Source: Microcaldota archaeon (GTDB taxonomy: Archaea > Micrarchaeota > Micrarchaeia > Anstonellales > Anstonellaceae). Taken from it: a stretch of DNA of 33,273 bases. Within the stretch, counting starts at the first letter, position 1. Each line of letters opens with the position of its first letter. The DNA lies in the NCBI GenBank assembly GCA_021813025.1, contig JAKAME010000006.1:1-33273 (forward strand). Reading direction: 5' to 3'. The notes under the pieces were generated by a model. That model saw only the letters and a list, made by a program, of their open reading frames with translations. It made no database searches and was not told the origin of the DNA. Made by a program: the position numbers and the translations under genes. Shown piece after piece: positions 1-33,273 of the stretch.

Positions 1-1
1 T

Positions 2-1288
2 GGAGCGGGTGGACCAGAAAGCCTGGGTCTGGCGCTTGTCGTATATGGAATCCGCGGCCTCCCGCTCGGCCTGCGCAAGAGCGAGGGCGTCGTTGGCTGC
101 CGCGAGGCGCGAGTTGTAGGTGCCAAAAGACGTCCATGCGCCCTCGTCGAATGAGAGGCCGGCAGCCACAGTCCTTGTTGGGAGTGGCCGGCTGGCCGAC
201 CAGCCTGCAGCGTCCAGCGCGTTCATCCGCGTAGCGGCCTGGTCTGCCTGCACTTTGGCGTCCGACTCCGCCGCGGCGCGCTCGGCCTCAAGCCGCATGT
301 ATGCATAGGAGAGGCTGGAGCGGAAATAGGCTGCCTGCGCAATTAGGGTGCGCTCGCCATCGGAAGCCAGGTCGTTGAACACGGCGGACGGCGAGCCGCT
401 GTCGTTGAAAGGCAGGGGGTCGGCAGGGGCGTCGCAGAGGGCCTGCACGCGCGAGAGCACCCGATAAGCCCGCGCATACGCAAGCGCCGGGCGGTTGGAC
501 AGGTCGCCCTCGGGCAGGCGCAGGGAGGAGTCGCGCGAATAGCGGGAGGCGTCGGAGACGAAGGCGTTCCATTCGTCCAGCGCGGGCTTGGCTGAGCCTG
601 CATAAATAGAGTCCGCCCCGCCGGCAAACGAGAGGTTGTCCGCCTGCCCCTGCGCATCTGCGAATGCTGCATCAGCCGCAATTGAGGCGGAGGAGAGGGC
701 CGAGGTGGATGCTTGCATGGCCGCGTCCCATTTGGGAGGATAGTCGAAGAGGGGGCCGAGCAGCGAGGAGATGAGGCTGGTGAAGATGTCATGGGTGATG
801 TCGATGACGCAGAGTGGGGAAGAGCCGATGAGAAGGGTGGAGGCGAGGCAGGAGGAGAGCTTCTGTCTTGTGATGTCAAGGCTCAGGGATGCCTGGTTTG
901 AGGAGGCTGCTGCATAGGCCTGCCGCGCAGCGCTCGCCTGCTCGCGCGCATTCTTGAGATTGGCCGATGCGTCTGGGGAGAATGGAATGATGGATGCTGC
1001 GCGCGTCGGCGCGCCGGGAGCCCATGAGCCTATTTCAAGGTTGTCCAGCGCCTGTATTGAGGCCATGCTGTAAAGGCGTGGCGAGCGCACCACAATCCAC
1101 GAGGTGTTCCAATAGGTGGAGGTCCAGAAAGGGGGGCAGGAAATGGCGAGGGGCGCGGACTGCAGCGAGGGCGTCTGGTATATTGAGCCGTTGGGGAGCA
1201 GGAATTGGGAGGCTGAAGGGAGAAGGGGCAGAGAGAGCAGGAGGATGAACATGAAAGAGGCAGAGGAGAAGAAGCGGCATCCCACCAT
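2..1288 (-). CDS. Secreted/membrane protein, 3' part truncated by window edge; Ala/Ser-rich helical repeats
   Basis: Open frame from ATG at 1288 to the left edge without stop (429 codons), not in ORF track because it has no stop in the window. Starts MVGCRFFSSASFMFILLLSLPLLPSASQFLLPNGSIYQTPSLQS (signal peptide). Listed ORFs 288-572, 343-879 and 1035-1280 are other frames of the same DNA. Confidence 0.75.
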   Translation of the reverse strand, partial: MVGCRFFSSASFMFILLLSLPLLPSASQFLLPNGSIYQTPSLQSAPLAISCPPFWTSTYWNTSWIVVRSPRLYSMASIQALDNLEIGSWAPGAPTRAASIIPFSPDASANLKNAREQASAARQAYAAASSNQASLSLDITRQKLSSCLASTLLIGSSPLCVIDITHDIFTSLISSLLGPLFDYPPKWDAAMQASTSALSSASIAADAAFADAQGQADNLSFAGGADSIYAGSAKPALDEWNAFVSDASRYSRDSSLRLPEGDLSNRPALAYARAYRVLSRVQALCDAPADPLPFNDSGSPSAVFNDLASDGERTLIAQAAYFRSSLSYAYMRLEAERAAAESDAKVQADQAATRMNALDAAGWSASRPLPTRTVAAGLSFDEGAWTSFGTYNSRLAAANDALALAQAEREAADSIYDKRQTQAFWSTRS

Positions 1289-1412
1289 ATGGGCAGGTAA
1301 TGGAGGCGGGGAATAAAAAACTAACAGATGAATCTTCTTCTGAAAATGTAAAGCTAAACTATGGCCTAGTACTATTAGGAGTTTTTAAGTCCAAGTAGCC
1401 CACTAAGGATGA

Positions 1413-3518
1413 TTAGGAATTCCCGATATCAAATTGTAATACCAGCCTATCTGGGTCCAAGCTGAATACAATCTGGCGATCTTTTTCAGCAAGCTCATTA
1501 TTTCTCCGGAGTGAATGGACAAGACTGCGACAATGGTAAAGTTCAGGATTTTTCGGGTCTATTGATATGGCATATGACAGAGAATCGAGGGCACGTTTGG
1601 CTTTGTCAGAAGTGGTCATCTCTTCAAATTTCAAAGCCAGAATTTCACTTAACGCATCTTTTGCTAGAATAGCCAATTCCTTGAATTTCGGATTTTCGGA
1701 AGCAAATGCAAAGATATTATCTTCGTGACTCTCCATATTGAACAGAGTAGCCATACCCTTCCAGAATAATTCATTGGCAGTTTGTTCATCCATATTCACT
1801 CTCTGTCCGATTCCCTTGAAATCTGGGGGAGGCGTGAAAAGACCGCCTAAAGGCATTGTTGTTTTACAAATGAAGAAGTTATAGTCGTCCACACGGAATG
1901 TAAGAATATTGGCTTCAGAATCAAAGGAAACATCTCGGTATCCCCCACCGTAAACATTCTTGGTAGTTTCTTCCAATGTTGGGTAGTGACTCAGCGATGA
2001 CAAAAAGGCGATTGTTAGGAATGCTTGATCGGATGCACTTGGACAGCGACATAATTTGATGCGCGATTCGTACATTGATTTTAAAGCAGGGCTGAGGCTG
2101 TTGGATATCGTGTCAAGTATCTCTTGGGCCTTATCGAGTTGTTTGGCGCGGATGCAGGCGTCGAACATGTGGATAGGTAATTGGATAGGCACCGGGGCCT
2201 CATGGAACATTGTCTGGGCTTCAAATAATTTTTCAAGAATTTTTCCATGGCCAAGGGCTTTCAAGTCACGGTTGTCGCGGACGTAATCCTCGAAGCGTTC
2301 AACGAACTCTTCATCAGATAGCAAGCTGTAGTTGAGAATGGTCGAAAACATTATCTCCCGGTTGTAAAAATCAGTTCCAAGCTGCGGGTCGATATCGGCC
2401 AGTTTGGAGTTGCCCCCTTTTTCCATCGAGCGTATTTTCTCAACGACTTTTTTCTCCTCAATGGAAGCCGTCGGGTCTTTTGACAGTTTTATATTCAAAA
2501 GAAAGTCCGTTTGCACGCGATATGCTTTCATAAAAACGCGTTTGGCATCCTCTTGCCGCCCCTCAGACAAGTAAGCAAGGCCAAGGTGGAAATAGCCCAT
2601 CGGATTGTCGCATGATATCTGCAATAGGCGCAGGGAGGCGAGCTTCAGGCTCTTGTAGTCCCCTGATTTTCGCAGGTCGGGCAGGATGGCAATGAGCGAT
2701 GCGGGCGTCAAAATCTTGTAGAAGGAAGCAGGTGGGTAATCGCCTATCGACATGTCCAGCCCAACCATGCCCTCCGCCACAAGAAGGTTATTTACTGCAA
2801 GCGGCTCCCCCATCCGGGCGGCCTGCTTCAGGAAGCCGACTCCGTCCTTTTGAAGGTCGTTCGACATAATCGTTCCCGTATTGGTCAAATAGGCAGCGAT
2901 GAGGGACTCATCCGTCATCGGCACCATCACGCTGTGCTGGGCGCCAAAAACGTGCTGCGTAAAATCAATGAGGATGAGGCTCCACTCCCTGTCCGGCTGT
3001 ATCCCCGAAAGATTCAGGATCATTTTCTCGAATTCGCCATCCGCCTCAAAACGACGATGACGGAGTTTGCCCGGCACCTCTGTGCTTTCGAGAATGATGC
3101 CTCCGCACGCATGGAAGTCCCGCTGGGCCGGGACGCGGTACACCAGACATCCGATTGAAGCGGAATAATCCGTGTTGAGCCCCGCCTGGTTGCATATGGA
3201 CAGGAACAGAAATGTCTCGTCCAGGCAGCAAGCGAGCTTTTGGGTATACACTTCCGTTGCGGTGAACGCCTTTCCTTTTTCCCGGACGCAGTATTTTATG
3301 CCGTGTCGGCCGTCTATTTCAATATCATGGAGCAAATTCTCCAACGCCGCCATCTTGTCTCGCCTGTATTCAAGCCGAAATCTCCCGGCCCTTTCCACGA
3401 TTTTTTGGTCTGCCTGAATGGGGTTGATGTTCATCCACTTCCCGGCTACGTTGACGGTTTCGAACTGCTTCGCGTACAATCCGCGGCCCGCCTGATTCGA
3501 AATTTCTTTATACCCCAT
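1413..3518 (-). CDS. Transglutaminase-like fold plus TPR-like helical C-terminus, orphan protein
   Basis: ORF 1413..3569; ATG at 3518 (MGYKEIS) overlaps the upstream gene least. Cys/His/Asp arrangement LACCLDETFLFLSICNQAGL...DFHACGGIIL...WSLILIDFTQ; C-terminal TPR-like AISIDPKNPELYHCRSLVHSLRRNNELAEKDRQIVFSLDPD. Confidence 0.6.
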   Translation of the reverse strand: MGYKEISNQAGRGLYAKQFETVNVAGKWMNINPIQADQKIVERAGRFRLEYRRDKMAALENLLHDIEIDGRHGIKYCVREKGKAFTATEVYTQKLACCLDETFLFLSICNQAGLNTDYSASIGCLVYRVPAQRDFHACGGIILESTEVPGKLRHRRFEADGEFEKMILNLSGIQPDREWSLILIDFTQHVFGAQHSVMVPMTDESLIAAYLTNTGTIMSNDLQKDGVGFLKQAARMGEPLAVNNLLVAEGMVGLDMSIGDYPPASFYKILTPASLIAILPDLRKSGDYKSLKLASLRLLQISCDNPMGYFHLGLAYLSEGRQEDAKRVFMKAYRVQTDFLLNIKLSKDPTASIEEKKVVEKIRSMEKGGNSKLADIDPQLGTDFYNREIMFSTILNYSLLSDEEFVERFEDYVRDNRDLKALGHGKILEKLFEAQTMFHEAPVPIQLPIHMFDACIRAKQLDKAQEILDTISNSLSPALKSMYESRIKLCRCPSASDQAFLTIAFLSSLSHYPTLEETTKNVYGGGYRDVSFDSEANILTFRVDDYNFFICKTTMPLGGLFTPPPDFKGIGQRVNMDEQTANELFWKGMATLFNMESHEDNIFAFASENPKFKELAILAKDALSEILALKFEEMTTSDKAKRALDSLSYAISIDPKNPELYHCRSLVHSLRRNNELAEKDRQIVFSLDPDRLVLQFDIGNS

Positions 3519-6366
3519 TTTTCGACACCTTTTCAACGAAAGCTTCCAAATTTTCAGCAATCTGTCCACTATCCGCCCTCTTCGGGCTCAGGGAGCCATC
3601 CTCATTTTTCACGTATCCAAAGTCAAAGTTCTTGTAAAACTCGAAGGACAGGTATTTCTGGGCGTTCTGGACGAGTTCATTCGCGTCTCCTGAATACTTC
3701 TGGAACCTTGGTTGCGCGGCCTCTGAAATGAGCAATAGCGAGGTTGCGAGAACCTCCTGAACTGTCGGGTCTGATATGTTCAGGTGGGCCAGCAATTCAA
3801 CCGAACCCCGCATGGCAAGGTCCGTGAACGCGAGCGTGCGCGGAATGGAGGCGAATCGAGACTCATCCATGAATTTGAGTATTACGGCGGACATTTGCGC
3901 CGAGTGTTTCCAATCAAATGCATCGTGGAGCGTCAGGTTTTCCGCGGCTGCATGTTTTTCGACATAGCGGTAGGCACTCTCAAATCTGGGAACCAGTTCG
4001 AGTGGCCGGGCCGGGGAGCAAGAGACGAGTTCGTTATTGTCCCTGAGGAGCTGCAGCGTCAAGTCCCACATGTCCGGCTGGACTTCATGGGCCTTCTGAT
4101 AATTCATGGAGGCAGTATGAATCATTCTCGTGATTTCATCCGGTGCGGACCGAACGGGATACTTCTTCCGCATGGAAACGAAAGAATCCGCGATTTTGGC
4201 CGTCAAGCCCAGATGGTAATATGAATAACGCGTGTTCTGTCTCAGCGAGCTTAGTTCGGCCTCGGTCGTCAAACAGCGTTCGGAGAGATAGATGACCAAA
4301 TCATCCAACGACTGGGGCTTTGACCCAGAGTCCAGCGGCTGGACGGCGAACTTCAGCTGCTGGGCCATGTCCCCCCCTGTCTTTTCCGGGGCAAATTCGC
4401 CGTCTCCTTGGGGGGTCGTCTTCCGCTTCTTCTGCTTGGCATAATCCAAGGCGTGCTCCACGTACTCCGGTTTCAATATTACTCCAATGGCAAAAGACGG
4501 CTTTTTGCCAGTATACTCGGGAATGCCATCCTGAAGGTCACGCATCGGCGAAGCAGTCATTTGGGTTGCAGGCACAACCTGCCCATTCATGCGGCATATG
4601 ATGCCGGCCTGGGAACTCGCGTAGAAGTGGTCTCCGTATATCCGCTCAAGCGCTTCGTGGATTTCGGCCAGGGTCTGCACATGGAATTCTTTTGAACAGT
4701 AGGGCAATGCCGTCTCATCCGAGACGACGAGCTCGTGGAGTGTCACTCGAATCTGCTCCGGGACTTGCTCGGAGAATTTGGACGCGTATGTTTCAAATAT
4801 GTCATTCGCGCGCGTCTCGAAATTCTGGTAGTTTTCGAAGCTTTCAATCAGCAGGCTGGTCGATATCTCATTGGCGTTTGGGATATGCTGCCGCTGCTCG
4901 TAAACGGCATTATATCCCTCTCCGATGGTATCGAAAATCTGTTCCAATGTGGCCAATTTTCCATCGTTCTTGCTTGCGTAATTCACAATGGAGGATTCGA
5001 GCAAATGTGCTGTCTGTTCATCTATTTCAGAACCAAACTTCAATGAAATTTCAGATGCGAGGCTTTCTGCAGTTTGAATATTTGGGGATTTCTCTATTCC
5101 AGTTGACAATGGAGTATTTTTTAGGGACTCTGAGAAATTCGCCGTAGCTTGCGCGAAAATCTGCTTTTGCACTTCGCTTATGGGCAGATTATTTTTGTCA
5201 AGAGCAGATTTTAGAGTATTGATAACCTCATAAGCGTTCGGTTTTTTGGAGTACTTGAAGTAATAGCACATGCACACTTGAGCGACAAGCCTTTCGATGT
5301 ATTCCGGCTCGACATGCGACAGGGCTTCCCTGGCTTCCCGCATGGTGTAGCTAGAAAAGCCGGGCTTGCTCTTCATTTCAGTGATTTTGGCGTCTGTCGC
5401 TTCAGCCTTTTTGTTATCTTCCTTTAGCTCGGGGGGTTCGGTCTTTGAGGGATGCATGGATTCGGAAGGTTCAGACTCGTTCTCCTTCTGCTTGCTGATT
5501 TTCAGTTTAACCTGTTTGACATGATTGATGAAGTTCTCATAAGCTTCTGAAGATTGAGGAGGCTTTGGCTTTTGGTCTGGTTCGGCTGGCATGGTCTTTT
5601 GGCCTAACTCGAAGATTCGCTCGATATCTGATTCGGATACCCCTTTCGAGTGGAGTATCCGAACAACTGCCTTGTCATCTCGAGAGACGTATGCATCGAG
5701 GATATCTTTCTCGTCGATTCCGAGCTCATAGACTAAGTTCTTGAACGAGTCTAATGCGTTTTGATAAGATGCTACGAACGTGGCCCTATCGAACCTATCC
5801 ATGGCCTTTTGTGTAATCCACTCGGTTGCAGCCTCATTCAACCATTCGTTATTGAAGGAACCGAAATTATGACATAGCTCATGATAAACTGTAGAGGCGA
5901 TGAGATCCCCACGTTTAAGACTAGAGTTCTTTGGAAATTTTCTAAATTCGAGATCGACATTGACCAGATCGACCACAGAGATTGGATAATCTGAAGGAGT
6001 GAAACCCAAAACGCACTTTTCGATGACCAGGTTTCGGGCCATTCCTTCATTGTCATCGCATTCTTGACTGATTTTAGACTTTGAAAACCCATTTTTTGCG
6101 CCAACCTGACGGATACTTTCAGCAAGGAAACGAAACACCTCGTCGTGGGTGCCGCAAATTCGAAACACAATATCGCTGCTCTGCAGGCGCGGTGCATTTC
6201 CCAGACAAGTCTCCATGAACTTTTTCAGATTGTTGAAAACTAGTTCTTTGATTTTAGCATTTTGGGCTTCGGTTGGGCTCTCGGTTATGGTCTTCTGCTG
6301 GGAGAATTTATCGGGCCGCACTGAATCGCCTTGGGCGGCGAAAAATAACCTCTGAACCGGGCTCAT
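3508..6366 (-). CDS. Large orphan protein with gluzincin-type HEXXH metallopeptidase motif
   Basis: 952 aa ORF; STVYHELCHNFGSFNNEWLNEAATEWITQKAMDRF (HELCH plus downstream NEAATEW); charged linker then helical C-terminal region. Confidence 0.7.
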   Translation of the reverse strand: MSPVQRLFFAAQGDSVRPDKFSQQKTITESPTEAQNAKIKELVFNNLKKFMETCLGNAPRLQSSDIVFRICGTHDEVFRFLAESIRQVGAKNGFSKSKISQECDDNEGMARNLVIEKCVLGFTPSDYPISVVDLVNVDLEFRKFPKNSSLKRGDLIASTVYHELCHNFGSFNNEWLNEAATEWITQKAMDRFDRATFVASYQNALDSFKNLVYELGIDEKDILDAYVSRDDKAVVRILHSKGVSESDIERIFELGQKTMPAEPDQKPKPPQSSEAYENFINHVKQVKLKISKQKENESEPSESMHPSKTEPPELKEDNKKAEATDAKITEMKSKPGFSSYTMREAREALSHVEPEYIERLVAQVCMCYYFKYSKKPNAYEVINTLKSALDKNNLPISEVQKQIFAQATANFSESLKNTPLSTGIEKSPNIQTAESLASEISLKFGSEIDEQTAHLLESSIVNYASKNDGKLATLEQIFDTIGEGYNAVYEQRQHIPNANEISTSLLIESFENYQNFETRANDIFETYASKFSEQVPEQIRVTLHELVVSDETALPYCSKEFHVQTLAEIHEALERIYGDHFYASSQAGIICRMNGQVVPATQMTASPMRDLQDGIPEYTGKKPSFAIGVILKPEYVEHALDYAKQKKRKTTPQGDGEFAPEKTGGDMAQQLKFAVQPLDSGSKPQSLDDLVIYLSERCLTTEAELSSLRQNTRYSYYHLGLTAKIADSFVSMRKKYPVRSAPDEITRMIHTASMNYQKAHEVQPDMWDLTLQLLRDNNELVSCSPARPLELVPRFESAYRYVEKHAAAENLTLHDAFDWKHSAQMSAVILKFMDESRFASIPRTLAFTDLAMRGSVELLAHLNISDPTVQEVLATSLLLISEAAQPRFQKYSGDANELVQNAQKYLSFEFYKNFDFGYVKNEDGSLSPKRADSGQIAENLEAFVEKVSKNGV

Positions 6367-7085
6367 TCTAGTTCACCAAGCCAGCCCCCTAAATAGTACC
6401 AGTAGCATATTGGGTCGTTGGGGCGTTCTTTGCCGCTAAGACGGATATACGCTTGATTGACGGCTTCAAAAAGGGCAGGAGACTCGCGGCCGGGTCTGCG
6501 CGGATTGAACAAGGCGGTATTGAAATATACGACAGTGCGAGCGATTTTCTCGGCGACATTCGTACCAGATTCCAACAGTCGTTCGACTTCATCGATAGAT
6601 TCGGCCTTTTTGATTTGCTCCTCGATTGCAGATAACTCGCAGACCAACGGCTTAATCCGTTCAAGATAATCGAGAGGGGGAGTTCGCCATCTAAGAATGC
6701 ATGTCCGTACGCGCGGCCAATTGCCAGTTAGGCGCAGATATGCCTTATCCGCGGCCCCATAGACATCCGGGAGAACCTGGTCGATAGGCTCGGGCGTCAG
6801 ATATTTTGAGTCGAACCATTCTTTGGAGGCATCCTTAATCTTTATGCGGATGGCGATATTGGCACGCAGAAGACGGTTGACTTCTTCAATTGACGCGGAA
6901 TTTTTGATTTTGTTCTCGATTATAGCCAGTTCGTCTATCAGCGGCTGAATCCGCTTGAGGCAATCGGAAGGCACCTTTTGGGGCTTTTTTTCTGAAGAAG
7001 AAGGCGGACTCGATGGTGCTTGGTCAAAGCTGTCCCATATGCTCCCGGTATCGCTTCCACTCTTAGCCCTCTCTCTCCCACGCAT
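6363..7085 (-). CDS. Orphan protein with two tandem copies of a helical domain
   Basis: ORF 6363..7124 begins at TTG; ATG at 7085 (MRGRERAKSG) is preceded by TATA-like cttataaac. Overlaps next gene by ATGA. Internal repeat described in findings. Confidence 0.6.
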   Translation of the reverse strand: MRGRERAKSGSDTGSIWDSFDQAPSSPPSSSEKKPQKVPSDCLKRIQPLIDELAIIENKIKNSASIEEVNRLLRANIAIRIKIKDASKEWFDSKYLTPEPIDQVLPDVYGAADKAYLRLTGNWPRVRTCILRWRTPPLDYLERIKPLVCELSAIEEQIKKAESIDEVERLLESGTNVAEKIARTVVYFNTALFNPRRPGRESPALFEAVNQAYIRLSGKERPNDPICYWYYLGGWLGELE

Positions 7086-7107
7086 ACCCACATTATCTTT
7101 ATTTGTG

Positions 7108-7119
7108 TTTATAAGTTTA
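7108..7119 (-). promoter_or_regulatory. Probable TATA box for 7085->6363 operon
   Basis: On - strand aaacttataaac about 25-30 nt upstream of ATG 7085; lies inside the TTG-extended ORF. Confidence 0.45.
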
Positions 7120-7287
7120 TCCAACCCCCGGAGGCCCGACTCAGCCAGTCAAAAACGAGAAACAACTGTTTTATCAGATAGGCGCAAGCGACTGGGAGCC
7201 CAAGAAGCAGGCCTGCACGACGGCAAAGACTACGCGTATAAAAACATGAGGGCCGAATCGGGCTAGCTGAAAAGTGGGAGTACTGCT

Positions 7288-9105
7288 ATGGGCTCGAATC
7301 CGAATACCTCAGGAGTAGTACTCAAGCCCCAGCTTGAGATTTCAGTCATGAACGGAAAGCAAACCTACAAGAACGGCCGTGCCAGCCTGGAGCCGGGGTC
7401 AAGCGCCGGGGACGGAATTCGGAAAATGACGCCAGCGCTTGGGCTCATGAACGAGGAGCATGGGGCGCTGGGGACTTATACGAAAGGAATAGACGGCCAA
7501 GTGCTCGAAGGGAAACCCACGGAGGATAACAAAAGAAACCCGAACCACAGGGCCGTCTTCCGTGACGGCCCGGAAGACTACCGAAGCAAAGACGAAAAAC
7601 TGGTTGGGAAAGGGCTGGAATGGGTTGCCCAAAGAGACGGCAAGAACTACATTCTGCGCGCCCGCCTGCCGGATGGCCAGATAGTTAACATCACTCCAGA
7701 GAACCTTATTCTGGATTCGGGAGAGAAGCTCCATCTTCTCCTCATCCTCAACAGCGGGGCAGGCGAGGTCTCGAAAGGGGAGAAAGCCCTGCTATTCGAG
7801 CAATTCCAGATAAACGACCAAAACGCGCAGATAGTAGACTCCAGCCTGCGCGTTCGCATACAGGATTTGGTTTTTGATGTGGAGATTGCCCCTGAATTGT
7901 TCGAATCGTTTCCAGTCACTTACAGTCCGGCGCGGATTGGCAATGAGATACGCCCAATCAGATGGGAGGCCTGGGTCCAGCCCAGACTGGTCAAGGCCCG
8001 CGAGTGGATGGAGACGCAGCAGATGGATGAGCTGAGGGCCCAGTCGGATTATATGGACGGCCTCTCGCCCCTTCTCATGGCGCTGGCGCAGGAACTTGGC
8101 TCCAAGCGGCGCGCGGACGGCCCGCATTTCCCTTTCACGCGGCAGGATGCGGGGGGCGCGGGTGGCGTGCAGGCTCGCTCTGATTCCGAAATTGATGACG
8201 GCCGGCCGCCGCAGGAAGGATGGGTGGAGGAATTTGGGCGGAAAACTCCCAAGCGGCAGGCCGGCCGCGTGCAGGACGCACAGGTTTGGGCCGATGGCAC
8301 CGGCGCAGTGGCGCATGAGATGAACCAGACCGTGCGGGCACTGGCGCTAAACGCCATCGGCGCATGGAATGAATTGTCAAATGCGCAGAAAGGGAAGAAT
8401 GACGCAAAAGCGCAGAAGACAGCCGGTGGGATGAAGACGGGGAGCGCGGCTCAAACAGACGCCGTATTTGCCAAAAGCAGCAAGCATGAGATGACGCAGG
8501 CCCAAACCTTCTCGCAGCCCGTTCCCTTGCGCAAGCTGGCCGGGCCGCTCACTGATGGAATGGCGATGAATGAGGCGGCCGTGCAGACCATGCCTTTCAG
8601 CCAGATGACAATCCAGCCCCTTGCCGAGCAGATTGCCGATGGGCCGCTGATGACTGGAGAGGGAACGCATATGATGGCGAGCGCAGAAGGCAGCATGGCT
8701 GGCGCGATGGAGGAAGAAAAATTGGCCGGCCGGCCGATTGGCGGGGAGAATTCTCATGGTTTTGAAATGAAAGAGGCCGGATGGGAAGCCGCGGGGGATG
8801 GGAAAGAAAAGGCCCCGGTCGTGCAGCTGCGCGCGCTGAAAAAAGAGAAGAAGGCGGCCGAAGTGATGCTTGCAGACGCGCAGAAGCTCCTGGTTCGGGG
8901 CCACGGCGGGAGCGCCGGGCAAAAGGATGCGAAGCAAAAAACTGCGTCAGTTGTCGCAATCGGCGCCTCCGGGCTTGCGATGAAGAAGCCCGCAAAGCCT
9001 GATGACGGGAAAAAATCGGCCAAAATAGTGAAAGCGGCCAAAGCCGGCCAGCCGATGGAAATTAAGGCTGCCGCAGGGGACAAAGAAAGGAGAGCCGCAG
9101 CTTAA
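7288..9105 (+). CDS. Hypothetical protein; N-terminal folded region, C-terminal low-complexity Ala/Lys-rich tail
   Basis: 605 aa ORF, ATG, TATA-like gcgtataaaaac about 50 nt upstream; ends AKPDDGKKSAKIVKAAKAGQPMEIKAAAGDKERRAAA. Confidence 0.6.
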   Translation: MGSNPNTSGVVLKPQLEISVMNGKQTYKNGRASLEPGSSAGDGIRKMTPALGLMNEEHGALGTYTKGIDGQVLEGKPTEDNKRNPNHRAVFRDGPEDYRSKDEKLVGKGLEWVAQRDGKNYILRARLPDGQIVNITPENLILDSGEKLHLLLILNSGAGEVSKGEKALLFEQFQINDQNAQIVDSSLRVRIQDLVFDVEIAPELFESFPVTYSPARIGNEIRPIRWEAWVQPRLVKAREWMETQQMDELRAQSDYMDGLSPLLMALAQELGSKRRADGPHFPFTRQDAGGAGGVQARSDSEIDDGRPPQEGWVEEFGRKTPKRQAGRVQDAQVWADGTGAVAHEMNQTVRALALNAIGAWNELSNAQKGKNDAKAQKTAGGMKTGSAAQTDAVFAKSSKHEMTQAQTFSQPVPLRKLAGPLTDGMAMNEAAVQTMPFSQMTIQPLAEQIADGPLMTGEGTHMMASAEGSMAGAMEEEKLAGRPIGGENSHGFEMKEAGWEAAGDGKEKAPVVQLRALKKEKKAAEVMLADAQKLLVRGHGGSAGQKDAKQKTASVVAIGASGLAMKKPAKPDDGKKSAKIVKAAKAGQPMEIKAAAGDKERRAAA

Positions 9106-9125
9106 GAAAGAAAATAATCCGATTT

Positions 9126-9449
9126 TCAGCTGCTGACAGCGCTTTTCTGCACGCTGTAGCGCACCAGCTTGGTTTCCCAGATGAATTTGCCGAAGCGGCC
9201 AGGCGAGACCTCGACAGAGACGCCTAGGCGGTTGTCGTCCAGAAACTTCCTGGCGGCCGCAACCTGCGCGTCGCTCACCTCGTCGGTGTTCTGCCACATC
9301 ACCGCCTTGTGCACGTTCACGCAGTCAGTCACAAGCCCGGCGTCAAGCTCGGAGAGGCCGATGGCCTTCAGCCGCTCGAGCACCTGCGAGCCGTTGAGCT
9401 TGTTTGGGTTTAGAAATGCCGCTTCCTCTGCCGATACCGCCATAGCCAA
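9126..9449 (-). CDS. Hypothetical protein
   Basis: 107 aa ORF, compact, convergent with the upstream gene (20 bp gap). Confidence 0.55.
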   Translation of the reverse strand: MAMAVSAEEAAFLNPNKLNGSQVLERLKAIGLSELDAGLVTDCVNVHKAVMWQNTDEVSDAQVAAARKFLDDNRLGVSVEVSPGRFGKFIWETKLVRYSVQKSAVSS

Positions 9450-9558
9450 TCACCGCATGAACTGGTCGCTGGTGGATGAGAGAATCAAAAAATTAAAAAA
9501 GGGCGGAGTCGGCCGGGGCCGGCAAGCCCCGAAGCGGGCCGGCTCTTCTTTCCCCCCG

Positions 9559-12500
9559 CTAAGATGTCTGGTTGTTCCAATACTTGTCCTGCATCTTGAA
9601 GATTCGTATTGTCGGCGAGTCGTAGACCAAATCGAAGCCTTCCAGATTCCTCAGGAAGAAGGCCTGATACAGCGACGTGTCGTAATACGGCCCCTGCCTA
9701 TAGTCCCAGCGCGAGACTATGGTGCCGTTGGGCAGCTGCCAGGGCTCCTGCGAATAGAGCGCGGCGAGCACGAGCTGGTTCGAGTCGGACGACTGCACGA
9801 GCCAGTAGGCGGGGCTGCGCGGCAGGTTGCCGTTCGCGTCCGCCTGGTTGAGGAAATAGACGCCGAGCGGCTGGCCGTCGGACGTCTGCTCCTGGCGCAC
9901 GCAATAGACCGGCTGCATGTTCTGCACCACGCCTCCCGAAGACGGGGAGAGGACGGCGCGGTAGCCGATTACGCCCTTGCTCTGCGTGGATTCAGATATT
10001 GTGCAGGGGCTTGACTGGCCTGCCGCTATCGGGACCACGAGCCGCTCGGGCTGGTTGGACAGCTCGCAGAGCGACGTGCCGGGGCCCTGGCTGTAGTTGG
10101 TGCGCTTGGCCCAGTCGCAGCCGAGGTAGTTGAGGGCCGAGAACTTGCCCCCGAAGATGAAGCTGCCGCCCGAGCCGCCGTTGCCGGCAATCTGCATGTC
10201 GAACAGGGCGTAGCGCGAGCCGTATGCCTTCATGGCTTCGCGCAGGTTCGCCGGGTCCGCGTGCACGTAGGCATACGCGATGCGGCCTATCATCATGCCC
10301 GAGGCCTGCGTCGGGTCGAGCACGGTGTTGGTCTGGCCGAAGAACAGAGTCCAGTGGCCGTAGTCCCACCACGAGGTGATGCGGCTGTCGCGCGGGACGT
10401 TCTGCTCCATCCAGTCGTAGGCCGCCAGCCAGTCCGTGGGGAAGAGGGAGCACCGGTAGCCGGCGCCGGCCTGGCGCGACTGAGGCATGCGCGCGGAGAG
10501 GTCGCCGGCGAGGCTGAGATAGCAGATATCGCTGCGGTAGAAGATTGCGGGGTCGCTGAGCGAGGCGTTCCAGTCGGCCAGCACGGCGCACGCCCCGGCC
10601 TGGTTGTGCTGCGTGCAGTCGGTCTGCATGAGCGGCAGCGCGGCCTGCGGGTTCTGGTAGAAGGCGGGCGTGCCGCTCGTTGCTAGTATGGCCGCGGCCT
10701 GCGCATATACCACGGTGTAATCGGCCGGCATGGAGGGGTTGGCGTCTATTGCGAGGTAGGTCGGCCAGCCCATCTGCAGCAGGATGGCCAGCACTGCGGC
10801 GGTCCACGCAAGATGGCGCGGGTTGACGGGCCATTGGGCCATCCAGCCCGAAGGCTCGGCCTTGTGCTTGGCCGCATGGCGGGCATCCAGCCACTCCCTG
10901 AGCAGGCGCTCGCCCTCGCCCCACGCGGCTGCGACCGAGAGCGCGAACACCACGGCCAGCCAGACGAGGAACTTGACCTTCATGAAGCCCATGAACGTTA
11001 TGGGCACGATGAAGCTGAGCAGCAGCATTGGGCCGTACGGCAGGGGCCTGCCGGCCTTCCATGAGCGCAGCAGGGCGATGGCCAGCAGGGCGGGGCCGAA
11101 GAACATGAAGAAGGTGGCCATTGAATTGGTCCTGTCCGTGATTGGGAAGTTTGCCTGCACCCCGTCCTTGGCCAGATAGACGTTCATGAAGCCGGCGGCG
11201 GAATTGTAGAAAACGTTGAGCAGAAGGGTGGGCAGCAGGTTGATGAGGCCCATGAGCGAGAGGAAGGAGTCCAGCAGCTTGAGGCCTGCGAGGTTCTGCA
11301 CTGAATTGGCCGCGTATGCCGCGGCCATGGAGAACAGCTGGCCCGCGTCCGGCGCCGGCCCGAAGGTGATGCTGGCGGCGCCGAGCGCGGAGTCGAAGCT
11401 GTCCGGGCCTGCCGCCTGCTCGGCGATGGTGCGGGTGACTGCGTTGGAATACGCGCCCCAGAAGCGGTAGGCGTCGAACATAGAGCTGCTGATTGGCAGC
11501 ACCGGAGCCTCGGTGCCCACAAGCAGGATGGCAGCCAGCAGCAGCAGGCACAGTTCAAGGCGCGCGGGGTTGGGCTGGCGGCGCACCCATTGTGAGATGG
11601 AGTTGAGGAAGAGGCCGAAGAGGATGAGGGGCAGGATTGCCAGCGCGCCCCAGAGGCGGAAGATGGCGGCCACCACGAGCAGCAGGGACAGCACTATGGG
11701 CAGGCTCACCTGCCCCTGCTTGGGGGCCGGCCACTTCATGCGGTCTATGAACGCGCCGAAAAGCACCGGCACCAGCAGGGCGGCGGAAGGCACCGCCACG
11801 TTCTTGAGCAAATCGCTGGCCCAGTCGATTGAGGGAGGACGCTGCCAGTAGAGGATGTTGGCCACGCAGATGACCAGAAGACTGGGAAGGAAATACCACC
11901 CCAGCTGACCCACGAGCGCGCGGCTTTCGGGGGTGGGCTTGAGCAGGTGCATGAAGCCGACCATGAACAGGAAGATGGAAATGCAGAATACCAGCAGGAT
12001 TTCGAGGTTGGAGCCCAGGTTGAGGGCGCAGGCGCCCAAAATTGCGAGCAGGGTGAAGGTTTCTGGCGCGATTTTTCGGCCCCCTATTGAAATGGTGAAG
12101 AGAGGCGCCGAGCGGCGCTTGGCCATAAGGACGAGGGCGGCGAGGAAGAAGATGAGGCCGAAGGTGCCGTAGGGCACCACCTGCGAGTCGCCTGCATGCA
12201 TCTTCTGCAGCATGATGGGCAGGAAGGCCAGAATGCCGCCGGCCAGCAGGCCGGCGCGGGCGCCATAAAGCTCCTTGAAGAGAAGGTAGATGAAAAAGAC
12301 GCTCAATCCCATCATCAGCGGAGCGTAGATGGAGGCCACGGCCGAGAGCATGTAGGGGGAATATGGGGCGCCCTGGGCATAGAGGGTGTACCAGGGCGCG
12401 ATGAGGAACTTGTAGAGCGGCTGGCCGAGATGGGTGAATTCGAGGGTGGGATACCAGACGCTGTAGTCGTACTGCGGGCTGGCGCCCCGCGTGACGACCT

Positions 12501-13041
12501 GGCTGACGCCATAAAGGTAGAAGTACGGGTCCACCTCAGAGAGCAGGATGCCCGACGCGCTGAGGGGAATCCATACCGAGAGCACGATGAGCACTATGAG
12601 GCCCAACGAGGGCAGGGCGCGCTCGGCGGCGGGCCAGTCGAGGGAGAGGGAGGGGGGCTTGAAGAAGGAGGACAGCCCGTTCTTTGAAGCCATGATTTCG
12701 CGCGCCCAGAGCGCGGCGCCGAGGGCAACCAGCAGGGCCCAGTGGGCGTAGACCAGGAACTGGGTGTACTTGACGCCCAGTATGGCTTCTGCCGTGAACA
12801 TCAGCGCGATGAGCACCCAGCCAAGGCAAAGGCCCAGCATCGTCTTCTCAGTCTTTGAGAATCCCTCGGAGCGGAAAAGCCACCATGCCAGGGGCAGGCC
12901 GGCTGCGCCCATGCCCAGAGCTATGCCCATGGCCCGTGCGGTGTCCAATACCAGTGTCAAGTGCTCACCTGCCCAAAAACCGCCCTTAAGGCCGGCCCAC
13001 ACGCCGGCGGCTGAACGAGCGTTACGGGGGAAATGCACCAT
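9559..13041 (-). CDS. aglB: Dolichyl/archaeal oligosaccharyltransferase STT3 (AglB-type)
   Basis: ~1160 aa; multiple TM segments, catalytic WWDYGHW motif (DSRITSWWDYGHWTLFFGQTNTVLD), luminal acidic VDPYFYLYG. Start codon uncertain (TTG 13044, ATG 13041 or further downstream). Confidence 0.9.
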   Translation of the reverse strand: MVHFPRNARSAAGVWAGLKGGFWAGEHLTLVLDTARAMGIALGMGAAGLPLAWWLFRSEGFSKTEKTMLGLCLGWVLIALMFTAEAILGVKYTQFLVYAHWALLVALGAALWAREIMASKNGLSSFFKPPSLSLDWPAAERALPSLGLIVLIVLSVWIPLSASGILLSEVDPYFYLYGVSQVVTRGASPQYDYSVWYPTLEFTHLGQPLYKFLIAPWYTLYAQGAPYSPYMLSAVASIYAPLMMGLSVFFIYLLFKELYGARAGLLAGGILAFLPIMLQKMHAGDSQVVPYGTFGLIFFLAALVLMAKRRSAPLFTISIGGRKIAPETFTLLAILGACALNLGSNLEILLVFCISIFLFMVGFMHLLKPTPESRALVGQLGWYFLPSLLVICVANILYWQRPPSIDWASDLLKNVAVPSAALLVPVLFGAFIDRMKWPAPKQGQVSLPIVLSLLLVVAAIFRLWGALAILPLILFGLFLNSISQWVRRQPNPARLELCLLLLAAILLVGTEAPVLPISSSMFDAYRFWGAYSNAVTRTIAEQAAGPDSFDSALGAASITFGPAPDAGQLFSMAAAYAANSVQNLAGLKLLDSFLSLMGLINLLPTLLLNVFYNSAAGFMNVYLAKDGVQANFPITDRTNSMATFFMFFGPALLAIALLRSWKAGRPLPYGPMLLLSFIVPITFMGFMKVKFLVWLAVVFALSVAAAWGEGERLLREWLDARHAAKHKAEPSGWMAQWPVNPRHLAWTAAVLAILLQMGWPTYLAIDANPSMPADYTVVYAQAAAILATSGTPAFYQNPQAALPLMQTDCTQHNQAGACAVLADWNASLSDPAIFYRSDICYLSLAGDLSARMPQSRQAGAGYRCSLFPTDWLAAYDWMEQNVPRDSRITSWWDYGHWTLFFGQTNTVLDPTQASGMMIGRIAYAYVHADPANLREAMKAYGSRYALFDMQIAGNGGSGGSFIFGGKFSALNYLGCDWAKRTNYSQGPGTSLCELSNQPERLVVPIAAGQSSPCTISESTQSKGVIGYRAVLSPSSGGVVQNMQPVYCVRQEQTSDGQPLGVYFLNQADANGNLPRSPAYWLVQSSDSNQLVLAALYSQEPWQLPNGTIVSRWDYRQGPYYDTSLYQAFFLRNLEGFDLVYDSPTIRIFKMQDKYWNNQTS

Positions 13042-13076
13042 CAAAGGTTATAAGCCTGCGGCGGGAGCGCTAGGTA

Positions 13077-13799
13077 ATGGCAAACGAGCGCGACGCCCCG
13101 AAACCGGCGCCAGCGAAGGAGGGGGCTGGCCAGAAAAGCGCCGGAACCGGCAAGGACGCGGCTGCCCAAAAAGGCCAGCCCGCGAAGGATGCGGCCCCGA
13201 AATCCGATGCGGCAGAGCCGAATCCGGCGCCGCCCCTGCTTTCCATCCCCTTGGCCGGCAGCATGCAGGAAGGCCTGACAATGGGCGAGATGGTGGTGCG
13301 CCTCGACACCTATGACGACATCTTCTCCGACTTCGACCCGAGGCCGCACGCGCGCCGGGAGCTGTCGGACGACCTGCTCAAGGAGCTTGGCAGGCGCTAC
13401 CGCGAGAACCCCAAAGGGGACTTCGAGGTTCGGTTCTACATTCCCGCATCCGTGCGCGAGCCCCGCCTCGAGGGCGTGATTCGCAAGAGGCTCAAGGAGC
13501 ATTTCGGGCAGGAGAGGCAGAAGGCCCGCGCGCAGGTGCGCGCCCATCGGCAGAAGGGCATGACTTACGCCGCCGTCGGCTTCGCCCTGCTGGTGGGGGA
13601 TTTGCTGCTCACCCTCTGGCAGCCGGACATGCTCTGGGTGAAGGTGGCCGCGCTGGTGCTCACGCCCGCAGGCTGGTTCTCGCTCTGGACCGGGCTTGAG
13701 AAAATGGTGGAAGTGCCATACGCGCTGGCGCAGCAGCACGACTTCTACGACAGGTTCGCCAAATGCAACTACATCTTCATGACTGAAGAGCTGGAATGA
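13077..13799 (+). CDS. Two-TM membrane protein with Ala/Lys/Pro-rich cytoplasmic N-terminus
   Basis: 240 aa; RLDTYDDIFSDFDPRPHARRELSDDLLKELGRRY, hydrophobic AAVGFALLVGDLLLTLWQ...VAALVLTPAGWFSLWTG. Divergent from STT3 with TATA-like aggttataag in the ~35 bp gap. Confidence 0.65.
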   Translation: MANERDAPKPAPAKEGAGQKSAGTGKDAAAQKGQPAKDAAPKSDAAEPNPAPPLLSIPLAGSMQEGLTMGEMVVRLDTYDDIFSDFDPRPHARRELSDDLLKELGRRYRENPKGDFEVRFYIPASVREPRLEGVIRKRLKEHFGQERQKARAQVRAHRQKGMTYAAVGFALLVGDLLLTLWQPDMLWVKVAALVLTPAGWFSLWTGLEKMVEVPYALAQQHDFYDRFAKCNYIFMTEELE

Positions 13800-13808
13800 G
13801 GGGAGAAC

Positions 13809-14333
13809 GTGATTAAGACGGGTCGGACCAACCATACGGATGCCGCCATCCGGCTCTTCACGACAGGCGGAACCATCGACAATCTGGATTATGAGCGCAT
13901 CAAGGATGCGCCGCGGGTGAAGAAATCCCGCATCCCGGCGCTCGTTCGCGGCCGCCTGCGGGTCACGCATCCGGTCAGCATCGAGCATCTGATGGCCAAG
14001 GACAGCCGATTTATTACAGAGGCCGACATGGAACTCATAGCCAAGAAGTGCCTAGGCTGCCCGGAAGAGCGCATAGTCATCACCCACGGGACGTTCACTA
14101 TGGAGAGGACAGCCAGCTATCTCCAGAAAAAGAAAATCCCCAAAACCATCGTGCTGACTGGTTCGCACACCCCATTGGAGCAGCCGGGCGATGCGGAATT
14201 CAACATCGGCACGGCCATCAGCGCGGCCCAGATAAAACCCAAAGGCGTGTGGGTGGTGCTGCAGGGCAGGATATTCGGGGCCGGACACGTGACCAAGAAC
14301 CTCGGGACCGGATTTTTCGAGCAACGGAATTAG
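13809..14333 (+). CDS. Single-domain asparaginase-like protein
   Basis: 174 aa, GTG start; LFTTGGTIDNLDY, ITHGTFTMERTASYL, VLTGSHTPLEQPGDAEFNIG, QGRIFGAGHVTKN. Confidence 0.75.
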   Translation: MIKTGRTNHTDAAIRLFTTGGTIDNLDYERIKDAPRVKKSRIPALVRGRLRVTHPVSIEHLMAKDSRFITEADMELIAKKCLGCPEERIVITHGTFTMERTASYLQKKKIPKTIVLTGSHTPLEQPGDAEFNIGTAISAAQIKPKGVWVVLQGRIFGAGHVTKNLGTGFFEQRN

Positions 14334-15328
14334 GGCGCCCGGCTGCCTTCTTCTCTTTTTTCCATGACCGCCGTCAATTCTTCCCCGCTCTTTGCCATCA
14401 TAAGCTCGGCCCGCATTTTCGCGGAGCCCCGGAAGCCCCCGGCCAGCTGCATGGCCAGCTCCTTTGCCACATGGAACGGCAGGCCAAAGCGAGCCTGCAG
14501 GGAAAGGTATTCATGCATGAATTTCAGCTTGTCTTCCCAGCTTGTAGGGGTGAATGAGCCCGTCCTCAAGTGCTCGCGCGCCTGCAGAAAGAACATCGGA
14601 TTTGCCAGCACGGCGCGCCCCGCCATCACGCCGGCGCAGCCGGACACATCCATTATGCGCCCCACGTCCGCGGGCGAATTCACGTCGCCGTTTCCGAACA
14701 CCGGCACGTCAACAGCCTCCACCACTTCGCCAATCGACTTCCAGTCGGATTTGCCGCTGAATTTCTGCATGGCCGTGCGGCCGTGCACTGTGATGGCGGA
14801 AATTCCGGCAGATTCGAGGGCTTTGGCGATTTCGATATTGTTTTTTGCCTTGTAACCCAGCCTGATTTTGGCGCTGACTGGAATTTGGCCGGCTGCCTTT
14901 ACTGCCGCCTGCACAATTGCCCCGACTTTTTTCTCGTCAGCCAAAAGCGCGGAGCCTGCGCCGTTGCGCGTGAGCTTGGGTGCGGGGCAGCCGAAGTTGA
15001 GGTCAATCAGGCGGGCGGCGCACTTGCCGCTTTCGACGAGGGAGCGGAGCCTGCCGACTGCAGACGCAACCTCAATCGCATTATTCCCGAATATCTGGAT
15101 TCCGGTGATGCCGCCCGTCCCCACCTGAATGATGGCGTCAGTTGCGCGGGGAGAGGAAGGCTGCCCGCCTGCCGCGCGCGACAGGGCGGCGGCTGAAGAC
15201 AATTCGGTGAACACCAAATCGGCCCCTCGCGCCGCTATGAGCGTGCGGAATGCCGCATCGGTGTAGCCGGCCATGGGCGCAAGCGCGAGGACGGGCGAGG
15301 AGCTGATTTGGATGGAGCCTATGCGCAT
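14330..15328 (-). CDS. dus: tRNA-dihydrouridine synthase
   Basis: APMAGYTDAAFRTL, DLNFGCPAPKLTRNGAGSALL, ITVHGRTAMQKFSGKSDW, FGNGDVNSPADV, GVMAGRAVLANP. Confidence 0.9.
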   Translation of the reverse strand: MRIGSIQISSSPVLALAPMAGYTDAAFRTLIAARGADLVFTELSSAAALSRAAGGQPSSPRATDAIIQVGTGGITGIQIFGNNAIEVASAVGRLRSLVESGKCAARLIDLNFGCPAPKLTRNGAGSALLADEKKVGAIVQAAVKAAGQIPVSAKIRLGYKAKNNIEIAKALESAGISAITVHGRTAMQKFSGKSDWKSIGEVVEAVDVPVFGNGDVNSPADVGRIMDVSGCAGVMAGRAVLANPMFFLQAREHLRTGSFTPTSWEDKLKFMHEYLSLQARFGLPFHVAKELAMQLAGGFRGSAKMRAELMMAKSGEELTAVMEKREEGSRAP

Positions 15329-15403
15329 GGAAAAAATTGGGGCGCGCTACAAATATAAGCATGCGATGCAGAAAGCGCGAGGTGCATTGTTGGAGGTTTT
15401 ATC

Positions 15404-16045
15404 ATGCGTACATTATTCGTGCTGTGCCTGATGCTCGCGGCCGCCATGCTGGCCGGCTGTCTGGGTGAAACACCCGCAGCGCCGCCTGCTAATGCGGGCG
15501 CATCCGATATTGCGAACCAGACCATAGGGGCGCAGAACCAGACAGCGGCAGCGGTGAACCAGACTGCAGAAGCGGTGATTATGATGAACCCAAACAACCC
15601 AGTCGTTGTATTCGAGACAACCAAGGGCACTTTCATGGCGGAAATCTTCGTCAACGAGGCCCCCGTCACCGGAAACAATTTCATGAAGCTGGTGCGCTCG
15701 GGATTCTATGACGGCCTGAAGTTCCACCGCGTGATTCCGGGCTTCATGGCGCAGGGCGGAGACCCGAAGGGCGACGGCACCGGCGGCTCCAACCAGACCA
15801 TCCCGCTTGAAATAAAGCCGAACCTGCGGCACAAGCTCGGCACGCTGGCCATGGCCCGCTCGCAGAACCCCGACTCGGCATCCAGCCAGTTCTACATAGT
15901 GAACGGCGAGGCCTCGTTCCTCGACGGACAATATGCCGTGTTCGGCTCTGTGCTGGGCAGCGGCATGGACGTGGTCTACCAGTTCGCGCAGGGCGAGCCG
16001 CCGGCGAACCCCGACCGGATGCTCAAGGTGTATGAGAAGAAGTGA
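15404..16045 (+). CDS. Cyclophilin-type peptidyl-prolyl isomerase, lipoprotein
   Basis: Lipobox-like [13 protein letters not shown]; cyclophilin signatures [66 protein letters not shown]. Confidence 0.92.
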
Positions 16046-16133
16046 GCAAGGCCCGCGGGGAAGCCGGATGGCCGCGAAAAGAGGTGGGCATGCTCGCGGA
16101 TTAAAAACCCCGTTTTTCATATTTTTCCATGCC

Positions 16134-16206
16134 GGGGGGCTGAGCTAACCTGGTATGCTGCCAGGTTTGGGACCTGGTTGTCGGAGTTCAAATCTCCGGT
16201 CCCCCA
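16134..16206 (+). tRNA. tRNA-Pro (TGG anticodon)
   Basis: Cloverleaf: acceptor GGGGGGC/GTCCCCC, anticodon arm CCAGG-TTTGGGA-CCTGG, T arm CGGAG-TTCAAAT-CTCCG, discriminator A; CCA not encoded. Confidence 0.95.
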
Positions 16207-16241
16207 TATTCTTTGTTTAGGGGCGGGCGGAAGGCCGGGCG

Positions 16242-16254
16242 CTATTTATTTAAA
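16242..16254 (+). promoter_or_regulatory. Probable TATA box
   Basis: ctatttatttaaa 22 nt before ATG 16276. Confidence 0.45.
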
Positions 16255-16275
16255 TCGCCGGCCCGAAGCTGCTGC

Positions 16276-16827
16276 ATGGAATCATCGCACGAAGACCGCA
16301 TATTGCGGCTGACCCAGAGTCTGGAGCGCAAGGGGCTTTACCTCGTGGCGCGCATAGTGGTGCTGGCTCTGCTTGTCACCATCCTCTTCTTCCCCTCCGA
16401 GCTGCGCCTGCTGCTTGGCATCCCCATCCTGCTTGGAGTGATGCTGCTCGCCAACATCGCCCTTGCCATAATCCTGCTTGTTGATTTGCTCTACAGCCCC
16501 CAGAAAAGCATCGGAAGCCTGGCGGTCAAGTACATCTACCTCACCGTCTGCCTCATACTGGCGTACGGCCTGTTCTATTACGTCAACGCGAACTTCCTCC
16601 AGCCTCCCGGAGTGCACTACACCAGCACCTACGGCGCGCAGGAGCTTGAGTACGACGTGTTCTACATCAGCGGCTCGACCTATTTCACGGTCGGCTATGG
16701 GGACATCGCCCCGTTGGGGGTATATGCGCGCACCGCCTCGGTTGCGGAGGCCTTCACGGGCTGCCTTGTGAACCTTGTGGTGCTGGGCAAGGCCTTCCAG
16801 AGCCTGCGCCGCCTGACAGGCGGCTAA
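16276..16827 (+). CDS. Potassium/ion channel protein
   Basis: Selectivity filter STYFTVGYGDIAP with flanking TM helices; ATG 16276 preferred over 16213 because of the TATA position. Confidence 0.85.
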   Translation: MESSHEDRILRLTQSLERKGLYLVARIVVLALLVTILFFPSELRLLLGIPILLGVMLLANIALAIILLVDLLYSPQKSIGSLAVKYIYLTVCLILAYGLFYYVNANFLQPPGVHYTSTYGAQELEYDVFYISGSTYFTVGYGDIAPLGVYARTASVAEAFTGCLVNLVVLGKAFQSLRRLTGG

Positions 16828-17243
16828 TTCGCAGGAGCCCAGCGCAGGCTCCACACGTCGCCCCGCGTGCGCGAGAGCATGAAGCCCTGCGAGAGGTAGA
16901 GGCGCAGGGCGGGCGCGTTGGACGCTTTCACCCTCAGCCCAAGCCCGCCCGTTGGGGAGCGCGCCGCCACCCGGCGCAGGGCGAGGGCAAGAAGGCGGCG
17001 GCCTATGCCCATCTGCCGCCTCTCAGGACGCACGCCGATGCCCTGCAGATAGAGGGAGCGGCGAAGGGCGCGCAGGTGCAAAAAGGCGACAGGTTGCGGG
17101 GAATGAGCCATGCAGGCCAAGAACACCTCGTCCCCTTCGCGCACATGGAGGCTGGAGCGGGGGAAAAGTTCCGCGGCAAGAGAGAAGAACGCCTCCTGCT
17201 CGGCCTTGCGCATTCGCCGGATGCGAAAAAGGGCGCGCGGCAT
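16824..17243 (-). CDS. GNAT N-acetyltransferase
   Basis: From ATG 17243: MPRALFRIRRMRKAEQEAFF...YLQGIGVRPERRQMGIGRRLLALALRRV...NAPALRLYLSQGF. The upstream part of ORF 16824..17615 is a shadow frame of the phosphoesterase. Confidence 0.8.
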   Translation of the reverse strand: MPRALFRIRRMRKAEQEAFFSLAAELFPRSSLHVREGDEVFLACMAHSPQPVAFLHLRALRRSLYLQGIGVRPERRQMGIGRRLLALALRRVAARSPTGGLGLRVKASNAPALRLYLSQGFMLSRTRGDVWSLRWAPAN

Positions 17244-17248
17244 GGGAA

Positions 17249-17902
17249 TCAGAACGAGATGAAGCTCACGTTGATTTCGTCGCCTATTTTGATGTCCGCG
17301 GCGCGGTATGCGTTGGCCGCGCCAAGCTTCACCACAAGCGTGTCGCCCACCACCTGCTGGCCCTCGTGCTCGTGGATGTGGCCGCACAGGGCCATGAGGG
17401 GGCGGTATTTCGCGATTGCCCCGGCCACCGCGCGGCTGCCCACGTGCATTCCCCCCACCTCGTCGAACGAGCCGTAGGGGGGCGGGTGGCAGAGGAAGAT
17501 GGAGCGCTCGTCCAGTCCGGCAGTGCCCAGGATTGATTCTATCTGGGTTTCGGAAAGTTCGGACGGAGTCTGGAACGGAGTGGGGTTGGAGCCCCCAAGG
17601 CCGACAAGATTCCACTCGCCAAGGGGGACTTTGCGGCCGTGTACATAGCCTGCCTCGGGCCTCAGCAAATCCAGCACTGCCGCAGGGTCCATGTTGCCGT
17701 GCACGAAATGGAACTTGTCACCGAAAAGGGAGAGCAAATCCTGCGCGTAGGAGATTGGGCCGCGGTTGGTCATGTCGCCCGCAAAAAGCACTGCGTCATA
17801 GGCATCCTTGCTGGCAAGGCGGCGCAGATGGTCCAGCGCCTCCTCGTCCGCGTGGATGTCCGAGAACGCCAGGATGCGCAGGTCCGCCATGGCAATCACC
17901 AT
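17249..17902 (-). CDS. Metallophosphoesterase
   Basis: ILAFSDIHADEEAL, FAGDMTNRG, FVHGNMDP, LCGHIHEHEG. Start may be ATG 17890 (MADLRI). Confidence 0.9.
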   Translation of the reverse strand: MVIAMADLRILAFSDIHADEEALDHLRRLASKDAYDAVLFAGDMTNRGPISYAQDLLSLFGDKFHFVHGNMDPAAVLDLLRPEAGYVHGRKVPLGEWNLVGLGGSNPTPFQTPSELSETQIESILGTAGLDERSIFLCHPPPYGSFDEVGGMHVGSRAVAGAIAKYRPLMALCGHIHEHEGQQVVGDTLVVKLGAANAYRAADIKIGDEINVSFISF

Positions 17903-18912
17903 CAGTTTCTGAATTTCTTTTTGTTGAAAGATGAAGGGCGGTTGCCGCCAAAGGAACGAGGACGCTCGCCTTCGCGTCCGCCGCCAAAGCCCGGCTTGCC
18001 GCCAAATGAGCGGCGCTCTCCGCCTTCGCGGCTGCCGCCAAATGGCGGGCGCTGCCCCCCGAAAGACGAGCGCGGCTTGCCTCCAAATGTTTGCTGTATT
18101 TGAGCCGGCCTTTTAGCCGGCTGAGGCTTGCCGCGCAGGGAGTTGGCCCTTGCCTCGAACTGCTCTTTGAGCTTTTCTGCAATGAAGTGGTGGCTGATGG
18201 CGTCCGCCTTTGCAGCGATGCAAAGCTTGGCGGCCAGAGCGCGCGCGATTTTGCCGCGCACCCATTTCGGCGCGGTGGAAATCGCCGAATGCTGGAAAAT
18301 CAGGCCGTGCTTTGGCGGCGGCGAGCCGAACTTGAGGTGCTTGAAGAGGGCCTTCTCCGCGCCCAGCACCTGGATTGTGGATGCCGGGAAGGAGGCCAGC
18401 TTGGAGAGCGAGCCTGCCTGCGCAATCAGTTTTGCAGCCAGGCTTGGGCCTGCAATGTGCGAGAGGTTGGGGCATAGGCGGGCCGCAAGCGAGTCTGTGT
18501 ATGAGTTGAGATAGTCGCGGTAGCCGTAGAGTTGGAGGAGCGCGCCTGCCTGAGCGCGCACCGCCCGCAGGTCGTCATCGGAAAGTGCCACGCCCATGGA
18601 GCGGTTGGCCTTGCCTGAAAGAGACTGGGCCGCATCCTCGCCTACCAAGGCGGCCAGGGCAGCCTGGTCGGGGTGCGTGCGCTCGAAGGCAAGCACTACT
18701 TGGGCGTATTTGATGGGGTCCGCGTGCTTGAATTCGGGGAAATGAAGGCCGTACCATTCGACAAGCCGCTCCGACATGAGGTTGGAAATCTTGTTGGTGT
18801 CGTCAATGGCAGCCACCACCTGCACAAGCACCAAATCAGGGGAGGCTATGGCCTGCGTGACGTCGCGCTTGGCGCGGGACATGAACTTGGACTGGTCGAA
18901 ACGGAATGGCAT
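17902..18912 (-). CDS. nop5: Nop5/Nop56-like box C/D RNP protein lacking N-terminal domain, FGG-repeat tail
   Basis: Coiled coil VAAIDDTNKISNLMSERLVEWYGLHFPEF; Nop domain GSLSKLASFPASTIQVLGAEKALFKHLKFGSPPPKHGLIFQHSAISTAPKWVRGKIARALAAKLCIAAKADA; C-terminal FGG repeats. Confidence 0.9.
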   Translation of the reverse strand: MPFRFDQSKFMSRAKRDVTQAIASPDLVLVQVVAAIDDTNKISNLMSERLVEWYGLHFPEFKHADPIKYAQVVLAFERTHPDQAALAALVGEDAAQSLSGKANRSMGVALSDDDLRAVRAQAGALLQLYGYRDYLNSYTDSLAARLCPNLSHIAGPSLAAKLIAQAGSLSKLASFPASTIQVLGAEKALFKHLKFGSPPPKHGLIFQHSAISTAPKWVRGKIARALAAKLCIAAKADAISHHFIAEKLKEQFEARANSLRGKPQPAKRPAQIQQTFGGKPRSSFGGQRPPFGGSREGGERRSFGGKPGFGGGREGERPRSFGGNRPSSFNKKKFRN

Positions 18913-18950
18913 AGGAAAACACCCACACGACTGAAATATATGGGCCGCCG

Positions 18951-19010
18951 AAGCTATATAAGATATACGGCGGCGCGGCCTGCGCCCGAGCTATATAAGA
19001 TGTATGGGGC
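18951..19010. repeat. Two direct copies of ~20 bp agctatataagat(a/g)ta(c/t)gg
   Basis: gctatataagatatacgg at 18953 and gctatataagatgtatgg at 18990, 37 bp apart, between nop5 5' end and the 416-aa gene 3' end. Confidence 0.7.
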
Positions 19011-19032
19011 CAGCCGCCTGAAGAGACTGGCG

Positions 19033-20283
19033 TCAGAAGGTGTCGGAATCGGTGATACGATAATTGGTATGGTAGAGGTCGCGCATTGCATGGTGGGCGG
19101 CCCATCGGACGGCCAGCTCGCTGGACTCTGCCGCTTGCCGGACGTCGCCGACGATTCCGGCCATGTCCTCATGAGCTCTTTGGCTGACTTCGCACAGTTG
19201 CTTCTCTTTGAGGTAGAAATGGACCATCCGGAAAACGAGCTGGTCTGCCGGATAATGCATTTTATCCTCTGAGGGTTTGGAAAACCACTCTCCGTGACTT
19301 TTGAGCCACAATTTCAGATTTGGCCCGTCAACCATCTCGCTCAGGAAAGCGGTCGCTTCTTCCAGCGTGTAATCATAATAGATATTGCGCGTTGGTAGCG
19401 AATAGATGGAAGAATGCTGTGTCGAAATGCCTGAATCCTCCGAGATGAAACGAGCCGTTGAATAGCCAAAATTGAAGAGATGGCGGATTTCGTGGATACA
19501 GGTCTGCGCAAAACCCCCCGGCCCAAAACCAGAAACATTGGAGATTAGACGCATGGCCTTCTGATTTGAAGCAGGAGAATAATCGGTAATCCATTTGAAG
19601 AATGCTGGGGAGAGGTAGAAATCCTGATGAGCGATTTGAGGAAGCACGTATATCAGGCAATTATTCATCGAAGCCGAGGCGATAGTGAAGCGGTCCGCAT
19701 CCGGGCCGTCCAGAAGAAGTATGGGGTATGTTTTGCCCCGATAGGACACCGAAACCTTGTGAGATGCTGAAAATAAATAAGATTCAGACCCGCCCAATTG
19801 GTGGTTGAACACATGCCCAGCCTGTTTCAGAATCAAGTGGTAGAGCGGTGTCAGGCGATTGCGCGCTTCGAACGAATCCGCACGAAGCGTTTGAAATGGT
19901 TTATTGGCGACAATGCCTGAATCGGGTTCCGAGCGGTTTTGGTTTTTTTCAAAGTCGGCGACGAGCGCCTCGTGCCAGCGCACGGCTTTCTCATTGGTAT
20001 CGGCCCAGACAGTCAGCAGCTTATAACAAAGATTTATCGATGGGACGCCTGTTTTCAATACATGCATGTCCAGTTTTCTGGCCTCCCAAGTCTCGCTTGA
20101 AGTGATGGGCGAAGAGCGGTGCTCGTCCAGAAACGGCTTGATTTCGTCCTTGAACAGCTTCAGGAATTTCGGATTCTTCGGCGGCCCGACCTCTTTTATC
20201 CAGTTCACGACCAGCGGCCGCGGGAACACTGCTGGCAGGGAAGAGGCGGGCTTTGGAGGGTCCCTTAGGATGATGGCTGACAT
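19033..20283 (-). CDS. Orphan protein with HEXXH metallopeptidase motif
   Basis: 416 aa; CIHEIRHLFNFGYS...YDYTLEEATAFLSEM (HEIRH plus downstream EEATAF). Confidence 0.65.
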   Translation of the reverse strand: MSAIILRDPPKPASSLPAVFPRPLVVNWIKEVGPPKNPKFLKLFKDEIKPFLDEHRSSPITSSETWEARKLDMHVLKTGVPSINLCYKLLTVWADTNEKAVRWHEALVADFEKNQNRSEPDSGIVANKPFQTLRADSFEARNRLTPLYHLILKQAGHVFNHQLGGSESYLFSASHKVSVSYRGKTYPILLLDGPDADRFTIASASMNNCLIYVLPQIAHQDFYLSPAFFKWITDYSPASNQKAMRLISNVSGFGPGGFAQTCIHEIRHLFNFGYSTARFISEDSGISTQHSSIYSLPTRNIYYDYTLEEATAFLSEMVDGPNLKLWLKSHGEWFSKPSEDKMHYPADQLVFRMVHFYLKEKQLCEVSQRAHEDMAGIVGDVRQAAESSELAVRWAAHHAMRDLYHTNYRITDSDTF

Positions 20284-20370
20284 GACTACATGTTATTTTT
20301 TATGTTTAAATATGTTTGCTTTGGAAAGAGGCGGCGCAAGCCATTAAAGAAGCATTGGTGTGGAGAACCC

Positions 20371-20895
20371 ATGCTCCTCTCGGACAGGGACATAAGGCAT
20401 GAGATATCGGCCCGGCGCATAGTCTTTACGCCCCGGCTGCAAGCCTCCCAAATCGGAGGCGCGTCGGTTGACCTCACCCTGGACGGCAAATTCTGGGCGT
20501 TCAAGACAGGGTATGCCAATTCGCACCGCCCTGTTGATTTGGACAAAGTGTCGTTTGCTGATGCCACGGAGGAAATGCGGCAAAAATCCATCATTCTTTC
20601 CCCCGGCCAAATAGTCTTGGGCATCACAAAGGAGAAAATCAGGCTGCCTGCAGACATAATGGGAAACCTTGAGGGCCGCTCGCGCTATGCGAGAATGGGT
20701 TTGGCTGTGCATATCACTTCAGCACTTGTGCAGCCCGGAAGCGACAACCACCAAGTGCTTGAAATCGTGAATTTCGCGCCGTTTCCTGTGAAAATTTCAG
20801 AAGGGATGAGGATAAGCCAGGTGGTTTTCCAATATCTGAAGCATCCGACCAGCAAGCCTTATGCGAAATTTGGGAAAGTGGCAAGAAAACAATAA
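20371..20895 (+). CDS. dcd: dCTP deaminase / dUTPase family
   Basis: MLLSDRDIRHEI, GGASVDLTLDGKFW, LSPGQIVLGITKEKIRLPADIMGNLEGRSRYARMGL, MRISQVVFQ. ORF also has an upstream ATG at 20290. Confidence 0.85.
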   Translation: MLLSDRDIRHEISARRIVFTPRLQASQIGGASVDLTLDGKFWAFKTGYANSHRPVDLDKVSFADATEEMRQKSIILSPGQIVLGITKEKIRLPADIMGNLEGRSRYARMGLAVHITSALVQPGSDNHQVLEIVNFAPFPVKISEGMRISQVVFQYLKHPTSKPYAKFGKVARKQ

Positions 20896-20914
20896 AACAA
20901 AATAAACGGCTCAA

Positions 20915-21751
20915 CTAGTTTTTGGCCACAACTCTTTTTGGGCTGGGCACTGCGGAGCCGGTCCGTTCTGTTTTGGCCGTGTCCATTTTCTTGATGGCCA
21001 TTTGCTTCCTCAGTTCCGACGCGATGGCCTCGGCGAGCTCCGGATCCTTGATTCGAGCGCGTTTGAGCGTTGCAAGGGCGTCCAGGTCTCTTGTGCGGCT
21101 GAACCCCCCCACCAACTCGTGCCGCACCTTGTAGGGCAGGTTCTCATTTTTCACGAAATAGATGGCCTGCTCACGAATGTCTGGGCATTCAGACATGCTG
21201 TCAATCATCGTGTTGGCTATATAGAGCCGATAGTCCAGCGGCGTTTCCTTGTTTCCGATACGCTGCGCGAAGAGCATTGGCAGGTCTGTGATTAGGACGG
21301 CGTTATATGATATGGTCCAATTGCCATCGGTCACGGGATATTCCTGCGCATCAAAAGCAACGTCGAGGATGGTCTGGGCCGCCAGATTGTAGTCATTCTT
21401 CATCTTCAGGCCGAAAACCATCTCAGCGGCGCCCTCCCGGACAGAGTTAGATTTGTCTTGGATGGCAAGCGAGATGAGCTTGCGGAGGGCCGGGCTGTCC
21501 GGCTTAGACCACAAGAAAGGGAGTACAGACATGAAACTCTCTTTTTGCGAAACTGAGAGCTGGCTGAAGAAATCCAAGACCGGTTCGATTGCCTTCTCTC
21601 CCGCCTTTTGCGCGTGTTGAAGGAAGATGGATATTCTCTTTTTTAGGCTGCCCATGCCAGACTCGAGGCTTGACTGGACGTAATTGAGCGACGTCTCCAG
21701 CTTCTGAAGCGTTGGGTCTATTTCGGGGGGAACGGTTTTCACAACAATCAC
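20915..21751 (-). CDS. HEAT/ARM-like helical repeat protein, orphan
   Basis: 278 aa; SLAIQDKSNSVREGAAEMVFGLK, CPDIREQAIYFVKNENLPYKVRHELVGGF. Confidence 0.55.
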   Translation of the reverse strand: MIVVKTVPPEIDPTLQKLETSLNYVQSSLESGMGSLKKRISIFLQHAQKAGEKAIEPVLDFFSQLSVSQKESFMSVLPFLWSKPDSPALRKLISLAIQDKSNSVREGAAEMVFGLKMKNDYNLAAQTILDVAFDAQEYPVTDGNWTISYNAVLITDLPMLFAQRIGNKETPLDYRLYIANTMIDSMSECPDIREQAIYFVKNENLPYKVRHELVGGFSRTRDLDALATLKRARIKDPELAEAIASELRKQMAIKKMDTAKTERTGSAVPSPKRVVAKN

Positions 21752-21807
21752 ATTTACATAGTATTAGATTAATATCCACAATAAAGCTTATAAGACTTGG
21801 GCCAAAT

Positions 21808-21840
21808 GCCAAGTTCTGGGAGGTGGCGAGAAAACAATAG
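21808..21840 (+). pseudogene. Orphan copy of dcd 3' end (AKFWEVARKQ*)
   Basis: gccaagttctgggaggtggcgagaaaacaatag versus dcd 20863-20895 gcgaaatttgggaaagtggcaagaaaacaataa; 8 of 10 residues identical, mostly third-position differences. Confidence 0.75.
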
Positions 21841-21868
21841 GCACAAAGCGGATGGATGGCGATAAAAC

Positions 21869-22546
21869 TTATTTCTGCTTGCGGCCAGCATAGGACATCC
21901 CGCCTCCCGGCACCGAAACGCTGATTTCCGCCCCCGGCAGGCCCTTGTGCGACATCCAATGGCCCAGCAAGTCTGCGCCGATTTTGACCAGCACTATAAT
22001 CGGGGGCCAGAAGTTTAGCAGCGCGCCCCCAATCACCACCAGATGCATGAAGATGACGCGCGGATAGGGGCTGAAGAATATCTGCTCGGCGGGCATGCTC
22101 TCGCGCTCCCCGCCCCAGATGAAATGGAAGAAGAACGACAGGGCGTGGCTGAGCAGCAGGACGAGCGCGCCCCAGAGCACGGCAGGCAGGACGTCGAGGC
22201 TTGCGCCAAGGAATGCCAGCAGAAACACCAGATGCACGAACATGAACAGGCCGAAATGCAGGGAAAAGAAGCCCATCAGCGCGAGGCGGCCGGCGGCCGA
22301 GGCGCCGTCGATGTCTCTGGTTGTTCCGCCCGCCGTAACCTGAAATGGCATGGGCTTCTTGGAACGGCTCATCCACAGCTTGAGAAGGGTGAAGAAGCCG
22401 ATGATGGCGCTCTCGCACCAGTAGATGAGCAGGTATTGCGACATCTCCCACTGGCCGCTCATGCCGGCGGAGAGAAGGGCGAGATTGGCTATGAGCAGGG
22501 CCAGAATCGAGAAGCCGAATGAAACCATGGGAGGATTGGCGCGCAA
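21869..22546 (-). CDS. Polytopic membrane protein (DUF6498-like)
   Basis: MVSFGFSILALLIANLALLSAGM...YLLIYWCESAIIGFFTLLKLWM...; several TM helices. Family name from memory. Confidence 0.65.
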   Translation of the reverse strand: MRANPPMVSFGFSILALLIANLALLSAGMSGQWEMSQYLLIYWCESAIIGFFTLLKLWMSRSKKPMPFQVTAGGTTRDIDGASAAGRLALMGFFSLHFGLFMFVHLVFLLAFLGASLDVLPAVLWGALVLLLSHALSFFFHFIWGGERESMPAEQIFFSPYPRVIFMHLVVIGGALLNFWPPIIVLVKIGADLLGHWMSHKGLPGAEISVSVPGGGMSYAGRKQK

Positions 22547-22563
22547 TGGCTTATAAAAATGGC

Positions 22564-22596
22564 TAAATCACGCTTGCGCCCGCAGCGCGCTGGATT
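22564..22596 (-). pseudogene. Orphan copy of infB 3' end (IQRAAGASVI*)
   Basis: 33 nt, 2 mismatches to 24961-24993, both synonymous. Confidence 0.85.
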
Positions 22597-23391
22597 TTAA
22601 CCCTGCTCCAGCAGGGCATCAAACGCCGCGCGGGCGGCCGGTCCAACTTTGCCGCCAAGCTCTTTTTCGGCAGCAACCACCAACTCCTTGTTGGTCGGGC
22701 CGGCCGGCACTAGCACCCCGCCACGGTTGACCAGCACGTCGCCGACGTAGAGGCCCCGCCCGTCGCCGTCGTCGCCGCAGTCGTCGCCGCGCAAGAACGA
22801 GCCAAAAGCGCTCCAAAGATTCAGATAGAGAGCCTGCTTGTCCGAGCGCTCGGAAGAGGCGCCTTTGGGCACGCCATCCGCTCCAACATACCAGCCATCT
22901 CTATCCACTCCAGTATACCAACCCTCGCTTGTTGGCAGGTTTTCGATGAATTGGATGAACTGGCGCATCTGGGGGGAGAATTCGCCGGAGATGCTCACGC
23001 TGCCATTATTGATGGTGCAGATAGAGGGATTGATGACAAAGAGCGCATTGGACGCCCCCAGTTGTTCTTTGGTGAAGAGTTTCTCTGCGTTTGGCACGAT
23101 AAGCTCGCCGTTTCCGACCACGGTGAGGGTGCAGGCCTTTGGGCCGGTCTTGCTGATGGAGTCAATAAGGGGAGTGCGGGTGTTGACCGAAAAGCCCAGG
23201 AAAAGGGCCATTTCGCGCATGATGGCCTTGAACTCTTCTGGGTTCTGTTTGGCGAACCGCTGCACCTCGGCCGGGCCGTACATCTTCTCGAAAAATTTCT
23301 GGCCGGGAGTCTGGTTGGCGGTAACGTTTCGCGCAAGATTGACGCCAGCCGCAACGCGCTCGGTTTTGAAGTTGGAAGCCATGAGATGCAC
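22597..23391 (-). CDS. Orphan hypothetical protein
   Basis: 264 aa; no family recognised; stop codon abuts infB-terminus copy. Confidence 0.55.
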   Translation of the reverse strand: MHLMASNFKTERVAAGVNLARNVTANQTPGQKFFEKMYGPAEVQRFAKQNPEEFKAIMREMALFLGFSVNTRTPLIDSISKTGPKACTLTVVGNGELIVPNAEKLFTKEQLGASNALFVINPSICTINNGSVSISGEFSPQMRQFIQFIENLPTSEGWYTGVDRDGWYVGADGVPKGASSERSDKQALYLNLWSAFGSFLRGDDCGDDGDGRGLYVGDVLVNRGGVLVPAGPTNKELVVAAEKELGGKVGPAARAAFDALLEQG

Positions 23392-23445
23392 CTCGTTCGA
23401 TGTATTTATTGTGTAGAATGGTGTTTAAATAAGCATCTATAAATC

Positions 23446-23468
23446 TAAATCACGCTGGCTCCGGCCGC
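23446..23468 (-). pseudogene. Orphan copy of infB 3' end (AAGASVI*)
   Basis: 23 nt, 3 mismatches to infB, all synonymous. Confidence 0.75.
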
Positions 23469-23473
23469 TCAAA

Positions 23474-24886
23474 TCACGCCGTACGAGCGAACTTCTCGCG
23501 CCGGATGGCCCTCTCGACCGTCTGTTCGGCCCTTATCTTGGCTGGCGCAAGCTTTAGCGCAACTTCATTATACCTGTCCTTGATGTCAGAGGCAAACAGC
23601 TTGACCCCAAGCCTTGCCATGCCCCTTGACTCCATTTTCGCAAGCTTGTCAAGGCCTTGGGATTTTACATAGGCGATTTGAGATTCCGGAATGATGCCGC
23701 TGTTGGTTGCCGTTATCAGCCATTCGAGCCCAAGGCCGGTGGCATGGTAAAGCTCAACCTCGCTTTCGGCCTTGTAAGCCATCCTTCCATACTGACCAAG
23801 GACATGCAGAGTGGTCTTGACCGGGTTGAGGTCGTTTTCAAACATGATGGGAACTGCGTCTGACTTCTGCTCCGTGCGGATGATCTGGGTGAAATACTGG
23901 CCCTGCACCTGCGGGTGGGCGAGATTTTCGTTTGTTATTTGGAATCCTAATTTTTCAAGCCCTGATTTGTATATTTCATCCAGAGGATAGGTCGAGCAGA
24001 TGACCAGCGCTTCGCCCACGATGGCATCATGGAGCTTTTGATAGGAGTTTGCTGAGGTTATGGATGGGTTTCCTGCAAAATAATGGTCCAAAACCTGCTG
24101 CACCTTGGAAGAGAGGACGTTTTCTTTTTGGCAATTCTCCCCAAGCTTGGTGGTGGAGAAAATGGCCTGTATCTGGGTGGTTTCGCCCCTGCTGACCAGC
24201 CCTGCCGCCGTGTCGATTTGGGAGATGGTTTCTGTGTTGGGAATGAGCTTGTTCTCGATGAAGACAATTTGGCGGTTTCGACCGAAGTTTTGAGCTCTAA
24301 TCGATAGGAACTTGTCGGTGATATCCTTTTCCATGATTGAATGAGAGTCCGAAAGGCCCGCATCTTTGAGGAGGTAGAAGATGACATTCTGGCCATTGCG
24401 GCCTTTAGATTTGGAAGCCCATTTGAAAAGAGCCCTCGCGCTGCCGACAGAGGTTTTGTTGATTTTTGGGTTTTGAAAATCTCTAGTAGTGAGTGAGAGC
24501 AGCTCTTCTGTTGAGAGATTCTTGACTTCTTTGTTGAACTTGTTCTTGAGGAATTCGTAGAGGCAGACCTTGCGGACTGCTTGGCTGTCGAAGCCTTTGA
24601 AGTCAGAATTGGTTATGTTGTGCTTACCGGCAAGGCCCGCGTCTTTGAAGATGAAAAATATGACATTCTGGCCATTGCGGTCTTTGGAGTTTGTGGCCCA
24701 CACATAAAGACTCGATGCGCGTCCTACAGAGGTTTTGTTGATTTTTGGGTTTTGAAAATCTCTACTAGTGAGCGAGAGCAACTCGTCTCTGGTGATGTCC
24801 TCGATTGGTTTGCCGAACAGGTTCTGGAGGAATTCGTAGAGGCAGGCCTGGCGATTTTCTGGATTATTGAACATAAACCTGGACAT
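23474..24886 (-). CDS. Orphan protein with two tandem N-terminal domain repeats
   Basis: 470 aa; RNGQNVIF..KDAGL and LLSLT.RDFQNPKINKTSVG repeated 93 codons apart. Confidence 0.65.
   Translation of the reverse strand: MSRFMFNNPENRQACLYEFLQNLFGKPIEDITRDELLSLTSRDFQNPKINKTSVGRASSLYVWATNSKDRNGQNVIFFIFKDAGLAGKHNITNSDFKGFDSQAVRKVCLYEFLKNKFNKEVKNLSTEELLSLTTRDFQNPKINKTSVGSARALFKWASKSKGRNGQNVIFYLLKDAGLSDSHSIMEKDITDKFLSIRAQNFGRNRQIVFIENKLIPNTETISQIDTAAGLVSRGETTQIQAIFSTTKLGENCQKENVLSSKVQQVLDHYFAGNPSITSANSYQKLHDAIVGEALVICSTYPLDEIYKSGLEKLGFQITNENLAHPQVQGQYFTQIIRTEQKSDAVPIMFENDLNPVKTTLHVLGQYGRMAYKAESEVELYHATGLGLEWLITATNSGIIPESQIAYVKSQGLDKLAKMESRGMARLGVKLFASDIKDRYNEVALKLAPAKIRAEQTVERAIRREKFARTA
24447..24798. 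repeat. Intragenic direct repeat, 279-bp period
   Basis: acagaggttttgttgatttttgggttttgaaaatctcta[g/c]tagtgag[t/c]gagagca at 24447 and 24726. Confidence 0.85.
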
Positions 24887-24959
24887 AGGACCACTATGTT
24901 ATATTTTAAGTAAAATGATGCATTTAAACCTATGGGCTGGCCACGCCTATAAAAGGTGC

Positions 24960-26735
24960 CTAAATCACGCTTGCGCCTGCCGCGCGCTGGATTTCGTCAA
25001 GCAAAACAAGCTCTTTCTCCGTAAGCAGGCCGGGCGAACTTCTCAGTCTTTCCGCCTGCTGCTTTGAAATAAACACATACAATGGCTCGCCCATCTTGAA
25101 AGTCTTGCCGCAATAGGGCTCGTCCATCGAAATTGCCGCCTGCCCTCTTTCTGAAAGCAAATCCAGGGACTTGCCCTTGTCCTGAATTGCTTTCACGACC
25201 CCAATCATCTGCCCGCTAGCAGTCATCAGCTGCGCCCCGGGCCTAAGCCTTCCTGCCTGCACTTCCACGCCGAAAATGGCCGGCTTGCACAAACGAAAGC
25301 AGCAGTTGGGCAGGGCAACTATGCGCGCAGGCAGGGCAAGCTCTGAGAGCGCCGAGCGCTGGTCTCGCTCCTTCTCCTCATTTACCCAAGCAAGATAATC
25401 TTCCAGCAGCTTGTAGACTATTTCAGACTGGAAGAGGTGAACGTTTCCGCGCTGGGATTCCTCCAGCGCTTCTGGCAGGAGAGGCACGTTGAATGCCAGC
25501 ACCACTCCAAGATACTTGTCCCCAAGCGAGGCTGCGCGGGCGGAAATCACGTCCTTCTTGCCCACAGGTCCCACTCCAAGAGAGCGGATGGGAATCTGCG
25601 CATTTTGCAAGAGGCGCATCAGCGCTTCGGCAGAGCCAAGAGTGTCAGCCTTCACCACCACGCCGGCCAGCGCTTCGTTGGTGACAAGAATTGACTTGAC
25701 CTGCGAGCTGATTTCCTGCTCGATTGCAGGCGTCAGCTCAAGGGCGCCCACCACCTCGATTGGCGAGCCGGCCAGCACGCCCTCAAGGCCTGGGGCGTAA
25801 ATCTTCACCCCTGCTGCGGCATGCACCTCTTCCACATACACATAGTGAGAGCTGGCCGACGGAGTCTCTCCGGGCCGGGGCGGGCGCAGAAGGCCGCGAA
25901 TCTTCACCACCCGCGCCCCTTCAGGCGTGCCGAACACAACAAAATCGTTGCGCCTCAGCGTGCCGTTGTACACTATGACGTCGATTGTGGTGCCGAGGCC
26001 CTTCTCCTCCTTCACTTCGAGAATGGAGCCTTTGGCCGGGCCTGACTCTGCCTCCTCAAGCTCGCGGCCCAAGTATTTCTGCGAAAGGCCGGCCAAAAAG
26101 AGCAGCAGCTCGGCCATGCCCTCGCCGGTTTTGGCTGAGCAGGGCACCATGACAAGCTGCTTTGTGAAATCAGACACGCGGTCGAAGCGCTCTGATTCCA
26201 GCCCCATTTCCGAGAGCCGGCCCACGAGCGCATAGAGCCTCTCCTCAAGCAGCTGCTGCACAGACGGGGGTTGGGAGGCGAGGGACTGCGAAAAGCTGGC
26301 AGTCGGCTGGCGCTTCCATCCCTGCAAAAGGTCGATTTTGTTCAGCGCTATGATAAAGGGCGTTTTCTGCGAGCGCAGGATTTTGATTGACTCGGCAGTC
26401 TGTGGCTGTATGCCCTGCATGATGTCTATTACCAGAATTGCGATGTCGGCAATGGAGCCGCCGCGCTCGCGCATGGATGTGAAGGCGGCATGGCCCGGCG
26501 TGTCGATGAAGAGAAGGCCAGGCACTTTCAACTGGCTCTCTGCCTGCGCGCGCAGCGGCCCGCAGGCCGAGAGTATGGCCTCGCGCGGCAGGTAGGAGGC
26601 GCCAATCATCTGGGTGATTCCGCCGGCCTCTCGCGCGGCAACCCCGGTGCCGCGTATGCGGTCAAGTATGGAGGTCTTGCCGTGGTCCACGTGCGCGAGG
26701 ATGCAGACAATGGGTGAGCGCAGCATGGGAAACAC
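24960..26735 (-). CDS. infB: Archaeal translation initiation factor aIF5B
   Basis: IVCILAHVDHGKTSILDRIRGTGVAAREAGGITQMIGASYLP; LLFIDTPGHAAFTSMRERGG; ALNKIDLLQGW. Start possibly ATG 26726. Confidence 0.95.
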   Translation of the reverse strand: MFPMLRSPIVCILAHVDHGKTSILDRIRGTGVAAREAGGITQMIGASYLPREAILSACGPLRAQAESQLKVPGLLFIDTPGHAAFTSMRERGGSIADIAILVIDIMQGIQPQTAESIKILRSQKTPFIIALNKIDLLQGWKRQPTASFSQSLASQPPSVQQLLEERLYALVGRLSEMGLESERFDRVSDFTKQLVMVPCSAKTGEGMAELLLFLAGLSQKYLGRELEEAESGPAKGSILEVKEEKGLGTTIDVIVYNGTLRRNDFVVFGTPEGARVVKIRGLLRPPRPGETPSASSHYVYVEEVHAAAGVKIYAPGLEGVLAGSPIEVVGALELTPAIEQEISSQVKSILVTNEALAGVVVKADTLGSAEALMRLLQNAQIPIRSLGVGPVGKKDVISARAASLGDKYLGVVLAFNVPLLPEALEESQRGNVHLFQSEIVYKLLEDYLAWVNEEKERDQRSALSELALPARIVALPNCCFRLCKPAIFGVEVQAGRLRPGAQLMTASGQMIGVVKAIQDKGKSLDLLSERGQAAISMDEPYCGKTFKMGEPLYVFISKQQAERLRSSPGLLTEKELVLLDEIQRAAGASVI

Positions 26736-26844
26736 CGGCCTTTAAACAGGGGAGAATATCTTTTGCGCAGACGCTGTTTTTATGGCTAATGGCCAATCGC
26801 CGGCGTTGGCGGCCGTGCGGAAAGAAGCGTTCCTGCGGCTTGGC

Positions 26845-27612
26845 CTAATCCTCGTCTTCCTCGCATTCGTAATCCACGCACCACTTCTCCGGGGGCGCGC
26901 AGTGGCCGTTGCCTATGCACTCCACGCAGATTTTGCCGCCGCCGGTGTCATAGCAGTGGTGCGACTGGCAGTCGTTGGGGTTGAAGCACGGAGCGCCGTT
27001 TGGAAGGCCGGTGAATCCGCCGAGGCCTGCGCCTGTCAGGGTGAAGTTCGGGCCGCAGCGGCCGATGAGCGGCTCGCGGCCTATCTCGCGCTGGGCCGGC
27101 AGGTCCAAATCCTGGCTGAGGTAGGTGAGGTTGAGGTTGAGCTCATACCCCTGATTTGGAGCGCACGAGCCGGCGAGGGAAAGATAGAGGTTCTTGCGCC
27201 GCCCCCCCTCAACGTCGAGCGGGCCGCTGATGTCGAGCGGGACGGCGTTGCGCGCGTCCATGCCGCTGCCGGTCACGTCGGCCTGAACCACCTGCATTAT
27301 GGTGGAGCGGGTGTTCATGAGCGAGAGCGTGAGCACGCCGTCCGACGAGAGCGAATGGTCGGTCACTGCGAACGGGGCTGCCTGTGAGCGCCAGTAAGAG
27401 TTCGACATCGAGGAGCGGGCGTCGTAGGAAGAGCCGGGCAGGGCGCCGATGAGCGCGATGACCACGAGCGCTACAATCAGCACCGCGGAGAGCAGGATGA
27501 GATACTCCGTGGCCCCCTGCGCCCTCAGGGCCTGGTTTGGGAAAACCGGAAGGGCGGGGATGCTGCCCGGAAGAGGCCTGCTGCCGCCGGGAGGGAGAGG
27601 GCGCGGAACCAT
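26845..27612 (-). CDS. Class III signal-peptide pilin-like protein with Cys-rich C-terminus
   Basis: QGATEYLILLSAVLIVALVVIALIGALPG; C-term CFNPNDCQSHHCYDTGGGKICVECIGNGHCAPPEKWCVDYEC. Confidence 0.85.
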   Translation of the reverse strand: MVPRPLPPGGSRPLPGSIPALPVFPNQALRAQGATEYLILLSAVLIVALVVIALIGALPGSSYDARSSMSNSYWRSQAAPFAVTDHSLSSDGVLTLSLMNTRSTIMQVVQADVTGSGMDARNAVPLDISGPLDVEGGRRKNLYLSLAGSCAPNQGYELNLNLTYLSQDLDLPAQREIGREPLIGRCGPNFTLTGAGLGGFTGLPNGAPCFNPNDCQSHHCYDTGGGKICVECIGNGHCAPPEKWCVDYECEEDED

Positions 27613-27657
27613 ATTGGATGGCCCACTACGGCCCCCTTTTTATGGATTGTTCCTCCA

Positions 27658-28167
27658 TTGCAATCCATGATGCTCAGCGGCCGGGCCATTAGGACGGGAA
27701 AGCACGTGGGCCTCACGCGCATCGAGGGGCAGTTCCAGCCCGCTGGCGTGGACTTGAGCGTGGAGAGCGTGTGGGTTTTCGAGGAGGCTGGCAGCATAGA
27801 CTTGGACAACAAGAAGAGAAAAATACCAAAATGCAAAAAGCTCGAATTCGGCCCCGACGAATTTGTCCATCTTTCTCCCGGCCCTTACAAACTTGTGTTC
27901 AACGAGCTTGTGGATGTGCCTTCCGACTGCGCCGGCATTGCGCGCAGCCGCTCCAGCCTCCTGCGCATGGGCGCGTCGGTGCAGACGGCCCTGTGGGACC
28001 CGGGCTACAAAGGCCGCTCTGAAGCCCTGCTGCTTGTCTCCAACCCAAGCGGGCTGGCGCTGCACATGCACGCGCGCGTGGCGCAGCTCTCGTTCATCCG
28101 CCTCGAGAAGCCCTCTGGCGAGACTTATGAGGGCAACTACCAGCATGAGAATATGGGCAGGAAATGA
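27658..28167 (+). CDS. dUTPase / dCTP deaminase superfamily protein
   Basis: FQPAGVDLSVESVWVF, LVDVPSDCAGIARSRSSLLRMGASVQTALWDPGYKGRSEALLLVSN. Confidence 0.8.
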   Translation: MQSMMLSGRAIRTGKHVGLTRIEGQFQPAGVDLSVESVWVFEEAGSIDLDNKKRKIPKCKKLEFGPDEFVHLSPGPYKLVFNELVDVPSDCAGIARSRSSLLRMGASVQTALWDPGYKGRSEALLLVSNPSGLALHMHARVAQLSFIRLEKPSGETYEGNYQHENMGRK

Positions 28168-28233
28168 CTTTTCGAGTTGTAGAAGTTGGATAAAAGAGTA
28201 ATGTATTTAAATACTGCCGACGGAAGTATAGGC

Positions 28234-29388
28234 ATGCGAACATGTGAAAAGGATAGCCGCAGGGCGGGCCGAAGGATAGGACAGGCCGCCGGGGACGGAG
28301 CTGGCGGACTGCGGGCAGTGACGCCTCTGGCCGGCGCCTTCTGTATTTTGGCTCTCCTTATGCTGGCCATGCTGCCCGTGCCGGCAGCCCTGAGCGGGGA
28401 TTACGCCTACCCCCTGCTTTCCAACAACGTGCGCTCCACCACGCCTGCCTTCAACAGCACCCTCGACATCATGCTGGTGCCCTTCTGCGAGAACGAGGAC
28501 CACATCTCGGTGCAGGTCACTGCAGGGGGGAAGCCTGTTGCCGGCGCCGAGGTGGCCCTCTACGATTATGGCGCAGGCCGCGTGCTGGACAGCTCCGTGT
28601 TCACCAACGCCGACGGATGGGCCTACTTCAAGCGCAGGCCGGCGGGCAAATATGACATGATTGCATCGACTGCCGACAATTCGACGGGCGGGCAGATTTA
28701 CTTCGACATCCCGCCCTGCCTCTCCCCCTCCTCCGGCGCCCCCTTCGGGCCCATGAACTGGACGGCCGGCAGGACGGAGGAGCTGCTGCTTGCGCAGGAT
28801 TATGCCGGCGGGCTGGCGCGCGAGTTTTACCTCGTCCTGCTTGCCGACGGGGAAACCGGGACAAGGGTGGTGCTGCGCGCGAACCTGAGCGGGGAGGGGG
28901 CGGGCTGGACGCTGATTGAGCGCATTCCAAACGGCATGGCCGTCAGCGAGCGGGCGCTCGGATTCGAGCGCGAGTATCCGCTAAGCGTGCGCACGGGGCA
29001 GGATGCCGAGCTGCGGTGGCGGCTGGGGGCGGGCGTGCCTGCGCAGGCGGAGCGCAGCTATGTGCTGCTGAGGCCCCTGAGCGCGGACATGGCGCGCCTG
29101 TGGGAGGCTCCCCTCCTCGAGCCCCTGGCGCGGAACTCAACGCCGAATGAGACGCAAACCGCGAATGCAACGGCGGGAGGTCCGGCCTCCAGCCGCTCGG
29201 CCGCAGACAACAGCTCGGGAGCCGCCAACACGACTTCCGATTCGGGCGCGGCTGGCGCGCCGATTCTGGGCGCCCTGGCGGGCATTGACACTGGCCAGGC
29301 GCTGATTGCCCTTGTTGCCGTGGCTGGCGCGGGCGCGGCTGGAGCGGCCCTTGTGCGCCGCGGGGCAGGGAATAAGAAGGAAGAATAA
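28234..29388 (+). CDS. Surface-anchored protein: signal peptide, Ig/carboxypeptidase-regulatory-like domain, S/T/N-rich stalk, C-terminal TM
   Basis: TATA-like gtatttaaatac 20-30 nt before ATG 28234; ILALLMLAMLPVPAAL; KPVAGAEVALYDYGAG; ALIALVAVAGAGAAGAALVRRG. ORF also starts at 28186. Confidence 0.7.
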   Translation: MRTCEKDSRRAGRRIGQAAGDGAGGLRAVTPLAGAFCILALLMLAMLPVPAALSGDYAYPLLSNNVRSTTPAFNSTLDIMLVPFCENEDHISVQVTAGGKPVAGAEVALYDYGAGRVLDSSVFTNADGWAYFKRRPAGKYDMIASTADNSTGGQIYFDIPPCLSPSSGAPFGPMNWTAGRTEELLLAQDYAGGLAREFYLVLLADGETGTRVVLRANLSGEGAGWTLIERIPNGMAVSERALGFEREYPLSVRTGQDAELRWRLGAGVPAQAERSYVLLRPLSADMARLWEAPLLEPLARNSTPNETQTANATAGGPASSRSAADNSSGAANTTSDSGAAGAPILGALAGIDTGQALIALVAVAGAGAAGAALVRRGAGNKKEE

Positions 29389-29416
29389 AGAGAATTTTTT
29401 TTCTGCTTCTCGACTT

Positions 29417-29896
29417 CTACTGGCAGATGACCGCGACAGGCGTCTCGCTGGCCTGCACCTTGCCAATCAGCGGGTCGTCGTCGTAGATTATGCGCACGGT
29501 GTAGAAGTAGGCCTGCCCTGTGCGGCCTGCGCAGGTGGGCATGGACGCGCCGCCGCCGATGACCATCACCCGCTTCTGGCCGGCCGTGAAAATCGTCTGG
29601 CTGGCGTTCGTGAACGAGACTCCGTCGCTGAAGCTGAGGTTGATTGAGTCCATCACCAGCTCGTGCGCGAGGTTGTTCTGCACCACAAGCGAGATGTTGG
29701 ACTGGCCGCTCTGCGCCGCGTCCCCGATGCCGAAAGGCTGCGCCGACATCCAGTAGGCGCGCGACTGCGCGTTGGACAGGCCGCCGGCCTGCGGGAAGAA
29801 GCCGCCGATGAGCGAGAGCACCACCAGCGCTATCACAAGAACCACTGAGAGGATGACGAGATATTCGGTGGAGCCCTGGCCTTTGGCAAAAATCAT
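29417..29896 (-). CDS. Class III signal-peptide pilin-like protein
   Basis: MIFAKGQGSTEYLVILSVVLVIALVVLSLIGGFFP. Confidence 0.85.
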   Translation of the reverse strand: MIFAKGQGSTEYLVILSVVLVIALVVLSLIGGFFPQAGGLSNAQSRAYWMSAQPFGIGDAAQSGQSNISLVVQNNLAHELVMDSINLSFSDGVSFTNASQTIFTAGQKRVMVIGGGASMPTCAGRTGQAYFYTVRIIYDDDPLIGKVQASETPVAVICQ

Positions 29897-29909
29897 CAAA
29901 TCGCCAATC

Positions 29910-30533
29910 CTAATCTGAGCACTGCACATATAATGGTTTGGCCCCGAGCTCGGAGAGGCCGCCGACCTGCCCCGCAGTGTAGCTGATGCTGACTTCGTAC
30001 GCAAGGGTCTGCCTGCCCGCGCAGGATTCGGTGGTGAAATCCACCTGCGTGCGGCCGCCTGAAGGCAGGCTGACGGGCAGGGAGGTTGATGGAGTGTAGA
30101 TTGCAGACGGGCGAGTGGAGAGGTTGATTCCCCCCACCCGCACCGTGAGCGGGGCGGAATTTACGAGGATGATGGAGAGGGAGGAGCCGGTCTGCTTGAA
30201 GTCTGCGATTTGCAGCGGGCTGGCGGCGGAGGCCCACCAGCGGGCCGAATCCCCGGCCTGCGCCCCGTAGGAGAAGGAGGGAAAGAGGCCGAAGGCCCCG
30301 AGTATGATGAGGGCCAGCGTCAGCACGACGGCCAGCACTATGAGGTATTCGGTTGATGCCTGCGCCCTCGCACATGGGGGGAGGGCGGAATGTGGCGCGC
30401 TCGGCCCAGAGCCGGATGGGGCCGGCTGCCCCGGCTTGGGGCTGGAGAAGGCGGGAAAACAGGGCGGACGGAACCCGAAAGCTTGATGCGGTCCCGCAGG
30501 CATGGGAAGACCAGAGCGGCTCATTCTATGCAT
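29910..30533 (-). CDS. Class III signal-peptide pilin-like protein
   Basis: CARAQASTEYLIVLAVVLTLALIILGAFGLFP; start codon uncertain (unusually long leader). Confidence 0.75.
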   Translation of the reverse strand: MHRMSRSGLPMPAGPHQAFGFRPPCFPAFSSPKPGQPAPSGSGPSAPHSALPPCARAQASTEYLIVLAVVLTLALIILGAFGLFPSFSYGAQAGDSARWWASAASPLQIADFKQTGSSLSIILVNSAPLTVRVGGINLSTRPSAIYTPSTSLPVSLPSGGRTQVDFTTESCAGRQTLAYEVSISYTAGQVGGLSELGAKPLYVQCSD

Positions 30534-30979
30534 GGCCCAATCAGCGGCTTGACGCCGGAGAAGCGGTTGTTGAGGTTGGAGGAGGCGTAAGCGATGGACA
30601 CGTTGGGGTATTCAAAGTAGTCGTAGGTGCTGGCGTTGCAGGCCCGCAGGCCGGCCAGCGCCACGGTCTTGACGGCTCCGCCGTTGAAGATTATGCCGGT
30701 GGTGTTGGAGGCGTTGCTCAGCGAAACATTGGTCAGCGTCAGGCGCTCTGTAACCATGTTCTTCATGGTCAGCGTCATGGTGCTGCCCTGCTGCTGCCAG
30801 TCCAGGATGGCGAACGGCTGGGTCGAGCTCCAGTACTGCCTTGTCTCGGACATGCGCGCGTCGCCGCCGAAAGCGGGGAAGGCTCCCAAGAGGGCTATGG
30901 CCACCAGCGCGACGATGAGCACCACGGCGAGGATAACCAGATATTCCGAGGCGCCCTGGCCCCGACGCGTGTCTTGCAT
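30521..30979 (-). CDS. Class III signal-peptide pilin-like protein
   Basis: MQDTRRGQGASEYLVILAVVLIVALVAIALLGAFP. Confidence 0.88.
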   Translation of the reverse strand: MQDTRRGQGASEYLVILAVVLIVALVAIALLGAFPAFGGDARMSETRQYWSSTQPFAILDWQQQGSTMTLTMKNMVTERLTLTNVSLSNASNTTGIIFNGGAVKTVALAGLRACNASTYDYFEYPNVSIAYASSNLNNRFSGVKPLIGPCIE

Positions 30980-31036
30980 TGCATCACCCTGAACGTACGC
31001 TGGACTTATGAAAGAAAAGAAAAAAGGAAAACGGGC

Positions 31037-31534
31037 TCAGGCGCACTTGCCCAGGATGGTCTTGGTGCCGTACTGCCTCTGTCCGGGGATTGTGCTGTCG
31101 TAGGTGACGTTCACCGAGTATTCGTAGATGGTTCCCGAGGTGCAGTTGGCGCCGCTTCCGTCAGTCAGATAGACCGTCTTGGTTTCTCCCGAGCCTATGT
31201 AGGGGGTGTTCGGGGTGGCCACGCCGGCTATGGAGAGGTTGGCGCTGTTGTTGAAGAAGACGCCCCCCGAGACGGAGATGTTGACAATCTTCAGCTGCTC
31301 GGTCTGCACGTTGCGCATGACCATTGTGAGGTTGTTGTCGGTCTGGGCGTGCTCAATGATTTGGAACGGGCTTGCGCCGCGCCAGTAGGAGTCCGACTCG
31401 GACTTCTTGGCGTCATATGACAGGCCGGGGAAGAAGCCCAGCAGGGCAATCGCGACCATCGCGACAATCAGCACGACGGCCAGGAGCACCAGATACTCGG
31501 TCGCGCCTTGGCCTTTCTTGAATTTGAACGACAT
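31037..31534 (-). CDS. Class III signal-peptide pilin-like protein
   Basis: From ATG 31534: MSFKFKKGQGATEYLVLLAVVLIVAMVAIALLGFFP. Confidence 0.88.
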   Translation of the reverse strand: MSFKFKKGQGATEYLVLLAVVLIVAMVAIALLGFFPGLSYDAKKSESDSYWRGASPFQIIEHAQTDNNLTMVMRNVQTEQLKIVNISVSGGVFFNNSANLSIAGVATPNTPYIGSGETKTVYLTDGSGANCTSGTIYEYSVNVTYDSTIPGQRQYGTKTILGKCA

Positions 31535-31781
31535 GGCTGCATCCCTCCATCGGAGCTTTCGACGGGATATAACGGCATAGATTATATAAAGGTTTCGAAA
31601 AAATCCCCCCGACGCTGCTTCGGGGTGAAAAGCCGGGCTTGCGCGCGCCCGGCGGAAGATTTGCGCGGGGCGTAAAAAGCAACTGGGCATGCGGAAGAGG
31701 CCGGGTGGATAGACAAAACAGTGGAAAGTCACCCTGCAAAACCCCTAATAAGCGCGTGCAGAAACCAGGATAGGTGAGCGT

Positions 31782-32210
31782 ATGGGTTGGTCATATGGAT
31801 TGATGCAGGTCGGCAAGGGCCACGACGCGATATTGAAAATCTGTGAGGTCTATTTCGAGAAGAAGAAGCCATATGCATACGCAGAAATGGAATGGAAAGA
31901 CATCCGACGGGATCGAAAGCTCGTCCTGAAGGATATACATGGCCAGACAGCGGCCGGGATCGAGTTTTATGACGATGGAAAGAGGATTGTGACGGTTAAG
32001 AGGGCGGCTGGCAAGGCAAAGGAGAAGATAATCAGGGGGAGGCTGTTCAAGGATACGCAAAAGGAGTTTGAGAAGTTGAAGGGCAGACTGGTGAAAACCT
32101 ACTCTCTCGATGAGCCGGACATCGCACGCGCGGATTCGATTATGGAGAGGGTGAAGAAAGGCATAAGCAAGCTCCACTCCGAGAAAGAGCTCTTCTCTAA
32201 ATTGAAGTGA
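31782..32210 (+). CDS. Hypothetical protein
   Basis: 142 aa, charged, complete ORF with ATG. Confidence 0.55.
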   Translation: MGWSYGLMQVGKGHDAILKICEVYFEKKKPYAYAEMEWKDIRRDRKLVLKDIHGQTAAGIEFYDDGKRIVTVKRAAGKAKEKIIRGRLFKDTQKEFEKLKGRLVKTYSLDEPDIARADSIMERVKKGISKLHSEKELFSKLK

Positions 32211-32283
32211 GGAGGCCCAGGGGAAAGCGGGTCTGCAATATACGGCCTGCAAATCCATCGAGAGACATGAAAGATACCAAGAA

Positions 32284-32294
32284 AGTTTATATAC
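32284..32294 (+). promoter_or_regulatory. Probable TATA box of TA operon
   Basis: agtttatatac about 35 nt before ATG 32327. Confidence 0.45.
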
Positions 32295-32326
32295 AGCCAT
32301 TGTATATTAGTATATGGTGATTGCAT

Positions 32327-32572
32327 ATGAAGTCGACGATGCTGCAATATGATAATGCGGTCGAGCAGGCAGTGGACCGCCTGCTGCAGATGGGGATTTT
32401 CACCTCAAAGGCAGACGTATTTCGTATAGGCGCTATGGAACTGGCAGCCAGATACGGGGCAGTCAAGAGCAAGGAAGAGATTATCGAAGAGATGATGATG
32501 CGAGATGCCGAGAGCTCGTACAAGAAAGCGAAAGCGGGAAAGGGGAAATTCTACCGCCTCGATGAGCTTTAG
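32327..32572 (+). CDS. Antitoxin-like small protein (RHH/RelB type)
   Basis: VEQAVDRLLQMGIFTSKADVFRIGAMELAARYG; directly upstream of RelE-like gene. Confidence 0.65.
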   Translation: MKSTMLQYDNAVEQAVDRLLQMGIFTSKADVFRIGAMELAARYGAVKSKEEIIEEMMMRDAESSYKKAKAGKGKFYRLDEL

Positions 32573-32583
32573 AGGGATTTGGA

Positions 32584-32874
32584 ATGCTAAAACCCGCCGG
32601 CCCATTCATCGTCGGTCTCAATGAAGATGCGCAAAAACAGTTCGGGGCTTTGGACAATTCGGTACGCGAGCGAATCAAGAAAAGGCTGCAGAAGCTTGAG
32701 ATAAATCATGACGTGCGCACGCTGATAGGGCGACCGGATGTCTGGGTCTCGGAAATCGGGGATTATAGAATATATTACCTGATAGATGCTGCAGCGAAAA
32801 TCAAGACCGTCTTCTTCGTCGGCGACCACAAGGAGTATGAACGGCGCTATGAGAAGATGTTCGGCAAGAGATAA
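32584..32874 (+). CDS. RelE/ParE-family toxin
   Basis: AQKQFGALDNSVRERIKKRLQKLE...LIGRPDVWVSEIGDYRIYYLIDAAAKIKTVFFVGDHKEYERRY. Confidence 0.85.
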   Translation: MLKPAGPFIVGLNEDAQKQFGALDNSVRERIKKRLQKLEINHDVRTLIGRPDVWVSEIGDYRIYYLIDAAAKIKTVFFVGDHKEYERRYEKMFGKR

Positions 32875-32900
32875 CGAACCCTGCTTCCGCTAACCCCTCA

Positions 32901-32917
32901 TTAAAATAAAGAAAATC
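32901..32917 (-). terminator. T-rich terminator-like tract after 23S rRNA
   Basis: - strand attttctttattttaa immediately downstream of the rRNA 3' end. Confidence 0.35.
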
Positions 32918-32935
32918 GAAGGCAGCCAACTATAG

Positions 32936-33273
32936 ACCGGATGTGGTAGAAAGGTTTAGTAGCGGCTGGCTGAAAGGCTCGCGTGAGCTTGCCTCTTACA
33001 CCACCGCCCTATCGAACGGATCTGCTATCCGCCCTTAAACCACCTCGTTTTGAGACCCGCTTCGACCTTAGATGCTTTCAGGTCTTATCGGATAGCGCGT
33101 AGCGGCCCGGCGGTGCTTTTCACAACCGGTAGACCAGAGGCGCCGAACCCAAGTTCCTCGCGTACTCATGGGTTCTTCCTCTCAGGTGGCAACACTCCCA
33201 GTAGATACTACCGAACTGTCTCGCGACGTTCTGAACCCAGCTCATGTAGGTCTTTAATGGATGAACAACCCAA
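32936..33273 (-). rRNA. 23S rRNA, 3'-terminal portion, truncated by window edge
   Basis: - strand: gagctgggttcagaacgtcgcgagacagttcgg (H89-H93), gagtacgcgaggaac (sarcin-ricin loop), cctgaaagcatctaag (H97). 3' boundary approximate. Confidence 0.93.

Follow-up and report, generated by a model that had tools for sequence, protein, structure and literature searches.

In conjugation experiments with E. coli in which homology was present at one end only, most products were duplications that arose via single crossover of circularised molecules (PMC3240628). At icd of the same species, insertion of the prophage e14 (also of phage 21) supplies a synonymously recoded C-terminus that makes the gene whole again, and icdC is the tail left downstream. 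The Glomus genes atp6, cox2 and nad3 have a foreign C-terminus followed by an inserted ORF and the displaced native C-terminus (PMC3630166), and among 68 mapped cases of thaumarchaeal integrated elements, 14 were in the 3' region of a protein-coding gene (PMC6563490). For DPANN archaea, no earlier description was found in the open-access literature, a scope outside which most subscription papers fall. The question addressed here is how these streamlined, host-dependent archaea gain genes when neither plasmids nor integrases are visible.

The window analysed is the entire contig C26 (33,273 nucleotides) of the source genome G000, a metagenome-assembled genome (MAG) of 1.34 Mb in 99 contigs that is 78.7% complete and whose nearest relatives are Candidatus Micrarchaeota. 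C-numbers denote contigs of this genome, and function names given without a Pfam match are our own reading of the sequences. The features of the infB-dcd locus were as follows:

24960..26735, (-) strand: infB (aIF5B) host gene, from the ORF list, with orthologues in 56/59 relatives
24960-24995, (-) strand: infB terminus, EIQRAAGASVI*
23474..24886, (-) strand: 470-aa cargo ORF, two tandem repeats close to its N terminus, not confidently assigned to a family
23445-23468, (-) strand: displaced infB terminus 1, AAGASVI*, 3 synonymous differences in 7 codons
22597..23391, (-) strand: 264-aa cargo ORF, no family
22563-22598, (-) strand: displaced infB terminus 2, KIQRAAGASVI*, 2 synonymous differences and 1 edge difference
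21869..22546, (-) strand: 225-aa DUF6498 membrane gene (Pfam PF20108, E 8.5e-37)
21808-21840, (+) strand: displaced dcd terminus, AKFWEVARKQ*
20915..21751, (-) strand, opposite to dcd: 278-aa HEAT-like cargo ORF, weak HEAT match
20302..20895, (+) strand: dcd host gene, from the ORF list
20863-20895, (+) strand: dcd terminus, AKFGKVARKQ*
19033..20283, (-) strand: 416-aa orphan between dcd and nop5, no family

The 470-aa and 264-aa ORFs each lie between successive infB termini, with the stop of the 264-aa ORF directly abutting displaced infB terminus 2, and the dcd termini enclose the 278-aa ORF. The original statement that three of the four orphans are flanked by a duplicated gene terminus was therefore correct; inspection of the window found no displaced terminus at the fourth, the 416-aa orphan. 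The DUF6498 gene sits between the outermost infB and dcd copies. In the same-genus genome G003, infB and the convergent dcd are 11 nt apart and nop5 comes next; neither orphans nor copies are present. A 251-aa gene follows infB in G002 and a 234-aa gene in G001, neither with a displaced tail. The four infB-dcd genes in the source genome were regarded as additions because the gap in relatives lacks them. This includes the membrane gene, which had been taken as conserved and which none of the examined relatives has between infB and dcd. The genes past the displaced infB and dcd tails match those right after the host in relatives; likewise, at the KaiC, PH-domain, GH57 and GlyRS hosts, the genes past the displaced tail are those directly after the host in G002. 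The family of the 470-aa protein is also present in G003, G008, G011 and G017, always elsewhere in the genome. Its structure predicted from the single sequence had a pLDDT of 39.7 and was unusable, and a search of viral contigs for the 470-aa and 416-aa genes produced no match.

Other features of the window were also recorded. The TATA region of the nop5 promoter is doubled, 37 nt apart, as CCATACATCTTATATAGC and CCGTATATCTTATATAGC (18953-19007, (-) strand), and the upstream version equals the single copy of G002 and nearly that of G003. Adjacent small genes at 29417-31732 (-), and also at 26845-27612, have a common QGA(S/T)EYL(V/I)L N-terminal segment and make up a family of class III signal peptide (pilin-like) proteins arrayed in tandem. 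Three large consecutive orphans (718, 952 and 253 aa) stand beside conserved genes at 1413-7124 (-), of which one is TPR-rich and one has a weak peptidase M1 match.

Gene tails were scanned over 1.246 of the 1.340 Mb of the source genome (93%), with 1197 called genes. The last 14 residues and the stop of each gene were compared at the protein level with the 5 kb downstream, with 20 shuffles as control, which is the scan that the original prediction had proposed. At a score of ≥34, 17 matches including paralogs were found compared to a shuffle mean of 0.65 (maximum 3), with 0 on the opposite strand; at a score of ≥38, there were 15 matches compared to 0.3 in shuffles. Tandem paralogs (C28, C29, C40 and part of C96) were taken out of the 17 by hand. 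Overall, about 16 host genes in 1.25 Mb have a displaced terminus. Together with the cases in other Micrarchaeota described below, this bears out the expectation of further displaced termini of ~33 nt, and the orphans were not syntenic in relatives. Hosts with an insert are infB (two tails), dcd, an ACT-domain protein, Kae1, PurH, a HerA-like ATPase (two tails), V-ATPase subunit D, a GH57-like protein and GlyRS (C96). A myo-inositol-phosphate-synthase-like host has a short spacer without an ORF before its second tail, and five hosts (KaiC-like, V-ATPase B, HD-domain, GGGPS and PH-domain) have an abutting second tail without cargo, in tandem with a period of 27-38 nt. A SHOCT-type pair on C20, the paralogs on C28, C29, C40, C94 and C96 and the repeats on C69 and C93 were dropped as displaced tails. 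C29, C40, C44 and C94 (L061, L076, L080 and L130) hold a large family of Cys-rich repeat proteins arranged in tandem, in which CMFCFN...KAKRYAIGNVE motifs are conserved and DIYNIGxKR-like tails recur.

A scan of the DNA with the last 24 nt of genes, conditioned on neither a stop nor protein similarity, gave 14 matches in the source genome, of which 11 were followed by a stop. By hand tally, the mismatches in these 11 fell 7/6/31 at codon positions 1/2/3 (binomial P ~5e-7). C-terminal 9-mers searched without a stop requirement gave 16 copies at a score of ≥32, 12 of which had a stop next. For peptides from 20-80 codons inside genes, the copies were mainly paralogs and a long GlyRS copy, with none of note that ended in a stop; start-codon counterparts in the source genome were only paralogs; and no convincing copy of a tRNA 3' end was found among the 24 tRNAs tested. 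Among 362 genes called in 400 kb of E. coli K-12, none had a stop-ending copy within 4-5 kb, and with the range extended to 20 kb exactly one was found, icd/icdC at prophage e14, which served as the positive control with 12 mismatches distributed 1/0/11 by codon position and ending at the stop.

Comparison of the two tails in the 17 pairs showed an identity of 0.85 over the last six codons and of 0.21 over the 15 nt past the stop, and the stop codon itself differed in 11 of them. Since the homology ends at the stop, the pairs resemble orthologous genes of different species and not a target-site duplication. Copy-to-copy identity was ~80-85%, like that of orthologues between G000 and G002, and in the C5 pair one Ser is spelled TCC in one copy and AGT in the other. 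All 17 pairs together had 63 synonymous and 69 non-synonymous codon differences, partly because the aligned core overruns the true homology in some pairs; the argument for recoding is therefore based on the clear pairs and the unconditioned set and not on this total. As to which tail is native and which is foreign, the signals were mixed: dcd and PH hint that the distal copy is older, and GlyRS hints that the proximal copy is native. Local identity of the host genes was uninformative for identifying the foreign tail, as their 3' parts were not unusual. No 6-mer was shared at the left boundaries beyond what is found at random gene ends, i.e. no common core motif. Stop-codon readthrough was ruled out as the offsets are not all multiples of three.

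The cargo usually consists of a single ORF or a single toxin-antitoxin pair with tight boundaries, for example a 479-aa ORF at PurH and HicA/HicB at GlyRS. Most cargo has a GC content of 40-52% compared to 58% genome-wide, the exceptions being the second infB insert, the first HerA insert and the GlyRS insert. No domain was shared among the cargo families, and the window orphans had no confident family except DUF6498. No LAGLIDADG, GIY-YIG or HNH match was found in any cargo. A 196-aa C5 cargo was read by eye as a PD-(D/E)XK nuclease, a candidate that was set aside as it had no database support. No donor genome with the cargo beside the same host gene was found when the 470-aa family, the only one followed, was traced.

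Displaced tails were also found outside the source genome. In 1.3 Mb around GlyRS from 80 Micrarchaeota loci, 8 matches had a score of ≥34 compared to 1 in a shuffle; recurrence at GlyRS is biased in this set as every locus was picked for GlyRS. At L232, a 153-aa HTH-like gene has a PemK/MazF-type toxin between two of its tails, and the three versions of ALxEITKALEMLEK* differ by 7-11 synonymous and 1-2 non-synonymous codons. A nucleotidyltransferase is inserted at a reductase-like gene at L202, and among the weaker matches a 185-aa ORF runs in frame into the tail at L218 GlyRS. At both L202 (2568-3072) and L218 (5796-6354) the cargo ORF was observed to be in frame into the displaced tail, so that the host C-terminal peptide would form the end of the cargo protein. 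G008 (L188) has three EAFL-type HerA tails in succession within ~130 nt and without cargo, and PurH of G002 has a second tail without cargo. Some tails at L157 and L067 are exact or neutrally diverged tandem repeats. Tail mismatches outside the source genome were distributed 14/11/10 by codon position, i.e. without codon bias, which fits either copies of greater age that are in decay or simple tandem duplication.

For recombination machinery, a single virus-type tyrosine recombinase was identified in the source genome, a 428-aa protein with a zinc-ribbon-like tail (L073 4185-5471, on C37, (-) strand). Its score fell short of the family cut-off, its neighbours are virus-like genes, and the C37 region is possibly a provirus. 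Cas1-type casposase was absent from this 78.7% complete genome, and no integrase was found inside the inserts among the cargo families and ORFs examined. The statement that no integrase is visible thus holds for the window and does not extend to the genome. The displaced tails are real; a dedicated cassette system with its own recombinase, as originally proposed, is not established, given the missing core motif, Cas1 and shared cargo domain, the recombinase below the cut-off and the duplications without cargo. Recombination at the short coding homology, which had been offered as an option, fits better than a dedicated system. What is seen in this genome looks like an unnamed gene-capture route by which foreign genes were recurrently inserted behind the ends of housekeeping genes.

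The best explanation, in which we place about even confidence, is that DNA from related species was integrated additively and repeatedly, anchored by short homology at gene 3' ends. A donor fragment consisting of the last stretch of a conserved gene and the adjoining gene would enter the cell and would be circularised, or joined illegitimately at one end. The simplest route would be a small circularised fragment and a single crossover in the short coding homology ending at the stop, with the outcome that a host gene with a complete, partly donor-spelled tail would be followed by the foreign gene and then by a second tail downstream. Most surviving repeats are ~7-12 codons long, probably as shorter ones would rarely recombine and longer ones would recombine out again; the range of tail lengths may thus be a balance of recombination efficiency and stability. 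We read the pairs as two orthologous tails from diverged genomes joined together; we infer the interspecies donor, the circularisation with a single crossover and the stability argument. Homology-anchored integration would explain why the repeat is direct and ends at the stop codon, the tandem accretion and the lack of a shared motif or recombinase, and a crossover inside the repeat would give mixed native and foreign signals, though this is not proven. The abutting tails without cargo are not accounted for, since a period of 27-38 nt cannot come from 30-bp circles. The absence of 5'-end counterparts is a point against this explanation and calls for a selection argument.

The main rival is an e14-like process in trans, in which minimal cassettes would use the recoded tail as attachment site for site-specific integration by an integrase encoded elsewhere, with repeated accretion. 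The identical signature of icd/icdC in the same scan, the tandem arrays at infB and HerA, the compact single-ORF cargo, the one tyrosine recombinase of the genome and the thaumarchaeal elements at coding 3' regions all speak for it. Against these stand more than 10 unrelated target genes without a common core motif, the position of that recombinase among virus-like genes and below the family cut-off, the lack of convincing tRNA targets and the existence of tails without cargo, and we consider this process possible but clearly the less probable. Slightly more doubtful is an archaeal capture system of single-gene or toxin-antitoxin cassettes with the recoded tail of a specific housekeeping gene as their address, which would be excised and reinserted at gene 3' ends via trans machinery. 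A homing-type process, in which an endonuclease of the cargo or of a lost partner would cut gene 3' ends and repair would co-convert a recoded tail, would give the anatomy seen in Glomus atp6, cox2 and nad3 (PMC3630166) and could draw on the PD-(D/E)XK-like look of the C5 cargo. That look has no database support, however, the three endonuclease families searched are missing from the cargo and most of the cargo is toxin-antitoxin, membrane or of unknown kind, which makes homing improbable.

Ordinary tandem or target-site duplication, followed by an unrelated insertion and decay of the second copy, would fit the exact or neutrally diverged repeats at L157 and L067 and the unbiased mismatches outside the source genome. 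Within it, the third-position bias and the homology stopping exactly at the stop count against such an origin, as a target-site duplication would overrun the stop at random. Slippage and target-site duplication are disfavoured because such copies should not end at the stop every time, and decay of one copy because a decaying copy should not keep a third-position bias. We therefore hold duplication for unlikely, somewhat less so than homing. Chimeric assembly of co-occurring species in the metagenome might be suspected in a MAG of 99 contigs, but no assembler-misleading sequence common to cargo ends and tails was seen, and cases occur in independent assemblies of other studies, with complete cargo ORFs and tandem arrays. 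Assembly chimerism is thus very unlikely, the least probable of these readings.

If homology-anchored integration is true, the 3' ends of conserved genes would be general landing pads for interspecies gene capture that require no dedicated machinery; should a recombinase take part, this would be a new cassette system. The displaced recoded tail is an easily searched fossil of acquisition, from which events, their order and donors could be counted genome-wide.

Among the known systems, integron cassettes are likewise compact single-gene units in tandem arrays with toxin-antitoxin cargo. Each repeat in the source genome, in contrast, is a tail belonging to the host gene at that site. A single tyrosine recombinase was found, of virus type, and no integron-type recombination site was noticed. 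Archaeal integrated elements and casposons (PMC6563490) also use 3' coding ends as targets and are sometimes in tandem as here; unlike the present inserts, they are larger and have an integrase or casposase together with short repeats. The fungal mitochondrial mobile ORFs of Allomyces and Glomus (atp6, atp9, cox2 and nad3) are single ORFs that bring a foreign tail and displace the native one, with copies that diverge largely synonymously as in the archaeal case (PMC3630166); they encode LAGLIDADG or GIY-YIG endonucleases, whereas the archaeal cargo is not recognisably endonuclease. The likeness to e14 at icd lies in the alternative C-terminus, the stranded tail and the third-position signature, although e14 has one target, a length of 15.2 kb and its own integrase, compared to more than 10 targets, inserts of 0-1.6 kb and no integrase in the insert in the source genome. 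In homology-facilitated illegitimate recombination (HFIR) and circle crossover (PMC3240628), one-sided homology likewise leads to a gain of foreign DNA and to a second copy of the homologous segment. Those duplications were obtained in laboratory bacteria and measured 109-950 bp, whereas the tails in the source genome are mostly 21-40 nt, natural, recurrent and confined to gene 3' ends. As expected from HFIR and circle crossover, the duplicated segment has a homology ending where donor and recipient would diverge, which here is the stop.

Follow-up and report, generated by a model that had tools for sequence, protein, structure and literature searches.

Prophage e14 integrates in the icd gene of E. 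coli and leaves a 163-bp icd′ duplicate (PMC6379469). Homology-facilitated illegitimate recombination has been proposed for the C-terminal displacement seen in Rhs/T6SS systems, in which orphan modules are found (PMC5361080). Archaeal integrated elements, including casposons at ef-2, occupy the 3′-distal parts of protein-coding genes (PMC6563490).

Here we analyze a window of 33,273 nt, the whole of contig C26 in a draft archaeal genome (G000; 1.34 Mb in 99 contigs), whose dCTP deaminase gene, dcd, is 84–87% identical in relatives that are listed as Candidatus Micrarchaeota or as an uncultured archaeon. In this genome, conserved genes are followed, beyond an inserted ORF, by a second, stranded copy of their own 3′ end. 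As at icd, incoming DNA would give the gene a new end, the old end lies stranded on the far side, and the gene stays functional. However, e14 is one phage, a large element with one target and its own integrase, whereas in G000 there are several unrelated targets and single-ORF inserts, in which no integrase was found. As in the Rhs/T6SS case, a module would enter by one-sided homology, pushing the old 3′ part and the DNA that follows it downstream, and arrays form; there, though, the 3′ part is a variable toxin domain and function changes, whereas here the tail is conserved, a new gene lies behind it and the targets are housekeeping genes. The use of the 3′ end of conserved archaeal genes and the direct repeats around the insert recall the archaeal integrated elements, but those are multi-gene, have an integrase or casposase, and show short att sites or exact target-site duplications. 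Single genes arrayed and separated by a recurring sequence are also typical of integron cassettes; the recurring sequence here is the neighboring gene’s own tail rather than a folded attC site, cargo lies in both orientations, and no IntI was seen.

We did not find this pattern described in Micrarchaeota in the open-access literature. To our knowledge, little has been established about how small-genome archaea gain lineage-specific orphan genes. A stranded tail records such a gain legibly, marking the addition itself, the gene that it followed and the side on which it took place. From the two tails the insertion can be dated and perhaps its donor traced, and any genome can be screened for the scar.

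A second dcd tail beyond an orphan gene

The dcd gene (20290..20895, + strand; Pfam DCD, E=1.3e-38) has orthologues in 47 of 59 relatives; its true start is probably near 20370. It converges on infB, encoding aIF5B (24960..26735, − strand; Pfam GTP_EFTU, GTP_EFTU_D4, and IF-2), across a 4,064-nt gap in which four genes lie, together with one stranded tail of dcd and two of infB. The dcd frame ends with AKFGKVARKQ and a stop at 20895, and an orphan segment on the same strand, AKFWEVARKQ and a stop, ends at 21840. An earlier note had claimed from these letters that the 3′ end of dcd is duplicated beyond an orphan gene. Its sequence and coordinates are correct, and the repeat proved slightly longer than it stated, at 39 nt: the working tail (20857..20895, + strand), reading PYAKFGKVARKQ and a stop, and the stranded tail (21802..21840, + strand), reading PNAKFWEVARKQ and a stop, are identical at 29/39 positions, with 7/10 differences at third codon positions.

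The brevity of the dcd repeat and the use of draft metagenome assemblies would speak for chance similarity or an assembly artefact. Among about 1.6 million placements on both strands of 807 kb of G000, the stranded tail was the top non-self match, five matches clear of the next (24/39). Shuffling the 4,064-nt gap 1,000 times, with dinucleotides preserved, never gave a score above 25. The remnant thus outscores every shuffled and every other genomic window scanned, the comparison by which the note proposed that its claim be judged, and chance similarity is rejected for this repeat. We also paired every gene with the downstream region of another gene; the best stop-anchored codon score, self-matches apart, was 45, versus 61 for dcd and 70 for infB. 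The same stop-codon pattern recurs in independent assemblies, one of them a 920-kb contig, which argues against an artefact. We regard chance or artefact as extremely improbable.

From dcd to infB, the gap contains the HEAT-like ORF, the dcd tail, a DUF6498 gene, an infB tail, a 264-aa ORF, a second infB tail, and a 470-aa ORF, with all four genes on the − strand. The first cargo, the 278-aa HEAT-like orphan ORF between the dcd tails (20915..21751, − strand), has no homologue in the 59 relatives and no Pfam match above cut-off. The DUF6498 gene (21869..22546, − strand; Pfam DUF6498, E=8.5e-37) is missing from the empty sites described below, and no tail copy of its own was assigned to it. The distal stranded infB tail (22563..22598, − strand), KIQRAAGASVI and a stop, matches the working infB tail (24960-24995) at 33/36 positions. 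The second cargo, the 264-aa orphan ORF (22597..23391, − strand), separates it from the proximal copy (23445..23468, − strand), AAGASVI and a stop, which matches at 21/24 positions with three synonymous differences. The third cargo, the 470-aa ORF (23474..24886, − strand), adjoins infB; four further genomes (G003, G008, G011, and G017) carry relatives of it at other positions, and no tail echoes were seen beside these relatives in the short loci examined. Neither this ORF nor the HEAT-like one had relatives among viral contigs. The 470-aa protein carries two tandem repeats of ~74 aa (window 24353-24574 and 24632-24853; DNA 79% identical), and its G003 relative belongs to an open frame of 714 codons that contains more repeats.

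Empty sites in related genomes

The earlier note asked whether an uninterrupted locus has a single terminus, and such loci are found in both the genus and the family. In G003, of the same genus, dcd and infB are convergent with 11 nt between their stops and have one tail each. In L244, of the same genus (isolate LFW-29, dcd 87% identical), the stops lie about 1 nt apart, again with one tail each. Three genomes of the same family (G004, G009, and G013) have a dcd–infB gap of 1–13 nt and one tail per gene. None of these insert-free relatives keeps both dcd copies. G002 has one ORF in the gap, and a tail copy at the level seen in G000 is absent there. In G015 the gap is only 75 nt, yet an infB-tail-like stretch (24/33) lies beside the dcd stop.

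Taken together, the empty sites with single tails and the filled gaps indicate that the dcd–infB junction is a repeated insertion site and that double tails accompany insertion. As with a tyrosine-recombinase integrative element at a gene 3′ end, the insert lies between direct repeats made from the end of the target gene, and relatives have the site unoccupied. A search for a donor of the tails and cargo turned up no genome in which the same gene is followed by the same cargo. Even where two convergent essential genes abut, as this locus shows, genes can be added without harm to either.

The same anatomy at other conserved genes

In a nucleotide-only scan of G000, which compared the last 33 nt of each ORF with its downstream 5 kb, the same anatomy appeared at three further conserved genes: Kae1/TsaD, HerA, and a DUF7523/ACT-like gene. 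Five conserved genes, including dcd and infB, therefore carry displaced tails. Kae1/TsaD has a 69-nt tail and an insert with a 174-aa ORF, the HerA insert holds a 236-aa ORF, and that of the DUF7523/ACT-like gene an ORF of about 230 aa. A second stranded HerA tail lies 1,546 nt downstream, and the second interval contains a minus-strand ORF; HerA and infB are thus arrays, with two inserts and two stranded tails each. All seven intervals between tail copies are mostly filled by essentially one ORF, and cargo occurs in both orientations. The cargo ORFs had no Pfam match above cut-off and no Pfam integrase. A general search of the G000 genome for integrase families gave one sub-threshold Phage_integrase match and no IntI.

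The reading of dcd as a second instance of the infB pattern was thus borne out and extended. The common length of 33 nt that the note gave to the repeats was not: tail lengths span about 24–70 nt in G000 and reach 150 nt in a relative. Counts here and below refer to samples of about 807 kb of G000, 325 kb of G002, and 400 kb of G008. As a control, 250 kb of E. coli with 232 ORFs gave only three stop-anchored matches, all of them fimbrial paralogues (yadK/L/M), and no orphan tail; this sample is too small to prove enrichment in Micrarchaeota.

Divergence between tail copies

Across the seven cargo-bearing pairs, differences number 10, 12, and 36 at codon positions 1, 2, and 3, respectively (36/58 at the third; P=7e-6 versus one third). 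The six changes in the first HerA pair are all synonymous, the DUF7523 pair shows a switch of serine codon class (TCC/AGT), and stop codons are exchanged between tail copies. Codon-level scans favor synonymous differences, and these counts should be read with that caution; the nucleotide-only scan recovered the same five genes. The third-position bias indicates that, until they were united, the two copies had evolved in separate lineages and for most of that time as the ends of functioning genes. For the cargo-bearing cases, it rules out target-site duplication or slippage followed by drift. It is also at odds with a casposon or transposon, whose flanks would be copies of one target, identical at insertion and drifting only afterwards.

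Geometry and diagnostic sites at three loci suggest that the stranded tail is native and the working tail incoming. The stranded HerA tail of G000 has GAG and ATA, as in G003; that of G008 has GAG and TGA, as in G011; and the stranded infB tail of L262 has EEK, EEIKK, and TGA, as in L260 and partly in L265. From these sequence comparisons, the stranded copy is likely the native end and the working end likely came with the insert. At dcd, the stranded tail has GCG in common with three sisters and TAG with two; matches to the sisters are 25–30/39 for the stranded copy and 31–33/39 for the working copy, and the sites are ambiguous on direction. The diagnostic sites of a glutamine synthetase pair in G008 are evenly split between the copies.

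Cargo-less echoes and a dispersed repeat

Cargo-less orphan tail copies, stop-anchored and set off by short spacers, were present in G000, G002, and G008, and in the more distant Micrarchaeota L262 and L250. Two in G000 have spacers of 8 nt (L108; four synonymous codon differences and no others) and 0 nt (L086; synonymous differences six to one). In G008, an echo reading LAPRIDVE and a stop has a spacer of 10 nt and synonymous differences of five to none, and the glutamine synthetase echo spans 50 codons (synonymous 19 to 1) with a spacer of 70 nt. The infB echo of L262 covers 36 codons (spacer 178 nt) and the L250 echo 11 codons (spacer 93 nt). The glutamine synthetase copies are identical over their first 43 nt and diverge only after, and the L262 infB copies over their first 20 nt; both patterns are crossover-like. 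Beyond the stranded glutamine synthetase tail, the sequence resembles the native downstream region of the sister genome G011. The shortest echoes may be ordinary tandem duplications: that at L135 in G002 is an exact 21-nt tandem repeat, and three echoes at HerA in G008 repeat one unit with similar spacers.

Whole-gene paralogues of similar appearance (L104, L115, L103, L124 on the plus strand, and G008 at 26320 and 331825) were set aside on inspection or by long shared upstream similarity. A weak echo at L208 was not counted, as it belongs to a dispersed palindromic repeat of ~75 nt (TCAGGARGA..AACTGGGGAGGGGGGC..GCCCCCCTCCGCGGTT). By a strict pattern this repeat has nine copies in the 807 kb (L107:5831-5866, L117:120-156, L218:590-625 and 16387-16422, L049:10026-10058, L212:16931-16977, L208:3679-3713, L090:1308-1348, and L106:197-248), and a copy lies in G008 (C4:324562-324594). 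Several copies lie 4-90 nt from a gene 3′ end, and in G008 one occupies the spacer that separates glutamine synthetase from the stranded copy of its tail. The repeat had no Rfam match at the gathering score in the loci tested.

How the tails may have been displaced

We favor, as reasonably probable, displacement of the gene tail by incoming DNA from a related lineage. Such DNA would carry the end of the same housekeeping gene and, beyond it, usually one gene, and would recombine into the resident gene’s tail. The incoming tail would complete the reading frame, with the cargo gene next, and the resident’s own last 8–50 codons would be stranded on the far side, decaying there; repeat events at one gene would yield the arrays at infB and HerA. 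On one side the DNA could have entered by a crossover anchored in homology; on the other, immediately before the resident tail, the join could have been illegitimate or have used short homology, in the manner proposed for T6SS and Rhs C-terminal displacement (PMC5361080). As in C-terminal displacement, the gene body is continuous with a new 3′ end and the old 3′ end lies beyond the new DNA. What we observed are repeated tails, empty sites, inserts of one ORF each, arrays, and a coding-type divergence of the copies; we infer in addition that the tail now in use came in with the insert, and how its two sides were joined. That each insert holds essentially a single ORF counts against this explanation, since random illegitimate joining would be expected to leave a less orderly picture. 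Selection may explain why the scar is seen at gene ends, since only there would an aligned insertion leave the gene whole. Displacement behind essential genes such as those for dCTP deaminase and aIF5B looks like a recurrent route of gene gain without breaking the neighbor.

The main alternative is site-specific integration at gene 3′ ends, in which a recombinase inserts circles with a tail-mimicking attachment site and the cassettes are single genes mobilized in trans or remnants of larger elements. The geometry is the same as that of e14 at icd (PMC6379469), and archaeal elements use 3′-distal parts of coding genes at 14/68 mapped sites in Thaumarchaeota (PMC6563490). Both the arrays and the single-ORF inserts look cassette-like, and some relatives have tyrosine recombinases. 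Yet the tail sequences in one genome are five unrelated ones, no insert contains an integrase, the sub-threshold Phage_integrase match is the only one in a 79%-complete genome, and cargo-less echoes with spacers of 0–35 nt are hard to derive by element decay. We therefore consider site-specific integration rather unlikely. Local duplication of the gene end by slippage, tandem or target-site duplication, later split by insertion of a gene and involving no incoming tail, would suit the exact tandem repeat in G002 and the similarly spaced HerA echoes in G008. It is disfavored already for the cargo-bearing cases, because an untranslated copy would not be expected to keep its amino acids: the third-position bias extends across pairs, and synonymous changes prevail at HerA (6 to 0), L108 (4 to 0), and glutamine synthetase (19 to 1). 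As a general explanation it is quite improbable.

Tail displacement from related lineages also allows a bolder, tentative extension, which we think has a smaller chance of being right. Micrarchaeota might swap single genes as tail-anchored cassettes, each consisting of a cargo gene and the last 24–150 nt of a conserved gene, moving between related cells. The tail would be the only recombination address, the host gene would be restored on entry, and cassettes would stack into arrays. If so, they would be an integrase-free counterpart of integrons, with the ends of housekeeping genes as attachment sites.

Other features of the window

Beyond infB, the window contains a second, distant dCTP deaminase/dUTPase-like ORF (27658-28167, + strand), 26% identical to dcd. 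On the opposite strand, five related genes lie in a row (26845-31732, − strand), each with an N-terminal QGATEYL, QGSTEYL, QASTEYL, or QGASEYL motif followed by a hydrophobic stretch. By eye these resemble pilin-like class III signal peptides, and four of the genes share an 84-nt repeat. The contig end falls inside an archaeal 23S rRNA gene (32937-33273, − strand).
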